NCBI GenBank assembly: GCA_017560095.1
Contig: JAFYOU010000053.1
Span: 33,631 to 97,630 of the forward strand
DNA from: Candidatus Gastranaerophilales bacterium
Lineage (GTDB): Bacteria > Cyanobacteriota > Vampirovibrionia > Gastranaerophilales > Gastranaerophilaceae
Reading direction: 5' to 3'
DNA: 64,000 bases
In this document: positions 1-64,000 of the stretch, in pieces
How positions within the stretch are numbered: the stretch's first letter is position 1
Layout: every line of letters begins with the position of its first letter
Position numbers and translations under genes: made by a program
Notes under the pieces: model-generated
Database searches by the model: none
What the model saw: only the letters and a program-made list of their open reading frames with translations
Told to the model about the DNA's origin: nothing

Positions 1-1302
1 CTGTCCCCAGCTTGATTCTGGGATTTGGATTGCTTCTGTTGGTGGGTGAGCTTTTAAATATTCGCCCGCTGTCATCATTTCAACTTCAGGAACGTATTGA
101 TTTAATTTTTTAATTACTTGTTTAATAAATTCAATACCTTCAAACCACCAGTGTCCGTATAATTCAGTATCAAATGATACCATTACAAGACCTTCTTTGT
201 TGTTTGCTTTTTTGTAATCATTCAATAAATGATAGATTAGGTTAGTATAGTGATCGGAATTTGAATTAACTTGATTCATTGCCAATACTGGATCATAGAG
301 CATTTTATCCCCTAGGTCAGTAGTAGATGATGTAATTCTCCAGTAATGCATGCCTGAATTACAGTCCTTTCTGTGAAATTCTCTGTAGCACCCATCTCCT
401 GGATAGCCATCTGCTGCTGACCATACTTGGAACCCAGCTCTATCGTTTCTACCCATCACGGCAACTTGTGCATCAGGTAACCAGTATGCACTGTATGTGT
501 CATATCCGGTTGCCTCTCTTTTTGGTAATGGTATATACTCAATATTTCCGTAGACTCCGATATTTCTACGGTTTCCGATAGAGTTTCCACCTTCAATCAC
601 GTGTGATTCGGTGAAGAAATATTCAATATCATTGTTTTGAAGAGTTACTTCAATAGATGGCCTCCAATGTTTTTTACCATCTTTTCCAATGTATTCATAG
701 CCTTGTCTATAAGCACATTCTGGTAACCAGCAACCTTTTGCCTTTTTGCCAAAAAGTTTTTTAGTTGTATCTGAACCTACTTTAAATTGTGCATTTAAAT
801 TTGTATCTGTTGCAAGCAATGGAGAGAATCCATGAGTTGCACCAGAAGTTGTAATTTCAATACAGCCTAAGTCTTGGAATTTTTTAAATCCAGAAATAAG
901 GTCTTTATTGAATTTATTAATAAATAAATCTTTAATTCTGTTATACCAATCAAAATAATATTTTGCTAAGTATTTTAAATGCTGAGAATGTGCAACTTCA
1001 GGATCAGGATATCTTTCTAAATCTTCAGCTACGGCTTTAATTCTTGCGTCTAAATAATCAATGAAGCCTTGTTGCAAATGTGCATCGTTAAGTTGTTCAG
1101 CTAAGATCGGAGTAATTCCAACAGTTAATTTTGCTTTTATACCTTCATCGTATAATTCAGAAATCATATTCAATAAAGGAACGTATGTTTCTTCCATACA
1201 TTCATACAAACATTCTTCGCCAAAAGGCCACATTCCTGCCATTCTGTAATATGGCAAGTGTGAATGTAACATAAAGACAAATTGTCCTACTTTTTGTACC
1301 AT
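1..1302 (-). CDS. GH57 family 1,4-alpha-glucan branching enzyme (DUF1957 type), 3' end outside window
   Basis: I translated this reading frame directly: it opens at an ATG at 1300-1302 and stays open for 434 codons to the window edge, so the C-terminus is missing. The protein starts MVQKVGQFVFMLHSHLPYY, the first GH57 signature. The nucleophile region reads WLPECAYR (Glu about residue 195) and the acid region VSFDTELYGHWWFEG (Asp about residue 378). These match the catalytic pair of GH57 branching enzymes, which form alpha-1,6 branches in glycogen-like glucan in the cytoplasm. GGAGGC lies about 12 nt upstream of the ATG. Family members are usually somewhat over 500 residues, so roughly 100 are probably cut off. 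A related GH57 amylase or transferase activity is possible. Confidence 0.88.
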   Translation of the reverse strand, partial: MVQKVGQFVFMLHSHLPYYRMAGMWPFGEECLYECMEETYVPLLNMISELYDEGIKAKLTVGITPILAEQLNDAHLQQGFIDYLDARIKAVAEDLERYPDPEVAHSQHLKYLAKYYFDWYNRIKDLFINKFNKDLISGFKKFQDLGCIEITTSGATHGFSPLLATDTNLNAQFKVGSDTTKKLFGKKAKGCWLPECAYRQGYEYIGKDGKKHWRPSIEVTLQNNDIEYFFTESHVIEGGNSIGNRRNIGVYGNIEYIPLPKREATGYDTYSAYWLPDAQVAVMGRNDRAGFQVWSAADGYPGDGCYREFHRKDCNSGMHYWRITSSTTDLGDKMLYDPVLAMNQVNSNSDHYTNLIYHLLNDYKKANNKEGLVMVSFDTELYGHWWFEGIEFIKQVIKKLNQYVPEVEMMTAGEYLKAHPPTEAIQIPESSWGQ

Positions 1303-1505
1303 AGTTTTATTATTGCCTCCGACTTTCTATTTTTTTATATTCTTAATTCTATTTATACCATAAATTATAATAAAAAATAATCATTTAGAATTAGTACATT
1401 TGTATAAATTTACTAAAGTTAATATAGTTAACAAGAATTATATTATTTTAAAATTTATGGACCTGTTTTTTATAGTAAAATATTACTTAGAAAAAGAGGT
1501 TAAAT

Positions 1506-2438
1506 ATGAAAACATATAATTTTAGTAAAATTCAAAATTTGAAATTTGGAGAAAATGCTCATCAAGAAGCTGCTTTATATAATTGCGATAAGGAGCTTGA
1601 TTGGGTTTTATTAAACGGAAGCGAAATTTTATATGAGGACTTTTTAAATGCAACTTTGGCTTTAGAAATAAGTGCCGAATTTTATGATGTAAATGCAATA
1701 ACAATTGTTAAACATCAAACTCCCGTTGTTGTTGCATTAGCTAATAATTTAGAAAATGCGCTAAATAAAGCGCTCGATTCTGATCCAATTTCGCTATTAG
1801 GCGCAACAATAGCATTTACTAAAGAAGTTGATTCAAAATTAGCAACAGCGTTATGCGAAATGCCAATTAATTTGATTATTGCACCAAGTTTTGAAGAAAA
1901 TGCAATTGAACAATTTAAAAAGATTAAAAATATAAAAATAATTAAAATTAATACTCCATTAAAAGAAATCTTATCTTTTAACCAAGAAGAAATTAAACAA
2001 ACTCCTTTTGGAACATTAATTCAAGAAAAAAATACAAAAGATTTAGATGTTAAAACTTTTAAAATAACAACAAAGAAAAAACCAACTCAACAAGAATTAG
2101 AAGATATGATTTTTGCATATAAAATTGCAAAACATTCAAAATCTTGTGCTGCTATTATTGCGAAAGATTTAAGAACAATCGGAATTTGTGCTTCAGAGCC
2201 AAATTATGATAGCGCAGTTGAAATTGCACTTAATAAAGTTTGCGATTCTCCAAAAGATTCAATTGTAGCTTTAGATGGAGTTTTAAGTTCAAAAGCTACT
2301 ATTCAAATAATGGCACAAAATAGAGCGATTTCATTAATTCAAAGTGCAGGCAGCTTAAGAGATGATGAAATAATTAAATATGCTGACACATATGGAATTT
2401 CAATTGTTTCAACAGGTATAACACATTATAAGCATTAA
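1506..2438 (+). CDS. Stand-alone AICAR transformylase-like protein (PurH C-terminal domain only)
   Basis: The 310 residues align from end to end with the transformylase half of bifunctional PurH: FGENAHQEAALY near the start, IVKHQTP (K69-H70, the catalytic Lys-His pair), SDPISLLGATIAF, IIAPSFEE, AYKIAKHSKS, and SAGSLRDDEIIKYA followed by STGITHYKH at the end. The N-terminal IMP cyclohydrolase (MGS-like) domain of about 200 residues is absent. Several conserved blocks are altered: NPCG after KH, the GQxSRV block (here ASEPNYD) and the AFFPF block (here DGVLSS). It may therefore be a divergent paralogue rather than the purine enzyme. AGAGG precedes the ATG, and the MFS gene follows 3 nt after the stop, so the two are probably cotranscribed. 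Confidence 0.8.
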   Translation: MKTYNFSKIQNLKFGENAHQEAALYNCDKELDWVLLNGSEILYEDFLNATLALEISAEFYDVNAITIVKHQTPVVVALANNLENALNKALDSDPISLLGATIAFTKEVDSKLATALCEMPINLIIAPSFEENAIEQFKKIKNIKIIKINTPLKEILSFNQEEIKQTPFGTLIQEKNTKDLDVKTFKITTKKKPTQQELEDMIFAYKIAKHSKSCAAIIAKDLRTIGICASEPNYDSAVEIALNKVCDSPKDSIVALDGVLSSKATIQIMAQNRAISLIQSAGSLRDDEIIKYADTYGISIVSTGITHYKH

Positions 2439-2441
2439 CGT

Positions 2442-3608
2442 ATGAATATATTAAAAAAAGAAAAACGAGCAATTTTAGGTTTAAGCCTAGGTCATTTTAG
2501 TATTGACTTATATGCAGCATTATTAGTCCCTTTGTATCCAATAATTACAACTAAACTTGGAATTAATTTAGCTTCAATAAGTGCTATTATAGCGTTTGGG
2601 CATTTAGTTTCGTCTATGATGCAACCATTATTTGGTTTTATTGCTGATAAACTAAAACATCGGACTTTTATGGTTTGGGGTTTGGTTTTTAGCTCTGTTT
2701 TTATTCCGTTAGCACCTAAAGCTCCAAGTGTAGCTTTGTTTTTAGCTTGTTTATTGTTAGGAATGATAGGTAATGCTTTTTTTCATCCTCAAGTTAGCGC
2801 TTTAGTTAAAGATTTTAATAAGAATAATCCTGACTTATCTCGTGATATGGGAATATTTCTTGGCTTAGGAACTATTGGTTATGCTATTGGGCCTTATATT
2901 TCAACATCTGTTTTTAATAAATTTGGTGAAAATGCATTTTTATATTTAAGTTTATTGGGAATTATAACTGCTATTTTTATTTACTTTTTTGTTCCTAAAA
3001 AACCACTTAAAGAGGTTGTCGAGAAGAGTAATTTCTTTAAAATTATGTTTGAAATTTTAAAGAATAAAACTTGCATGTTTTTAACATTCATTTCAACCGT
3101 TAAATCGGCAGTTAGTATTTCATTTGGAACATATATTCCGTTTTTATTGCAAAAACAAGGTTTTTCACTTAATGAAATTGGAATAATTGTTACTTTGTTT
3201 TTTATTTCAGGTGGGGCTGCAACAATATTTAGTTCTAAAATTGAAAATAAAATTGGCGCAAATGGTGTAGTTATTTTGTCTTTTGTAATGATTTTACCTT
3301 TGGTTTTAGGTTTTTTATATAGTTTAAATTATAATAGATATTTAGCTTGTATTTTATTTATTTTAACTGGATTTTTTATTTTGTTATCGGTTGGTGTAAT
3401 TTTAGTTCAAGCTCAACGTGCAATTCCAGAACATACTGGTGTGGTTTCTGGTGTAATGCAAGGTTTTAGTTGGGGTTTGGGTGCATTATTTTTAGCCCCA
3501 CTTGGAATTATTGGGCAAAATTATGGCGTTGATAAAATTTTAATTTTGATGGCAATTATTGCTTTTATGGTCGGATTGATTAGCACAAAAATAAAATTGT
3601 TGAAATAA
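2442..3608 (+). CDS. MFS transporter, fosmidomycin-resistance (Fsr)-like
   Basis: This 388-residue polytopic protein has about 12 hydrophobic segments. The N-terminal half resembles Fsr of E. coli: GHFSIDLYAALLVPLYPII in TM1, then a MMQPLFGFIADKLKHR loop (the MFS motif A region after TM2) and a GNAFFHPQVSALVKD segment matching the Fsr FHPE/S block. It acts in the inner membrane, presumably as a proton-driven exporter of an unknown compound. It starts 3 nt after the PurH-like stop without a convincing ribosome-binding site, which suggests translational coupling. The substrate cannot be predicted from sequence. Confidence 0.82.
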   Translation: MNILKKEKRAILGLSLGHFSIDLYAALLVPLYPIITTKLGINLASISAIIAFGHLVSSMMQPLFGFIADKLKHRTFMVWGLVFSSVFIPLAPKAPSVALFLACLLLGMIGNAFFHPQVSALVKDFNKNNPDLSRDMGIFLGLGTIGYAIGPYISTSVFNKFGENAFLYLSLLGIITAIFIYFFVPKKPLKEVVEKSNFFKIMFEILKNKTCMFLTFISTVKSAVSISFGTYIPFLLQKQGFSLNEIGIIVTLFFISGGAATIFSSKIENKIGANGVVILSFVMILPLVLGFLYSLNYNRYLACILFILTGFFILLSVGVILVQAQRAIPEHTGVVSGVMQGFSWGLGALFLAPLGIIGQNYGVDKILILMAIIAFMVGLISTKIKLLK

Positions 3609-3610
3609 AA

Positions 3611-3627
3611 AGCGGGTAATTCCCGCT
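3611..3627 (-). terminator. Rho-independent terminator of the 3634-4329 gene
   Basis: AGCGGG and CCCGCT form a 6-bp GC-rich stem around a 5-nt loop. Reading on the minus strand, the stem is followed by a T-run (AAAA on plus at 3607-3610). It sits 6 nt beyond the minus-strand stop and may also slow transcription from the plus-strand MFS gene. Confidence 0.75.
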
Positions 3628-3633
3628 ATAATC

Positions 3634-4329
3634 TTATTCTAAAAGTCCAAGTTTTTCACATAAAGCAAGAGATTCTTGGTTTACATATACAGGGATTTTT
3701 TTCATTCCTAATTTTTTCATTGCAAAATACATACAATGATCAGGATCATCTGTTTTTTTACTTAACTGTATATTAATTTGTCCATCATTTAAATTTTCTG
3801 CACCATAGCTTTCTATGTATTTAATTAAACCTTCAATATCTGAATGCATTGGAATTATCCATAAAGTTGAAGCAGGAACATCGCTAGCTTTTCTTAACAT
3901 CATCTCAGTATCATTTTTATAATATTTATTGTATTCACTTTCGCAATGTTCAAAATTAAAATCAAATTTCTGAAGCAATTTTTCTAATTCATCAACATTA
4001 ATTTCAACTTTTTGATATCCCTCTTCTGCAGGTGCGATTCTTTGCCTAATTGCTTCAGGTTGCATTAAATCTTCAGTTTTATGTTTTGAATATGAAATTC
4101 CACGTCTTGCACAATAATCTTCTATTTTATTATCTCTAGAATCTGGAGCAACTAATGTTAATTTTGCTGAAAACAAAGATTCATTTGGATCTATACATTT
4201 TGCAGCATGAAAATGTTTTGCTCCATGGGAGCTTTCCTCTTCTTGAGCTAATTTTAGAAATTCTAAAAATTTTTCAATTGGGTTTTTATTTGTCACAACA
4301 TAAGTACTTCTAAAAGAAATTGGGTTCAT
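3634..4329 (-). CDS. Hypothetical protein with N-terminal NPISFRST motif
   Basis: This 231-residue soluble protein has no domain I recognise. It begins MNPISFRSTYVV with no signal peptide or membrane segment, and is rich in charged residues with scattered His/Cys (KHFHAAKC near residue 38, EHCES near 128, DDPDHCMYF near 198). The start is well supported by AAGGAG upstream. It is monocistronic: it has its own terminator, and the ADH terminator lies upstream. The NPISF[KR] opening recalls short SF[KR]-type motifs that I associate with proteins of gut Melainabacteria-like genomes; that is inference. No function is proposed. Confidence 0.6.
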   Translation of the reverse strand: MNPISFRSTYVVTNKNPIEKFLEFLKLAQEEESSHGAKHFHAAKCIDPNESLFSAKLTLVAPDSRDNKIEDYCARRGISYSKHKTEDLMQPEAIRQRIAPAEEGYQKVEINVDELEKLLQKFDFNFEHCESEYNKYYKNDTEMMLRKASDVPASTLWIIPMHSDIEGLIKYIESYGAENLNDGQINIQLSKKTDDPDHCMYFAMKKLGMKKIPVYVNQESLALCEKLGLLE

Positions 4330-4386
4330 TTTTTCTCCTTAAATTTAGATATTTTGTATAAAACATCTGAATCCAAAAAATTGCGC

Positions 4387-4411
4387 AAAAAAGCGGGTTT
4401 AATTAACCCGC
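4387..4411 (-). terminator. Rho-independent terminator of the iron alcohol dehydrogenase gene
   Basis: GCGGGTT (4393-4399) pairs with AACCCGC (4405-4411) around a 5-nt loop. On the minus strand it is followed by six T (A-run at 4387-4392). It lies just after the minus-strand stop at 4419. Confidence 0.85.
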
Positions 4412-4418
4412 CTAAATT

Positions 4419-5615
4419 TTATAATGATTTTTGATATATTTCTTTGACTGCATCATGCGTTGCATCTGTTGGTGCAATTGATAATAAGCCTCCCAAAGAT
4501 GGAGTAGTAAATGCTAAATCAACCAATCTATCGATATCAGCTTCACTAAAACCTTCATCTTTTAATTTGTTTGGAACACCTACTGATTTTAACCAATCAT
4601 AAACTAAAGTATTTGCTTCTTTGGCCGATGTTTCAGGTGTAATTTCAGGAGCGATTGGTTTTAGAATATGTGCTAGAGTTTCTTTTTTAATTTCCCACAT
4701 ATTTTCAACTACTGCAGGTAATAAAATAGCTAAACCTAAACCGTGCGATAATTCGTGTTTAACAGCTGAAAGCGGGTGTTCTAAAGCATGGGTATAATGC
4801 AATAAACCATTATCAAAACAAACACCACCCATCATAGCAGCATAAGCTAAATAATATCTTGCTTCTAAATCTTCTGCATTAGCTAAAGCTTTTGGTAAAT
4901 ATTTAGCTACCATTGAAATAACTTCATGAGCTAAACAAATTGTATATGGAGAAGCAACTTTAGTTGTTGCAGCTTCAACAACGTGATTTAGCGCATCAAT
5001 TGATACATATTTTGTTTGTTTTTCGTTTAGTTTAACCATTAGCGCAGGATCATCAATTGCATACATTGGATAAATGCAATCGTAAGCAATAGCAGGCTTG
5101 TAATCTTTTTCAACAATAGTAGCTACAGCAAATCTGTTTGTTTCAGTTCCTGTTCCATGGGTTAAGTTGATTGCAATAATTGGAGCTGCCTTATCTGGTG
5201 CAAATGTAAACTCATAAACATCATTAGCACATTTTTCAGGATATTTTAATAAAATTGCAACAGATTTACCAGCGTCTGTCGGAGAACCTCCACCAATAGC
5301 AATTACTGCTTGAGCGCCAAATTCTCGAGCTAATGATGTAGCTTCATCTACCGCTTGATTAGTTGGGTTTGGAGTAACTTTATCATAGTTAACATATTCA
5401 ATATTATTGTTTTTTAATGCTTTTTCAACGTAATCCCAAGCGCCAGTTGCTTTATAAGCATTTCTTCCTGACATTACGATTAATTTATTAATGCCTTTAG
5501 ATTTTAAATCTTTAGCAATATCTTCTATTTTTTTAATAGCGCCAACACCGAAGAAAACTGTTGTTCTGGTGCGAATTTCTTTGATTTCATGAATATCAAT
5601 ATTTTTTTCCCACAT
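4419..5615 (-). CDS. Iron-containing alcohol dehydrogenase
   Basis: The 398-residue protein is a full-length group III Fe-ADH. The nucleotide-binding motif AIGGGSPTDAGK lies at about residues 106-117. The metal ligands D207 and H211 (SIDALNHVVEA), H276 and H291 are all present, with the catalytic-type H280 in the THALEHP segment. It would reduce an aldehyde or oxidise an alcohol with NAD(P)H in the cytoplasm, most likely for fermentative redox balance. AAGGAG precedes the ATG. The gene is flanked by its own extended -10 promoter and a strong terminator, so it is probably a single-gene unit. The substrate (butanol, propanediol or other) cannot be told from sequence. Confidence 0.9.
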   Translation of the reverse strand: MWEKNIDIHEIKEIRTRTTVFFGVGAIKKIEDIAKDLKSKGINKLIVMSGRNAYKATGAWDYVEKALKNNNIEYVNYDKVTPNPTNQAVDEATSLAREFGAQAVIAIGGGSPTDAGKSVAILLKYPEKCANDVYEFTFAPDKAAPIIAINLTHGTGTETNRFAVATIVEKDYKPAIAYDCIYPMYAIDDPALMVKLNEKQTKYVSIDALNHVVEAATTKVASPYTICLAHEVISMVAKYLPKALANAEDLEARYYLAYAAMMGGVCFDNGLLHYTHALEHPLSAVKHELSHGLGLAILLPAVVENMWEIKKETLAHILKPIAPEITPETSAKEANTLVYDWLKSVGVPNKLKDEGFSEADIDRLVDLAFTTPSLGGLLSIAPTDATHDAVKEIYQKSL

Positions 5616-5649
5616 AAAATCAACTCCTTTTTAAACTAAACACAAGAGT

Positions 5650-5658
5650 ATTGTAGCA
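5650..5658 (-). promoter_or_regulatory. Extended -10 promoter for the alcohol dehydrogenase gene
   Basis: On the minus strand this reads TGCTACAAT, an extended -10 (TGn followed by TACAAT), about 35 nt upstream of the ADH start. No good -35 is seen 17 nt further upstream, which fits an extended -10 promoter. Confidence 0.5.
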
Positions 5659-5755
5659 TTTTTTAAAAGAGTTTAAAAGCTATACCAAAGTAGTGAATGT
5701 GCAAAAATTACTTTCGTTACAAAATAAATCGTCATAGTTAAAATAAGGAGTTTTT

Positions 5756-6220
5756 ATGAGATTTAGCGTTATTAAAAGAGAGCCTTCATATTTTTTTGAA
5801 AATATCCATGAAGATCTAAACAGATTTTTAAAAGATACTTTTGGCGATATGGAATTTATGGATAAAACAAATTTACCTGTTTTTAAAGCATTTCGCCCTG
5901 CAGTCGAAATTAAAGAAAAAAAAGACCAATACAAAATTAAAGTCGAATTGCCAAATGTTGATAAAGAAAATATCGATGTTGAATTAGCTAAAAATGGTAT
6001 TTCAATTAAGGCAGAATCAAAATTTGAAGAATGTAAAGAAGAAGAAAATTTAAGAACTAGTGAATTTAGATACGGTAAATTTACTCGTGTAATTCCTCTA
6101 GAACATGAAATCAACCCAGATGAAGCTAAAAGTGAATTTAAAAACGGAGTTTTACATATTGAATTACCTAAAATTCATAAAGAACATAATGAAGAAATTA
6201 AAAAATTAAAAATAGATTAA
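5756..6220 (+). CDS. Small heat shock protein, Hsp20/alpha-crystallin family
   Basis: The 154-residue protein has an alpha-crystallin domain at about residues 45-135. It contains RPAVEIKEKKDQYKIKVELP, the ENIDVELAKNGISIKAE strand pair and the typical C-terminal GVLHIELPK strand. The N-terminal region (FFENIHEDLNRFLKDTF) is the variable oligomerisation arm. It is an ATP-independent cytoplasmic holdase. The start has a good AAGGAG site. No CIRCE element was seen upstream, so how heat induction works here is not evident. It is monocistronic, with a terminator at the stop codon. Confidence 0.93.
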   Translation: MRFSVIKREPSYFFENIHEDLNRFLKDTFGDMEFMDKTNLPVFKAFRPAVEIKEKKDQYKIKVELPNVDKENIDVELAKNGISIKAESKFEECKEEENLRTSEFRYGKFTRVIPLEHEINPDEAKSEFKNGVLHIELPKIHKEHNEEIKKLKID

Positions 6221-6243
6221 TGGCTCATATAGAGCCATTTTTT
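6219..6243 (+). terminator. Rho-independent terminator of the hsp20 gene
   Basis: AATGGCTC (6219-6226) pairs with GAGCCATT (6232-6239), followed by a T-run to 6243. The stem begins inside the stop codon of hsp20. Confidence 0.88.
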
Positions 6244-6269
6244 ATGATAAAATTTTTTTAAAAGGAATA

Positions 6270-7526
6270 ATGGAAAATATGAAAAATAAAGCAAATGAAA
6301 TAGTGGAAAATGCGCATAAGTCGCTTTTTGAAATATTTAATAATATTGATGAAATAGCTGAATATAACCAAAAAAAGGTGCTTGAAGCATTTTATAATAA
6401 TAAAATTGGAGAAGAACATTTTTACACTGTAACTGGTTATGGCCATGATGATATGGGTAGAGAGGCGCTAGATAAAGTTTTTGCTGATACTTTTAAATGC
6501 GAATCTGCTATAGTTAGACCTCATTTTGTTTCTGGAACTCATACTTTAGCTTGTGCTTTATTTGGAGTTTTAAGATATGGGGATAGGCTTGTTTCAATTG
6601 CGGGTGAACCATATGATACAATGCAGCAAATTATTGGCTCTCGCCCTAATTGTGATGATTTTGATTCAAGTTTAATGGGTCATGGGGTTAAATACTCGGA
6701 AGTTCCACTAAAAAATGGACTTGAAGTTGATTATGAAAATATTGAAAAATATTTAGAACCTGATACTAAAATGGTATTAATACAGCGTTCTCGAGGATAT
6801 TCTTTAAGAAAACCATTATCAATAGATGATATTGAACGAATAGTAAAAATTGTTAAAGCAAAAAATTCTGAAATATGCTGTTTTGTAGATAATTGCTATG
6901 GAGAATTTGTTGAAAAAATAGAACCAAGTGAAGTTGGTGCAGATTTAATAGCAGGAAGCTTAATTAAAAATGCTGGTGGTGGAATTGTTGAAGCAGGCGG
7001 ATATATTGCAGGCAAAAAGAAATATGTTGATATGGCAGCGCGTAGATTAACTGCTCCTGGGATTGGAGCTGAAGGTGGTGCTATGCATAATCAAACTCGA
7101 ATTATGCTTCAAGGTTTTTTTATGGCTCCATCAATTGTAGCTGGTGCTCATAAAGGCGCAATCTTGGCTGCTAAAGTGTTTGAAGATATGGGTTTTGTTA
7201 CTTTTCCATCGTCAAATACAAAAAGAACAGATTTAATTCAAACAATTCAATTTAATTGCATTGATGAACAACAAGACTTTTGTTCAATGATTCAAAGATT
7301 TTCACCAGTTGAAAGTTACTTAACTCCAATACCTGACACGGTTCCAGGGTATGATTGTAATTTATTAATGGCAGGAGGAAGCTTTATCGAGGGTTCAACT
7401 ATCGAATTATCGGCAGATGGCCCAACTCGTCCGCCGTATGCAATTTATATGCAAGGTGGATTAAGCTATTATCACGTTAAAATTGCCCTTAAAGGTGTCG
7501 TACAAAAGTTACTTGAGCGAGGATAA
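6270..7526 (+). CDS. PLP-dependent methionine gamma-lyase / aluminium-resistance family protein (COG4100)
   Basis: The 418-residue protein belongs to the fold-type I PLP family annotated as cystathionine beta-lyase-like 'aluminium resistance' proteins. Visible family features are the VTGYGHDDMGREALD opening block, IVRPHFVSGTHTLA, and AGSLIKNAGGGI with the presumed PLP lysine K233. It probably cleaves a C-S bond of a sulfur amino acid in the cytoplasm, but the substrate of this family is unclear. AAAGG lies close to the first ATG (6270); a second in-frame ATG at 6279 is equally plausible as the start. It converges on the next minus-strand gene with only 2 nt between the stops. Confidence 0.85.
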   Translation: MENMKNKANEIVENAHKSLFEIFNNIDEIAEYNQKKVLEAFYNNKIGEEHFYTVTGYGHDDMGREALDKVFADTFKCESAIVRPHFVSGTHTLACALFGVLRYGDRLVSIAGEPYDTMQQIIGSRPNCDDFDSSLMGHGVKYSEVPLKNGLEVDYENIEKYLEPDTKMVLIQRSRGYSLRKPLSIDDIERIVKIVKAKNSEICCFVDNCYGEFVEKIEPSEVGADLIAGSLIKNAGGGIVEAGGYIAGKKKYVDMAARRLTAPGIGAEGGAMHNQTRIMLQGFFMAPSIVAGAHKGAILAAKVFEDMGFVTFPSSNTKRTDLIQTIQFNCIDEQQDFCSMIQRFSPVESYLTPIPDTVPGYDCNLLMAGGSFIEGSTIELSADGPTRPPYAIYMQGGLSYYHVKIALKGVVQKLLERG

Positions 7527-7528
7527 GT

Positions 7529-9412
7529 TTATATTTTTTTATAAATAATCATTTTTTTAAAATGTTCTTCGTGAATTTCTTCGAGTTTAAATCCTTTTTT
7601 GTTTAAAAGATTTCCATTAAAATGACAATCTTCGAATGCGGGGAAAGCTTCGTTTTTAATTTTTTTAGCATATTTTTTGCAAATTAATTCTTTGTTGTCT
7701 TTTTTAAAATCTTCAATTGAATTTAAAGCATTTGTTGTTTGTCCCCAATAAGCTAAAATTACATAGTCATATTTGCTCATGTCGGAATGAATTAATTTGT
7801 TTAGAGTAATTGTGTCTATTTGATATCCTAAGTTTTTTAGTTGCTTTATTTCGTAAAAATTAATGTGGTTTAAGATGGCGATTTTATTTTCTTTTTTAAA
7901 TTTTTCTTTGAAAATTAAAAGAAATTTGTATTGAATACGATAATCAATATTTTTTTGTTTTTTCAAAAGAATATTTTCTTTTAAATTTTCATTTTTATTA
8001 AAAATAATGATGGGATATTTAAAAATTAGAAAAGGGAAGATAAATAAATTTAAAATGGAGATAAAAATGATGAAATTTTTTATAATTTTTTTGTAATATC
8101 CATAAATAAAGCAAAAAATACTAAAAGCAAAAAAGCTTACAAAATAACGGATTAAATATTCAGAATAAACGAAATTAAAGCAAATAATTAAAAAATTTAA
8201 AATAAAAATAGATGAGCAAATTGCAATAAATAAGCCTCTTTTATTTCTTATTTTCAAAAAGGAATATATTAAACAAGGAATGAAAACAAAAATTCCTTGA
8301 TAAGAAAAACCAACTTTTCTTTCATCAAAAAATAAGATATTTTCATTAAAGAATGAATCATTTATTATGTTTTTAAAATTATTAATTATATCTTTTTTAT
8401 TAAATTCAAAATAATGTTCCGCAAATAATGCTTTGTTTGTGATGAAGTTACCAAAATCTAAATAGTTTAAAATATAGTTATAACTAGAAAAAATAACAAA
8501 ATTTAGGAAAAGAAAAAATAAGTATTTTGTTATATTCTTGATATTTTTTTTAAAAATTAATGTGTAACTTAAGATAATTATAAAAAATGAAACAAAATTA
8601 ATTATTGCAGTTGTTTTTGTTCCGATTGCAAGGGCGTATGCTAAGCTTGAAAAATAAAGCTTGTTTTTAGTAAATAAATAAAGCGATGTTATGCTTAAGG
8701 AGGCTATAATTAAATCTGTTTGTAAATATGGAATTTGAGAAATAATTATTCCAAAAGAAGAAAAAACAAAAATTGAAAATAAGGTTGTTCTTGCTGAAAA
8801 ATTTAATTCTTTAAATAATTCATATAATCCTATAATTAACCAAATGAATGAGAAATATGATAATAAACCAAAGCCGAATTCGTTTTTTTTAAAAATATAA
8901 AAATATGAATATATCATTTCTGAATTTATTGGCATTATGATATTTCTTGTTTCATTTGTATCGAAATGCAAAAAAGATTGTTGATAAATATATTCGAAAA
9001 TTCTTGAAAAATGGTACATTCTGCTGTCTGCTTCTAAAGGAAGAGAACATAGTGCTAAACATCCAGTGATAATAAGCATTAAACAAAAGAAAACTCCAAA
9101 AATTAGCAAGCTTTTATCTAGCTTTAAGGCAGTTTTAATTTCTTTTGGAAATTTCGGTAAATAAATTTTTTTACTAAATTTAAACCAGCAAATAAAAGAA
9201 AATATAAAATTTAAAAATGAAAATATAATAATATTTTTTTCGTTAAATCCTTGGAATAAAGATAAAATTTCGCAATTTAAGACAATAATTGCAAAAAATA
9301 CTATAAAAAATATAATAATATTTTGAAAAATTGAACAAATTAAAAAGGTTGATGTTAAATTTAAAAATAATACTAAAAACACTATAAAATTATATATTTT
9401 ATAGTGTTTCAT
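7529..9412 (-). CDS. Polytopic membrane protein, GT-C (GT39/PMT-like) glycosyltransferase candidate
   Basis: This is a protein of about 627 residues with a dozen or more hydrophobic helices and a soluble C-terminal tail of about 130 residues. The first large periplasmic loop carries LEADSRMYHFSRIFEYI, resembling the acidic Dxx(x)YH loop of GT-C glycosyltransferases that use polyprenyl-linked sugars. It is very AT-rich, with many Phe, Ile and Lys. I place the start at ATG 9412; an upstream in-frame TTG at 9418 is possible, and neither has a Shine-Dalgarno. A perfect 10-bp inverted repeat (ACTATAAAAT / ATTTTATAGT, 9381-9405) lies over the first codons. The glycan made is unknown. Confidence 0.62.
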   Translation of the reverse strand: MKHYKIYNFIVFLVLFLNLTSTFLICSIFQNIIIFFIVFFAIIVLNCEILSLFQGFNEKNIIIFSFLNFIFSFICWFKFSKKIYLPKFPKEIKTALKLDKSLLIFGVFFCLMLIITGCLALCSLPLEADSRMYHFSRIFEYIYQQSFLHFDTNETRNIIMPINSEMIYSYFYIFKKNEFGFGLLSYFSFIWLIIGLYELFKELNFSARTTLFSIFVFSSFGIIISQIPYLQTDLIIASLSITSLYLFTKNKLYFSSLAYALAIGTKTTAIINFVSFFIIILSYTLIFKKNIKNITKYLFFLFLNFVIFSSYNYILNYLDFGNFITNKALFAEHYFEFNKKDIINNFKNIINDSFFNENILFFDERKVGFSYQGIFVFIPCLIYSFLKIRNKRGLFIAICSSIFILNFLIICFNFVYSEYLIRYFVSFFAFSIFCFIYGYYKKIIKNFIIFISILNLFIFPFLIFKYPIIIFNKNENLKENILLKKQKNIDYRIQYKFLLIFKEKFKKENKIAILNHINFYEIKQLKNLGYQIDTITLNKLIHSDMSKYDYVILAYWGQTTNALNSIEDFKKDNKELICKKYAKKIKNEAFPAFEDCHFNGNLLNKKGFKLEEIHEEHFKKMIIYKKI

Positions 9413-9451
9413 TGGCAAATTTTTTAATTAAATTAATAAAATATAGTTTAT

Positions 9452-9479
9452 AAAAAGAGGCTCAAATGAGCCTCTTTTT
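9452..9479 (-). terminator. Bidirectional-type terminator after rpsU
   Basis: AAAAAGAGGCTC (9452-9463) pairs with GAGCCTCTTTTT (9468-9479) around an AAAT loop. It lies 5 nt beyond the rpsU stop and separates rpsU from the membrane-protein gene downstream on the same strand. Confidence 0.9.
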
Positions 9480-9484
9480 AATAC

Positions 9485-9658
9485 TTATACTTTTCTTTTT
9501 CTAGCAGCTTCAGATTTTCTTTTTCTTTTTACAGATGGTTTTTCATATCTTTCTCTGCGTTTAATTTCAGATAAAATACCTGCTTTTTGAATTTTCTTTT
9601 TAAATCTTTTTAAAGCTGATTCGATATTTTCGTTTTCGCGAACTCTTACTTCTGGCAT
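9485..9658 (-). CDS. rpsU: 30S ribosomal protein bS21
   Basis: A 57-residue basic protein matching bS21: [19 protein letters not shown], then a lysine/arginine-rich tail. It is part of the 30S subunit near the anti-Shine-Dalgarno region. The start is ATG 9658, because a consensus GGAGGTG lies 5-6 nt upstream. A possible GTG three codons earlier falls inside that Shine-Dalgarno and is rejected. The gene has its own promoter and terminator. Confidence 0.95.
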
Positions 9659-9700
9659 TGTTTTCACCTCCTTTGGAAGTTATTTGTATTTAGCATATTG

Positions 9701-9729
9701 ATACTAACATGCTAAAACATTGTCGTCAA
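9701..9729 (-). promoter_or_regulatory. rpsU promoter with overlapping inverted repeat
   Basis: On the minus strand TTGACG (9724-9729) is 17 nt from TAGTAT (9701-9706), with a TG just upstream of the -10 (extended type). TAGCAT and ATGCTA (9691-9714) form 6-bp arms flanking the -10, so a repressor site is possible. Confidence 0.65.
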
Positions 9730-9863
9730 TTGATTTTTAAGAAATAAAAACAAAATAATTAAAAAAATTGCTTAAAATAATTAAAATAAAATTAATTTTT
9801 GAAGTTTTTAAAAATAACCTTATAAAATAAAAATAGAGCCATTAAAATTTATAAGGATAAAAT

Positions 9864-12440
9864 ATGTTTGATAATTTTACTGATTCAACAAAAGAATTAA
9901 TTTTTTCTGCTCAAAATATTGCAATGGAAAATCATAATACTTTAATTGAACCGATTCATATTTTATACGCCATGGCAAATAGCTCAATAGAAAGCATTAA
10001 TTTGTTATTTCAAGAGCTAAAATTAAATTCAAATTTGTTTGTTGCAGATTCCAAAAATGTAATGAATAATTTGGCAAAAACTCAAGAAATGACTGACAAA
10101 TTATATTTTTCAAAAAGTACATTATCTTTATTTGAAAAAGCTTCTGAAATTGCTAAAAATATGAAAGATAAATTTGTTTCTCCTGAACATATTTTATTGG
10201 CTATTTCAAAAATGGATGATACTGATTTAAAAAGAATTACTGAAAAATATCAAATAACAGAAAATAAAATTTTACTCGCTATGAAAAATATTAGGGGGGA
10301 TAAAAAAGTGGATAATAAAAATGCAGATGAAGATTATAAAATAATAGAAAAATATTCAATTGATTTAACAAAGCTTGCTAGTGAGGGTAAACTTGATCCT
10401 GTTATTGGGCGAGATGAAGAAATAAGAAGAATTATTCAAGTTTTAAATCGCCGCTCTAAAAATAATCCTTGTTTAATAGGTGAAGCTGGCGTTGGTAAAA
10501 CCGCTATTGTTGAAGGCTTGGCAAATCGTATTATTCGAGGAGATGTTCCTGAAAGTCTTAAAAATACAACTTTAATTTCTCTTGATATGGGTGCTCTTAT
10601 TGCAGGAGCTAAATTTAGAGGAGAATTTGAAGAAAGACTTAAAAAAGTTTTAAAAGAAGTCGAAAAATCAGATGGACAAATAATTATGTTCATTGATGAA
10701 TTGCATACTGTAGTTGGTGCTGGTGGAGCTGAAGGAACAGCAGATGCTGGAAATCTTTTAAAACCAATGCTAGCTCGTGGACAAGTTCGAACTCTTGGAG
10801 CGACAACGGTTAATGAATATAGAAAATATATTGAAAAAGATCCAGCGCTAGAAAGACGTTTTCAACCGATTTTAGTTGATGAACCATCAGTAGAAGATAC
10901 AATTTCTATTCTTCGTGGTTTAAAAGATAAATATGAAGTTCACCATGGAATAAGAATTAAAGATAGTGCGCTTGTTGCTGCTGCAAAGTTATCAGCTCGT
11001 TATATAACAGATAGATTCCTTCCAGATAAAGCAATTGATCTTGTTGATGAAGCATCTAGTGCTGTTAGAATTGAAATTGATTCAATGCCTGAAGAATTAG
11101 ATAAGTTGGAGCGTCAAAAGCTTCAATTGCAAATTGAGTTGCAATCTTTAAAAGATGAAAATGATATTGAAAAAATTTCAAAAGTTCAAAAAATTTTAGA
11201 TGAAATCAATTCTAAAATTGATGTATTAAAAACCCAATGGGAAAAAGAAAAATCTTCAATTAAAGGTGAAGTTGAAATAAAAGCTGAAATCGAAGAAACA
11301 AAACATAAAATTGAACAAGCTCAAAGAGACTATAATCTTGAGCTCGCTGCAAAATTGCAATATGGAAAATTACCTGAACTAATTGAACAATTAAAAAATT
11401 GCAAAGAGCAAGAACATAAAAACACTCTTTTAAAAGAAGAAATTGACGAAGAAGATATTGCTACTATTATTTCAAAGTGGACAGGGGTACCAATATCAAA
11501 ACTTGTAGAAGAAGAAAGCGAAAAACTTTTAAATATGGAAGATGCTTTGCATAAGCAAGTTATAGGGCAAAATGAAGCTGTCAGGGTTATTTCTGATTCA
11601 ATAAGACGTGCTCGAAGTGGTTTATCAGACCCAAAAAGACCAATTGGAACATTTTTATTTTTAGGGCCAACAGGTGTAGGCAAAACAGAATTAGCTAAAG
11701 CATTATCTAAATTTATGTTTTTAGATGAGGATAGTTTAATTCGAATTGATATGACAGAATATATGGAAAAACATTCTGTTGCAAGACTTATAGGAGCGCC
11801 TCCAGGCTATGTTGGTTATGATGAAGGTGGCCAACTTACTCAAGCAGTGAGAAAAAAACCATATTCAGTTATTCTTTTTGATGAAATTGAAAAAGCGCAC
11901 AGTAACGTGTTTAACATTATGCTTCAAATTTTTGATGATGGCAGATTAACTGATTCAAAAGGTCGAACTGTTGATTTTAAAAATACGATTATAATTTTAA
12001 CATCCAATATTGGCTCAAATATTATCTTGGATAATGCTCTAAAAGGTATGATGGGAGAAAAAAATAAAGAACAAGAACGTGAAGAAATCACTCAAAAATT
12101 AAGAGAATATTTTAAACCCGAATTTTTGAATAGGATTGATGAAACAATATTTTTTGATGCACTAACTCTAGATAACTTATCTCATATCGTTGATATTCAA
12201 GTTGAATATTTGAAAAAACTTTTGGCTGAAAGGAAAATTGAATTATCTATATCAGATGAAGCTAAAGAACATCTTGCAATTCAAGGATATAATCCAATGT
12301 ATGGCGCTCGTCCATTAAAGCGAACAATTCGTCAATTAATTGAAAATCCACTATCTCGTGAGCTTTTAAAGGGTAATTTCAAAGATGGAGATAGTATTAA
12401 AATTGATTTTAAAAACGACGAAATTGTCTTTGAAAAATAA
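9864..12440 (+). CDS. clpB: ATP-dependent disaggregase ClpB
   Basis: The 858 residues match ClpB in length (E. coli 857). An N-terminal Clp repeat domain (about 1-145) is followed by AAA+ module 1 with Walker A GEAGVGKT (206-213) and Walker B IMFIDELH. Then comes a long coiled-coil middle domain (about 405-525), which marks ClpB rather than ClpC or ClpA, and AAA+ module 2 with GPTGVGKT (601-608) and [10 protein letters not shown]. It works with the DnaK system to rescue aggregated proteins. The start is preceded by AAGGA. The gene ends 1 nt before the stop of the convergent FlhA-C-like gene, with no terminator between them. Confidence 0.96.
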
Positions 12441-12441
12441 A

Positions 12442-13893
12442 TTAAATTTTACCAATAATATTTAATTTATAATCAAGACCAACTTCTTCAAAGCAAATTA
12501 CAGGTATATCCATAAATAATTGAGAAACAAGGATGAATATAATTTGACGATATTGCTGTGGTACAACCAAAATTGCATTTTGTTCAATAATATCTTTTCT
12601 TGTTTCTTTTAGTATTTTTTTGAATTTAGTAAATTTGGATAAATCAATTCGAACATTTGATTCCTCGGGATTTGTTTGACGTTCTAATAATTCCATTGTG
12701 TCATCGTCAATTTCATAAGCAAAAATTTCTTTATCTTTTGTAGCAACTGATGCTGAAATTTGTCTTGATAGCGCTACTCTTAATTTATCTAATAAATCAG
12801 CTTTATTTGGGTCATCTGAAAAATCATTTAATTTTTCAAAAATATAAGTTATATCTTTAATCGAAACCCTTTCTCTAATTAGTTGAGTTAAAAGATATTT
12901 TAATTCCGAAACGCTTATATAATCGCCTAAAATTGTTTCGGTTAAAAATTCATTTTGATTGGTTACAAAATCAACGTAGCGATTTAAATCTCTATAATCA
13001 AAAATTTCATCAACATGAACAATTGAATAGTATTCTAAATAATTCGTGATATATTCAGTTGCTTCAAGCCCTTCAGCCCAATAATTGGCACATTCTTCTT
13101 TTGGAATCCAAATAAGTTTTCTTTTTGTTAGTGGGTCTTTTTCTTTAATTGCATCTTTTGGTGCTTTATCAAGATTTAATTCATCTTCAAAGAATGCTAT
13201 ATGATTTGGATATGCTTTTGATGATGCAACAGCAACACCATGGATATTGATTGAAAATTCAAATTCATCTAATGAAGCGTTTTCAATAAATTGAACTTTT
13301 GGGATAATATAACCTAATTCTTGAGTTAAAGATTGTCTTATTTTAACTGTTTGAGACAAAAGATTTTTTTCTTCTTGTGGGTCGCAAAGACAATAATTTT
13401 CAGCAGATAGACTAATTGAAAGTCTTTCTTCTCCTAGAAATTTTGACATTTTAGAAGGGGCTAAAATTTCTTTTAAATCTCTTTTTAAATCATTTAATTC
13501 ATCAATGTCTTTATTGATTTCTTCATTTAAAAGTTCGCGTTCGTCATCTTTTGCGTTATCTAAAAAGCTTTTAATTTTTTCAATTTTTTCTTTTTTTTCT
13601 TTGATTTTTCTCTGTAAATTTAAACAAAGTTCGTATGGTTCTTCTTTTGAATACATCATACGTTCAACCGTGCTTCTAAAATTAATTATTTCATCAGCAA
13701 TATCATCATCTTCAATTGCTGTTTCTTTTACAAAAATACAGTTGTAAACTATTTTTGAATTTTGTTCGGCTTCATAAATTGAATATAACTCCCAACCTGT
13801 TGTAGACATTGCATTGAGAGTGTTTTCTAATAAAATAGTGTCATCCGTGGGGATAGATTTAATTGAAAATTCTTGTTTAAATTCTTTACTCAT
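12442..13893 (-). CDS. Soluble FlhA C-terminal (FHIPEP) domain protein with N-terminal DUF4177-like segment
   Basis: This 483-residue protein has no transmembrane segments. Residues 1-57 (LLENTLNAMSTTGWELYSIY...IFVKE) resemble the small DUF4177 fold. Residues 75-140 are a charged coiled coil. From about residue 157 to the end it follows the cytoplasmic domain of FlhA/InvA export-gate proteins: IRQSLTQELGYIIPKVQFIEN, HGVAVASSKAYPNH, LKYLLTQLIRERVSIKDI, ALSRQIS, and a final AILVVPQQYRQIIFILVSQLF with PVICFEEVGLD. FlhA normally has eight N-terminal TM helices, all missing here. No flagellar gene lies nearby. The start has no Shine-Dalgarno but has TGCTAAAAT 6 nt upstream. Its role is unknown; a stand-alone chaperone- or substrate-docking platform is one possibility. 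Confidence 0.78.
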   Translation of the reverse strand: MSKEFKQEFSIKSIPTDDTILLENTLNAMSTTGWELYSIYEAEQNSKIVYNCIFVKETAIEDDDIADEIINFRSTVERMMYSKEEPYELCLNLQRKIKEKKEKIEKIKSFLDNAKDDERELLNEEINKDIDELNDLKRDLKEILAPSKMSKFLGEERLSISLSAENYCLCDPQEEKNLLSQTVKIRQSLTQELGYIIPKVQFIENASLDEFEFSINIHGVAVASSKAYPNHIAFFEDELNLDKAPKDAIKEKDPLTKRKLIWIPKEECANYWAEGLEATEYITNYLEYYSIVHVDEIFDYRDLNRYVDFVTNQNEFLTETILGDYISVSELKYLLTQLIRERVSIKDITYIFEKLNDFSDDPNKADLLDKLRVALSRQISASVATKDKEIFAYEIDDDTMELLERQTNPEESNVRIDLSKFTKFKKILKETRKDIIEQNAILVVPQQYRQIIFILVSQLFMDIPVICFEEVGLDYKLNIIGKI

Positions 13894-13965
13894 ATTGTTA
13901 TTTTAGCATAGATTTGAATAAAAATGTGTTAAAATAGCTTTAAGTTTTACAAAAGGAGTTATGGA

Positions 13966-14514
13966 ATGATAAAATTTTTAGATTTTAAATTTTATAAAGA
14001 AAACTATTTGGTTGTTGTTGCATTAATTGTAAGCGTGGTTTTTATTAAAATTTTTAATCTAAATGAAATTTTGGAAAATAGTTTTCTTGAAAATATTCAG
14101 CTTTTAGCGCTTTTTGGTGGTTTTGTTGCTTGTTTGAAAACAAAAAATTATAAAACATTTTTTACTTTTTTGGCTCTTGTTATGCTTTTGATGTTTGCAA
14201 GAGAAATTAGTTACGGAAGAGTTTTTATTGATGAAAATGTTGTTCATTTTAATAAAAAACTTTGTCATATTGTGGTTGGAATTTATATTGGTTTAAGTGT
14301 TTTATATGCGCTAATTAAAAAAGTTTGGATTGATATTATAACAATTATTAAAAATATAGCGTTTCCTTTTTGGACATTTTTTGCGTCAATTGCTTGTGTT
14401 GTGGCTCAGCTTTTATCTGAAAAATATTTGCATAATACTTGCATAGAAGAAACTGCAGAGTTTATGCTTTATAGCTTGATGCTAGCTTTAATTTTAATTT
14501 ATAGAAAAAAATAA
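13966..14514 (+). CDS. Hypothetical polytopic membrane protein
   Basis: The 182-residue protein has about six hydrophobic helices. Notable polar residues are in AREISYGRVF (about residue 83) and CIEETAEFMLY (about 163), which could form a conserved acidic/arginine pair within the membrane. I do not recognise the family. AAGGAG lies about 7 nt upstream of the ATG, and TTAAAATAG further upstream is a plausible -10. It is divergent from the FlhA-C-like gene (72 nt between starts). Confidence 0.6.
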   Translation: MIKFLDFKFYKENYLVVVALIVSVVFIKIFNLNEILENSFLENIQLLALFGGFVACLKTKNYKTFFTFLALVMLLMFAREISYGRVFIDENVVHFNKKLCHIVVGIYIGLSVLYALIKKVWIDIITIIKNIAFPFWTFFASIACVVAQLLSEKYLHNTCIEETAEFMLYSLMLALILIYRKK

Positions 14515-14602
14515 AAAAAGGCTTCTGGTCTCTCCCCCAAAAGCCTAGTAGCAAATACGGCATTTATATCTATATAGACGATATTTTGCACAAAAAGTTC
14601 CT
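14513..14602 (-). ncRNA. Candidate minus-strand small RNA in the fabI leader region
   Basis: A strong terminator reads only on the minus strand: a 10-bp stem AGGCTTTTGG / CCAGAAGCCT (14519-14546) with loop GGGAGAGA, then seven T. No minus-strand gene lies upstream of it. A minus-strand promoter candidate faces it: TTTAAA (14629-14634), 16 nt, TATAAT (14607-14612). Together they would give an RNA of about 85-90 nt starting near 14600. The promoter is back-to-front with the fabI promoter, so the two could interfere. Existence of the RNA is inference. Confidence 0.4.
14519..14546 (-). terminator. Minus-strand oriented terminator
   Basis: The stem is complete only as RNA from the minus strand, where a G-U pair replaces an A-C mismatch on the plus strand. 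The T-run is also on the minus side; on the plus side the stem is followed by AGTAGC with no T-run. Confidence 0.7.
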
Positions 14603-14614
14603 TTATATTATAAT
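14586..14614 (+). promoter_or_regulatory. fabI promoter
   Basis: TTGCAC (14586-14591), a 17-nt spacer, and a perfect TATAAT (14609-14614), about 34 nt upstream of the fabI ATG. The -35 matches the TTGCA(A/C) type also seen for the HU and acpP genes. Confidence 0.82.
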
Positions 14615-14647
14615 TAACCTATTGAAAATTTAAAGGAGGATTTACCT

Positions 14648-15442
14648 ATGGGTTTAATGACAGGTAAAAGAGGTGTTATTTTTGGTGTTTCAAATACCCA
14701 CGGTATTGCTTATGGCATTGCTAAACAATTATTTGAAGCAGGCGCTGAAATTGCTTTCACATACGCTGGTGAAGTTATGGAAAAACGTGTTCGTCCGATT
14801 GCAGAATCAATGAACGCTAAAGTTATAATGTCTTGTGATGTTACAAAAGAAGATGAAGTTCAAGCAGTTTTTGCTGAGTTGGAAAAAACTTATGGGAAAA
14901 TTGATTTTGTGGTTCATGCTGTTGCATTTGCAAAACGTGAAGATCTAACAGGCGATTTTATCAATACTTCAAAAGAAGGTTGGGATATAGCAATGGGCGT
15001 TAGTGCATATTCTCTTGTAACATTAACAAGATGTGCTCAGCCAATTATGAATGAAGGTGGTTCAATTCTTGCTTTAACTTATCTTGGTGGCGAAAAAGTT
15101 GTTGCTAACTATAATGTAATGGGCGTAGCTAAAGCTGCTTTGGAATCATCTGCAAGATATTTGGCTGACAATATGGGTAAATATGGTGTTAGAGTTAATT
15201 GTATTTCAGCTGGTGCTGTTAAAACTCTTGCAGCATCTGGTATAGATGGATTCGGTAAAATGTTAAAAGCAGCAGTTGCTAAAGCTCCATTGAAAAGAAA
15301 TGTTACTTTGGAAGATGTTGGTAAAACTGGTTTATATTTACTATCTGATTTATCTTCAGGTGTTACTGGTGAAATTATTCACGTTGATTGTGGATGTCAT
15401 GCAGTATATGCGTCAGCTGATGAAATGGCACAGGTTCAATAG
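14648..15442 (+). CDS. fabI: Enoyl-[acyl-carrier-protein] reductase (NADH)
   Basis: The 264-residue short-chain dehydrogenase carries the FabI-type N-terminus GVSNTHGIAYGIAK and the catalytic Tyr-x6-Lys as Y155-K162 (YNVMGVAK), with a further conserved Tyr at 145. It reduces enoyl-ACP in the last step of the fatty acid elongation cycle and is the triclosan/isoniazid-type drug target. The start has a GGAGG Shine-Dalgarno. The C-terminal HVDCGCH has two cysteines where many homologues have HVDSGYH. It works with FabF and AcpP encoded near the window end. Confidence 0.96.
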   Translation: MGLMTGKRGVIFGVSNTHGIAYGIAKQLFEAGAEIAFTYAGEVMEKRVRPIAESMNAKVIMSCDVTKEDEVQAVFAELEKTYGKIDFVVHAVAFAKREDLTGDFINTSKEGWDIAMGVSAYSLVTLTRCAQPIMNEGGSILALTYLGGEKVVANYNVMGVAKAALESSARYLADNMGKYGVRVNCISAGAVKTLAASGIDGFGKMLKAAVAKAPLKRNVTLEDVGKTGLYLLSDLSSGVTGEIIHVDCGCHAVYASADEMAQVQ

Positions 15443-15456
15443 AATAACAATTTATA

Positions 15457-15486
15457 AAAAAAGCCCCTATTGCAAGGGGCTTTTTT
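15457..15486 (+). terminator. fabI terminator
   Basis: AAAAAAGCCCCT (15457-15468) pairs with AGGGGCTTTTTT (15475-15486) around a 6-nt loop, a strong Rho-independent terminator active in both orientations. Confidence 0.92.
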
Positions 15487-15592
15487 GTTTATGTTAATTT
15501 ATGTAACAAAACAAAACTTTTGTGCAATTTACTCTAAAAAAAATACTTTATAAAAATGAAAAGTATTTATTAGCCAATTATAGAGAGTAGTT

Positions 15593-15799
15593 ATGACAGA
15601 AGTTGAATTAAATGCTCTATTTAACATTTCCCCAGAAAAAGTTAAAAATGTGTATGCGACAAACACAATTAAGAGCCAAGAAGAAATTAGACGAATTGTT
15701 AAAATTTTTGGAATTGCAAAAGATCAAAGAGAAGCTTCCAAAAAGATTTCAGCACGTGGTTTAGCTGCATTTAGGGCAATTCTTGTAAGTAATAATTAA
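15593..15799 (+). CDS. Small hypothetical protein, 68 aa
   Basis: A small soluble protein, mostly helical and charged (LFNISPEKVKNVYATN, then SQEEIRRIVKIFGI). No domain is recognised. The Shine-Dalgarno is weak (GAGAG about 8 nt upstream). An 8-bp inverted repeat AATACTTT / AAAGTATT (15542-15567) lies in its upstream region and could be an operator. It ends 4 nt before the stop of the convergent gene. The reading frame uses the same codon preferences as its neighbours, so I think it is real. Confidence 0.55.
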   Translation: MTEVELNALFNISPEKVKNVYATNTIKSQEEIRRIVKIFGIAKDQREASKKISARGLAAFRAILVSNN

Positions 15800-15803
15800 T
15801 TTC

Positions 15804-17150
15804 TTATGATTTTTTCTTTAAAATTATAATAAATTTATCAATTAATTCATTAAGCATTAATGACATTCTGCGATAGTCGAGAATGGTAAAATCAATGTTC
15901 TCTGTTTCAAATAGTCGTTTTTGGTCATTGTCAGTGATTGTTAAGCGAATTAGCGCATGTTCAATGCCATCATAATCGATTGCCATAGAGGCGCAAACAT
16001 CGCCCGATGAAACACTAAACAGAGATTTGTTTCCAGTATATGAATTAATTGCTAAATCTTGTTTTTTAATTCTTAAAATGTTTTCGAATTTTTTAAATAC
16101 AGGCGCAACAACAACTTTTAATTTGCGCGTATAAGCTTGATTGAAAAGCTTGATGCTGTTTTTATCAAATGCACCTTTAACTTCTTGAGTTGGTGTGTTT
16201 GATGATATTTCATCGTTTTCTTTAATTTGTTCTTGTTTTGCGAAAATTTCAGAAGGTTTTTTGAAGTTAATTGTTGGTTTCTTTTCTTTAACGTAAAAGT
16301 CAGAAGCAACAATTAAAGAATTTGTGTTTTCGCACGCTTTATTTAAAGCAGCGCTTAGTGCATCTTTAATGTCATCAAAGCTTTGTTCTTGGACTTCAAC
16401 AACACCAGCGTTAGCACCAAAGTCGGCACCAAGGTTATTATTAATTCTTTCAAATACGCTATATGCGCCATTTAATTTTGTTTTTTGAAGATAGATATAA
16501 AATTCATCAACATCTTTGATTATAACGGAATCATTGATACGAATTGATTTTTTGATGATAGATATAAAGTCTTTTGGATTTTTATAATTTGGATATTTTT
16601 TATCAGGCGCGATTAAAAGAATACATGCCTTTTGATTATGTTTTTTAGATTGAGATATTTCGTTTTTGAGATAATCATCGCAATATTTTTGTGTATAAAC
16701 GCCTGTATCTGATTGAACAACGCCAAGGCTTGTTAAAAATGCTGTTCTTGATTCGATGCTTAAATTAATTTCATTTTTTTGCAAACACCAAATAGTTCTT
16801 ATCAATAGTTCATAGTCGATAATAGGCATAAATAAAACATCAGTTATACCGTTGTCGAATGCTTCAATTATTGTTTCTCTTGAGCAATTTTCATTAATTA
16901 GAAGAATTGGAAGCGATTTATACTCTTCTTGTTTTTTAAGTCTTTTAAGAAGACTAAGTGCGCGAACATTATTATTGTCGCAATGAAGAATTAAAACATT
17001 TGGACTGAAACCATCAAACATATTTTGTGCTTCTTCAATAGAACAAGATTTAACTTTATCTAAACTTCTAAGTAAAACAAGCTTTGAAGAAACTTGATTA
17101 ATCAATTCTTGTTTATCACTTACTATAACAACCGTATTTACGTCAGCCAT
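15804..17150 (-). CDS. Degenerate receiver plus degenerate GGDEF-like protein
   Basis: The 448 residues begin with a receiver-like fold (about 1-125). The phospho-acceptor Asp is replaced: PNVLILHCDN has His at that position. The usual acidic pair is weak (IVSDKQE), and no conserved Lys is seen. A GGDEF-like domain follows (about 150-290), recognisable by TGVYTQKYCDDYLKN, by KDVDEFYIYL in place of GGDEF, and by a DALSAALNKACENTNSLIVA end. A C-terminal domain of about 110 residues follows a linker. The protein probably neither accepts phosphate nor makes cyclic di-GMP, and may act by protein binding. The ATG has GGAG about 15 nt upstream, a loose fit. Confidence 0.65.
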   Translation of the reverse strand: MADVNTVVIVSDKQELINQVSSKLVLLRSLDKVKSCSIEEAQNMFDGFSPNVLILHCDNNNVRALSLLKRLKKQEEYKSLPILLINENCSRETIIEAFDNGITDVLFMPIIDYELLIRTIWCLQKNEINLSIESRTAFLTSLGVVQSDTGVYTQKYCDDYLKNEISQSKKHNQKACILLIAPDKKYPNYKNPKDFISIIKKSIRINDSVIIKDVDEFYIYLQKTKLNGAYSVFERINNNLGADFGANAGVVEVQEQSFDDIKDALSAALNKACENTNSLIVASDFYVKEKKPTINFKKPSEIFAKQEQIKENDEISSNTPTQEVKGAFDKNSIKLFNQAYTRKLKVVVAPVFKKFENILRIKKQDLAINSYTGNKSLFSVSSGDVCASMAIDYDGIEHALIRLTITDNDQKRLFETENIDFTILDYRRMSLMLNELIDKFIIILKKKS

Positions 17151-17232
17151 TGACTTAAAATCACTCCAAAAATCCTATAATATTAAAATACTACAAAACA
17201 CATTTTTTGTAAAACTATTAAGAGCAAGGTAT

Positions 17233-17385
17233 TTATCCTTGCTCTTTTGTTATCCAAATATATGTTTGTTCATATATCGATTTAAAAGGGTTGTTTTCGA
17301 ATTGATGTTCTAAAAAAGGGTTTGTTGCTTGTTTATCATAATTTTTTACTTTTTTAATTATTTTCTTTAGATGTGTAAATTTCAT
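17233..17385 (-). CDS. Small ORF, 50 aa, with consensus Shine-Dalgarno
   Basis: The frame ATG 17385 to TAA 17233 encodes MKFTHLKKIIKKVKNYD... ending TYIWITKEQG. It is strongly basic at the start and has no membrane segment. A perfect AAGGAGGT lies about 5 nt upstream, the strongest ribosome-binding site in this region, which makes translation likely. The last codons and stop lie within a 9-bp inverted repeat (AGAGCAAGG / CCTTGCTCT, 17221-17245). That hairpin may attenuate read-through into the receiver/GGDEF-like gene 83 nt downstream. A regulatory or leader-type peptide is possible. No homologue is recognised. Confidence 0.55.
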   Translation of the reverse strand: MKFTHLKKIIKKVKNYDKQATNPFLEHQFENNPFKSIYEQTYIWITKEQG

Positions 17386-17625
17386 ATCATACCTCCTTGT
17401 TTTTAAAAAAGGTTATTTTCATTATCTCAATTTTATATTTTTATAAATTGCCCGATTGATTAAAAAATATTTACCTATATGTTCTATTTGTAAAATAATC
17501 TTTAGCATTGTAAAATATCTGTTGCACTACATCTGATATAGGATTTTATCCGTGCCATTGCATTAATTAGCCTGAATTATGCTAAAGTAAAAAAATAAAA
17601 TTGGGGAAAAAGTAGGTTAACAACT
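17386..17625. promoter_or_regulatory. Divergent control region and long leader of the RND operon
   Basis: TTGTAA (17488-17493), 17 nt, TAAAAT (17511-17516) form a good plus-strand promoter. It leaves a leader of about 100 nt before the MFP gene at 17626. I see no known riboswitch in that leader. A TetR or MarR operator is possible but no clear palindrome was found. Confidence 0.55.
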
Positions 17626-18792
17626 ATGAAAAAAATATTAATAATTACATCCATTGTTATTGCAATTTTGGTTGGTATTCGTTATGCGAGTGTAAAAATT
17701 GGAGAGATGAATAGAGCTAAAATGCAAGCAGCAGCTTCTATTCCGACAGTTCAAATGGAAGAAGTAAAGAAAGATGAAATATATAAATCAATTGAAATCC
17801 CCGGACGAATTCAATCTTCGGATAAAGTTGATTTGGTAGCTCGTATAGATGGCTATCTTCAAAAGAAGCATTTTAAAGAAGGTGATTTTGTAAAAAAGGG
17901 CCAAATTTTATTAACAATTGAACCTGCTCAGTATTTAAATAATTTAAATAAAGCAAAAGCTGATTTGGAAAATGCTAAAGCAGTTTCTTTTAAGGCTAAT
18001 CGTGATTATGAAAGAGGAGCGGAGCTTGTTAAAAAAGATTTTATTTCAAAATCTACTTATGATGGGTTGTATGCTGATAAATTGGCAGCTGCGGCAAAAG
18101 TTTCAGCAGCGAGTGCTGCATTAGCTGAAGCTCAAAGAAATTACGGTTATACTTCAATTGAATCTCCAGTTGATGGTAAAATTGGCTCTCTTAATATTCA
18201 AGAAGGTAATTATGTAACCATACAATCAGGAACGCTTGCAACCGTTATTAAAACAAATCCAATTTATGTTAAATATAGCGTTGATTCAAAGCAATTTGAG
18301 CAATTAAGAAAATTAAATTTCATTCCAAAAAAGGGAGCAGAGCTTCCAAAAGTTGATATTGTTTTACCTAGCGGTCAAGTTTATCCAATTCAAGGAGTGC
18401 AAGATTTCTTTGATAATCAAATTTCAACATCAACAGGTACAATTGATTTCAGAGCAACTTTTAAAAATGATGACCATATTTTAATACCAGGGGATTTTGT
18501 AAAAGTAAAAGTTTACTCTAATGTTAAACAAGATGCTTTAATTGTTCCGCAAGAGTATACTTTACAAGATTCAAAAGGCAGATACGTTTATGTGGTTGAT
18601 GAAGATGATATTGTTCAAGTTAGATATTTTAAAGATGCGGGACAATATGAGAATTCTTGGATAATCAAAGATGGTTTAAAAGAAGGCGATAAATTTATTT
18701 CAACTAATTTAACTAAATTAATGCCCAAAATGAAAGTAAAAGTGGCGCAAGCTCCTAAGGAAGAAGTTAAACAAACCGAAGGAGATAAGTAA
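17626..18792 (+). CDS. RND efflux periplasmic adaptor (membrane fusion protein)
   Basis: The 388-residue protein has an N-terminal membrane anchor/signal (residues 2-24) and then the AcrA/MexA layout. The lipoyl half-motifs are at [20 protein letters not shown] and [15 protein letters not shown], with an alpha-helical hairpin between them (about 100-165). Beta-barrel and membrane-proximal domains follow to about 370. It bridges the RND pump and the TolC channel in the periplasm. Its stop overlaps the pump start by one base (TAATG), so the two are coupled. AGG 9 nt upstream is a modest ribosome-binding site. Confidence 0.92.
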
Positions 18793-21700
18793 TGAATTGT
18801 AAGTTTTTTATTGATCGACCTAGATTTGCTTTTGTAATTTCAATTGTAATTATTCTTGTTGGTTTAATTGCATTGAAAAATTTGCCACTTGAAGAATATC
18901 CAACAATTACCCCTCCACAAGTTACAGTATCTGCAACATATATGGGGGCAAGTTCTGATGTTATTGAATCAACTGTAGCGGCTCCCATTGAATCAGCTGT
19001 AAACGGGGTTGAAAGAATGCTATATATGACATCAAATTCTAAAGATGGTCAATATAGATTAACAATATATTTTGAGGTAGGGTCTGATCCTGATATGAAT
19101 GTAGTTAACGTTCAAAATAAAGTTTCACTTGTTACCTCTCGCTTGCCTTCCGATGTATCTCGTTATGGCTTAACAGTTAAACAAAATACAGGTGGCGGTG
19201 GATTATTATATTATGGTATTTATTCACCTGATAATTCTGTAAGTTTAGTTGAATTATCAAATTATGCTTCAATTTATTTGAAAGATGAACTTGCTCGTAT
19301 ATATGGCGTTGCTGAAGTTCAAGTGTTTGGTGGAAAAGATTATTCAATGCGCATTTGGCTTGATAGCGAAAAGCTTGCTGCGCTTAATGTTTCACCTTCT
19401 GAAGTAGCAAATGCAATTAACGCTCAAAATGCGCAAGTTTCAGCTGGGGCTTTGGGCAATCAGCCAATGAAAAAAATGACCGAAATGGCTTTAACTTTGA
19501 GAACACCTGGGCGTTTAAAAACTCCTGAAGAATTTGAAAATATTGTTGTTAAATCTACAACAATGGGTCAAACAATAAGAGTTAAAGATGTTGCAAGAGT
19601 TGAGCTTGCTGGTGAAAACTATGTAACTGACGGAAAAGTAGATAATAAATCCGTTGCAGTTATGTCAGTTAATCAATTATCTTATGCAAATTCAATTGAT
19701 GTAGCTAATAAATGTAATAAAAAAATGGAAGAGTTATCAAAAACTTTTCCTGATGGCATAAAATATAGCGTATTTTATAATGCAACAGATGCCGTAAAAG
19801 ATTCTTTAAGTGAAGTAATCCATGCAATTGTTGAAGCGATTATTATTGTTTTAATTACAGTTTATTTGTTTTTAGGAGACGTAAGAGCAAGTATTGTCCC
19901 ATTTTGTGCAATTCCAGTTTCATTAATTGGTACATTTGCTGCATTTGCTGCATTTGGTTTTTCAATTAATATTTTAACATTGTTTGGACTTGTTCTTGCG
20001 GTTGGAACAGTAGTAGATGATGCTATTGTTGTTGTTGAAAATGTCCAAAGGCATATTGAAATGGGTAAAAAACCAAAGGAAGCTGCTATTGTTTCTATGG
20101 AAGAAGTTTCAAGCGCGGTTATTGCAACATCATTGGTATTGATGGCAGTATTTGTTCCTGTTGCATTTATTCCAGGTATTTCTGGTAAAATGTATCAACA
20201 ATTTGCACTGACTATTGCTGTTTCAGTTGGTATTTCAACAATTATGGCATTAACTTTAGCGCCAGCTTTGTGTGCTATATTTTTGCGAAGCAAAGAAGAT
20301 ATGCCAAAAAGAAGCTATTACGAAAAATATAGACAATTATATAACGACTATTGGTCAGATAAAAAAGATTTAAAAGGCGTTGAAAAACTTAAAGCTTGGG
20401 GTGAATTTCTAGCTTATGGGTGGGATGTTTCTTTAAAGAAATTTGATAGAGCATTTGAGCGCACAAAAGACGCTTTTATAAAAGGTACAGAATATTTTGT
20501 TGAAATGCCAAAAAGAACAATAATAACCTATGCGGTTATGTTATTGGCATTATTTGGAATGTTTGCATTGATTTCAAAAGGTTTTTTACCAGAAGAAGAT
20601 AAAGGAGCGGTTTTTGCCAGTGTTAAATTTAAAGATGGTACATCTTTAGCTAAAACCAATGAGATAGCTTCAAAAATGGTTGATGATATTCTAAATTTCC
20701 CAGGAGTTGATTCAATCCTTACTCTAAATGGCTTTGATGGTCAAAATACGTCTATTTTCATTATTCAATTAGATGAATGGAAAACAAGATTAAAACCAAA
20801 CCCAATAAAATATCTTTTTATGTCGAAAGAAAAGAAAGAAGCTTCAAAAAAGACTATCGACGATATCAAGGCAAAGGTCTCTTCGCTTTCACCAGAATAT
20901 CCTAATGCAATAATATATGCATTTGTTCCACCTGCAATTCAAGGTTTATCTATGTATGGTGGGGTAGAATATCAAATGTTAGATAAAGGTTCAAGAACTC
21001 CTGAAGAATTGCATAATGAAGCTAAAAAATTAATTCATGAAGTTTCAAGTAATCCAAAATTCGCAAATGCAAATACTCAATTTAACTCTGCAACACCACA
21101 ATTAATGATTAATTTTGATTATGAAAAAATTATGGCTCAGGGAATAAATGTTCAAGATGTTTATACAGCTCTTGCAAGTCAATTTGGCACATATTATGTT
21201 AATGACTTTAACCTTCAAGGGCGTGTATTTAGGGTAATGATGTCTGCTGATGAACAATATAGAGAAACAATTAATTCTTTGGATAAAATTTATGTAAAAA
21301 CTGCCAGCGGTAAATCAGCGCCATTATCAACTTTGGTTAAGGTTGAACCTACGGTTGGCCCGTATAACATTACAAGATTTAATATGTATAAATCAATTCA
21401 AATTGCAGCTAACCCAGCAAAAGGTCAATCTTCTATTGATGCAATTAATGAAATGGAAAAAATTTCAAAAAATATTCTTCCTAACGACATTGGCTTTGCT
21501 TGGTCAGGTACTTCATTACAAGAAATTGAGTCTTCTGGACAAACAATAGCTGTTCTTGCGATGAGTTTAACTTTTGTATATTTATTTTTAGTTGCTTTAT
21601 ATGAAAGTTGGATGTTGCCTGTTGGTGTTATGCTAATTGCGCCAATTGCGATGCTGGGTGCTTTGTTATTCCAATATGTTTGGGGACAATCGCTTGATTT

Positions 21701-22088
21701 ATATGCTGTAATCGGATTGGTTATGTTAATTGGACTTGCTGCAAAACAAGCAATCTTAATTGTTGAATTTGCAAAAGTTGAAAGAGAAGAAAATGGTTTA
21801 TCAATCATGGAAGCTGCCATGAAAGCTGCAAGAACTCGTTTCAGAGCTGTTGTAATGACTTCTTTAGCATTTATTTTCGGTATTTTACCGCTGGTTAGAG
21901 CAGTTGGTCCTGGATGTTTTTCAAGAAAATCTCTTGGTGTAACTGTATTTGGTGGCATGATTGCTGCTGTAATTATTGGTACTCTTCTTGTTCCAGCGTT
22001 TTATGCAATTATTCAAAAATCAAGAGAAGATTCTTCTAAAAAAGATGTCATAATGAAGATAAAGGGGAAGAAAATTAATGTTGGATAG
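18792..22088 (+). CDS. RND multidrug efflux pump, AcrB/MexB (HAE1) family
   Basis: The 1098-residue protein has the classic RND duplication with 12 TM helices and two large periplasmic loops. The proton-relay pair D409-D410 is in TM4 ([14 protein letters not shown]), and K985 is in TM10 ([11 protein letters not shown]). The N-terminus ([14 protein letters not shown]) is typical. It exports hydrophobic compounds by proton antiport. The cytoplasmic linker between TM6 and TM7 (about 500-585) is roughly 30-40 residues longer than in AcrB and rich in charged and aromatic residues. It overlaps the downstream TolC gene by 11 nt. Confidence 0.95.
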
Positions 22089-23616
22089 AATTAAAATATC
22101 GCTCATAATTCTTTGTCTTTTAGCTATGACACAGAGTGCATATTGCGAAGATAGTAATAAAGATTTAGATATAGGAAAATCTATATTTAAAAAAGAAAAA
22201 AAGGCTAAAAAAATTAAAGTTAAGCCTGAAAAATTAAAAAAACAATACAAGATTAATGAAAAAGTTATTCAAGAATATTCAATTCCAACAGATATATACA
22301 TGAATGTTGGACAAATAAGTGATAAAACAGTTAAATTAGAAGGTGGGGTTTCAAAATCAATCGAGCTCAATATGGCAGATTGTTTGGAACTTGCACTTAT
22401 TAATAATCCGAAAATTAAAGCAGCATATGCAAAATCCGAGATGGCTAAATACCAAAAGTGGGAAACTTTGTCAGGTTATAGTCCGAGACTAGATTTTTCT
22501 TCTTCAATTAACCATCAAAAACCCGATCTTTCAATGCTTAGAAATAATATGAAAATTGCTGCTTTTGATAAATATACCTTGGGTCAAATTGGTATTCGAC
22601 AATTGGTTTGGGACTTTGGTTATACTCAAAATAAATATACTATTGACAAGATTTCTTATGAAAAATCGAAAGCTGAAATAGATAAAACTGTAAATGAAGT
22701 AGTTTGTGCCGTAAAAGATGCGTATTACAATCTTTTGTATGCATTTAACAAGAAAAAAGTTGCCCAAGAGACTCTTGATAATTATACAAAAACATATCAT
22801 CAAGCAATGGCATTTTACGAAGTGGGTTCAAAAGCAAAAGTAGATGTTTTATTTGCTCAAACTAATATGGAAGATGCAAAAGCGCAGTTAATTGCAGCGG
22901 AAAACAATGTCGATATTGCTTATTCAAAATTAAATAATGCAATTGGTTTACCTTTTGTTGATCCTTATATGATTGACACATCACTAAAATATGAACCTGT
23001 AGCAGTTACCATGAAAGAAGCTGTTGAAATTGCCAATAATAATCGTCCAGATATAAAAGGCGCTATGTTAAACGTTGAAGGAGCAAATCAGGCAGTTAAG
23101 TTATCGTGGAAAACAATAATGCCTGCTTTAGAAATACAAGCAAATTATGGAAAGGGCGGTATTGAAGATTGGACTGAGCGTGATTGGTATAATTATGGTG
23201 GGTTTTTATCCTTCCCAACAATTAACCCAATTCTTTTAAGAAATCAAGTAAAAGAAGCGAAAGCTGCTTATCAGCAAGTTCAATATGAAACAAAAGCTCA
23301 AATAAATGATATTTATTATGAAATTCAATCAATTTATACTCGCTTGAAAGATGCGAGAGCGAGAATTCCTGTTGCTAAAGTGGCTATGGAAAAGGCTGAA
23401 GAAAATTATGAATTAACTTCAGGTAGATATAAAGTTGGGTATGGGGATGCAATTGAATTAAAAGATGCTCAAGTAGCACTTGCTAATGCTAAGCTTGGAT
23501 ATTTCCAAACAATATATGAATATAATTCAGCTCGTGCCAATTTAGAACGTTCAATTGGTCAAACCCTAAAAGCAGAAAGTTCCGAATTAATTAACAGCTC
23601 ACAAGAAGATATTTAA
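22078..23616 (+). CDS. TolC-family outer-membrane efflux channel (RND operon)
   Basis: The 512 residues begin with a signal peptide (cleavage probably near QSAYC-ED, residue about 22) and a lysine-rich linker. Two repeats of the OEP fold follow: [26 protein letters not shown] and [19 protein letters not shown], each with long helices that form the periplasmic barrel. The segment [22 protein letters not shown] is characteristic. It is the outer-membrane exit for the adjacent pump. The stop abuts the stop of the convergent MBL gene with no space for a terminator. Confidence 0.93.
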
Positions 23617-24252
23617 TTAATAATTTGAGCCGAAATATGGATTGTATTTTTTTTCATATTCTATTGTTGTTTTATCGCCATGCCCTGGGTAAACTGTAAT
23701 GTTTTCATCGAGGGTGAAGAGCTTGTTTTTGATGCTTTCTCCAATTTCTTCCATAGAACCACCCCATAGATCGCATCTTCCAATTGATCCTTGGAATAAT
23801 GTGTCGCCTGAGAATAAAATATCGTTGATTAAGTAGCAAACGCCACCTTTTGAATGCCCTTTGGTGTGAATTATTTTTATTTCATTTTCGCCTAAGGTAA
23901 AATTATGGCTATTTTCGCTTAAAAGTGCATCAACACAAGGTATTTTTACATCTTCGATTTCTGCCATTTGACATTGCATTGGCATATTTTCCAATAAAAT
24001 CATATCGTCTTTATGGACAAAAATTTGTACTTGGGGAAATATTTCTTTAGCCTCAGAAAGACAGTATATGTGGTCAAAGTGTCCATGGGTGATTAATATA
24101 TATTTTAAATTTATTTTTTCTTTTTTAATTATTTCTTTTATTTCATCAATTGAACAAGTGCAATCTATTATTGCACCTTCTTTTGAGCATTCATCATAAA
24201 CAAGATATGTTATAGCGCCATAAATTCCGTTGGGAAACGTTTTAATCTTCAT
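23617..24252 (-). CDS. MBL-fold metallohydrolase (glyoxalase II-like, YcbL type)
   Basis: The 211-residue protein carries the metallo-beta-lactamase motif THGHFDH (about residues 55-61), a second HTKGHSKGG block and GDTLFQGSIGRCDL. The last is typical of the YcbL/glyoxalase II group. It binds two metal ions and probably hydrolyses a thioester. The C-terminal substrate domain of true GloB is missing, which favours the short YcbL type. AAGGA precedes the ATG. The 73-residue gene lies 12 nt upstream on the same strand. Confidence 0.88.
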   Translation of the reverse strand: MKIKTFPNGIYGAITYLVYDECSKEGAIIDCTCSIDEIKEIIKKEKINLKYILITHGHFDHIYCLSEAKEIFPQVQIFVHKDDMILLENMPMQCQMAEIEDVKIPCVDALLSENSHNFTLGENEIKIIHTKGHSKGGVCYLINDILFSGDTLFQGSIGRCDLWGGSMEEIGESIKNKLFTLDENITVYPGHGDKTTIEYEKKYNPYFGSNY

Positions 24253-24264
24253 TTATTTTCCTTT

Positions 24265-24486
24265 TTATTTTTTAATATATTTGGATTTTATCATATAAAT
24301 CCAATTTTTAATTAAATTTAAAGGACTTAAATCCTGATAAATTTCATAAATAATGGCGCGCATTTTTTTATCCGAAACATCAAAATGTCTTTGAAGTTCT
24401 TTAATGTACTTGTTTATATATTCTTTTACTCTCGTTTTTTTGTATGTATCTTCAAGAGTTTTGTTTTTATTAAAGAAAATTTCCAT
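24265..24486 (-). CDS. Small hypothetical protein, 73 aa
   Basis: A basic, helix-rich protein (YINKYIKELQRHFDVSDKKM, then IIYEIYQDLSPLNLIKNW) with no signal or TM segment. It is probably cotranscribed with the MBL hydrolase downstream (12-nt gap). The ribosome-binding site is weak (GTGG). No family is recognised. Codon use matches its neighbours, so I consider it coding. Confidence 0.55.
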   Translation of the reverse strand: MEIFFNKNKTLEDTYKKTRVKEYINKYIKELQRHFDVSDKKMRAIIYEIYQDLSPLNLIKNWIYMIKSKYIKK

Positions 24487-24562
24487 AATACACCACTTTT
24501 AAATAAATTTTAAAAAATTTTTTTTTATATTTCATTAGGATTTTGCATAATATTGGTTAATA

Positions 24563-24590
24563 TACACAAGTTTATATATTGTGTTAGAAT
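24563..24590 (+). promoter_or_regulatory. Promoter of the SpoIID-like gene (short or no leader)
   Basis: TACACA (24563-24568), 16 nt, TAGAAT (24585-24590) preceded by TG (extended -10). The -10 ends 8 nt before ATG 24599 and there is no Shine-Dalgarno, so transcription would begin at or next to the start codon. The overlap with the possible GTG at 24581 argues against that earlier start. Confidence 0.5.
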
Positions 24591-24598
24591 TATTATCA

Positions 24599-25513
24599 AT
24601 GGGAGAAGTAAAATTAAAAATTAATATTTTTATTATAATTTTAGGGTTGTTTTTGGGAATAATTTCGACCCAAAAATCCTATGCCATTAGAATTGGTTTA
24701 ACAGAAGGGGTTAAAAAGACATATATTGGTAGTTCGCAAAATGCTAGTTTTAGAGATGCTAATACTGGAAAACTTCTTTTTGTTTCTCGTTCATTCTTCC
24801 CATATTCAATAAAAGTTTATAATGATAATTCAATAGCAATTAAAATTAAAGGAAGATATTACGATTGCGCAACGAATGCAATTTTTATTGAGAATCCTGA
24901 TAAAAAAGGTTTTTTGGCGACAAAGCGAAAATGGTATCGTGGTGATATTATAATTTACAATATTCAAAATAGTTTAACGGTTGTTAATTCTCTTCCTTTG
25001 GAAGAATATCTTTTGGGTGTAGTCCCATCAGAAATGCCTTCGAAATGGAATATTGAAGCGCACAAAGCTCAAGCAATTGCTGCGCGAAGTTATGCTTTGG
25101 CAAATTTAAATAAGCGTGGTTCAAAAGGTTATGATTTAAAAGATACCCCACAAGATCAAGCATACGGTGGCGCAAGTTCCGAAACTCCTCAAACAACTAG
25201 AGCAGTTTTATCAACACGTGGTGAAGTTTTAACTTATGATAATAAAATAATTCCAGCTTATTATCATGCTTCTGCGGGCGGAAAAACGCTTAGCGCAGGT
25301 CAAGTCTGGAATCATGACTTGCCTTACATTCAATCTGTTAACAGCTATGATTGGGGAACAAGAAAGAGTGGTCATGGGGTAGGAATGAGTCAACATGGGG
25401 CAAATAACCTTGCTAATAAAGGCTTTAGTGCTCGTGAAATATTGAGTTATTTTTATAAAGATATTAGATTTTCAAGATTAAAAACAAAAGAAAATAAAGA
25501 AAATCCATTGTAA
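24599..25513 (+). CDS. SpoIID/LytB-domain protein (peptidoglycan lytic transglycosylase-like)
   Basis: About 304 residues with an N-terminal signal/anchor (KLKINIFIIILGLFLGII...SYA) and a SpoIID domain. The domain is recognised by LPLEEYLLGVVPSEMPSKW, HKAQAIAARSYAL, a YYHASAGGKTL segment and the GHGVGMSQHGANNLA ending. In SpoIID the Glu of the PSEMP block is the catalytic acid for cleaving glycan strands stripped of peptide. Outside spore formers such proteins remodel the wall during division. I prefer ATG 24599 to GTG 24581 because of the promoter position. Confidence 0.88.
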   Translation: MGEVKLKINIFIIILGLFLGIISTQKSYAIRIGLTEGVKKTYIGSSQNASFRDANTGKLLFVSRSFFPYSIKVYNDNSIAIKIKGRYYDCATNAIFIENPDKKGFLATKRKWYRGDIIIYNIQNSLTVVNSLPLEEYLLGVVPSEMPSKWNIEAHKAQAIAARSYALANLNKRGSKGYDLKDTPQDQAYGGASSETPQTTRAVLSTRGEVLTYDNKIIPAYYHASAGGKTLSAGQVWNHDLPYIQSVNSYDWGTRKSGHGVGMSQHGANNLANKGFSAREILSYFYKDIRFSRLKTKENKENPL

Positions 25514-25518
25514 AACAC

Positions 25519-25546
25519 TTGCAAAAGCCTTTTAAATATGTATAAT
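25519..25546 (+). promoter_or_regulatory. HU gene promoter
   Basis: TTGCAA (25519-25524), a 16-nt spacer, and TATAAT (25541-25546), about 30 nt upstream of the HU ATG. It starts 6 nt after the SpoIID-like stop. Confidence 0.8.
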
Positions 25547-25576
25547 AAAGGGGTGTTATTTAAAAGGAGTTGTAAA

Positions 25577-25849
25577 ATGAACAAAGAAGAATTAGTAAAA
25601 GCAGTTGCAGCGGTTGCTAAGTTATCTCAAAAAGATACAGCTGAAATCATTGGCGCTACTATCGAAACAATCCAAAAAACAGTTGCTAAAAAACAAAAAG
25701 TAACTTTAGTTGGTTTCGGTACATTTGAAGCTAGAAAAAGAGCTGCTCGTGTAGGTCGCAACCCACAAACTGGCAAAGAAATCAAAATTGCAGCAAAAAC
25801 TGTTCCAGCATTTTCAGCTGGTAAAAAATTCAAAGAATTAGTAAAATAG
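25577..25849 (+). CDS. hup: DNA-binding protein HU
   Basis: The 90-residue protein is a complete HU/IHF-family subunit: MNKEELVKAVAAVAKLSQ, the signature VGFGTFEARKRAARVGRNPQ, and the C-terminal FSAGKKFKELVK. The DNA-binding arm has the R-NP motif that intercalates at kinks. HU compacts and bends chromosomal DNA. The start is ATG 25577 with AAGGAG upstream; an in-frame ATG 13 codons earlier overlaps the promoter and is rejected. Its codon use is the most biased in the window, consistent with high expression. Confidence 0.96.
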   Translation: MNKEELVKAVAAVAKLSQKDTAEIIGATIETIQKTVAKKQKVTLVGFGTFEARKRAARVGRNPQTGKEIKIAAKTVPAFSAGKKFKELVK

Positions 25850-25867
25850 TTCTTTAAATTAGAAATT

Positions 25868-25897
25868 AAAACCCTTGCTTTGTTGCAAGGGTTTTTT
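25868..25897 (+). terminator. HU gene terminator
   Basis: AAAACCCTTGC (25868-25878) pairs with GCAAGGGTTTT (25885-25895) and is followed by T residues, a strong terminator. Confidence 0.9.
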
Positions 25898-26070
25898 ATT
25901 AAAAAAATGGGCGCAAGTTGCACCCAAAGTCATGTTTTTGGTTTATTAAAGTTATAGAAATATAATTTCCTATATTCTTATAAATTAATTTGTTACATAG
26001 TAACTTTAAATTAATATTATGTCAAATATCTTATTTTATGGTATATTTATGTATGAAATAGGAGGATGTT

Positions 26071-26571
26071 ATGGCAAAAGATGCTAGTTTTGATATTGTG
26101 TCGGAGTTTGATAAGCAAGAGTTGGTTAACGCAATTGACCAAGTGAAAAGAGAATTAACTACAAGGTTTGATTTAAAAGATTCAAATTCAACAATCGAAC
26201 TTGTTGAAGATAAAACAATTAATATTACAACAAATGATGAAATGAAAATGAGAAATATATATGACATTCTTCAGTCAAAATTGGTTAAAAGAAATTTGAG
26301 TCTTAAGATTTTAGATCCGCAAAAAGTTGAAAATGCGCTTGGTGGAAATGTTAAACAAGAAATCAAACTTAAAAAAGGTTTATCAACAGAACTGGCTAAA
26401 AAAATTGTTGCTATGATTAAAGATACTAAATTAAAAGTTCAAGCTTCTATTCAAGGCGACAGTGTTAGAGTGACTGGTAAATCTCGTGATGATTTACAAG
26501 ATGTAATTAAAGCTGTTAAAGCCAAAGAAGCTGAAATTGATGCGCCATTGCAATTTACAAATTATCGCTAG
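26071..26571 (+). CDS. yajQ: YajQ family nucleotide-binding protein
   Basis: The 166-residue protein matches YajQ along its length: MAKDASFDIVSEFDKQELVN, RFDLKDSNSTIEL, and the C-terminal FTNYR. YajQ proteins have two ferredoxin-like RNP folds, bind nucleic acid, and in Xanthomonas bind cyclic di-GMP. The start has a consensus AGGAGG. The GT2 gene follows 24 nt later. If cyclic di-GMP is the ligand, YajQ and the processive GT2 downstream could belong to the same response, but that is inference. Confidence 0.93.
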   Translation: MAKDASFDIVSEFDKQELVNAIDQVKRELTTRFDLKDSNSTIELVEDKTINITTNDEMKMRNIYDILQSKLVKRNLSLKILDPQKVENALGGNVKQEIKLKKGLSTELAKKIVAMIKDTKLKVQASIQGDSVRVTGKSRDDLQDVIKAVKAKEAEIDAPLQFTNYR

Positions 26572-26595
26572 TGTTTAAGGGTTGATTTCAAAAAA

Positions 26596-27906
26596 ATGAA
26601 AGAACGAATATTACTTTTAATTATAATTACTTTTTTGATTGCTTTTTTGATAGTTTTCCAAAATTATTTTAATACAATGTGGGCAATTATTTTTCTTGTT
26701 GGATTTATGACTCTTTATTCATTTTACATGTGGGGAGTTAATAAATATAGAAAAAGAAAATTAAAGAAGAATCCTCCAATTGTTAATTATGATTTTCGTC
26801 CTTTTGTATCAATTTTAATTCCTTGCCATAATGAACATGAAGTAATTGAAAAAACTGCGCAAAATATATTAAATATAGATTATTCTGATTTTGAAATAAT
26901 TTTAATTGATGACAGAAGTACTGATAACACAGCTCAAATTATTAAAGATTTAGAACAAAAACACGATAAAATAACTGCTTTAATTAGGGATAAAAATGCA
27001 GTTGCAGGAAAATCAGCTGTTTTAAATGATGCATTTAAAATTGCAAAAGGTGAGGCGATTCTTGTTTTTGATGCTGACGCTAAAGTTGAACCTGATTTTC
27101 TTAATTTAATGATTCCAAAGCTAGAACCAGCAGATGTTGGAGCTGTTCAAGCGCAAAAAATTATTATTAATGCTAAACAAAATTTTTTAACTCAATGTCA
27201 ATTTAATGAGTATATTTTAGATTCGCATTTACAAATTGGAAGAGATGCTGTTCGAGGCGCTGTTGAATTAAGAGGAAATGGTGAATTAATTAAGCGCCAG
27301 GCAATAGTTAGCATTAATGGTTGGAATGAAGAAACTATTGTTGATGACCTCGATATGTCTACAAGATTGCATATCAAAGGTTGGGATATTCGTTTTTGTC
27401 CCGAAGCACGTGTTTATGAAGAAGGCGTTATTACATTTGGCGCTTTGATTAAGCAAAGAAGAAGATGGGTTGAAGGTTCAATTAGACGATATTTGGAATA
27501 TGCCGGTCAAGTTTTTACATCTGAAGACATGTCGCTTCGTGTTGGTTTTGATTTAATTGCATATATATCTGAATTTTTGCTTCCATTTTGGTTAATAGCT
27601 GAAATTTTTATTCAAGCATTCCACTATATTAAAGGTGATTCAAATGGAATTTTAACGTCAGCAATTTTAATTGTTACAACTGCGTTTTTCTTTGCAGGAA
27701 GTTTTGTTTATGGGCTTAGAAAATATGCAAATTTAGATTTTAAAAATGCTCTTTGGCAAGCAATTATTACTTCAATTTATTTTTTAACTATTTGGTTTCC
27801 GATAGCAATGTTTATTATTTTTAAAATTGTGTTTACCAAAAAGACAATGGATTGGGGCAAAACTCAACATGGTGTTGCAATGCTTGTTTCTGAGGTAAGT
27901 TTATAA
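26596..27906 (+). CDS. Processive family 2 glycosyltransferase (membrane polysaccharide synthase)
   Basis: The 436 residues comprise two N-terminal TM helices, a GT2 catalytic domain (about 70-300) and three or four C-terminal TM helices. Visible motifs are ILIDDRSTDNT, the DxD-type VFDADAKVEP, an EETIVDDLDMSTRL block (TED-like position) and the QRRRWVEG acceptor motif of processive synthases such as PgaC, HasA and BcsA. It would polymerise a UDP-sugar and translocate the chain across the inner membrane. The polymer could be poly-GlcNAc or another glycan. It overlaps murC by 1 nt (TAATG). Confidence 0.87.
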   Translation: MKERILLLIIITFLIAFLIVFQNYFNTMWAIIFLVGFMTLYSFYMWGVNKYRKRKLKKNPPIVNYDFRPFVSILIPCHNEHEVIEKTAQNILNIDYSDFEIILIDDRSTDNTAQIIKDLEQKHDKITALIRDKNAVAGKSAVLNDAFKIAKGEAILVFDADAKVEPDFLNLMIPKLEPADVGAVQAQKIIINAKQNFLTQCQFNEYILDSHLQIGRDAVRGAVELRGNGELIKRQAIVSINGWNEETIVDDLDMSTRLHIKGWDIRFCPEARVYEEGVITFGALIKQRRRWVEGSIRRYLEYAGQVFTSEDMSLRVGFDLIAYISEFLLPFWLIAEIFIQAFHYIKGDSNGILTSAILIVTTAFFFAGSFVYGLRKYANLDFKNALWQAIITSIYFLTIWFPIAMFIIFKIVFTKKTMDWGKTQHGVAMLVSEVSL

Positions 27907-29273
27907 TGTCTGATTTTCATTTTATTGCAATTGGTGGCGTAGGACAAAGTGCGCTGGCTAAAATTCTTTTATGTCTTGGATATAATGTTTCGGGTTCCGA
28001 TATTCAAGAAAGTAAATATACAAAACTTGTTTCTAGTTTGGGCGCAAAAGTCTATATTGGGCACAGTGAAGGAAATATTAATGGATGTCCTAAAGTAGTT
28101 GTTTCTTCTGCGATTAAAGAAGATAATCCAGAGATAATAAAAGCTCGTGAATTGGGTTTAGAAATAATGCATCGAAGTGATTGTTTGAAATTTATTTCTG
28201 AACAATTTGGCGAATTTATTGGTTTGGCTGGAACTCATGGAAAAACTACAACGTCGGGGCTTTTAAGCTTTGTTTTAGAAATGATGGATGTAAAACCTAG
28301 CTATGCAATTGGTGGAATTATTCCAAAATTAAATATTAATGCTTCTGCTCACAAAGATTCAAAATATTTTATTGCAGAATTAGATGAATCCGATGGAACT
28401 ATTCAAAAATATAGTCCAACTCGTTTGGTAATTAATAATCTTGAAGCAGATCATCTTGATTATTATAAAAATGGCCTGGACGATATTATTTTAACTTTTG
28501 AAAAATTAATTGATAAAATGAAATCTGATTCTAAAATATTTATAAATATTGATGATTTAGGTTGTAATAAATTTTTAGCACAGACAAAATTTAAAAATTT
28601 TGTTACGTATGCAATTAATGAAAATGCTGATTATCAAGCAAGGAATATCATTTTCGATGAATTAAACTCTTCTTTTGATGTATATAAAAAAGAAGAATTT
28701 TTAGGAAAAGTTAGCCTTATAATTCCAGGAAAACACAATGTTTATAATGCATTAGCTATAGTATGCGTTTTAGATGATTTGGGTTTTAAGTTTAGTGAAT
28801 ATGCTCAGCATTTAACTGAATTTTCTGGGATGGGTAGAAGATTTCAGCTTGTGGCTGATATAAATAATATAAAAATAATCGATGATTACGCACATCATCC
28901 AAATGAAATTAAATCAACTTTATCAGCTATTAAAGATATAAAAAGAAGAAAAATAGCTATTTTTCAACCGCATAGATACACAAGATTAAAAGGTTTGTGG
29001 AATGAATTTTTAGAAAGTTTTGATGTTGTTGATGAATTGTATGTTGTTGAAACATTTAATGCTGGCGATAAATTTGATGAAGACTATAATTCTAAAAATT
29101 TTGTGCAAGAAATTGTAAATAAAGGTATTAATGCTAAATATATAAGTGGCACAATTCCTGAGGCAGGTTTAAAGATAGCCACATATTTAAAAAGCGGGGA
29201 TATAGTATTAACGCTTGGCGCAGGAGATATAACTAAAATTGGAGAAATAATAAGTGGTTTGTTCGCAGCTTGA
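27906..29273 (+). CDS. murC: UDP-N-acetylmuramate--L-alanine ligase
   Basis: The 455-residue Mur ligase has the FIAIGGVGQSALA N-terminal nucleotide motif, the ATP-binding loop LAGTHGKTTTSG, ELDESDGTI, the DYAHHPNEIKSTL motif and IFQPHRYTRLKGL. It adds the first amino acid to UDP-MurNAc in the cytoplasm. GAGG lies upstream. It leads the murC-murB-ddl-ftsQ run, and murB overlaps its end by 20 nt. Confidence 0.96.
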   Translation: MSDFHFIAIGGVGQSALAKILLCLGYNVSGSDIQESKYTKLVSSLGAKVYIGHSEGNINGCPKVVVSSAIKEDNPEIIKARELGLEIMHRSDCLKFISEQFGEFIGLAGTHGKTTTSGLLSFVLEMMDVKPSYAIGGIIPKLNINASAHKDSKYFIAELDESDGTIQKYSPTRLVINNLEADHLDYYKNGLDDIILTFEKLIDKMKSDSKIFINIDDLGCNKFLAQTKFKNFVTYAINENADYQARNIIFDELNSSFDVYKKEEFLGKVSLIIPGKHNVYNALAIVCVLDDLGFKFSEYAQHLTEFSGMGRRFQLVADINNIKIIDDYAHHPNEIKSTLSAIKDIKRRKIAIFQPHRYTRLKGLWNEFLESFDVVDELYVVETFNAGDKFDEDYNSKNFVQEIVNKGINAKYISGTIPEAGLKIATYLKSGDIVLTLGAGDITKIGEIISGLFAA

Positions 29274-30183
29274 AATAAAACATTATGATGATTTTCAATT
29301 GACCAATTTTAATACTTTGCGAATTAAATCAACCGCAAAGCAATTTTGGATGCCCGACAATTATGGAGAAATGATTAGTCTTTTTAAAAAATTTAAAAAT
29401 GAGACTCCAATTATAATTGGAAATGGTTCAAATATTTTATTTTCTTCAAAAGGAATAGAATCCCCAATAATTTATACGGGAAATATTAAATCAAGTTTTA
29501 TTTTGGGAAATATCATAGAAGTCGAAGCAGGTATTAAGGCGCAGAGATTATCTAAACTTGCGTATGAAAAAGGATTATCTGGTTTTGAATTTTTAATTGG
29601 GATTCCGGCTTCTTTGGGTGGTGCAATTTATATGAATGCAGGAGCGCATGGGCAAACTATAAGTGATTGTTTAATAAGTGCTAAAATATATGATTTTTCT
29701 AAAAACAAAACAATAATCCTCACAAAAGAAGAGCTTGGATTTTCGTATCGTCATTCAATTTTAAAAGAAAAACCATATATTTTATTAAGTGCTAAGTTTG
29801 AGCTTATTAAAAAACAAAAAGCTGAAATTAAAGCGCGCATGGATGAAAATTTGATTTTTAGAAAAAATCGTCAACCAAATTTAGCGCTTCCTAATGCTGG
29901 TTCTGTTTTCAAAAATCCTAATGATTGCGAGTTATCGGCAGGAGCTTTAATTGATAAATGTGGACTTCGAGGTTTTAGAATTGGAGATTGCGAAGTTTAT
30001 GAAAATCATTGTAATTTTATAATCAATAAAGGAAATGCAACTAGTGTTGATTATACGAATATAGTTTTTGAAATATATTCTCGTGTTAAAGAAAAGTTTA
30101 ATGTTGAATTAACGCCAGAGATTATTTATATTGGAAAAATGACGAAAGATGAAGAAAAAAAATGGAAAATATTGCTAAAATAA
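29254..30183 (+). CDS. murB: UDP-N-acetylenolpyruvoylglucosamine reductase
   Basis: The 309-residue protein is a type II-like MurB (no extra C-terminal insertion). It shows FNTLRIKSTAKQFW, the FAD-binding IGNGSNILFSSKG and GFEFLIGIPASLGGAIYMNAGAHG, and the NAGSVFKNP motif with the catalytic Ser. It reduces UDP-GlcNAc-enolpyruvate to UDP-MurNAc. The start is GTG 29254, because GGAG lies 9 nt upstream inside murC. The overlap of 20 nt implies coupled translation. Confidence 0.95.
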   Translation: MVCSQLEIKHYDDFQLTNFNTLRIKSTAKQFWMPDNYGEMISLFKKFKNETPIIIGNGSNILFSSKGIESPIIYTGNIKSSFILGNIIEVEAGIKAQRLSKLAYEKGLSGFEFLIGIPASLGGAIYMNAGAHGQTISDCLISAKIYDFSKNKTIILTKEELGFSYRHSILKEKPYILLSAKFELIKKQKAEIKARMDENLIFRKNRQPNLALPNAGSVFKNPNDCELSAGALIDKCGLRGFRIGDCEVYENHCNFIINKGNATSVDYTNIVFEIYSRVKEKFNVELTPEIIYIGKMTKDEEKKWKILLK

Positions 30184-31112
30184 ATAAAAATTCAAGAATT
30201 GCAGTTTTGTGCGGTGGACTTTCAAATGAAAGAGAAGTTTCTCTTCGTTCTGGAAGAAATGTTTTCAGAGCATTAATTGAATTAGGATACAAAGATGTAA
30301 CTATGATTGATGTGGATAGAAATATAGCCTCAGTTTTAGTTGAGTCAAAAATTGAATATGTAATAAATGTGCTACATGGAAGATATGGCGAAGATGGTTG
30401 TATTCAAGGTGTTCTTGAGTTTTTAAATATTCCATATTCGGGTTGTGGTGTTAAAGCAAGTGCTATTTGCATGGATAAAATTATGACAAAAAGAGTTTTA
30501 TCTACAGCAGATATTCCATTGATTAAGTCGGTTAATGTAACGGCTCAAAATTATAAAGAAGAAGTTAAAAAATTAAATTATCCGATTATTATTAAACCTG
30601 CTTGTGAAGGCTCTTCTATTGGAATGACAAAAGTTAATTCTGAATCTGAATTAGATAAAGCAATGCAAGAAGCACTAAAATGTGATAATGAAATTTTAAT
30701 TGAAGAATATTTAGTGGGCGAATCGGCAACAGTTGGCGTATTAGAGCGTGAAACTGAAAGTGGAATTGAAACATTTGCAACTCCGATTTTGGGTTTTAAA
30801 ACAAAAACGGAATGGTATGATTATGAAGCAAAATATACAAAAGGATTAACCGAATTTATTTTGCCTGCTAATTTTGATGAAGATTTAACTAAAAAAATTC
30901 AAGATTTAGCAATTCTTGCTCATAAAACTTGTGCTTGCAAAGGGGTTTCTCGTGTTGACTTTTTGGTGCATAATGACATACCATATATATTAGAAATTAA
31001 TACAAATCCAGGTATGACAGATACATCGGATTTGCCAGCGCAAGCTAATGAAATGGGCATTAATTACAACGAATTAGTAGATATAATTTTAAAATCAGCA
31101 GAAATAAAATAA
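30162..31112 (+). CDS. ddl: D-alanine--D-alanine ligase
   Basis: The 316-residue ATP-grasp enzyme shows AVLCGGLSNEREVSLRSG, HGRYGEDGCIQG, PYSGCGVKASAICMDK, KPACEGSSIGM and the C-terminal EINTNPGMTDTSDLP. It makes the D-Ala-D-Ala dipeptide for the peptidoglycan stem. The final MTDTSDLP resembles Ddl rather than a D-Ala-D-Lac ligase. It overlaps murB by 22 nt, and ftsQ begins immediately after its stop. Confidence 0.95.
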   Translation: MENIAKINKNSRIAVLCGGLSNEREVSLRSGRNVFRALIELGYKDVTMIDVDRNIASVLVESKIEYVINVLHGRYGEDGCIQGVLEFLNIPYSGCGVKASAICMDKIMTKRVLSTADIPLIKSVNVTAQNYKEEVKKLNYPIIIKPACEGSSIGMTKVNSESELDKAMQEALKCDNEILIEEYLVGESATVGVLERETESGIETFATPILGFKTKTEWYDYEAKYTKGLTEFILPANFDEDLTKKIQDLAILAHKTCACKGVSRVDFLVHNDIPYILEINTNPGMTDTSDLPAQANEMGINYNELVDIILKSAEIK

Positions 31113-32102
31113 ATGGGATTGCTTTATCAAAAAAGAAGATTAAAAGTTAATAAAATCAAAAGAAAAATTGCTGCAAATCGAGTTCTTTTGATACGTATAA
31201 AAATGTTTTTATCTTTACTTTTGATAATTGCGATAGCATATTTTTGTTATTGCTCTTTAAAGTTGCCTCAATGGTATATAAATACTGAAAAATTAGCCAA
31301 AGCAAGCTCTGATGTTTTAAAAATTCAAGGAAATATAATAACTCCTGATTATAAAATAATTAACATGGTTCGCCAAACGCAATTGCCATATACTCAGATA
31401 TTTAGACTCGATACAACAGAATTGGAAAATAATATTTCCCAATTGGCTCCAGTTAAAAAAGTTTACGTTAGAAGATATTGGTTTCCTGCAAGATTAGTTA
31501 TAAATGTTGATGAAAGAATACCTGCGTTTTTATTGGCTCCAAATCTTGAATCTGAACCAAATTCGGCACTTACAACAGATGGCATTTTGATTGATCATGA
31601 TTATCTTCCTTTAAATCAATCAATAAAAACAAAAAAATTATTGACATATGGGGTTAAAGATGGACTTGACGAAGTTTGGGACAAAAAAAGAGTAGAAGAA
31701 ATATTAAAATTAACAAAAGCAATTGAGGCATATTCAAATCAAGAAGTTCAATATATAGATTTGAGAAACCAAAAAGATGTCTATATTATGCTTGAAGAAT
31801 ACTTGATTCGTTTGGGCGAAATTAATGCAACATCCTTAAATCGCACAAGATGGATAGCTTCAATTTTACCTGAAGCCCAAAAGTATAACAAAAAAGTTAA
31901 GTATATTGATTTAAGATGGGATGATTCATATTATTTGCGTTTAAAAGAATCAAAAGAAGAAGTTAAAAAAGAATTAACTAAAAAGCCTCTAAAAGAAGAA
32001 AATAAAAATGAAGAGAATATAGAAAACGAAGAAACGGTACAAGCACGTCAGGCGGCAAAGATTCAAGAAGAAACTATTCAAGAAATTGAACAACAAGAAT
32101 AA
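31113..32102 (+). CDS. ftsQ: Cell division protein FtsQ (POTRA domain)
   Basis: The 329-residue bitopic protein has a basic cytoplasmic N-terminus and a TM helix at about 31-49 (FLSLLLIIAIAYFCYCSL). A POTRA-type segment follows (VLKIQGNIITPDYKIINMVRQ...APVKKVYVRRYWFPARLVINVDER), then an FtsQ beta domain (about 140-280). An acidic/Gln-rich tail rich in EENE and KEE ends the protein. It links the early and late divisome in the periplasm. There is no gap after ddl and no Shine-Dalgarno of its own, so translation is probably coupled. ftsA and ftsZ do not follow. Confidence 0.9.
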   Translation: MGLLYQKRRLKVNKIKRKIAANRVLLIRIKMFLSLLLIIAIAYFCYCSLKLPQWYINTEKLAKASSDVLKIQGNIITPDYKIINMVRQTQLPYTQIFRLDTTELENNISQLAPVKKVYVRRYWFPARLVINVDERIPAFLLAPNLESEPNSALTTDGILIDHDYLPLNQSIKTKKLLTYGVKDGLDEVWDKKRVEEILKLTKAIEAYSNQEVQYIDLRNQKDVYIMLEEYLIRLGEINATSLNRTRWIASILPEAQKYNKKVKYIDLRWDDSYYLRLKESKEEVKKELTKKPLKEENKNEENIENEETVQARQAAKIQEETIQEIEQQE

Positions 32103-32146
32103 AAAAAGTGAACAAAAAATTTTTAGAAACGTTATAGTTAATATAT

Positions 32147-33688
32147 ATGAAAATAAAAAATAACAAATTTATAGTTGCAATCACTCTTTTAATTTTATTA
32201 TTTAATAGTCAAAATGTTATGGCTATTGAGGAAAAGAAGCCTGAAAAAAACAAAAAGCCTAAAATTTCTTTATTTAAAAAGAAAAATAAAATTAAAGATA
32301 TAAAACTACCTGAAGTAATTGAGGGAAAATCAAAAATTCCTTTTAATCAGCTTTCGGTTATGACAATTGATGATTGCGTTGATTATGCGATTAATCATAA
32401 TCCAAATTTGGTAGTTTCGAATGAGAGAGTTAATGCTGCTAAATCAGGCATTGGCCAAGCTCGTTCAAGTTATGCTCCAAGATTAACGGGTAGGGTTAGC
32501 TATAATCACAATGATACTAAAGCTACAAATATGCACACAAATCAAGATAGCGCAGGTTTTAGTGTTGGAATATCAGAAATGATATGGGATTTTGGTAAAA
32601 CTACAGCTAAAATTAATATGGCGAAATATGATACTGAATCGGCAATTTATGACTATGACTTTGATGTTTTAAATGTTGTTTATAACGTTAGAATAAATTA
32701 TTTTAAAGTGCTTCAAGCATTAGCTCATCTTGATATTTATGAGCAAAATGTTCGTATTCAAACACTGAATCAAGAACGTACGCAAGCAATGTTTGATGAG
32801 GGTTTGAAATCTAAAATTGATGTAGTCAATGCGCAAGTTAATTTAACGGATGCCAAAATTCAACTTGTCGAAGGACAGAACGCACTTCAGACAGCAATAA
32901 TCAATCTTAAAAATTCAATGTTTTATCAAGAAGATGAGCCTTTTGTTGTTAAAAATACTGAAAACTTTAATTTCTTGAAATCGGATTATAAAAAGAAAGT
33001 TGAAAGCTTAACTACAATTAAACCTTCTGTTGGTGCTGTTAAGAAAAATGAAGATGGTTTAATCATGTTAACTTCAGGAATTGAGCATAAAGATATTATT
33101 CAAAATTTTGAATTTCAACCTTTAACTTTGTCTAAAAAAGAAGCGGTAGAACAAGCGCTTGAAATGCGTCCTGATTTGAAATCAAATGAAATGCTTGCTC
33201 GTGTTCAAGAAGAAAGCTTAAAAGCCATTAAAAAATCTTATGCACCTGAAATTACAGGTGATTTAACTTGGGGCTATACAAAGTATGATAGTCGCTATTC
33301 AAGTCCTTTGCAGCTTGGTGCAAGTGTAGGATTGGGTTCGGTTAATCCAATGGGAATACATTATCAGGTTAAAGAAGGCGAAAGTATGCTTAATATTGCA
33401 TATCATAATGTAAATATTGCTAAAACTGATATTTTCTGGGAAGTTCAAACAAATTACGTTAATATGCGTCAGCTAGAGAGAAAAATTCCATTAATGAATT
33501 TAAAAGTTAAAGCAACATTGGAAAATTTTGAACTGGCTGATGGAAGATATAGTGTTGGTTTAAATAATTATGTTGAATTACAAGATGCACTAACTAACTA
33601 CAACAATTCGCAATTGAATTTTGTAGAGGCTGTGTTTAATTATAATGTAGCAAGAGAAACTTTATTAAAATCCATGGGGGTTAAATGA
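32147..33688 (+). CDS. TolC-family outer-membrane channel (ABC exporter operon)
   Basis: The 513 residues begin with a signal peptide (cleavage near MAIEE, about residue 26) and a Lys-rich linker. Two OEP repeats follow: MTIDDCVDYAINHNPNLVVSNERV and LSKKEAVEQALEMRPDLKSNEML, with YSVGLNNYVELQDALTNYNN near the end. It is a paralogue of the TolC gene at 22078. TATAGT 8 nt before the ATG suggests an internal promoter and a very short leader. It overlaps the adaptor gene by 4 nt (ATGA). Confidence 0.92.
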   Translation: MKIKNNKFIVAITLLILLFNSQNVMAIEEKKPEKNKKPKISLFKKKNKIKDIKLPEVIEGKSKIPFNQLSVMTIDDCVDYAINHNPNLVVSNERVNAAKSGIGQARSSYAPRLTGRVSYNHNDTKATNMHTNQDSAGFSVGISEMIWDFGKTTAKINMAKYDTESAIYDYDFDVLNVVYNVRINYFKVLQALAHLDIYEQNVRIQTLNQERTQAMFDEGLKSKIDVVNAQVNLTDAKIQLVEGQNALQTAIINLKNSMFYQEDEPFVVKNTENFNFLKSDYKKKVESLTTIKPSVGAVKKNEDGLIMLTSGIEHKDIIQNFEFQPLTLSKKEAVEQALEMRPDLKSNEMLARVQEESLKAIKKSYAPEITGDLTWGYTKYDSRYSSPLQLGASVGLGSVNPMGIHYQVKEGESMLNIAYHNVNIAKTDIFWEVQTNYVNMRQLERKIPLMNLKVKATLENFELADGRYSVGLNNYVELQDALTNYNNSQLNFVEAVFNYNVARETLLKSMGVK

Positions 33689-34824
33689 AGAAAAGATATA
33701 TAATAGGGGCAGTTGTTTCTGCTTTTATACTTTTGACTTTAATGACATTAGTTAAGCAAGGTTCAATAAAATATGTTACAAAGCCAATAACAAAAGCTAC
33801 AATTACGCAATATGTTGAAGCCTCCGGTTCAATTAAACCGATAAACACTGTTGCTGTAGGTACACAAGTATCGGGAACTGTTCAAAAAATTTATGTTGAT
33901 TATAATTCAACTGTTAAAAAAGGTGATTTATTGGCTGAATTAGACCCAAGTTTGTTTCAAGCAAATGTTGATCAATCAAAGGCTAAATTAAATAATGCAA
34001 AAGCAACTTTAGCTAGAACCCAAGCTATGCTTAATTATAAAAAAAATAATTATCAAAGATACAAGCATTTATATGAAAAACATTATGTTTCAAGAGATGA
34101 TGTTGAATTAGCCCAAGCAAATTATCTACAAGCTAAAGCAGAACTTGAATCGGCTAATGCTGATGTTAAAGCATCAACAGCTGCACTTGAAAATAATTTA
34201 ACTAATTTAAGATATTCTAAAATTAGTTCACCTGTAGATGGAACGGTTATTTCTCGTGCGGTTGATGAAGGTCAAACTGTTGCAGCGAGCTTCAATACCC
34301 CAACATTGTTTGAAATTGCAAAAGATTTAACTAAAATGCAGATTGAAACAAGTGTTTCAGAAGCCGATATTGGAAAGATTAAAGTAGGGCAACAAGCAAC
34401 ATATACTCTTGATGGTTACCAAGATAAAAAATTCTATGGTGAAGTTACTCAAGTACGTCTTGCCTCAACTACTACAAATAATGTCGTAACATATACCGTT
34501 ATTGTTTCTGTTGATAATACGGAAGGGTTTATTATTCCTGGCATGACAGCAAATGTTTCAATTAAAGTTGGCGAAGCGCGTGATGTGCTTGTTGTTGAAA
34601 ATAGAGCATTTAAATTCACTATGGATGAAAATAAAAAATATGAAAAACAAGGCATTTGGGTCTTAACGCCAACTGGTGCTAAAAGGTTTGATGTGGAAAT
34701 TGGTTTATCTGATGATAATAAATCCCAAATTATTTCTAATGAAATTAAAGTTGGAGATAAAGTAATTGTTTCATCAAATGTGAGCAAGAAAAAACAACCT
34801 CAAAGAAGTGGACGCCCATTCTAG
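33685..34824 (+). CDS. MacA/HlyD-type periplasmic adaptor
   Basis: The 379-residue adaptor has an N-terminal membrane anchor (residues 4-23), split lipoyl motifs (ASGSIKPINTVAVGTQVSG and SPVDGTVISRAVDEGQTV) and a long helical hairpin (about 85-165). A membrane-proximal domain follows (TVIVSVDNTEGFIIPGMTANV). It belongs to the MacA group that pairs with MacB-type ABC transporters and TolC. It overlaps the TolC gene by 4 nt. Confidence 0.92.
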   Translation: MKKRYIIGAVVSAFILLTLMTLVKQGSIKYVTKPITKATITQYVEASGSIKPINTVAVGTQVSGTVQKIYVDYNSTVKKGDLLAELDPSLFQANVDQSKAKLNNAKATLARTQAMLNYKKNNYQRYKHLYEKHYVSRDDVELAQANYLQAKAELESANADVKASTAALENNLTNLRYSKISSPVDGTVISRAVDEGQTVAASFNTPTLFEIAKDLTKMQIETSVSEADIGKIKVGQQATYTLDGYQDKKFYGEVTQVRLASTTTNNVVTYTVIVSVDNTEGFIIPGMTANVSIKVGEARDVLVVENRAFKFTMDENKKYEKQGIWVLTPTGAKRFDVEIGLSDDNKSQIISNEIKVGDKVIVSSNVSKKKQPQRSGRPF

Positions 34825-34876
34825 GAGCGTGAGTTGGCGTAAAATCGGCAAAGCGCTCCGCAAGCGACAAGCATGA
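34825..34876. repeat. GC-rich intergenic patch resembling the recA-dnaK repeats
   Basis: This stretch between the adaptor and the ABC ATPase is visibly GC-richer than its surroundings. It has GGAGCG and CGCTCC arms (34824-34829 and 34854-34859). Its end (34860-34876) matches 15 of 17 bases with the reverse complement of 39289-39305. It may be a copy fragment of the same intergenic repeat. Confidence 0.4.
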
Positions 34877-34897
34877 ATACTTTACAAAAGAGGAATT

Positions 34898-35614
34898 ATG
34901 ACACTAATTAAAGTAAAAAATGCAATAAGAACATACCAAATGGGCGATGAAACATTTTACGCTTTAAATGACGTTTCATTTGAAATTGAACAAGGTGAAT
35001 TTGTTGCAATTATGGGAACATCTGGTTCTGGTAAATCTACTTGTATGAATATGTTGGGGACTTTAGATAAACCAACATCAGGTGAATATTATCTTGATGG
35101 AGTAGATGTGTTTTCCCTTACAAGCAATGAATTATCAGATATTCGAAACAATAAAATTGGTTTTGTTTTTCAAGGTTTTAATTTAATTTCAAGAACTTCG
35201 GCAATTGATAATGTTTGTTTGCCTATGATTTATAAGGGTCTTGATGCCGAAGAGCGTTATAAAAGGGCTAGAGAGGCATTAAAAATCGTTGGTCTAGAAA
35301 ATAAAGAAAATAATTTGCCTTCCCAAATGTCGGGTGGGCAACAGCAAAGGGTTGCGATTGCAAGAGCTATAGTTAATGATGCACCATTGATTTTAGCAGA
35401 TGAACCTACAGGGAATTTAGATACTAAAACAAGTATTGATGTTATGGAATTTTTTGTTAATTTGAATGAAAAATTTGGAAAAACTGTTGTATTGGTGACG
35501 CATGAACCTGATATTGCACAGTATACAAAAAGAATCATTCGTTTTAAAGATGGAAAAATTGTTTCTGATTTACCTAAAAATGAATGGGAAAAACAAAGAA
35601 ATAGACAAACTTAA
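34898..35614 (+). CDS. ABC transporter ATP-binding protein, MacB/LolD type
   Basis: The 238-residue ATPase contains Walker A GTSGSGKST (about 40-48), the signature MSGGQQQRVAIARA, Walker B LILADEPTGNLD and the switch His in VLVTHEPDIA. NLDTKT after Walker B is typical of the MacB/LolD group. It powers the permease at 36044. GAGG lies upstream. MacB is usually one fused polypeptide; here ATPase and permease are separate genes with a small membrane-protein gene between them. Confidence 0.95.
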   Translation: MTLIKVKNAIRTYQMGDETFYALNDVSFEIEQGEFVAIMGTSGSGKSTCMNMLGTLDKPTSGEYYLDGVDVFSLTSNELSDIRNNKIGFVFQGFNLISRTSAIDNVCLPMIYKGLDAEERYKRAREALKIVGLENKENNLPSQMSGGQQQRVAIARAIVNDAPLILADEPTGNLDTKTSIDVMEFFVNLNEKFGKTVVLVTHEPDIAQYTKRIIRFKDGKIVSDLPKNEWEKQRNRQT

Positions 35615-35624
35615 AAAGGATTAA

Positions 35625-36044
35625 ATGGATAAAGCTTTAGAAATTTATTTAATTGTTACAAACACAATTGCGTTTGCTTCGCTGATTGGTTTTGTTGCAT
35701 TAATTTCATCTAAGATTTCACAAAAAAATTCTTTTAAAGTTATGGGTTGGTTTTTTTTATTTTTAACAATAGTTGGAATGTATTTATTTATTCCATCAAG
35801 GCTTTTTATAACTGGAATTATTAACCAAAACGTTAGCTGCATAGAAAATGCTATTAGATTTTCAATAAATCCAATTGAGAAAAAACTTTGTAGAGAAATT
35901 TTGCCAAATATTCAAAATAAATGTATTACCCCTGAATTATCTGAAGCAATTAATAAAATTAAAAAAATAGACTTATTATTTTTTAAAGTACAAAATTTTT
36001 ATAATTTAAAAATAAAAGAATATAATAAATTAAGGATAAATTAA
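35625..36044 (+). CDS. Small membrane protein in the ABC exporter operon
   Basis: The 139-residue protein has two hydrophobic helices (about 7-29 and 38-60) followed by a charged C-terminal region with three Cys (VSCIENAI, KKLCREIL, NKCITPEL). It lies between the ATPase and the permease, 10 nt after the former and overlapping the latter by 1 nt (TAATG). That position suggests it is part of, or regulates, the exporter. I do not recognise the family. Confidence 0.65.
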   Translation: MDKALEIYLIVTNTIAFASLIGFVALISSKISQKNSFKVMGWFFLFLTIVGMYLFIPSRLFITGIINQNVSCIENAIRFSINPIEKKLCREILPNIQNKCITPELSEAINKIKKIDLLFFKVQNFYNLKIKEYNKLRIN

Positions 36045-37270
36045 TGATAGATTATAATTCCACATTACAAATAGCTTTAAATTCGCTTAAGGTTAATAAA
36101 ATGCGCTCAGCATTAACTTCGCTAGGGATTATCATTGGTGTTGCTGCAGTTATTATTATGCTTGCAATTGGCTCTGGAGCAAATAAACAAGTTCAAGAAA
36201 ATATGGAATCTATGGGTTCTAATCTTTTAACTATTCGCTCAGCTACCGCTAAAACCGGTGGTGTTTCAATGGGCATGGGAACAAAGCCTACATTAAGTAT
36301 AAAAGATGCGTCAGCTATTAAAAAACAAGCGCGTGGAGTTGATGCTGTTGCTCCTGTATTAAATTCATCAAAACAAGTTATGTATGGTAATCAAAATTGG
36401 TCTACAACGGTTTATGGAATAGATAGTGCTTATTTGTATGCAAAAAATTATGAAATTAATTTAGGAAAAAGTTTTAATGGAGATGATGATAACAATGCAG
36501 CTAAAGTTGCAATTATTGGGAAAACTATCGAAACAGAACTGTTTGGCGATGTTAATCCAATAGGAAAAACAATAAGAATTGGAAATGTTCCTTTTAGGGT
36601 AATTGGAACGCTTGTTACAAAGGGGCAAGCTGGATCCATGGATCAGGATGATTTAATTTTTATTCCAATTACAACGGCTCAAAGAAAAGTTTTTGGAACA
36701 GATTTTCCTGGCGCTGTTAGTCAAATTATAGTTAAAGCAAAATCAATTGAAGATTCAACAATTGCTCAAAAAGACATAGAAGAAATTTTGCGTCGTCGTC
36801 ATAACTTAGGAAAAACTCAAGAAAATGACTTTCAAATTAGAAATAGTGCAGAATTTCAAGAAAAAATGAAATCAACCGTTCAAACTTTTGCAATTTTATT
36901 AGCTTCAATTGCTTCAGTTTCACTTATTGTTGGTGGGATTGGAATTATGAATATCATGCTTGTTTCAGTGACTGAAAGAACAAAAGAAATTGGCATAAGA
37001 ATGGCAATCGGCGCTCGAGCAGTAGATATAAGAACCCAATTTTTAATAGAAGCACTTGTTTTGTCGCTTTTGGGTGGGTTAATTGGAGTAATTTCTGGAA
37101 TTATAATTGCGCTTTTGATAGGTAAAATTTTTAATACTGCAATAGTTATTTCAATTTCACCAATTTTATTATCTTTTAGTTTCTCTGGGCTTGTTGGAAT
37201 TGGGTTTGGGTATTACCCTGCCTATAAAGCAAGTTTATTAAATCCAATTGATGCGCTAAGATATGAATAA
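36044..37270 (+). CDS. ABC transporter permease, MacB/FtsX type
   Basis: The 408-residue permease has the MacB layout: TM1 (about 20-42, LTSLGIIIGVAAVIIMLAIG), a periplasmic MacB_PCD domain (about 45-270), and a C-terminal FtsX domain with three TM helices. The motif VTERTKEIGIRMAIGAR lies before TM3. Such MacB complexes act as mechanotransmitters moving substrates from the periplasm through TolC. The substrate is unknown. Its stop abuts the kdsA stop. Confidence 0.93.
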   Translation: MIDYNSTLQIALNSLKVNKMRSALTSLGIIIGVAAVIIMLAIGSGANKQVQENMESMGSNLLTIRSATAKTGGVSMGMGTKPTLSIKDASAIKKQARGVDAVAPVLNSSKQVMYGNQNWSTTVYGIDSAYLYAKNYEINLGKSFNGDDDNNAAKVAIIGKTIETELFGDVNPIGKTIRIGNVPFRVIGTLVTKGQAGSMDQDDLIFIPITTAQRKVFGTDFPGAVSQIIVKAKSIEDSTIAQKDIEEILRRRHNLGKTQENDFQIRNSAEFQEKMKSTVQTFAILLASIASVSLIVGGIGIMNIMLVSVTERTKEIGIRMAIGARAVDIRTQFLIEALVLSLLGGLIGVISGIIIALLIGKIFNTAIVISISPILLSFSFSGLVGIGFGYYPAYKASLLNPIDALRYE

Positions 37271-38086
37271 TTAATTAACTAATTTAAAAATTTTATTGCA
37301 AATATCAAATGTTTTTTCGCATTCATCTAATGGTAACATATTATCACCATCACATAGCGCGTGTTCTGGGTCGGGATGAATTTCAAAGAAAAGTACTTTT
37401 GCACCAGCTGCAACCGCTGATTTTGCTAATGTTGTTACAAAGCGACGTTCTCCAGATGACGAACCACCATGGCCTCCTGGGATTTGGACACTATGAGTAG
37501 CATCAAAGCACATTGGATACCCTAAGTCATCTTGAGTTATTTGAATCGATCTCATATCAACAACAAGATTATTGTAGCCAAAGCTTGTTCCTCTGTCTGT
37601 AATAATGATTTTATCATTACCTGAATCAACTACTTTTTGAGCAATTGATTTCATTTGGTAAGCTGATAAAAATTGGCCTTTTTTAATATTAACAATTTTT
37701 CCGGTTTTAGCTGCTGCAACTAACAAATCAGTTTGTCTGCATAAAAATGCTGGAATTTGAATGATATCAGCTACTTTAGCAGTTGGTTCAGCTTGCCAAG
37801 CTTCATGGATATCGGTAACGATTGGAACTTGTAATTCTTTTTTAACTTCAGATAAAATTTTCAATCCTTCATCCATGCCTAAACCTCTATAAGAAGTTAA
37901 TGATGAACGGTTTGCTTTATCAAAGGATGTTTTAAAAACAAAATTAATATCTAAGCGTTCGCAAACTTCTTTTAATTTTTCAGCAGTTTTAAATGAAATT
38001 TCCCTTGATTCCATAGCACAAGGGCCTGCTAAAATTGTTAATTTATTTCCTGCAATTTCAAAATTGTTAAGTTTTATAGTTTTCAT
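37271..38086 (-). CDS. kdsA: 3-deoxy-8-phosphooctulonate synthase (Kdo-8-P synthase)
   Basis: The 271-residue TIM-barrel protein matches KdsA: LAGPCAMESRE, FKTSFDKANRSS, TDIHEAWQA, IQIPAFLCRQTDLL, DATHSVQIPGG and FEIHPDPEHALCDG. It condenses PEP with arabinose-5-phosphate to give the LPS inner-core sugar Kdo, so it is evidence for an LPS-type outer membrane. There is no Shine-Dalgarno: a perfect TATAAT (38094-38099) ends 7 nt before the ATG, so the mRNA may be leaderless. It is divergent from recA. Confidence 0.95.
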   Translation of the reverse strand: MKTIKLNNFEIAGNKLTILAGPCAMESREISFKTAEKLKEVCERLDINFVFKTSFDKANRSSLTSYRGLGMDEGLKILSEVKKELQVPIVTDIHEAWQAEPTAKVADIIQIPAFLCRQTDLLVAAAKTGKIVNIKKGQFLSAYQMKSIAQKVVDSGNDKIIITDRGTSFGYNNLVVDMRSIQITQDDLGYPMCFDATHSVQIPGGHGGSSSGERRFVTTLAKSAVAAGAKVLFFEIHPDPEHALCDGDNMLPLDECEKTFDICNKIFKLVN

Positions 38087-38136
38087 AAAATTTATTATAT
38101 AATAATTAATAAGATTAGGGAAGTGAGGAAAAAATT

Positions 38137-39189
38137 ATGTGTGCCAAGGAACTAGATGAAAAAGAATTGAAAGCTATTCAAGAAGGCAAAAATAAAGCAT
38201 TAAAATTAGCTTTAGATAAAATTGAAAAAGACTTTGGAAAAGGTTCAATTATGCGCCTTGGCGATAAAACAACATCAGATTGTGAATGCATTCCTACTGG
38301 CGCTTTGGCTCTTGATATTGCTTTAGGAATTGGAGGAGTTCCAAGAGGAAGAATTATCGAAATTTATGGCCCTGAGGCATCAGGTAAAACGACTTTAGCT
38401 CAACATATAGTTGCAAATGCTCAAAAAAAAGGTGGAATTGCTGCTTATATTGATGCAGAACACGCACTAGACCCAGATTACGCAAGAAACTTAGGAGTTG
38501 ATATTGATCAACTTTTGATTTCTCAACCTGATACAGGTGAACAAGCGCTTGAAATTGCAGAAGAATTAGTTCGCTCGGGCGCTATTGATGTTGTTGTGGT
38601 TGACTCTGTTGCTGCATTAGTTCCAAAAGCAGAAATCGAAAAAGCAATGGATGAACAACAAATGGGTCTTCAAGCTCGTTTAATGTCTAAAGGGCTTAGA
38701 AAATTGACTGCAATTGTTGCTAAAACTAATACAACGGTAATTTTCATTAATCAATTGCGTCAAAAAATTGGTATTATGTTTGGAAATCCTGAAACAACAA
38801 CAGGTGGCCAAGCTTTAAAATATTATTCTTCAGTTCGTTTGGATATTAGACGTTGCGATAGCGTTAAAAATAAAGACAATGAAGATATCGGAAATAGAGT
38901 TCGTGTAAAAGTTGTTAAAAATAAAGTTGCACCTCCATTTAAAGTTTGTGAATTTGATATTATTTATGGTCAAGGAATTTGTGCTTTAGGTAATATTATT
39001 GATGTTGCTGTTAATTATGGAATTATCAAAAAAGCAGGTGCTTGGTTTAGTTATAATGATGAGAAACTCGGACAAGGTAGAGAAAAAGCAAAAGAATTTT
39101 TAGAACAAAACAAAGATATTTTAAGTGTAATTGAAGCTCAAGTTCGAGAAAAAATAGCAAAGAAAAATCAAGTTGAAGAAGCTGAATAA
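38137..39189 (+). CDS. recA: Recombinase RecA
   Basis: The 350-residue protein is a complete Rec[14 protein letters not shown], Walker [36 protein letters not shown], and [22 protein letters not shown] (the L2 region). It mediates strand exchange and SOS signalling. GAGG upstream is the ribosome-binding site. I did not see a clear LexA box in the 50-nt divergent region. The C-terminus is Lys/Glu-rich as usual. Confidence 0.97.
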
Positions 39190-39192
39190 ATT

Positions 39193-39218
39193 AAAAGGAC
39201 TGCATTTGCAGTCCTTTT
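39193..39218 (+). terminator. recA terminator
   Basis: AAAAGGACTGC (39193-39203) pairs with GCAGTCCTTTT (39208-39218) around ATTT. Confidence 0.9.
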
Positions 39219-39239
39219 AAATGTTTTCACTCTGGCTTG

Positions 39240-41382
<2,143 letters not shown>

Positions 41383-41434
41383 TTATATCTCTCCTTTAAA
41401 TATAATTTTCCTTATGACATTAAAATAACATTGA

Positions 41435-41462
41435 ATTCTAAAATGTTTGGAAAAATAAACAA
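41435..41462 (-). promoter_or_regulatory. Candidate dnaK promoter
   Basis: On the minus strand TTGTTT (41457-41462), 16 nt, TAGAAT (41435-41440), with a leader of about 50 nt before dnaK. It looks like a housekeeping sigma-type promoter. Confidence 0.5.
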
Positions 41463-41485
41463 TTTTTTAATATTTCAATTTGTTT

Positions 41486-42079
41486 TTAATAAACTTTAGC
41501 AATTGCGCATTTTGTATCAGAAAGAGTTGAATAAACTATTCTAATAGTATCATCAGATACGATATCAACTCGTGAATAAATTAAATCATTTTCTTTTTTT
41601 AATGTATCTTCAAATTTGATTAATTTTAACATGCCATATTCGTTATGCCCTTGATAAAAAACAAGCATAGTTTGTCCGTTAATTATTTTTTCTTGAATTT
41701 TATAATTACCCGCTTGAATAATTTGATTATTTTCGCCAATAATTGTTGCAATTAATTTTATATATTGAACTCCATTTTTAAGGTCTTGAATTGCTTTTTG
41801 TTCCCCTCCTATATCAATTTCTTTATCTTGACCTTTAGGTTGTGGTTCAACTCCATATTTTCTTCCAAAAAGAAAGGTTTTTAGTTTGCCTCCAAAAGAA
41901 TTATCAACTGGTTGTGGAGTTAATTTATTGATAGTGTCGTTAAATTGCTTATCTGTAATTGGTTGGATTCCATCAAAAGCTGTGTCTATAAAATTATAAT
42001 CAACATCAAGCATGTCAACTGCGTTTGTAGGATAAATTAATAAAAAAGATAAAAAAATGGAAACAAACAATTTTTTCAT
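41486..42079 (-). CDS. Secreted hypothetical protein, 197 aa
   Basis: An N-terminal signal peptide (MKKLFVSIFLSFLLIYPTNA, cleavage about residue 20) leads to a soluble periplasmic or surface domain with no family I know. A central GNYKIQEKIINGQTMLVFYQG segment resembles a block of the secreted protein at 54646 (GYYLLTPREKNGKTYVLFKE), so the two may share a small beta-rich fold. There is no Shine-Dalgarno; TAAAAT ends 7 nt before the ATG. It is divergent from the TPR gene. Confidence 0.6.
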   Translation of the reverse strand: MKKLFVSIFLSFLLIYPTNAVDMLDVDYNFIDTAFDGIQPITDKQFNDTINKLTPQPVDNSFGGKLKTFLFGRKYGVEPQPKGQDKEIDIGGEQKAIQDLKNGVQYIKLIATIIGENNQIIQAGNYKIQEKIINGQTMLVFYQGHNEYGMLKLIKFEDTLKKENDLIYSRVDIVSDDTIRIVYSTLSDTKCAIAKVY

Positions 42080-42137
42080 AATAATAATTTTAATGTTTTT
42101 TGTTCTAAAGTAAAGAAAAATACTGAATTTGCTCTAG

Positions 42138-42166
42138 TTTACTATTGTTAAGACTAATAGTATAAT
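42138..42166 (+). promoter_or_regulatory. Promoter of the TPR gene, predicted leaderless
   Basis: TTTACT (42138-42143), 17 nt, TATAAT (42161-42166). The -10 ends 6 nt before ATG 42173, so transcription should begin at or beside the start codon. No Shine-Dalgarno is present. Confidence 0.65.
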
Positions 42167-42172
42167 TTAAAT

Positions 42173-43882
42173 ATGAATATTCTTCTTTTATTAGGATTAG
42201 TATTATTTGTAGCTACTGTAATGTGGTTATATTATCTTTTTATAACTAACACCGTTAGTGAAGTAAAAAAAGAAGAATCTATAAAAGAACCAATATATGG
42301 TGATGTAATCGAAAGGTGTCATAAGCTATTTAATGAAGGTCTGCATGCAGAACTTCAAAAGTATGCTCAAAAAGAGCTAACTAAAAATTATGGTGATGTA
42401 GAATTAAGAAGAATTCTAGCTCAATCTTTAATGGAATCAGGTAATATTCAAATGGCTATTATGCACTATGAAGCCATTTTAAATATTAATTCTTACGATA
42501 TACAAACTCAAGAAATTTTGGCGCAGTATTATAGTGAAAATGGCCCTAAAACAAGAGCAATTGAGCATTATGAGCAAATTTTAATGTATGATAACGGAAA
42601 TATTATGGCCGTTGAAAGTTTAGCAAAATTGTATGATGAAATTCAAAATTATCAAAAATCAATTGAAATGTATGAAATGATTTTGGATGCTGAATTAGAA
42701 GAAACAAGAATTGTTGAGCTTAAATACATTCTTGCTGATTTATATATGAAGATAAATGATAATGAAAAATCATTTGAAATGTATGAAAAAATTCATAAAG
42801 ATGATGAAGAAAATCTTGAAGTATTAATATTGCTTGCAGATTTGGCATATAAAAATAAATATTGGCAAGATTGTTTAAAATATTATAAAAAAATCATTTC
42901 AATAGTTGGGGATGATTTTGAAATGCTGGAAAAAATAGCCCAATTGTATGTTACGCTTGAAAATTGGGCTGAGGCAATTGAAACGTATAAAAAAATAATT
43001 TCTTTAGAAGATTCATCAAGTGCAAATTATTTATACCATCAAAATGAACTTTGTAATGCAATGATGAAAAATGGCCAATATAAAGAGACAATTAGTCTTT
43101 TGAAAGATTTGATGATGCAAAATCCTAGAGAGACATCTTTTGCTTTTACTTTAGCTCAAGCTTATACGTTAATTGGTGAATTTCAAATAGGGGTAAATTT
43201 ATACAATAAACTTCTTGATGAAATGCCAAGTGAACAAAGCGAAATTATAATTAATTACATATCTAATTTAATTTGTTCATGGGCTCAGGATTTGTTTAAA
43301 AAAGGACAATACAATCAAGCTTTTGATAAATTTTTTGAAGCACTAAAATATAATGAAGAAAATGACGAAGTGTATTGGCAATTAGGCAAATGCAATTATT
43401 ATATCAAGAGTTTTCAAGATTCAATTGCTCATTTTAAAAGAGCTATTTCAATTAAGCCTCAAGAATCAATGTATTATTTTGGTTTGGGTTGCGCATATGA
43501 TGAAATGGGCAGTACGAAAAATGCAAAAATTGCTTTTTATGATGCAATTAACATTAATCCAATGAACACCCAAGCAAGAATTGCTTATGCGTTGTCTTTA
43601 ACAAAAGAATTGGAATATGCTCAAAGTATTGAGCAATTTAATATTGTTTTAAAATATATTCCAAATAATGCAGACACGTTGTATAATTTGGCTCTTGCAT
43701 ATGATTTGGTTGGAGATGCAGAGCGTGCAATTAAATTTTATAAAAAAGCATTAGATAATGACGCTAATCATAAAGAGGCAAAACATAATTTAGAATTGTT
43801 GTTGGGCGAAGAATATAGTCCAGATGTAGCTCCTGAATATGTTGACGGGGGGCTAAATGAGGAAGCAATTAATGAAAATTAA
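42173..43882 (+). CDS. Membrane-anchored TPR repeat protein
   Basis: The 569 residues start with a TM helix (3-26) that anchors a cytoplasmic or periplasmic array of roughly 12-14 tetratricopeptide repeats. Examples are MAIMHYEAILNINSYDIQTQ, SIEMYEMILDAELEETRI, AIETYKKIISLEDSSSA and AIKFYKKALDNDANHKEA. An acidic tail ends it. It is a protein-interaction scaffold; the partner is unknown. It resembles LapB-like architecture (N-terminal TM plus TPRs), but no C-terminal rubredoxin-like Cys motif is present, so I do not call it LapB. Confidence 0.85.
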   Translation: MNILLLLGLVLFVATVMWLYYLFITNTVSEVKKEESIKEPIYGDVIERCHKLFNEGLHAELQKYAQKELTKNYGDVELRRILAQSLMESGNIQMAIMHYEAILNINSYDIQTQEILAQYYSENGPKTRAIEHYEQILMYDNGNIMAVESLAKLYDEIQNYQKSIEMYEMILDAELEETRIVELKYILADLYMKINDNEKSFEMYEKIHKDDEENLEVLILLADLAYKNKYWQDCLKYYKKIISIVGDDFEMLEKIAQLYVTLENWAEAIETYKKIISLEDSSSANYLYHQNELCNAMMKNGQYKETISLLKDLMMQNPRETSFAFTLAQAYTLIGEFQIGVNLYNKLLDEMPSEQSEIIINYISNLICSWAQDLFKKGQYNQAFDKFFEALKYNEENDEVYWQLGKCNYYIKSFQDSIAHFKRAISIKPQESMYYFGLGCAYDEMGSTKNAKIAFYDAININPMNTQARIAYALSLTKELEYAQSIEQFNIVLKYIPNNADTLYNLALAYDLVGDAERAIKFYKKALDNDANHKEAKHNLELLLGEEYSPDVAPEYVDGGLNEEAINEN

Positions 43883-43906
43883 AAAGACCTTTTAAAAGGT
43901 CTTTTT
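43881..43906. terminator. Bidirectional terminator between convergent genes
   Basis: AAAAAGACC (43881-43889) pairs with GGTCTTTTT (43898-43906). It begins at the stop of the TPR gene and also lies downstream of the FAD oxidoreductase on the minus strand. Confidence 0.85.
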
Positions 43907-43932
43907 AATTAATCGAATTTATTTATTTTTGT

Positions 43933-45312
43933 TTATTGTGCTCTAGAAACAATGTTTCTTGCAACATGTACGCCTGAAGCACTTGCTTGCATTAAGCCAC
44001 GAGTAACCCCTGCGCCATCACCGATTGCAAATAAGTTTTTAACACCAAGTGTTTCTAATTCATTTGAAATTAATACTCTAGCTGAATAGAACTTAACTTC
44101 AACACCATATAATAATGTATATCTTGAAGCAACACCTGGTGCAATTTTATCAAGCGCATAAAGCATTTCGATTATGCTTAATAATTGACGATATGGTAAA
44201 ACCAAACTTAAATCCCCAGGAGTAGCGCATTCAAGAGTTGGTTGAATTATTGATTCTTTAATTCTTTGAGGAGTTGAGCGACGTCCATCAATTAAATCGC
44301 CAAATCTTTGAACCAAGATTCCGCCTGATAACATATTTGCTAAAGAAGCAATGTGTTGACCATATTTGATTGGTTCATGGAAAGGTTGTGTGAATTTTTT
44401 AGAAACCAAAAGTGCAAAGTTTGTATTTGGAGTCTTCTTATCTGCATAAGAGTGACCATTTACTGTTGAAATACCGTTGTAGTTTTCATTTACAACTTCA
44501 CCATTTGGATTCATGCAGAATGTTCTAACTTCATCTCCAAATGTTGGAGTATGATAAATTAATTTTGATTCATAAAGTCTTGATGTAATAGGTTCCATTA
44601 CAGGTGCAGGTAATTCTACACGAACACCAACATCAACTGCGTTATTAACCATTTCAATTTTGTTTTTCAAAAATTCATTAGATAGCCAATCAGCCCCCTC
44701 TCTTCCTGGAGCAACTACTACATAATCAGCCAAATATTCTTTACCTTCTTTTGTGGTAAAACCTTTAATTGTTGCATCTTTGATAATTAGTTCATCAACT
44801 TGTTCGTTGTTGATAATTTCAATTCTGTCCATCAAATAATCTTGCATAGATTTTAAAACAGATAGAGATTTTTCTGTTCCTAAGTGACGAACAGGAGAGT
44901 GAACAAGTTTTAGCTCAGCTAATGTTGCAGCATGTTCGATATCTGCAAATTCTTCTCTGTTTCTACCGAAAACAGTTTGAGTCGCACCATGGTCAAGATA
45001 AACATTATCACAATATTCAATTAAATTTTCAACATCGGAATATGGCATATAATCAACTAAATGACCACCTACTTCAGGGGTTAGTGTTAATTTGCCATCT
45101 GAAAAAGCGCCTGCTCCGCCCCATCCGCAAAGAAGTCCGCAAGTTTTACAACTTAAACATTTTTTTTGACCTTCTCTAATTGGGCAAATTCTTTTTTCAA
45201 TTTTTCTGCCTTTTTCAATTAATAAAATTTTCCATTCGGGTTTTAATTTTGCCAATTCTAAAGCAGTAAAAATACCAGCAGGGCCACCACCAACAATTGC
45301 AACATTGTACAT
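43933..45312 (-). CDS. FAD-dependent oxidoreductase (COG2509 family)
   Basis: The 459-residue protein begins MYNVAIVGGGPAGIFTALELA, the FAD Rossmann motif, and ends with FAIGDGAGVTRGLMQASASG, the second FAD-binding motif. A Cys cluster CLSCKTCGLLCGWGGAGAFSDG (residues about 52-73) matches the uncharacterised FAD dehydrogenases of COG2509. The substrate is unknown. I place the start at ATG 45312, because AAGGA lies 10 nt upstream. An in-frame TTG six codons earlier overlaps that site and is rejected. Confidence 0.88.
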   Translation of the reverse strand: MYNVAIVGGGPAGIFTALELAKLKPEWKILLIEKGRKIEKRICPIREGQKKCLSCKTCGLLCGWGGAGAFSDGKLTLTPEVGGHLVDYMPYSDVENLIEYCDNVYLDHGATQTVFGRNREEFADIEHAATLAELKLVHSPVRHLGTEKSLSVLKSMQDYLMDRIEIINNEQVDELIIKDATIKGFTTKEGKEYLADYVVVAPGREGADWLSNEFLKNKIEMVNNAVDVGVRVELPAPVMEPITSRLYESKLIYHTPTFGDEVRTFCMNPNGEVVNENYNGISTVNGHSYADKKTPNTNFALLVSKKFTQPFHEPIKYGQHIASLANMLSGGILVQRFGDLIDGRRSTPQRIKESIIQPTLECATPGDLSLVLPYRQLLSIIEMLYALDKIAPGVASRYTLLYGVEVKFYSARVLISNELETLGVKNLFAIGDGAGVTRGLMQASASGVHVARNIVSRAQ

Positions 45313-45399
45313 TCTTATTTTCCTTATCAATTTAAAATCTAACGGGGAATAGTTCCTATTTTATATTACTACAAAAAAACTAATTAATTGTTTTTAATC

Positions 45400-45428
45400 T
45401 TGAATTTTTAACATTCCTTTAATATAGT
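45400..45428 (+). promoter_or_regulatory. clpP promoter
   Basis: TTGAAT (45400-45405), 17 nt, TATAGT (45423-45428), about 28 nt upstream of the clpP ATG. Confidence 0.7.
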
Positions 45429-45456
45429 ATTCATATAAGCTCAAAAAGGAAAGAAA

Positions 45457-46065
45457 ATGTACGGAATAAATGAATTTCAAATAGTGGATTATGTACCAAC
45501 AGTGGTGGAAAATTCAAGTCGTGGAGAAAGAAGTTTTGATATTTTTTCAAGGCTTTTAAGGGAAAGAATTATTTTCTTAGGTTCTGAAATTAATGATGAT
45601 GTTGCAAATTCTGTTGTTGCACAATTGTTGCTTTTGGATAGCGAAAATTCCGAAAAAGATATTATGCTTTACATTAATTCTCCTGGTGGTGTAATTACTG
45701 CTGGTATGGCAATTTATGACACAATGAAATTAATTAAGGCTCCTGTTTCAACAATTTGTCTAGGGGATGCTGCTTCAATGGGCGCATTCTTATTGTCAGG
45801 CGGAACAAAAGGTAAGCGTCTTGCTCTACCTAATGCTAGAATAATGATTCACCAACCGCTAGGCGGTGCTAAAGGCCAAGCAACAGATATTGAAATTGAA
45901 GCTAAAGAAATTTTAAGAATGAAAGCTATGTTAAATGGGCTTTTAGCAGAACATACCGGTCAAAAAATTGAACAAATAGCAAAAGATACTGAGCGTGATA
46001 ATTTTATGACTGCGCAAGAAGCTCTAGAGTATGGTCTAATTGATAAAATTATAACTAAAGAATAA
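45457..46065 (+). CDS. clpP: ATP-dependent Clp protease proteolytic subunit
   Basis: The 202-residue serine protease has the catalytic triad S107 ([11 protein letters not shown]), H132 (MIHQPLGG) and D181 (DTERDNFM). It also has [17 protein letters not shown], the oxyanion region. The N-terminal 10-12 residues before [14 protein letters not shown] are probably a propeptide. It forms tetradecamers in the cytoplasm with ClpX or ClpC, neither of which is in this window. AAAGGA precedes the ATG. Confidence 0.97.
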
Positions 46066-46067
46066 AT

Positions 46068-46094
46068 AAAAACTCAGGTTTTACCTGAGTTTTT
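46068..46094. terminator. Bidirectional terminator, clpP/cheA
   Basis: AAAAACTCAGG (46068-46078) pairs with CCTGAGTTTTT (46084-46094). It serves clpP on plus and the convergent cheA on minus. Confidence 0.88.
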
Positions 46095-49000
46095 ATTTAT
46101 TTAATGCTTTTTCAATACATTCTATTAATTCATTTTGTTTAAATAGGTTTTTTTCGATATATTTTATAATTTTAGTTTTTTCAATTTCTTGTGTGTGGTT
46201 TTCTTTTGGTTCAGAGCTAACAACGATAATTGGTGTTTTTTCGTATGTTGTAGTTTTTCTTAATTTAGAAATAAATTCAAAACCACTCATTTCCGGCATT
46301 TGTATATCTGAAATTATTAAATCATATTTTGTGTTTGTTGCTTTATCTAAAGCGTTAATTGGATTTGTTGTAGTTGTGACATTATAACCTTGGTTGGATA
46401 GAATATTTTTTTGAAGCATTCTTGTTGTATGAGAATCATCTACAATTAAAATCTTATATTTAAAATTATCTTTTGTTTTTATGATTCCATTTGCAGATAT
46501 GATTTTTGCTCCAATTTTTTTAGTGTTAATTGTTGCAATAATATCTGAAACGCTTAAAATTAAGCAAGCATCTCCATTAGCGAGAGTTGTGATACCTGAT
46601 ATATGTTTAACTTTGTACAATGGTGGAGCTAGTTTTTTATGTACAATTTCTTGATCTGAAATTAATTTTTCAACAATAATTCCAAAAGTTAGACTTTCTG
46701 TTTCAATAATTAGAAGAGTATATTTATTTGTTTTTCTTGGAATATTTTCAAAGTTTAAAATTTGAGAAAGCGTATAGATTGCAATTGCATTTTGATTGTA
46801 AATATAATAGTTTTTGTTGTCTTTTTCGAAAATCTCATCAGGATTTATTCTAGCGATTGTTTTAATAACGGATGATTCGATTGCCCAGAGTTGATTTTGT
46901 TCTTCGATAATAAATACTTTTTTGCTTGCAACCGTTGCAGGAAGAATAATTCTAACAACTGTACCTTGGTTTAATTGAGAGAATATATCGATTCTTCCTT
47001 GCATATGATTGATTTTATTGTTTACTATATCTAATCCTAAACCTCTGCCTGATAATTCTGTTACAAAATCTTCGGTTGAAAATCCGGGGTAAAAAATAAG
47101 ATTTGTTAACTCTTCATCGCTAATAGCGTTAATTTCTTCTTTAGTTAAAAGTTTTTTTTCGAGGGCTTTATTTTTAATTTTTTCAATATCTAAACCTTTG
47201 CCATCGTCTTTTATGTCTACAATTACTTTGTTGTCTTTGTAGCTTGCATTAATTTCAATTTTACCTATTGGGTTTTTGCCTAAAGCTTTTCTTGTGGCAA
47301 CATCTTCAATTCCATGATCAATTGAATTTCTTATAATATGCATCAAAGGAATTTTTAATTCTTCAATAATCGTTTTATCAGCTGTAATATCTGCGCCGTT
47401 TATAATTAAATCTATTTTTTTGTTTTTATCTTTTGCAATATTATGAACCATTCGAGGGAATAGTTGAAAAATTGTAGAAAGTGGTAAAATTCTCATGTTT
47501 TTAACCATTTCTTCAATTTCGGATGTTGTTGAATTTAATTTTGTTTCGCTTTCTTGAAGTTGTTTGAAAAGATTTCCCATTTTAGAAATTAAATCAAGTA
47601 TTTTTTCATTATGTTGTTCAGCTAATGTTGCAAGTTGTTTGTTGTGGGCAATAATTTTTCTGTAGTCTTGTAACTCGTTTTCTTTTGAATCGGATAAATA
47701 TTTTTTATCAAAATATTTAATATAATAATTCATTTTGGCGAAGTTTTTTTGCCATTCAACCATTTCGTTGCTGATATTTTTTGCAAGAGATAATTGTTCG
47801 TTTGTTTTTATTTTAGAAACAATTAATTCTCCAATTTGTCCAACTAAGTTATCAAGTTTCGTTGAGTCAACTCTTAAAGTTTTAATTTCAGTATTGGTAA
47901 TTGTGTTTAAAATGTCTCGTTGATTTATCTCAGCTTGTTTTAAATTAGGTATGTTTTTGTTTTTGTTTTGAAACTTTGTTATTGTTTTAATAACATTGAT
48001 TTTTAACTTTGATTCTTTTATTGCTTCAAGATTGTTTGTTTTTATGGCTTCCAGTGTTTCTTTTAAGCCTAATGTAAGGTCTTGAGGTGTTGTTAATTGG
48101 TTCTCTTTGTATGATTGAATAATTTCTTTAAGATCGGAATAAATTTGTTTAATATTTTCATTGGTTTCTTTTGAAATGAGTTCATTTGTTAAATTTATGA
48201 TGTCGTTATAAAATTCGCAATTCAGCTCCATTAAAGGAATTCTTTGAATAATTTCATCTAATTTATCAAAAGTTACTATATTTGGAATCTTTATTTCTTC
48301 TTGATTTTTTGGATTTAATTTGTTTTCAACAATTTCATAATAATCTTTTCTTTGAATTTTTTCTTCATCGGCATATTTGTATAGTGCCTCTATAAAAGAA
48401 ATTATTTCATTATTAACTTCGAGAAATGCAAATTCTTTATTGTCTGAGTTTCTGAAATTATTAATTGCGCTTAAAATATTATGAGTTTTATTTTTTACTG
48501 ATTTAAAGTTTTCATCGTTCAGATTTTGACAAAGTGAATTAAAATCCTCGGTCTTTTTTTCGATTTCGTAAATCTCATTATAAGTTTTGTTTGTTCTTAC
48601 AAGTGAAATAATATACAAGATATCTATTGTATAATTTTCAATTTCTTCAAATTTGGAAAGAATCTCTTTTTTTGAAGGATCTATTTCATCATGGGGTTTG
48701 ATATAATTGATTTGAAGCTTATCTTCTTGAATAATTTTTTCTAGTTTTTCAATATAAAGTTGGTATTCTGAACTTTTAAATTCTTCTTTTTTTTCAACGG
48801 TTTTGTTGATTAGCATTAAAATAAAGCCAAGGCACTCAGAAATTGTGTCAGTTATTTTTGATGTAATGTTTAATTTATCTTCTTTAATTAGTGAAATAAT
48901 ATCTTCGATTTTATGTGCTATATTTTGAATATCTTCAAAACCTAGCATTCTAGCTGAGCCTTTGAGAGAGTGTGCATCTCTGAATAAATGCATTGCTAAA

Positions 49001-49122
49001 TCTTTGCTTGAGCCCTCGTTTTCAAGTTTCAGTAATTTTTCATCCATAGAAGCAATGATTTCAGCGCTTTCCTGTTGAAAAATATTAAAAATTTCTTCTA
49101 GCTCGTCTTTTTGAAAACCCAT
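46093..49122 (-). CDS. cheA: CheA-type hybrid chemosensory histidine kinase with C-terminal receiver
   Basis: The 1009 residues comprise an Hpt domain (1-110) with phosphorylatable H51 in DAHSLKGSARMLG, and a long helical linker (about 110-400). A CheA dimerisation region follows, then an HATPase domain with N599 in IRNSIDHGIE and GRGLGLDIVNNKI. A CheW-like regulatory domain (about 705-850) precedes a receiver with acceptor D939 (LIISDIQMPEMSG). This is the layout of ChpA/PixL/FrzE-like kinases that often control type IV pili or gliding rather than flagella. No separate CheY is beside it. It precedes nothing on its strand except clpP's shared terminator; the MCP gene lies 18 nt upstream. Confidence 0.95.
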   Translation of the reverse strand: MGFQKDELEEIFNIFQQESAEIIASMDEKLLKLENEGSSKDLAMHLFRDAHSLKGSARMLGFEDIQNIAHKIEDIISLIKEDKLNITSKITDTISECLGFILMLINKTVEKKEEFKSSEYQLYIEKLEKIIQEDKLQINYIKPHDEIDPSKKEILSKFEEIENYTIDILYIISLVRTNKTYNEIYEIEKKTEDFNSLCQNLNDENFKSVKNKTHNILSAINNFRNSDNKEFAFLEVNNEIISFIEALYKYADEEKIQRKDYYEIVENKLNPKNQEEIKIPNIVTFDKLDEIIQRIPLMELNCEFYNDIINLTNELISKETNENIKQIYSDLKEIIQSYKENQLTTPQDLTLGLKETLEAIKTNNLEAIKESKLKINVIKTITKFQNKNKNIPNLKQAEINQRDILNTITNTEIKTLRVDSTKLDNLVGQIGELIVSKIKTNEQLSLAKNISNEMVEWQKNFAKMNYYIKYFDKKYLSDSKENELQDYRKIIAHNKQLATLAEQHNEKILDLISKMGNLFKQLQESETKLNSTTSEIEEMVKNMRILPLSTIFQLFPRMVHNIAKDKNKKIDLIINGADITADKTIIEELKIPLMHIIRNSIDHGIEDVATRKALGKNPIGKIEINASYKDNKVIVDIKDDGKGLDIEKIKNKALEKKLLTKEEINAISDEELTNLIFYPGFSTEDFVTELSGRGLGLDIVNNKINHMQGRIDIFSQLNQGTVVRIILPATVASKKVFIIEEQNQLWAIESSVIKTIARINPDEIFEKDNKNYYIYNQNAIAIYTLSQILNFENIPRKTNKYTLLIIETESLTFGIIVEKLISDQEIVHKKLAPPLYKVKHISGITTLANGDACLILSVSDIIATINTKKIGAKIISANGIIKTKDNFKYKILIVDDSHTTRMLQKNILSNQGYNVTTTTNPINALDKATNTKYDLIISDIQMPEMSGFEFISKLRKTTTYEKTPIIVVSSEPKENHTQEIEKTKIIKYIEKNLFKQNELIECIEKALNK

Positions 49123-49140
49123 AACCTTGCCTTAGATGAG

Positions 49141-50193
49141 CTATATTACCGAATCTTTTAGCTCGTTTGAAGCTGTTTCAATTTTTTCAAAAATTGTTTC
49201 ATTATCACAAGTTATTTTTTGATTGGTTTCAACAATTTTTGAAAGTTCTTTTATGTATTCGTTTGTTGCTTTTGAGTCTGAATTAATTTGCTTTGAAGAA
49301 GTGATGATTTCTTTCATATTGGTTGAAACTTCATTCATTGCATTGATTAATTGTTCTATATTTTCACTGATTATATGAGCAAGTTCTAAGCCTGATTCAA
49401 TTTCTTTTGTACCTTCTTCTGTTGCTAATACGGTCGAGTTTGCGGTTTGTTGAATATCGTTAATTAAAGAAATTATTTTTGTTGTTGCTTGTTTTGATTT
49501 ATCTGCTAATTTTCTAATTTCAGAAGCTACAACAGCGAAACCCTTTCCGTGTTCTCCAGCACGAGCTGCTTCAACTGCGGCATTCAGCGCCAATAAGTTT
49601 GTTTGTTCTGCAATATCTTCAACAAGACCTATGGTTGATGAAATTGATTGAACAAAGTCAGATAATTCTAAAATTAGTTCAGCAATTGTTTGAATTTTAT
49701 GTCTTATGGAAAACATTTTTTCGATATTTGTTTTAACTGCATTGTATTCATTGTTGGTGAAATTTAAAGATTGATCGGTTTTTTCTCTAATTTCATTAGT
49801 TAGATTTTTCATTTCATTGGAGTATTTTTGAAGATTATCAATGTGTTCTTGAACATTTTTTATTTTATTGTTTGAGATAGCATTATTTTCCTTTTGATTA
49901 TTATTTGAAGATTGAATGGAGCTTACTTCATCAATTGTTTTTTCAAAAGTTTCAAAAATAATTTTATTTAAAGGGGTTTTAACTGCATTTTTGCTATACT
50001 CGGATAGAAACATAATGGCTAAAAAGCTAATAAATAAAACTATTAGCAAATCATAGCTTTCAAATGCTTGGAATTTAACAAAATAAAAAATTATACAAAA
50101 AGCAACAAAAAGTATAATTCCGTCAAAAATTTGTTTTCTAATTAATTCTCTATTTATATTGATTTTATTGTTATTATTTACTTCTTTTGACAT
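49141..50193 (-). CDS. Methyl-accepting chemotaxis protein with minimal sensory part
   Basis: The 350-residue protein has two TM helices (about 18-39 and 44-66) joined by only a few residues, so there is no periplasmic sensor. No HAMP domain is evident. The signalling domain contains the conserved tip [20 protein letters not shown], followed by [15 protein letters not shown]. It would feed the CheA kinase encoded 18 nt downstream. The lack of a ligand domain suggests sensing through the membrane or through the cytoplasmic linker. Confidence 0.93.
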
Positions 50194-50258
50194 ATTCCAC
50201 CCTTAAATAAAAAAATGTATAATCATATTATAGTTAATTATATAAAATAAGTTAAGCT

Positions 50259-51707
50259 ATGGCAAAAAAACTAGTTATTATAGATGATAGCTCGACTCAG
50301 CTAAATATTTTGAAAACTTTATTTACAAATTGTGGCTGGGAAGTTTGTGGAGTCCAAAATGCAAAAATCGGTTATGAAATTATTTTTGATTTTGCTCCCG
50401 ATTTAATTATAACTGATGCAATTATGCCTTTAATGGGTGGTTTTCAGCTGGTTAAACAAATTAGAGAAAATCCTATTATATCTCGTATTCCGGTTATTGT
50501 GTATAGTGTGTTGGATGAATCTAATGCTAAATTTTATATTAATGAAGAATTAAGCGAATATTTTTTAAAAAAAGACGATAATCACCACGAGCTTTTGAAT
50601 TTAGCAGAAGAAATTACAAATAAATTTCCGCTTGAAAAAGAATATAAAGATGAAATTTTAAGGGCTGGACTTGAAAATTATAAACAAATTCAGCAAGCAA
50701 AAATTCAAAACATTGAGTCTGTTGAAGAAACAGAGCAGTTTGAAGAAATTGAAATATTGACAAAAGATATTAAAGAAAATTTTAATATCGATGCTTTAGA
50801 AAAAGAAGTTAAGAAAATATATGATTTTACGCTTGGAGATGAAAAAATTTTTTCAAAACTTTATCAAATTTTAAATAGTGTTTTTAGGTACGATTTGGCA
50901 GTTATTGGCGTATATTCATTTAGTAATAAAGAGAGAAGAACTTATTTTGATATAAGAAATATAATTTTAAGTCCAATTTTAAAGAATTCAATTTTGGCTA
51001 AAAAACAAACAAAAATAGGTATTTTGTATAAAAAATATGCCCCTAATTTGACAACAATAGTTAATGAAAGTGAATTTTTTTCAAAAATTGAACTTGATTT
51101 TGAATATAAAAATGAACAAATTGCTCAAATTGATTTTTATTCTCAAGAAAAAATGAAATGGGAAAATTTTGAAAATATAAAAGAAGTTAAAGAAATTTTG
51201 TATGATTTTTTCAAAACAAGATATATTCAAAAAACTTCACAAGTTAACTCAAAAGATGAAATTAAAGTGAAGTACAAACAAATGTTTAACAAATTTGGCG
51301 ATATTAAAAATACCCATGATTCATATTTTTCAATTATTCAAATTTCTAATTATTCCGATTTAATACAAAATCTTTCATTTGAAGATGTTGATATTTTAAA
51401 TTTGAAGCTTTCTGAAAAATTTATTGAATGTTTAGAAAAGGATGAGCAAGTCTATAAGAGCGACGAAGGCGAATATAGCGTGGTATTGTTTGCAAAAGAT
51501 GAAAAACAAGCAAGGCATCGTTTTGAATATATAATTAAAGAAATAAATGAAATTTCATATAATGCAAATTATGTTAATGGTGTTGCTTTTGCTTCAAGTT
51601 GCAATATTGAAGGTGCTTTTAATATTGTTGAAGCGCAAAAAAATGTAAAAAAATTAATAGAAGAAGCTAATTACCAAGAAAGTGTAATAATTTATAATGA
51701 GCAATAA
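50259..51707 (+). CDS. Response regulator with GAF-like middle and degenerate GGDEF-like domain
   Basis: Residues 1-125 are an intact receiver: D10-D11, acceptor D53 (ITDAIMPLMGG), Ser in VIVYS and Lys in FLKKDD. The middle (about 180-330) looks like a GAF/PAS-type alpha-beta domain. The end (about 335-482) follows a GGDEF fold in outline (YFSIIQISNYSDLI, YKSDEGEYSVVLFAKDEKQA, VNGVAFASS) with no GG(D/E)EF, so diguanylate cyclase activity is unlikely. The receiver could be the CheA phosphate target. It overlaps the double-CheW gene by 11 nt. Confidence 0.78.
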   Translation: MAKKLVIIDDSSTQLNILKTLFTNCGWEVCGVQNAKIGYEIIFDFAPDLIITDAIMPLMGGFQLVKQIRENPIISRIPVIVYSVLDESNAKFYINEELSEYFLKKDDNHHELLNLAEEITNKFPLEKEYKDEILRAGLENYKQIQQAKIQNIESVEETEQFEEIEILTKDIKENFNIDALEKEVKKIYDFTLGDEKIFSKLYQILNSVFRYDLAVIGVYSFSNKERRTYFDIRNIILSPILKNSILAKKQTKIGILYKKYAPNLTTIVNESEFFSKIELDFEYKNEQIAQIDFYSQEKMKWENFENIKEVKEILYDFFKTRYIQKTSQVNSKDEIKVKYKQMFNKFGDIKNTHDSYFSIIQISNYSDLIQNLSFEDVDILNLKLSEKFIECLEKDEQVYKSDEGEYSVVLFAKDEKQARHRFEYIIKEINEISYNANYVNGVAFASSCNIEGAFNIVEAQKNVKKLIEEANYQESVIIYNEQ

Positions 51708-52734
51708 TTTAATTTTAAATGAGCTAAATGCCCTTGAAACAATAAAAGATAATAGTGAAAATTATACTTTAATTGAGATAAATCAAAGAAAATATGCAAT
51801 CAAGACAAATGAGGTTTTGGAAATTATTAAGGTGATGGAGCTTGATTATTCTCATCAAATGCCATCTTTTGTTTTGGGAATAATTAAATTTGAACAAATT
51901 CCAATAGGCGTAATTGATTTAAGGGAAGTGTTTAAAAAAGAAAGAATAGTTTATGATTTGAGTGCAAAAATTATTGTAATTAAAACTCAAAAGTCATATA
52001 GCGCTATAATTTGCGATAAGGTTTGTGATATTACGAAATTAAATAAAGATATTATTCAAGAAATTCCATATCAACAAGATGCAAATTTCTTTGATGGCTT
52101 GTATTCTAAAAATGATGAGAATATTTATATTTTAAATGTTGATAATATTTTAGATTACACCATAAAATATGCAAATAAATTTGAAAATCAAGAAAATAAA
52201 ATCAAATATATTGTCGATGATGAAGAATCAAAAGAGGTTTTAAAAAGTAGAAAAGATTTTTTAATTAAAGTTACGACAGAAGTTCAAAATCAAAAAGCAC
52301 TTTATGATAGCGGAGTAACTTTTGCAATTAATGATGTTAAATATTATATCAATATGGCAAGCGTTAAGGAGTTTTATAAAGTTAATAATTCTAAATTTAT
52401 TAAAGTGCCAAATACGGAGGATTATATTTTTGGGCTTGTAAATATCAAAGGTGAATACATAACTGTTCTTGATTTAAGAAGGTTTTTTAATAATTCAAAG
52501 ACAACTCTTAAGGAAAAATCTACAATTATCATTTTAAATTCAGAAGAATTTAGGCTTGGAATTTTGGCAGATGAAATTTGCGAAAGCTTGGATGTTGATT
52601 TTGATGAAATTATCCAAAATAGATTACAAAAACAAGATGAAAATAAAATGATGGAATTTGTTAAAGATAATGAAATTTATCAAGTTTTAGATGTTGAAAA
52701 ATTATTCCAAGATGAGAGACTTACTATCGCTTAA
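51697..52734 (+). CDS. Tandem CheW-domain coupling protein
   Basis: The 345-residue protein has two CheW-like SH3 modules. The first (about 20-155) includes IEINQRKYAIKTNEVLEII and FVLGIIKFEQIPIGVIDLREVF. The second (about 205-335) includes FAINDVKYYINMASVKEF and YIFGLVNIKGEYITVLDLRRFF. CheW proteins couple MCP arrays to CheA. Two modules in one chain are seen in CheV-like or gliding/pilus systems; no receiver is fused here, but the gene upstream encodes one. Its last 33 nt overlap the convergent DUF115 gene. Confidence 0.88.
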   Translation: MSNNLILNELNALETIKDNSENYTLIEINQRKYAIKTNEVLEIIKVMELDYSHQMPSFVLGIIKFEQIPIGVIDLREVFKKERIVYDLSAKIIVIKTQKSYSAIICDKVCDITKLNKDIIQEIPYQQDANFFDGLYSKNDENIYILNVDNILDYTIKYANKFENQENKIKYIVDDEESKEVLKSRKDFLIKVTTEVQNQKALYDSGVTFAINDVKYYINMASVKEFYKVNNSKFIKVPNTEDYIFGLVNIKGEYITVLDLRRFFNNSKTTLKEKSTIIILNSEEFRLGILADEICESLDVDFDEIIQNRLQKQDENKMMEFVKDNEIYQVLDVEKLFQDERLTIA

Positions 52735-54615
52735 ATTTTTAATATTTTTTTGCATTATTATATTGTAATTTTCAAAAATTTTATTTATTTCAGGTAAAAT
52801 TTCTTTCGTTATTTTTTCATTTTCAAAATAATTATGCCCGAAGTATTTTTCGTTGATGTTTAAATGCACATTTATAATGAAATTAATATCGTTTTGCTTA
52901 GAAAGTTGAATAATTTTGGACAAAATTTCTTTGTGTTTTTGAATACATTTAGTTGCATTTTGGGTGAAAATATTCTTGTTTGTAAGCTCCTTTAATAATT
53001 TTTCATTCACTATAACAAAATCATTAAGAAGCATTTGATAATTTTTCAATTGGTTTAGTAATTTATCTATTTTAGAAATCACATATTCTTTGTCTGATTT
53101 AACTTCATAATTATCAAGATTCAATTTTTCTATAGGTTCAAGCGAGTTTATTATATCTTCAAGTGAAATATTTTCAAATCCATTGATTTGTGCACCTAGT
53201 GAAGAATTAATTAATTTTATTTCAGGTTTTTTAGTTTTAAAATCATAAGCTATTTCTTCAAAACATTTGATGAATATTGCATAATCATTTTTTGAAGGAA
53301 GCAATTTCCCATTTTGCCCTTTAACGGTACAAATATTTTTATTTAGTTCATTAAGATATTCGTTTACTTTTTTAATGGCTTCTTCTTTGTCTTGTGTTTT
53401 TGGGCAATATGATTTAATTAATTTTTCTATATCTGAGGCTACAATTTTATATTCGTTTGTTTTTTCATCAAAAATACATTCTAAAGAATCCCAATAACAA
53501 CCATCGCAATAGCAAGAGCCGTCTTTAAATGCTAAATCTTGGCCAACCATAATAATTTTATCAAAGCCCATTAAGAAAGCGCTTGAAAAAGCTGTATACG
53601 AAACTGTTCCGTAGCTTTTTAAGTTAGTTTTTAATTTAAGGGTATCCAAAACCCAATAATTAAAGAAATTGTCTATCGAAATATAGCTAAACAAGTTTCC
53701 TTTTTTTAATTTTAATATTCTATGGTTTGTAAATGGTTCAACTATAAGATAAGAATTGTTGATATTGACATTTTCAAATTGAGAAATAATATTTTTATTT
53801 TCAATTGCAACTATAAAATCGGGTTCAATCCCTTCTTTTTGAAGAATTTTAAGTGTGGGGTTAAGTGCAAAAATTACGAATTTATCTTGGTTTTGTTTGA
53901 TAATTTCAATATTTTCTTTTAGTGAAGGCCCAGCGCATAAAATAATTGCAGTTTTTCCTTTGTAGATGTTTTCTAATTGTGAAATATTTGGGTTTTTAAA
54001 TATTTCACTTGCGTTACAAAGAGTTTGAAAAAAGCAATTTGGAGCAGATTTTAAAAAAGTATTTTTATTGCCGATTAATTCTCCTTGTGTTCTTTGGGCT
54101 TGATATAATACATCTTTTATGTCTTCAATGTCTTTTTTATATGAATTTAAAAAACTAATAGAAAGTTTCGTGTTTTCGTTTGCAAATTTTGTTATATATT
54201 CATTTAGCTTCTTTTTGTTTGTGCATAAAAATACGTTATTTTTTGAAAAGGCATCAATTTGAGCAATAGAAAAAACATATTTAATTAATTCAAGATTTGG
54301 CTCATATATCAATAATTTTCCATTTTTAATTTTATTTGTCGCGCTATCAACTAAATAGCCAAGGCCTAAGCCGTATATTATTTTTATGGAATTATTAGTA
54401 TCTTCGAAATCTTTGGTTATATTATTTGCTTCATCAATAGCGCTTAATGTTGAGTGAAGTGGAATTTCATTAAGTAAAAGATTGTATTCTCCGTTTTCGT
54501 TTTGAGCTAATTGGAGATTTGATTTTTGATTTTCGAACATTAAAATATCGTTAGCAAGATTCAAGTTATACTGCTTAATTTGTTCTATATTTTGTTCTAA
54601 TACTTTATTTTCCAT
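52702..54615 (-). CDS. Motility accessory factor (Maf / DUF115) family protein
   Basis: The protein of about 637 residues has a central DUF115 domain (about 200-400) with KTAIILCAGPSLKENIEII, the nucleotide-sugar-type GPSL loop. LNPTLKILQKEGIEPDFIVAIE and GTVSYTAFSSAFLMGFDKIIMVGQDLAF follow. In Campylobacter, Helicobacter and Aeromonas, Maf proteins transfer pseudaminic or related nonulosonic acids to flagellin. No flagellin or nonulosonate gene is in this window. I place the start at ATG 54615 rather than TTG 54621; there is no Shine-Dalgarno, and TGCTACCAT lies 7 nt upstream. Confidence 0.83.
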   Translation of the reverse strand: MENKVLEQNIEQIKQYNLNLANDILMFENQKSNLQLAQNENGEYNLLLNEIPLHSTLSAIDEANNITKDFEDTNNSIKIIYGLGLGYLVDSATNKIKNGKLLIYEPNLELIKYVFSIAQIDAFSKNNVFLCTNKKKLNEYITKFANENTKLSISFLNSYKKDIEDIKDVLYQAQRTQGELIGNKNTFLKSAPNCFFQTLCNASEIFKNPNISQLENIYKGKTAIILCAGPSLKENIEIIKQNQDKFVIFALNPTLKILQKEGIEPDFIVAIENKNIISQFENVNINNSYLIVEPFTNHRILKLKKGNLFSYISIDNFFNYWVLDTLKLKTNLKSYGTVSYTAFSSAFLMGFDKIIMVGQDLAFKDGSCYCDGCYWDSLECIFDEKTNEYKIVASDIEKLIKSYCPKTQDKEEAIKKVNEYLNELNKNICTVKGQNGKLLPSKNDYAIFIKCFEEIAYDFKTKKPEIKLINSSLGAQINGFENISLEDIINSLEPIEKLNLDNYEVKSDKEYVISKIDKLLNQLKNYQMLLNDFVIVNEKLLKELTNKNIFTQNATKCIQKHKEILSKIIQLSKQNDINFIINVHLNINEKYFGHNYFENEKITKEILPEINKIFENYNIIMQKNIKNLSDSKSLILE

Positions 54616-54645
54616 GGTCAATATGGTAGCATTAGTTAGGTTATT

Positions 54646-55242
54646 ATGGCAATCAAGAAACTAAAAATTACATCATTAATATTGTTGTTTTCGTTATTTT
54701 TAAGCATAGCATCTTTTGCTAATGAAAATATTCCAAAATTTGAAACTAAAAATTATGATGAAATATATTCTCAATTAGAAGAAGCTGATTTTGATTATAT
54801 TTTTGGGCTTGATCCGCATCAAGCAGATGATTATACAAAATATATGTTTTCGCCTTATCCGTTGTTTAGAAGTGGAGTTAATTTAATTTTTAAATCAAAA
54901 AAAATACCCCCAGGATATTACCTTTTAACTCCTCGTGAAAAAAATGGAAAAACATATGTTTTGTTTAAAGAGAATGGAAAAGTTTCATATACAATTCCAG
55001 TGTATGAAGAAGATATTGTAGCGGAAAATTTTTATGAAGAAAAATTTCCTCATCCAAAACCAACATTTGGACAAAAAATTTCCAAAAAAACAATGGATTT
55101 TATAGGTACAAAGTGGGGACATAAAAATCAAAGAACTCCAATACCCCAAGCGTATATCGAATTTAATGATAAAGGAGTATATTGGGATATGATATTGTAT
55201 TATGGCATGAAGAAATATTATCTTTTATTTAAAAAAGATTAG
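54646..55242 (+). CDS. Secreted hypothetical protein, 198 aa
   Basis: A signal peptide (ITSLILLFSLFLSIASFA, cleavage about residue 25) is followed by a soluble domain with IPPGYYLLTPREKNGKTYV. That segment loosely matches the secreted protein at 41486. It starts 30 nt from the divergent Maf-like start, with no clear Shine-Dalgarno. The NTF2-like gene follows 9 nt later, so it likely heads the operon running through lspA and the RluD-like gene. Family not recognised. Confidence 0.6.
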   Translation: MAIKKLKITSLILLFSLFLSIASFANENIPKFETKNYDEIYSQLEEADFDYIFGLDPHQADDYTKYMFSPYPLFRSGVNLIFKSKKIPPGYYLLTPREKNGKTYVLFKENGKVSYTIPVYEEDIVAENFYEEKFPHPKPTFGQKISKKTMDFIGTKWGHKNQRTPIPQAYIEFNDKGVYWDMILYYGMKKYYLLFKKD

Positions 55243-55251
55243 GGAAAAATA

Positions 55252-56115
55252 ATGAAAAAAATAATTATAATTTTATCAATTTTATTTGTAACTACACCAG
55301 CTTTTTCATTTGATTTTTTTAATTCATCTCAAATAGAGATTAAAAGCGTTTTAAGGAAATATAATAAAGCTTTAGCAACTCATAATATAGAAAAAATTAA
55401 AACCTTTTATGCAAAAAATTATAAGAGTATGGATGGTTTTAATCTTGGTGAATTGGAGCAAATGCTTGAAAAAACTTATAGTGCTTATGAAAATATAAAA
55501 TATAAAACAAAAATTAATTCAATAAACGCAACTTCTGATTGGGCATTGGTTCAAATGTCAGATAAGACAACTGCTAAAATTTTCCCAACAGAAATTAAAG
55601 AGTTAAAAAAAGAAAAAATGGGTAAATTAGAAGGAAAAAGCGTTTATAATCTTTATTTGAAAAAAGAAAATAATGAATGGAAAATTGTTTGCGATGATAT
55701 TTTAATGGAAGAAACAAGCTTAAAATATGGCTTAGCAAATAAATTAAATATGGAATTAATTACCCCTATAAGAGTTCAAAGTGGTAGCGAATATGATTTA
55801 TCGTTAAAAATAGATAAGCCAAAAGATATCATGGCATTAGCTTCAATTTCTAGAGAAGAAATAGTTTATCCTCCAGAAGATTATCAAGAAAAATTTAGAA
55901 AAATTCCAGAAGCTGGCGAGCTAGAACGAGTAGTTAAAGCAAATAATAAAAATCTTGATGAGTATGCAGTAGCTTCAATTGGTTTAACAAAAGTTTCAAT
56001 AAACGAAGAACAAACAAAAGCCAAAATTGAAGTTTTGGGCATGGCTTATTTGATGAAGCGAGTAAATATGGATAGAACAAGAAAAAATGGCGAAATGCTG
56101 GTGGAGAATAAATAA
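55252..56115 (+). CDS. Secreted NTF2-like (SnoaL/DUF4440-type) protein
   Basis: The 287-residue protein has a signal peptide (to about PAFSF, residue 20). An NTF2-like cone fold follows (about 25-150): IKSVLRKYNKALATHNIEKI, FYAKNYKSMDG, and SVYNLYLKKENNEWKIVCDDI. A second domain of about 130 residues is unassigned. NTF2-like secreted domains bind small ligands; no substrate can be named. It is coupled to lspA by a 1-nt overlap (TAATG). Confidence 0.7.
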   Translation: MKKIIIILSILFVTTPAFSFDFFNSSQIEIKSVLRKYNKALATHNIEKIKTFYAKNYKSMDGFNLGELEQMLEKTYSAYENIKYKTKINSINATSDWALVQMSDKTTAKIFPTEIKELKKEKMGKLEGKSVYNLYLKKENNEWKIVCDDILMEETSLKYGLANKLNMELITPIRVQSGSEYDLSLKIDKPKDIMALASISREEIVYPPEDYQEKFRKIPEAGELERVVKANNKNLDEYAVASIGLTKVSINEEQTKAKIEVLGMAYLMKRVNMDRTRKNGEMLVENK

Positions 56116-56588
56116 TGAAAGATAAAAGAGCTTGTATTTTTTATTTTTTAATGACAATTATTCTTCTTGATTTTGGTAATCAAATTAGAAAATTAAGCTA
56201 TTCTCCATATTTGACAAATGCGGATAACCCATTTTTTTCAATAAATCATATAAATAATAGCGGAAGTGCTTTTAGCTTATTTCAAAATCAATCAGCCATT
56301 CTTGCAATCTTTGGTATTTTAGCTGTTTTATTTATTGCATATCAAGTTATTAAAAAAATTACTTTTAATGATAAGCTTCAACTTTTATCTATGACTATTT
56401 TCAGCGCTGGTGCATTGGGAAATGTAATTGAAAGAATTCAATTTAAATATGTGATAGATTACATTAAATTAAATTTTATAAATTTTCCGATTTTTAATGC
56501 ATTTGATATAATGATATGCGTTGGTATTTTTTTGTATTGTATATATCTTTTTTTAGATTTTAAAAAGGCTAAAAATGAGCAAAATTAA
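56115..56588 (+). CDS. lspA: Lipoprotein signal peptidase (signal peptidase II)
   Basis: The 157-residue protein has four TM helices. LspA blocks are visible: HINNSGSAFSLF, GALGNVIERIQFKYVIDYIKL and IFNAFDIMICVG. The two catalytic aspartates are those in VIDYI and FNAFD. The usual GNxxDR is GNVIER here, a conservative Asp-to-Glu change. It cleaves prolipoprotein signal peptides in the inner membrane. It overlaps the RluD-like gene by 14 nt. Confidence 0.9.
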   Translation: MKDKRACIFYFLMTIILLDFGNQIRKLSYSPYLTNADNPFFSINHINNSGSAFSLFQNQSAILAIFGILAVLFIAYQVIKKITFNDKLQLLSMTIFSAGALGNVIERIQFKYVIDYIKLNFINFPIFNAFDIMICVGIFLYCIYLFLDFKKAKNEQN

Positions 56589-57543
56589 AGTAGATGAGAG
56601 CAATATAAAACAAAGATTTGATGCCTTTTTGGTTAATTATTTTGAAAATAAATATTCAAGAAATCAAATAAATAATGCGATTGAGAACAGGTATTTTTTA
56701 ATCAATGAAAAAAATCAAAAATCTTCTTATAAATTGAAATTAAATGACGAAATTTTATTTGATGAGGACAAATTAAATGATTTTTTGAATCCAGATTTGA
56801 GCTTAAAACCTTGGGAATATAAACTTGATATTTTATTTGAAGATGATGATTTAATTGTTTTAAATAAACCAAAAGAAATGCTTTGTCATCCGACAAAATT
56901 TGAATATGAACATACTTTATCAAATGCCCTTTTGGCTCATACTAAAGGTAAATTGTCTGATTTTGGCGGAGTTGATAGATTAGGTATTATTCATAGACTG
57001 GATAAAAATACGGCTGGAGTTATGCTTGCGGCAAAAACAAACTTTGCACATGAAAATTTGTCTAAACAAATTAAAGAAAAATCTGCAATTAGAAAATATT
57101 TAGCAATTGCTTTGGTAAATTTTGAAGAAAAAAAAGGAATAATCAACAAACCATTAATTCATTCGCTTAAAGATGATGTCAAAATGATGATTTCACCCGA
57201 AGGATTAGAGGCGATAACTCATTATGAGGTTTTGGAAGAATATAGAGGGGCAAGTTTGGTTGAGCTTAATTTAAAAACGGGAAGAACCCATCAAATAAGG
57301 GCTCATTTGTCTTCAATTGGCCATCCGGTTTTTGGAGATAGTTTATATGGGGCAAAAAGTTTTATGCGAAATGAATTTTATAATTTAAAAACAACTGAGC
57401 AATTGCTTCAATCCTATTATATATCTTTTTCTCATCCAAGAAATAACGAAAAAATGGAATTTCAATTGGATGAAAAAGATTTTAGTAAAGATTTTATTAA
57501 AGTTTTAAATTTTTTAAGGAGTAAATATAAATATGAATATTAA
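56575..57543 (+). CDS. RluD-family 23S rRNA pseudouridine synthase with S4 domain
   Basis: The 322 residues comprise an N-terminal S4 RNA-binding domain (about 8-70) and a PseudoU_synth_2 catalytic domain. The motif GIIHRLDKNTAGVMLAAKT contains the catalytic Asp. LKTGRTHQIRAHLSSIGHPVFGD is also typical. It isomerises uridines in 23S rRNA (RluD/RluC-type); the exact site cannot be given. lspA followed by an rluD-like gene is a common gene order in bacteria. Confidence 0.93.
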   Translation: MSKIKVDESNIKQRFDAFLVNYFENKYSRNQINNAIENRYFLINEKNQKSSYKLKLNDEILFDEDKLNDFLNPDLSLKPWEYKLDILFEDDDLIVLNKPKEMLCHPTKFEYEHTLSNALLAHTKGKLSDFGGVDRLGIIHRLDKNTAGVMLAAKTNFAHENLSKQIKEKSAIRKYLAIALVNFEEKKGIINKPLIHSLKDDVKMMISPEGLEAITHYEVLEEYRGASLVELNLKTGRTHQIRAHLSSIGHPVFGDSLYGAKSFMRNEFYNLKTTEQLLQSYYISFSHPRNNEKMEFQLDEKDFSKDFIKVLNFLRSKYKYEY

Positions 57544-57769
57544 TTTTGAATTATTTGATGCAGGATATATTTTTGCGGGTTTTGTTTTGGGAACAATTTT
57601 TTGTTTGTTTATAATTTCAAAATTGAAAAAAGAAATTAAAATGTTAAAAAGGCAATATGAGAAAAAATCAATTGGTGCTGATGATTCAAGTTTAAAAGTT
57701 AAAACTTTGGAAAACAAGATTGCAACATTAGAAGCTGCGCTTAAAAAACAAATGGAAAATAATTCGTAA
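57533..57769 (+). CDS. Small membrane-anchored coiled-coil protein, 78 aa
   Basis: One TM helix (about 9-29, AGYIFAGFVLGTIFCLFIIS) is followed by a heptad-rich coiled coil (LKVKTLENKIATLEAALKKQ). AAGGAG lies inside the preceding gene and the start overlaps it by 11 nt, which supports translation. It resembles small LapA/DUF-type membrane anchors, but I cannot assign a family. Confidence 0.65.
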   Translation: MNINFELFDAGYIFAGFVLGTIFCLFIISKLKKEIKMLKRQYEKKSIGADDSSLKVKTLENKIATLEAALKKQMENNS

Positions 57770-57798
57770 ATTATTTTGTGGGCTAAGATGTTAAATAT

Positions 57799-58290
57799 TT
57801 AATGGGGTTTATCTCCTAAGATTTTTACACCTTCAACTCTATAGTTGGCTTCATTTTTTTCAATTAAAACACCTTTATTGTTGTACTTTTCAACAGTAAA
57901 ATCATCGCTTCCAGAAAAATTGTTTCCTAATAATTTAAATTGAACAATTTCTTTGTAAATTATTTTAAAATTGCCGTTTTGCGATGTTTTTTCCCGATGG
58001 AACTTGAGAGTTTTACCGTCAGTTGTTTTTTCTTTTATTCGAATTTCGCTAATTGCACCACTTTCTAGATTTTGCAATACTAAGACATTGCTATGGCCGG
58101 ATAAAATCCAAATATCTTTGCTTTGAAAATTAAACATAGTTGGGTTATTGGATTTTTGAAGTTTAGAAATTACACCCCAAGAGCCATAAAATCCTTTTGG
58201 AATATATTCTTCGCTTATACCACCTTTAAGTGTTGCTGCATTTGATGATATAAAAATAAAAGAAGAAATTAGTAATAAAATTTTTTTCAT
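57799..58290 (-). CDS. Secreted hypothetical protein, 163 aa
   Basis: A signal peptide (MKKILLLISSFIFISSNA) precedes a soluble, beta-rich domain with EEYIPKGFYGSWGVISKLQ and NVLVLQNLESGAISEIRIKE. It may be a lipocalin-like or beta-barrel surface protein, but no family is recognised. The G-x-W-G-V opening suggests a ligand-binding barrel, which is speculation. It is divergent from the gene at 58386. Confidence 0.6.
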   Translation of the reverse strand: MKKILLLISSFIFISSNAATLKGGISEEYIPKGFYGSWGVISKLQKSNNPTMFNFQSKDIWILSGHSNVLVLQNLESGAISEIRIKEKTTDGKTLKFHREKTSQNGNFKIIYKEIVQFKLLGNNFSGSDDFTVEKYNNKGVLIEKNEANYRVEGVKILGDKPH

Positions 58291-58353
58291 ACATAGATTT
58301 TAATTATATTTACCAAAAATTCAACCGCAAGATTGAGGAATTTTAGGAAAATT

Positions 58354-58369
58354 ATTGTAAGATTACAAT
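58354..58369 (+). promoter_or_regulatory. Promoter/operator of the 58386 gene
   Basis: TACAAT (58364-58369) is a good -10. It lies within the perfect inverted repeat ATTGTAA-GA-TTACAAT (58354-58369), 7-bp arms, a likely repressor-type operator overlapping the -10. Confidence 0.45.
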
Positions 58370-58385
58370 AGATGGGGAGCTAGTA

Positions 58386-58853
58386 TTGAAAAAGACATTG
58401 TCTATCTTAATACCTTTGTTTTTAATGTTTGCGCTTATTTTAAATCAAGTGCTACCGGCTGATGCTGCAAAGAAAAATGTTAAAAAGAAGGGTGTTGCTC
58501 AAGAGGTGTTGGCTGACTTTTCAAATAGGGTAAATATTTTGACTCAAAAAGTATATGAAAGAGAATTATTTACGCCTGAAGACTCAAAATCATTAATATC
58601 TTTAAAATTGCAATTAGATGAGCATATGGACAATCTTCCAGAAGCTACTTTTGCTCCAATATATTTCAAAATAGGAAATATTTATAGGCTTAGAGGCGAA
58701 GAAAAAGATGCAATTGTTTGTTATCAAACAATTTTGGAGAACTTTTCTGACACTGCTTATGGGCCGAAAGCTAGGGACATTTTAACTCAAATGGGAGTTG
58801 AAATAAGAGTTCCGATTGATGAAAATGAAGACGATTTTGATGAAGAAATTTAA
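58386..58853 (+). CDS. Secreted TPR-like protein, TTG start
   Basis: The 155-residue protein begins with TTG 58386, supported by GGGGAG 6 nt upstream. A signal peptide (LSILIPLFLMFALILNQVLPADAA, about residues 4-27) precedes a helical domain. Its PIYFKIGNIYRLRGEEKDAI and CYQTILENFSDTAYGPKARD segments fit a TPR/YbgF-like pair. An acidic tail (ENEDDFDEEI) ends it. It is periplasmic and presumably a protein-interaction module. It lies upstream of the riboswitch-controlled pair but has its own promoter. Confidence 0.72.
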   Translation: MKKTLSILIPLFLMFALILNQVLPADAAKKNVKKKGVAQEVLADFSNRVNILTQKVYERELFTPEDSKSLISLKLQLDEHMDNLPEATFAPIYFKIGNIYRLRGEEKDAIVCYQTILENFSDTAYGPKARDILTQMGVEIRVPIDENEDDFDEEI

Positions 58854-58894
58854 CACTATTTTATTTTTGTGTTAGTATTTTTTGTGAATTTAAT

Positions 58895-59015
58895 ATAGGA
58901 AATCGGGGTGGAATTCCCCAACTGGGCCGCAACCGTTATAGTCGGAACACTAATTTTTAAAGCATATTGCGGAAAATCCAAATGCTTAACTCTAAAAATT
59001 TATTGTGGCCCAAAA
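58895..59015 (+). promoter_or_regulatory. Candidate short-form cobalamin riboswitch
   Basis: The leader before ATG 59025 contains, in order, pieces that match the cobalamin-riboswitch core. These are AGGAAATC (the GGGAA-type box), the P5 hairpin GGGGTGGAATTCCCC (58905-58919), GGGCCGCAACCGT (the CCCGCAACTGT-like J6/3 element, 58924-58936) and AGTCGGAACAC (B12-box-like, 58940-58950). A hairpin AAGCAT...ATGCTT (58959-58986) could be P13/L13. The compact spacing fits class-II short forms that lack the peripheral arms. TGGGCC (58923-58928) is complementary to GGCCCA (59007-59012) just 5' of the AGAGGG ribosome site, a possible expression platform. Codon use in this stretch is unlike the organism's genes, arguing it is not coding. 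Confidence 0.7.
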
Positions 59016-59024
59016 GAGGGTCAA

Positions 59025-59729
59025 ATGGTAGCGGCAACAGGAGTAGCATCAGCACAAAATACGGGTAAATGTCCTCATGGGCTTCCGATTGGCACATGTC
59101 CAATTTGTTCGGGCATGGGTGGCGGAGCTTCAACTCAAAGAAAAGATAAACCAAGAGTGCCGGGAGAGATGAGTTATGCTGAGTGTATGGCAGCTTGGAT
59201 AAAAATTCAGGCTGCAAAAGAGGCTAAAATTGAAGCACAAATTCAAAGATTAGAAAACGCCCAAGCTACATATATACAGCATAGGGTAATAATGGGGCTT
59301 GATAAAGTTATGCAAAAAATGGATGCTTTTTTGCAAAAATTAGATTCTATGCCAAAAGTGTTCGCAGTTTCAATCAAAATAGTTATTAATGTAATAGTAA
59401 AGCCGATTTTAAATTTAATAGCAAAAGTTTCTCAAGCAATAAATTATATTCAGGTGGTTTTTAGTAATATTAGGAATTTTATTGTTTCGGTTGGTGAAAA
59501 GCTTGCTTCGATATATGGCGAAATTAAAAATTTTGTGAATGCAAAAATTGCTCAACCGTTGAAAAAAACTATAAAAAGTATACTTAACTTTTTTACCCAA
59601 GGCGAAGAGGAAGAAAACGAAGAAAGAGAAAAGCTTAAATCAAGAGAAATTAAAAAGGTTTTAAAGGGTTTATTTAGGTTAAAAAATAAACATAAAAGAG
59701 AGTTAGAAGAATCAGAAGAAGATAAATGA
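59025..59729 (+). CDS. Unknown protein with C-P-H-G...C-P-I-C metal-binding-like motif
   Basis: The protein is 234 residues from ATG 59025, chosen because AGAGGG lies 4 nt upstream. The frame stays open to a GTG at 58908, but that extension coincides with the riboswitch-like leader. Near the N-terminus KCPHGLPIGTCPICSGMGGG puts C16, H18, C25 and C28 in a zinc-ribbon-like arrangement, followed by PGEMSYAECMAAWIKIQ. A helical region (50-110) and a hydrophobic stretch (about 111-150) come next, then a charged tail rich in Glu and Lys. No known family is recognised. It overlaps the next gene by 4 nt (ATGA), so the two are cotranslated. Confidence 0.6.
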   Translation: MVAATGVASAQNTGKCPHGLPIGTCPICSGMGGGASTQRKDKPRVPGEMSYAECMAAWIKIQAAKEAKIEAQIQRLENAQATYIQHRVIMGLDKVMQKMDAFLQKLDSMPKVFAVSIKIVINVIVKPILNLIAKVSQAINYIQVVFSNIRNFIVSVGEKLASIYGEIKNFVNAKIAQPLKKTIKSILNFFTQGEEEENEEREKLKSREIKKVLKGLFRLKNKHKRELEESEEDK

Positions 59730-61207
59730 TAAAGCCAAATCAGTTTGATGTATATAGAAAAAAAATTGCAAATAGCTATCCGCATAATGATACTATTAAG
59801 GGAATTCTTTTGAATAATTATATTAAAAGGGATTCTTCTGAGCGAATTGATGATTTCGATAGAATATCAAGCGAGCTTTTAATTCCAAATAATTTAGAGT
59901 CGGTAAAAAATAAAGAAAAAGAAAAGAAAAAATCGTTTGATTTTAGAAAAGCGCTAAAGCCTGCGGCGATTGCAACAAGCGTAGCATTGGGTGGACTTTT
60001 ATTAATAAGTTGTGGTGTAAAAAAATACTCAAATATTATGGCAAATAAAAGTGATATTGTTCGTCCTGGAGATTTAGCAAGAAATATAAATATTTTGGAA
60101 GAGCCTCATTTTGCAGCATATCGAATGCTTAGAGATCCTAATGCAAAAAATGTTGCAGGTTTTTTTGGCGTGTGTTTAATGAGTGCTGTGACTTTGATTT
60201 CAAAGAATTTTGTTGATGCAACAAAAGAAATTTGGATTAAAAAACAAGAATGCGATATTGAGCATGATTTACAAGAGAATTTAATTGAGGTTGAAGCAGA
60301 AGCTTTTTCTGGGAAATTAAATGTAGTTAATACTTTGTTAACAGATACAACTAAATATTTTAAATCTGTTTTGTCATCAAATGAACAAACTAAAGGTCTT
60401 AATTTTAAAAATCAATTGAGTTTCAAAGGAAATGAAAAAGAAGACAACAATAAAGAAAAAAAATCTAATTTAATGCCTATTTTAACAATTGGAGTTGGAA
60501 TAGCTGGCTTTGTTGGATTAAGTTTTTTAATGTTTAAAAATTATCAAAAAACTTTGAAAAATCTTGATACTTTTGTTCAAAAATTTGAACATAATGAAAT
60601 TAATGCAAAAATAGATAGTGCGCTAAAAAATACCGATAAAGCAACTGCGATTAAAGATTTAAAAGATATTTTTAAAGTGATTAATGCAACCAAAAAGACG
60701 ATGGAAGAAAATCTTTCAAAGATTAATGGAATAACTTCTGACGAAATTCAAAGTGTAATAAAAGAAGTATCTGAAGCACAGATATATGCTCAAGCACCGG
60801 AGGCATTAGGGGGAATTAGTGAGAAAATTCAATATTATTGCTATATCAATGAAGAAAGAGGACATTTGTATAATTGGATATTAAATCCTGAAAATAAATT
60901 TAATAAATATTTATTCTTGTGTTTTAGCGCTTTAAGCGCAATGGGGTATATTGCAAAGCAAGCATTGGATGCTATAAAGAGTGTGATTATAAGTAAAGAA
61001 AATTCAAAAAGTGAACTTGAATTGAAAAAGCGTTTAGTGGAAACAGAAATTAGTAATTTTAAAGCTAAAAAACTCTGCGCAGTTAATCCTCATATAGATT
61101 GTTTTATTTCTCAATTAGAAGCAGGAAGGCCCAAAGAAGAATTAAAACAAATGGCGGAAAATATTCTAATTGAAATTAAAAATGGTCCGCCATATGTTTA
61201 TTCATAA
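59726..61207 (+). CDS. Unknown multi-helix membrane protein
   Basis: The 493-residue protein has about four hydrophobic segments (about 75-97, 140-160, 250-272 and 395-415) separated by charged helical regions. LSFKGNEKE near residue 230 is an SFKG motif similar to NPISFR in the protein at 3634. The C-terminal part (LELKKRLVETEISNFKAKK, then NPHIDCFISQLEAG) is soluble. No family is recognised. It is translationally coupled to the Cys/His-motif protein and so would be under the same riboswitch-like leader. Confidence 0.58.
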   Translation: MIKPNQFDVYRKKIANSYPHNDTIKGILLNNYIKRDSSERIDDFDRISSELLIPNNLESVKNKEKEKKKSFDFRKALKPAAIATSVALGGLLLISCGVKKYSNIMANKSDIVRPGDLARNINILEEPHFAAYRMLRDPNAKNVAGFFGVCLMSAVTLISKNFVDATKEIWIKKQECDIEHDLQENLIEVEAEAFSGKLNVVNTLLTDTTKYFKSVLSSNEQTKGLNFKNQLSFKGNEKEDNNKEKKSNLMPILTIGVGIAGFVGLSFLMFKNYQKTLKNLDTFVQKFEHNEINAKIDSALKNTDKATAIKDLKDIFKVINATKKTMEENLSKINGITSDEIQSVIKEVSEAQIYAQAPEALGGISEKIQYYCYINEERGHLYNWILNPENKFNKYLFLCFSALSAMGYIAKQALDAIKSVIISKENSKSELELKKRLVETEISNFKAKKLCAVNPHIDCFISQLEAGRPKEELKQMAENILIEIKNGPPYVYS

Positions 61208-61217
61208 AAATAATTTT

Positions 61218-62483
61218 TTATTTTTCGTATTTTTTAAATACTAAAGATGCATTTTGTCCGCCAAATCCAAACGAATTTGATAAAGCATAATTAACTTCAG
61301 CTTCAATTGCTTTGTTTGGAACATAATTTAAATTGGCAACTTCAGGGTCTTGATTTTCTAAATTAATTGTCGGAGGAATTTTTCCTTCTTCAATTGCTTT
61401 AATGCAGACAATGCTTTCAATTGCGCCTGTTGCGCCAATCATATGACCATGCATAGATTTGGTTGATGAAACTTTTAAATTTTTGTTTGTTTCTAAATCT
61501 CCAAATATTTTTGCAACCGCTTTTGATTCAGCAATGTCGCCTAAATGAGTTGAAGTTCCGTGAGTATTAATATAATCTACTTCACTTGGTTTTATTCCTG
61601 CATTTTCAACTGCAAGCTCCATTGCTTTAGCAGCCCCCGCTCCTGTTGGGTCAGGTGCTACCATATCATATGCATCGCCTGTTTGGCCATATCCAACAAT
61701 TTCGGCATAAATTTTTGCATTTCTTTTAAGAGCGTGTTCTAATTCTTCAAGAATTAAAATTGCACTTCCTTCTCCCATAACAAAACCATCTCTATCAACA
61801 TCATATGGGCGAGATGCTCTGTGTGGCTCATCATTTCTTCTTGATAATGTGCGAGCTGTCGTGAATGCGCCTAAGCCAATGTGAGTTAATACGGCTTCGG
61901 TGCCACCTGCGATAATAACATCTGCATCACCATATTGAATAGAACGAAATGCATCACCAACGCAATGTGCACTTGATGCACAAGCTGTAACTATACATTT
62001 GTTTAAGCCTTTAGCTCCATGTCGCATTGAAACCCTGCCAGCCGCCATATTGCAAATTAGCATAGGAATAGTAAATGGTGAACATTTTGTTGGGCCTCTA
62101 TCAATAATTGCTTTGTGTTGCTTTTCATAAGTATCAAAACCGCCAGCACCAGAACCTACTACAACGCCAACTTTATATGGGTCTTCTTGGGTCATATCAA
62201 GCCCAGAATCTTTCATAGCTTCATCGGAAGCAACGCAAGCAAATTGTGTAAATCTGTCCATTCTTTTCATTTCTTTTGGATCAAGAAGATTTTGCTCTAT
62301 AACTTCATTTTCAAATGTTGAAACTTCGCCGCCAAAATGAACCAAATGACCATCAAGAGCAATTCTTGTTAATTTTTTTATACCAGATTCACCTTTTAAT
62401 AATGAATCCCAAAATTTTTTTACGCCACAACCATAAGGGCTAACTGCGCCAATTCCGGTTACAACAACACGTCTTTTTGTCAT
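61218..62483 (-). CDS. fabF: Beta-ketoacyl-ACP synthase II
   Basis: The 421-residue condensing enzyme has the Cys-His-His triad: C168 (VTACASSAH), H308 (NTHGTSTHLGD) and H345 (STKSMHGHMIGATGA), with K342 nearby. It elongates acyl-ACP with malonyl-ACP in the cytoplasm and is the target of platensimycin-type inhibitors. AGAGGA precedes the ATG. It follows acpP on the same strand, with a hairpin between them that may reduce read-through. Confidence 0.96.
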   Translation of the reverse strand: MTKRRVVVTGIGAVSPYGCGVKKFWDSLLKGESGIKKLTRIALDGHLVHFGGEVSTFENEVIEQNLLDPKEMKRMDRFTQFACVASDEAMKDSGLDMTQEDPYKVGVVVGSGAGGFDTYEKQHKAIIDRGPTKCSPFTIPMLICNMAAGRVSMRHGAKGLNKCIVTACASSAHCVGDAFRSIQYGDADVIIAGGTEAVLTHIGLGAFTTARTLSRRNDEPHRASRPYDVDRDGFVMGEGSAILILEELEHALKRNAKIYAEIVGYGQTGDAYDMVAPDPTGAGAAKAMELAVENAGIKPSEVDYINTHGTSTHLGDIAESKAVAKIFGDLETNKNLKVSSTKSMHGHMIGATGAIESIVCIKAIEEGKIPPTINLENQDPEVANLNYVPNKAIEAEVNYALSNSFGFGGQNASLVFKKYEK

Positions 62484-62511
62484 ATTTTTCCTCTATCTAA
62501 TTTGTGTTAAA

Positions 62512-62553
62512 AATAAAGACTGCAAAAAATACTTAATTTCCGCAGTCTTTATT
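62512..62553 (-). terminator. Terminator or attenuator between acpP and fabF
   Basis: AATAAAGACTGC (62512-62523) and GCAGTCTTTATT (62542-62553) form a 12-bp stem with an 18-nt loop. On the minus strand it lies after the acpP stop and before fabF. The T-run is short, so partial read-through into fabF is likely. Confidence 0.7.
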
Positions 62554-62576
62554 AAAGTTAATTTGATGCTAGAAGC

Positions 62577-62813
62577 TTATTGGTGAGCTTCAATATAGTT
62601 AACTGCATCTTGAACTGTAGCGATTTTTTCAGCTTCTTCGTCTGGAATTTCACAACCGAAAGCTTCTTCAAATGCCATAACTAATTCAACTGTATCTAAT
62701 GAATCAGCACCAAGATCAGCTGTAAAAGAAGCAGTTGGAGTTACTAAGCTTTCGTCAACGCTTAATTGGTCAACAACAACTTTTTTTACTTTTTCTAAAA
62801 TTTCTGTACTCAT
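62577..62813 (-). CDS. acpP: Acyl carrier protein
   Basis: The 78-residue acidic protein has the phosphopantetheine site S38 in [20 protein letters not shown], the classic DSL motif. It carries acyl chains for FabF, FabI and other enzymes. GAGGT precedes the ATG, and a consensus promoter lies upstream. Confidence 0.97.
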
Positions 62814-62854
62814 TTTTACCTCAATTTAATAATACTAAACTTTTTACATGCTCA

Positions 62855-62883
62855 ATTATATAAGGCAAAAGATAATTTTGCAA
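62855..62883 (-). promoter_or_regulatory. acpP promoter
   Basis: On the minus strand TTGCAA (62878-62883), a 17-nt spacer, and a perfect TATAAT (62855-62860), about 40 nt upstream of the acpP ATG. Confidence 0.82.
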
Positions 62884-62963
62884 ATTAATTTAATTTTTGC
62901 ATATGTAAAAACCTTGTTTTAAGCTGTTGTAGAAGGATTTTGTATATGTAGTTTTGTAAATAA

Positions 62964-64000
62964 CTATAGTTCCATCTTGCAAATAACTCCTAATGGAGTT
63001 TTGTGTAATTCAATTTTTTTTGCGATCTTTATATAATTTTCATCTAAATAAAAGTTCATAAAATAAATAACTGAATTCTTATCAATATTATATTTTTTAC
63101 TATCTAATATGTTAATTCCTTTGTTCACTGCAACATAAATCATCTTGGCATTGTTAATTTTAAAGTCTTTATAGCCTTCAATTGTATCTGTTGCAAAAAC
63201 ATAATTTGTTTTGGTTTTATCGATGTCATGTTTAATAAATTGCATAAACAAACTGTGGTTGCAGTATAGATTTTGTTCACTGAATTGAAAATTTAAAGTA
63301 AAAAATAACAAAAATATTGCAATTAAGCCAAAATGTTTTTTAGATAAATGTCCGAAAACAAATGTAATTAATGCTAATGCGTTTGGTAAAACAATATAAA
63401 AATATTTGAAGTTATATATTGGTTTAACAAGATAAGAAATTATAATGGCGCACAATAAAACAAATAAAATTGCAAAATAATTGTAACTTATAAACATGCG
63501 GTTTTTCTTTGTGGTTTTGAAAAATATTGCAAAGATTATTATTGATAAAACTATTAGCATAAAAGGACTTGTGAAAAGAACTTTTATTGTGGAAATGTAG
63601 GATTCTTTAATTGGAAGTGGAATCCAACTGTTAAAATCTGAAATAATACTTGTTTTTTTATAAATTAAAATTGGCAAAAAAGTTGCGAACGCAATTATGT
63701 TCATTAAAAGAAAATTTTTAATTTTAATTTTATTTTTAAGTATAGTTAAGCCGAAAATAAAATTATAAAAAACATAAAATGCGCCGTAAAAATGCGTGTT
63801 TAAAATAGCAATTGTTGAAATTAAGTAGTTAATTTTATTTTTATTGTTAAATTTAAAAAGAAAATAGCTGTTAAGAATAGCTAAAAGCATTAAAAGCATA
63901 TAGCATCTTATTTCTTGTGAAAGATAGATTAAAACAATGTTTGTTGATGTAAGAAATAGAGCAATTAATCCTATTTTTTTGCCTAAAAAATGTTTAATAT
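62964..64000 (-). CDS. Polytopic GT-C-like glycosyltransferase, 5' end outside window
   Basis: The frame stays open to the window edge: residues upstream of the first visible ATG (63899) read STNIVLIYLSQEIRCYMLLM. This gives about 345 residues so far. The YLSQEIRCY segment matches the conserved SQE-R-Y loop of ArnT/PMT-like GT-C glycosyltransferases, so the true N-terminus is outside the window. About eight TM helices precede a soluble C-terminal tail of about 90 residues (NYVFATDTIEGYKDF and so on). It probably transfers a lipid-linked sugar at the periplasmic face. It is similar in style to the protein at 7529. Confidence 0.68.
   Translation of the reverse strand, partial: IKHFLGKKIGLIALFLTSTNIVLIYLSQEIRCYMLLMLLAILNSYFLFKFNNKNKINYLISTIAILNTHFYGAFYVFYNFIFGLTILKNKIKIKNFLLMNIIAFATFLPILIYKKTSIISDFNSWIPLPIKESYISTIKVLFTSPFMLIVLSIIIFAIFFKTTKKNRMFISYNYFAILFVLLCAIIISYLVKPIYNFKYFYIVLPNALALITFVFGHLSKKHFGLIAIFLLFFTLNFQFSEQNLYCNHSLFMQFIKHDIDKTKTNYVFATDTIEGYKDFKINNAKMIYVAVNKGINILDSKKYNIDKNSVIYFMNFYLDENYIKIAKKIELHKTPLGVICKMEL

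Follow-up and report, generated by a model that had tools for sequence, protein, structure and literature searches.

An AdoCbl-II cobalamin riboswitch upstream of an unrecognised gene pair in the bacterial order Gastranaerophilales

The AdoCbl-II riboswitch (Rfam RF01689) was described as the AdoCbl-variant by Weinberg et al. (2010, PMC2864571), where the table gives its taxa as Marine. Cobalamin riboswitches of class I and class IIb bind adenosylcobalamin and those of class IIa prefer methyl- and hydroxocobalamin, according to PMC11260477. Two further RNAs are close points of comparison: the B12 riboswitch of Mycobacterium tuberculosis ppe2, which in the same paper is a uORF-coupled off-switch, and env8, in which an L5-L13 kissing loop forms over the ribosome binding site (PMC10907184).

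Here we analyse a leader within a 64 kb stretch of DNA, referred to throughout as the window, from a Candidatus Gastranaerophilales genome. The leader shares with AdoCbl-II the same full-length model, P3, P5, P6 and the core helices, and differs from it in belonging to a gut-dwelling order (180 of 192 genomes), in lying upstream of an unrecognised gene pair, ORF1-ORF2, and in carrying a Shine-Dalgarno hairpin after a P13-like hairpin. Like the ppe2 riboswitch, it is compact, class-II-like and placed before a gene of uncertain function, and the off-direction reported for ppe2 would apply here as well; organism, downstream gene and expression platform differ. Translational occlusion of the ribosome binding site, the outcome for env8, is the proposed outcome here too, although the Shine-Dalgarno site of the window sits in a hairpin of its own and L5-L13 complementarity, under a crude assignment of the loops, is not above permutation (255 of 1000 permutations at least as good). 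Compared with BtuB-BtuCDF uptake, a BtuB/C/D/F-like operon stands under the same aptamer at five related loci (L091, L098, L100, L103, L165), whereas ORF1-ORF2 has no recognised homology to that system. No literature on ORF1-ORF2 or on B12 riboswitches of the order was found among the open-access titles and starts of abstracts listed, with PMC8066212, which names a cobalamin riboswitch and Melainabacteria, set aside. The analysis demonstrates that the aptamer is present, conserved and linked to the ORF1-ORF2 operon, and we put the probability that the leader is a riboswitch that controls this pair at about 85%.

Identity and structure of the aptamer

The compact leader belongs to the AdoCbl-II family of cobalamin riboswitches. 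When the window was compared with all 4227 Rfam families (cmscan), RF01689 was the sole family above its gathering cut-off, matching positions 58881-58960 of the plus strand over the full model (1-81) with 46.2 bits (E 5.8e-8; curated cut-off 36.5 bits), and this was its one match in the 2.07 Mb, 58-contig genome that holds the window. The class-I cobalamin model RF00174 had no match anywhere in that genome at E <= 0.001. A first-pass annotation, made from the letters alone, had read the leader as cobalamin-riboswitch-like and compact in form; the Infernal search bears this out with RF01689 at 46.2 against 36.5 bits, RF00174 being without a match, and the conserved motifs that the annotation quoted are all present, at slightly shifted limits. 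A clade covariance model, R1, built from 58 aptamers, scores the window aptamer at 79.7 bits, with the window (L032) in its training set. Across the order, RF01689 at E <= 0.01 is matched in 180 of 192 genomes (145 above cut-off), against 5 of 14 control genomes (1 above cut-off) in the same search, and the match is therefore not attributable to chance.

Table 1. Elements of the leader and operon in the window, with the third gene of related loci
Feature	Position	Strand	Basis
Promoter-like site, weak (TTAACA-17-TAGTAT, extended TG)	58850-58878	+	position just 5' of leader
AdoCbl-II aptamer	58881-58960	+	RF01689, 46.2 bits
TAGGAAA motif	58896-58902	+	direct reading
P3 5' strand (UAG), partner CUA 58950-58952	58896-58898	+	permutation count, 115 leaders
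P5 hairpin GGGGTGGAATTCCCC (GGGG-UGGAAUU-CCCC)	58905-58919	+	reading and covariation
Core motif CTGGGCCGCAACCG	58922-58935	+	direct reading
Core motif AGTCGGAACACTA	58940-58952	+	direct reading
P6-like stem (U23-A31, G24-C30) and core CCG/CGG helix	58922-58945	+	covariation
P13-like hairpin AAGCAU...AUGCUU	58960-58987	+	reading; present in aptamer-constrained fold
Anti-Shine-Dalgarno strand UUGUGGCCCA, also complementary to aptamer 58923-58932	59003-59012	+	duplex -18.8 kcal/mol
Shine-Dalgarno-sequestering hairpin UGGCCC-AAAAGA-GGGUCA	59006-59023	+	stem search; shuffle p=0.15
Shine-Dalgarno AGAGGG	59015-59020	+	direct reading
ORF1, 234 aa, CPHGxPxxxCPxC motif, one hydrophobic stretch at 115-133	59025-59729	+	ORF and homologue alignment
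ORF2, 493 aa, four predicted membrane helices, internal duplication	59726-61207	+	ORF and predictions
Third gene	L210:3428-3946, L211:3469-3990, L212:4151-4702, L213:4510-4968		

The secondary structure of the AdoCbl-II core is supported by covariation in homologues (Table 1). In an alignment of 84 matches, one row of which is a second, antisense match at locus L109, core positions pair in 88.4% of cells against 79.9% after shuffling, 125 cells against 41 are changed on both sides, and the covariation score of 0.337 compares with 0.158 for shuffled alignments, was reached in none of 500 shuffles and exceeds that of slid versions (at most 0.247). P5 is paired in 99.4% of cells with changes on both sides in three of its four pairs, while the P6-like stem and the CCG/CGG helix are paired in 100% of cells and contain one compensatory pair each (in 5 and 2 sequences), the other three pairs being invariant. 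P3 is misaligned in the 84-row alignment, where it is 54.4% paired; with the motif anchored, 104 of 115 leaders have a standard third P3 pair, against a permuted mean of 66.7 and a maximum of 82 in 2000 permutations. The base preceding the P6 stem co-varies with the Y of AGYC (A with U, G with C or U) in 112 of 115 leaders. In the Rfam alignment of the window, the closing helix has non-standard pairs at two of six outer (P1) and two of five inner (P3) positions. The antisense match (L109:119-245, minus strand, genome G001; 42.8 bits with R1) lies beside an ORF1 leader and points in the opposite direction. Promoter-like sites between 58700 and 59100 are not significantly enriched, with three found against 1.4 (sd 1.0) expected by shuffling.

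Conservation of the riboswitch and the gene pair

Homologues of ORF1 were found in 83 of 97 sampled genomes of the window's family, and R1 places the aptamer upstream of ORF1 on the same strand at 83 of these 83 loci, the distance to the chosen start of ORF1 being 47-221 nt; because some of the same sequences went into the training of R1, this count is not an independent test. The homologous leader that the first-pass annotation proposed to look for upstream of relatives of the 59025 gene is thus present in every family genome carrying ORF1. The independent Rfam model RF01689 links the aptamer to ORF1 in 47 of 52 genomes among the matches listed. With R1, the aptamer was also found at 22 of 24 contig loci derived from ORF2 (absent at L082 and L084) and at 13 of 15 further loci, always upstream of ORF1 (absent at L208, in G126, and at L231); these 15 comprise 14 loci from other families and one from the family genome G126. 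At L085 and L134 the aptamer lies further upstream, and the R1 search did not include L235, which a contig end truncates. Earlier counts with a motif pattern (112 of 119) and a looser pattern (115 of 119) are superseded by the covariance model.

The aptamer-ORF1-ORF2 arrangement is common to five families, and the riboswitch class is not the same in all of them. In family f3 the class-I model RF00174 is above cut-off in the same place, before ORF1-ORF2, at six of eight loci (L209, L228, L229, L230, L233, L234); of the remaining two, L232 matches RF01689 below its cut-off and L231 has no match. In families f5, f7 and f6 the RF01689 model exceeds its cut-off at L210, L211 and L214 and matches below it at L212 and L236 (f7), and L213 (f6) is matched by R1 only. 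The exchange of one riboswitch class for another before an unchanged target argues strongly that control of the pair by B12 is important. At the loci looked at, the riboswitch-pair unit is kept and its neighbours differ; a tRNA follows the pair in the f3 genome G010 (L228:1142-1214), and in the window the gene upstream (58386-58853) has a sub-cutoff TPR match.

Eight of the nine family genomes that are without an RF01689 match are also without ORF2; the exception, G126, has ORF1-ORF2 without the aptamer, beside a gene that by eye reads like ychF. ORF2 was found in 52 of 146 genomes of the class, all 52 from the window's own family, and the 20 listed of the 94 class genomes without ORF2 all come from other families of the class. 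ORF2 is carried by 16 of 31 selected genomes, and 15 of these belong to the order's other families. From these sequence searches the pair looks restricted to the order Gastranaerophilales, and ORF2 relatives in named records are mostly Candidatus Gastranaerophilales. A phage origin of the pair was considered and rejected, neither phage records nor viral contigs yielding a match to ORF2.

Relatives also carry the aptamer in cis upstream of B12-related genes, where the window has the unrecognised pair. Among 32 riboswitch loci of relatives, examined by tblastn with reference genes taken from five of these same loci, nrdD-type genes lie downstream at 20 (four of which, L088, L093, L094 and L157, are called on distant matches of 23-26% only), a TonB-receptor/BtuC/BtuD-like (BtuB/C/D/F-like) operon at five and ORF1-ORF2 at four, with single cases of metE, of a B12-binding radical-SAM gene and of none of these (L101). 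By hmmscan the reference genes for NrdD (TIGR02487), NrdG2 (TIGR02495) and B12-independent methionine synthase (TIGR01371) are over cut-off, as are the B12-binding and radical-SAM Pfam domains of the reference radical-SAM gene; the L091 genes resemble BtuB, BtuC, BtuD and BtuF, although the named models do not reach cut-off for them. At L101 (G004) both RF00174 and RF01689 match, and some of the genes that follow resemble hemA, a sirohaem-synthase-type gene and hemC when judged by eye.

The two genes overlap by four bases (ATGA), and ORF2 follows ORF1 at 114 of 119 distinct loci, blastp finding no ORF2 in the available stretch of the remaining five. Neither reaches a curated cut-off in Pfam or NCBIfam (for ORF2 including PF01032), which upholds the earlier view that the genes at 59025 and 59726 belong to no recognised family, and the PDB holds no significant match to ORF1 and none to ORF2 at E <= 1. 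In 24 sequences of ORF1, 14 positions are invariant, including C16, P17, H18, G19, P21, C25, P26, C28 and C54. ORF2 contains the invariant motifs KIQYYCY and RGHLYNW and predicted hydrophobic segments at 80-98, 143-161, 252-270 and 396-414, and its two halves match each other as profiles (hhalign) with a probability of 91.8% (E 7.3e-7, 80 columns), against 0.8% for the best of 30 column-shuffled controls; a second, weaker half-to-half match (18.3%) aligns helices 1 and 3. At loci L210-L213 of families f5, f6 and f7 a third gene (ORF3) of 153-184 aa, with a motif like RNYxxFNxPLV and no Pfam family, follows the pair. It is absent at the window locus, where a convergent beta-ketoacyl synthase gene follows ORF2.

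Expression platform

We propose a model in which corrinoid binding would stabilise the aptamer, upon which the anti-Shine-Dalgarno strand would close over the Shine-Dalgarno site and stop translation of ORF1; ORF2, which overlaps ORF1, would be silenced along with it, such that abundant corrinoid in the cell would keep the operon off. That the switch acts in the off-direction, how it switches and that ORF2 is coupled to ORF1 we infer from the riboswitch class, the co-regulated genes, the Shine-Dalgarno hairpin and the ATGA overlap, and the off-switch mechanism stands as a proposal because folding shows no switch and permutation within the window's clade gives no support.

A hairpin over the Shine-Dalgarno site suggests control at the level of translation. 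In most leaders the 3' arm of a hairpin covers the Shine-Dalgarno region and both arms change together, as in GGCCC/GGGUC, UGCUCC/GGAGCA, AGUGCC/GGCGCU, AUCCUUAC/GUAAGGAU and GUCCUCUG/CAGAGGAU; the best stem of each leader was taken, and some of these stems are poor. The hairpin is enriched over shuffled sequences, with p<0.05 in 39 and p<0.2 in 76 of 115 leaders (60 dinucleotide shuffles each), the window itself giving p=0.15. Unconstrained, the window leader folds at -39.9 kcal/mol with the aptamer absent, and at -24.4 kcal/mol with the aptamer enforced; in equilibrium folding the Shine-Dalgarno hairpin is closed at 0.99 in both cases, and no switch is seen.

Pairing of the anti-Shine-Dalgarno strand with the aptamer is put forward as a suggestion for the anti-sequestor; equilibrium folding of the window leader does not select this pairing. 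In the 77 of 115 leaders that pass filters on stem length, loop length and Shine-Dalgarno content (the other 38 being removed), the mean energy of this pairing is -12.0 for own partners against -10.5 (sd 0.21) for permuted ones, a difference matched in 0 of 5000 permutations. Measured as the longest complementary run, the pairing is not above permutation, either in all 115 leaders (76 of 1000 at least as good) or in the window's clade of 17 (755 of 1000). Complementarity between the region after the aptamer and the P6 loop segment is slightly above permutation in the 115 leaders (8 of 1000) and shows no excess in the window's clade (420 of 1000). Termination attenuation is possible in 47 of 115 leaders, as at least four T follow the stem before the start codon in these; no terminator-like site was found in the window leader. 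In the window itself the open frame of ORF1 extends from 59729 back to a GTG at 58908. A translated leader was rejected as a general explanation, the ORF1 frame being open from aptamer to start in just 6 of 112 related leaders.

Function of the pair and the B12 economy of its hosts

B12 genes were surveyed in 37 hand-picked genomes, among them the nine of the family in which RF01689 has no match, and the fractions below should accordingly not be read as population rates. NrdJ (TIGR02504) and BtuR (PF02572) are over cut-off in exactly the same 18 of the 37, a pattern that would fit retention of the adenosyltransferase solely to serve the class II reductase. FecCD is over cut-off in five, the MetH activation domain and QueG were found in none of the 37, and B12-binding domains occur in 31 at E <= 1e-4 and in 21 over cut-off, with the majority of those listed lying in open frames of 430-545 aa. 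Four genomes of the window's genus (G000, G089, G093, G095) yielded none of NrdJ, BtuR, FecCD, the MetH activation domain and QueG, and the single B12-binding match of the window's genome lies in a radical-SAM protein. Of the 12 family genomes with NrdJ and BtuR, 11 are without a FecCD/BtuC-type permease, and the FecCD-bearing genomes G033, G105 and G128 retain ORF1-ORF2. Of the eight family genomes without RF01689 and ORF2, seven also have neither NrdJ nor BtuR, whereas G102 carries NrdJ together with two copies of BtuR. Two BtuR matches are present in 15 of the 18 BtuR genomes, and at L204 and L205 they are about 8-9 kb apart. The content of NrdJ, BtuR, FecCD, MetH or QueG was rejected as an explanation of the pair, none of them tracking it cleanly across the 37 genomes.

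B12 uptake is a common use of such riboswitches. ORF2 may be a duplicated membrane protein of 2+2 helices, partnered by ORF1 with its Cys/His motif, and we tentatively read the two as a membrane complex that acquires or handles corrinoid under B12 shortage, a reading that falls somewhat short of an even chance. A role in uptake would suit a duplicated membrane protein whose host genomes have few known permeases, although no protein homologue in Pfam, NCBIfam or PDB supports transport. Counting against this reading are G102, with NrdJ and BtuR but neither ORF2 nor riboswitch, G126, where the pair lacks the riboswitch, the three FecCD-bearing genomes that retain the pair, and the lack of NrdJ, BtuR, the MetH activation domain and QueG in the four tested genomes of the window's genus. 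More tentatively still, the pair, joined in some families by ORF3, could constitute a new order-wide system that acquires or handles corrinoid and is unrelated to BtuCDF, ECF and the other described ones, kept under B12 control by two riboswitch classes. Another role under the same riboswitch, which we consider rather unlikely, would be a general one in the envelope or in stress, timed by B12 (through slowed DNA synthesis, for example) and involving no direct corrinoid chemistry: the proteins have no B12-related homologue, CPHG...CPxC would resemble an ordinary zinc-binding motif and the pair is retained where NrdJ and BtuR were not found, yet control by B12 has been kept across two riboswitch classes and five families, which exceeds what an incidental link would lead one to expect. 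It is more doubtful that the pair replaces or bypasses a step that depends on B12, in the way that NrdD substitutes for NrdJ and MetE for MetH. The commonest other genes linked to the aptamer are indeed B12-independent isozymes, NrdD-NrdG above all, and MetE, and genera that have neither NrdJ nor BtuR still keep the pair; however, no enzyme family is recognised in ORF1 or ORF2, ORF2 resembles a four-helix membrane protein, and the window's genus retains few of the tested B12-dependent steps that could be replaced.

A separate question concerns the ligand. With NrdJ and a BtuR-type adenosyltransferase lacking in the four tested genomes of the window's genus, and four of the 11 closing-helix pairs non-standard in the Rfam alignment, the aptamer there could sense methyl- or hydroxocobalamin or another corrinoid in place of adenosylcobalamin, or be a decaying relic. 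We hold this to be unlikely, though not to the degree of the bypass, as the genus has conserved the core intact, with 46.2 bits in the window and up to 54.4 in G089, and the adenosyltransferase absence covers the BtuR type, as distinct from the PduO and EutT types. Chance resemblance, or membership of another riboswitch class such as FMN, could draw on the FMN model RF00050, a weak look-alike over the same stretch with 18.0 bits (cut-off 66.2, E 0.099); we reject it as extremely improbable on the RF01689 score above cut-off, the B12 genes co-regulated in relatives and the conservation at 83 of 83 loci.

The riboswitch class is one already known, but it marks two unannotated protein families as belonging to B12 biology in a widespread gut lineage. 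The recurrence of the switch-pair arrangement across relatives makes ORF1-ORF2 a good candidate for an unrecognised system of B12 uptake or handling, and the question of how these bacteria obtain or husband B12 becomes a test of two named genes.
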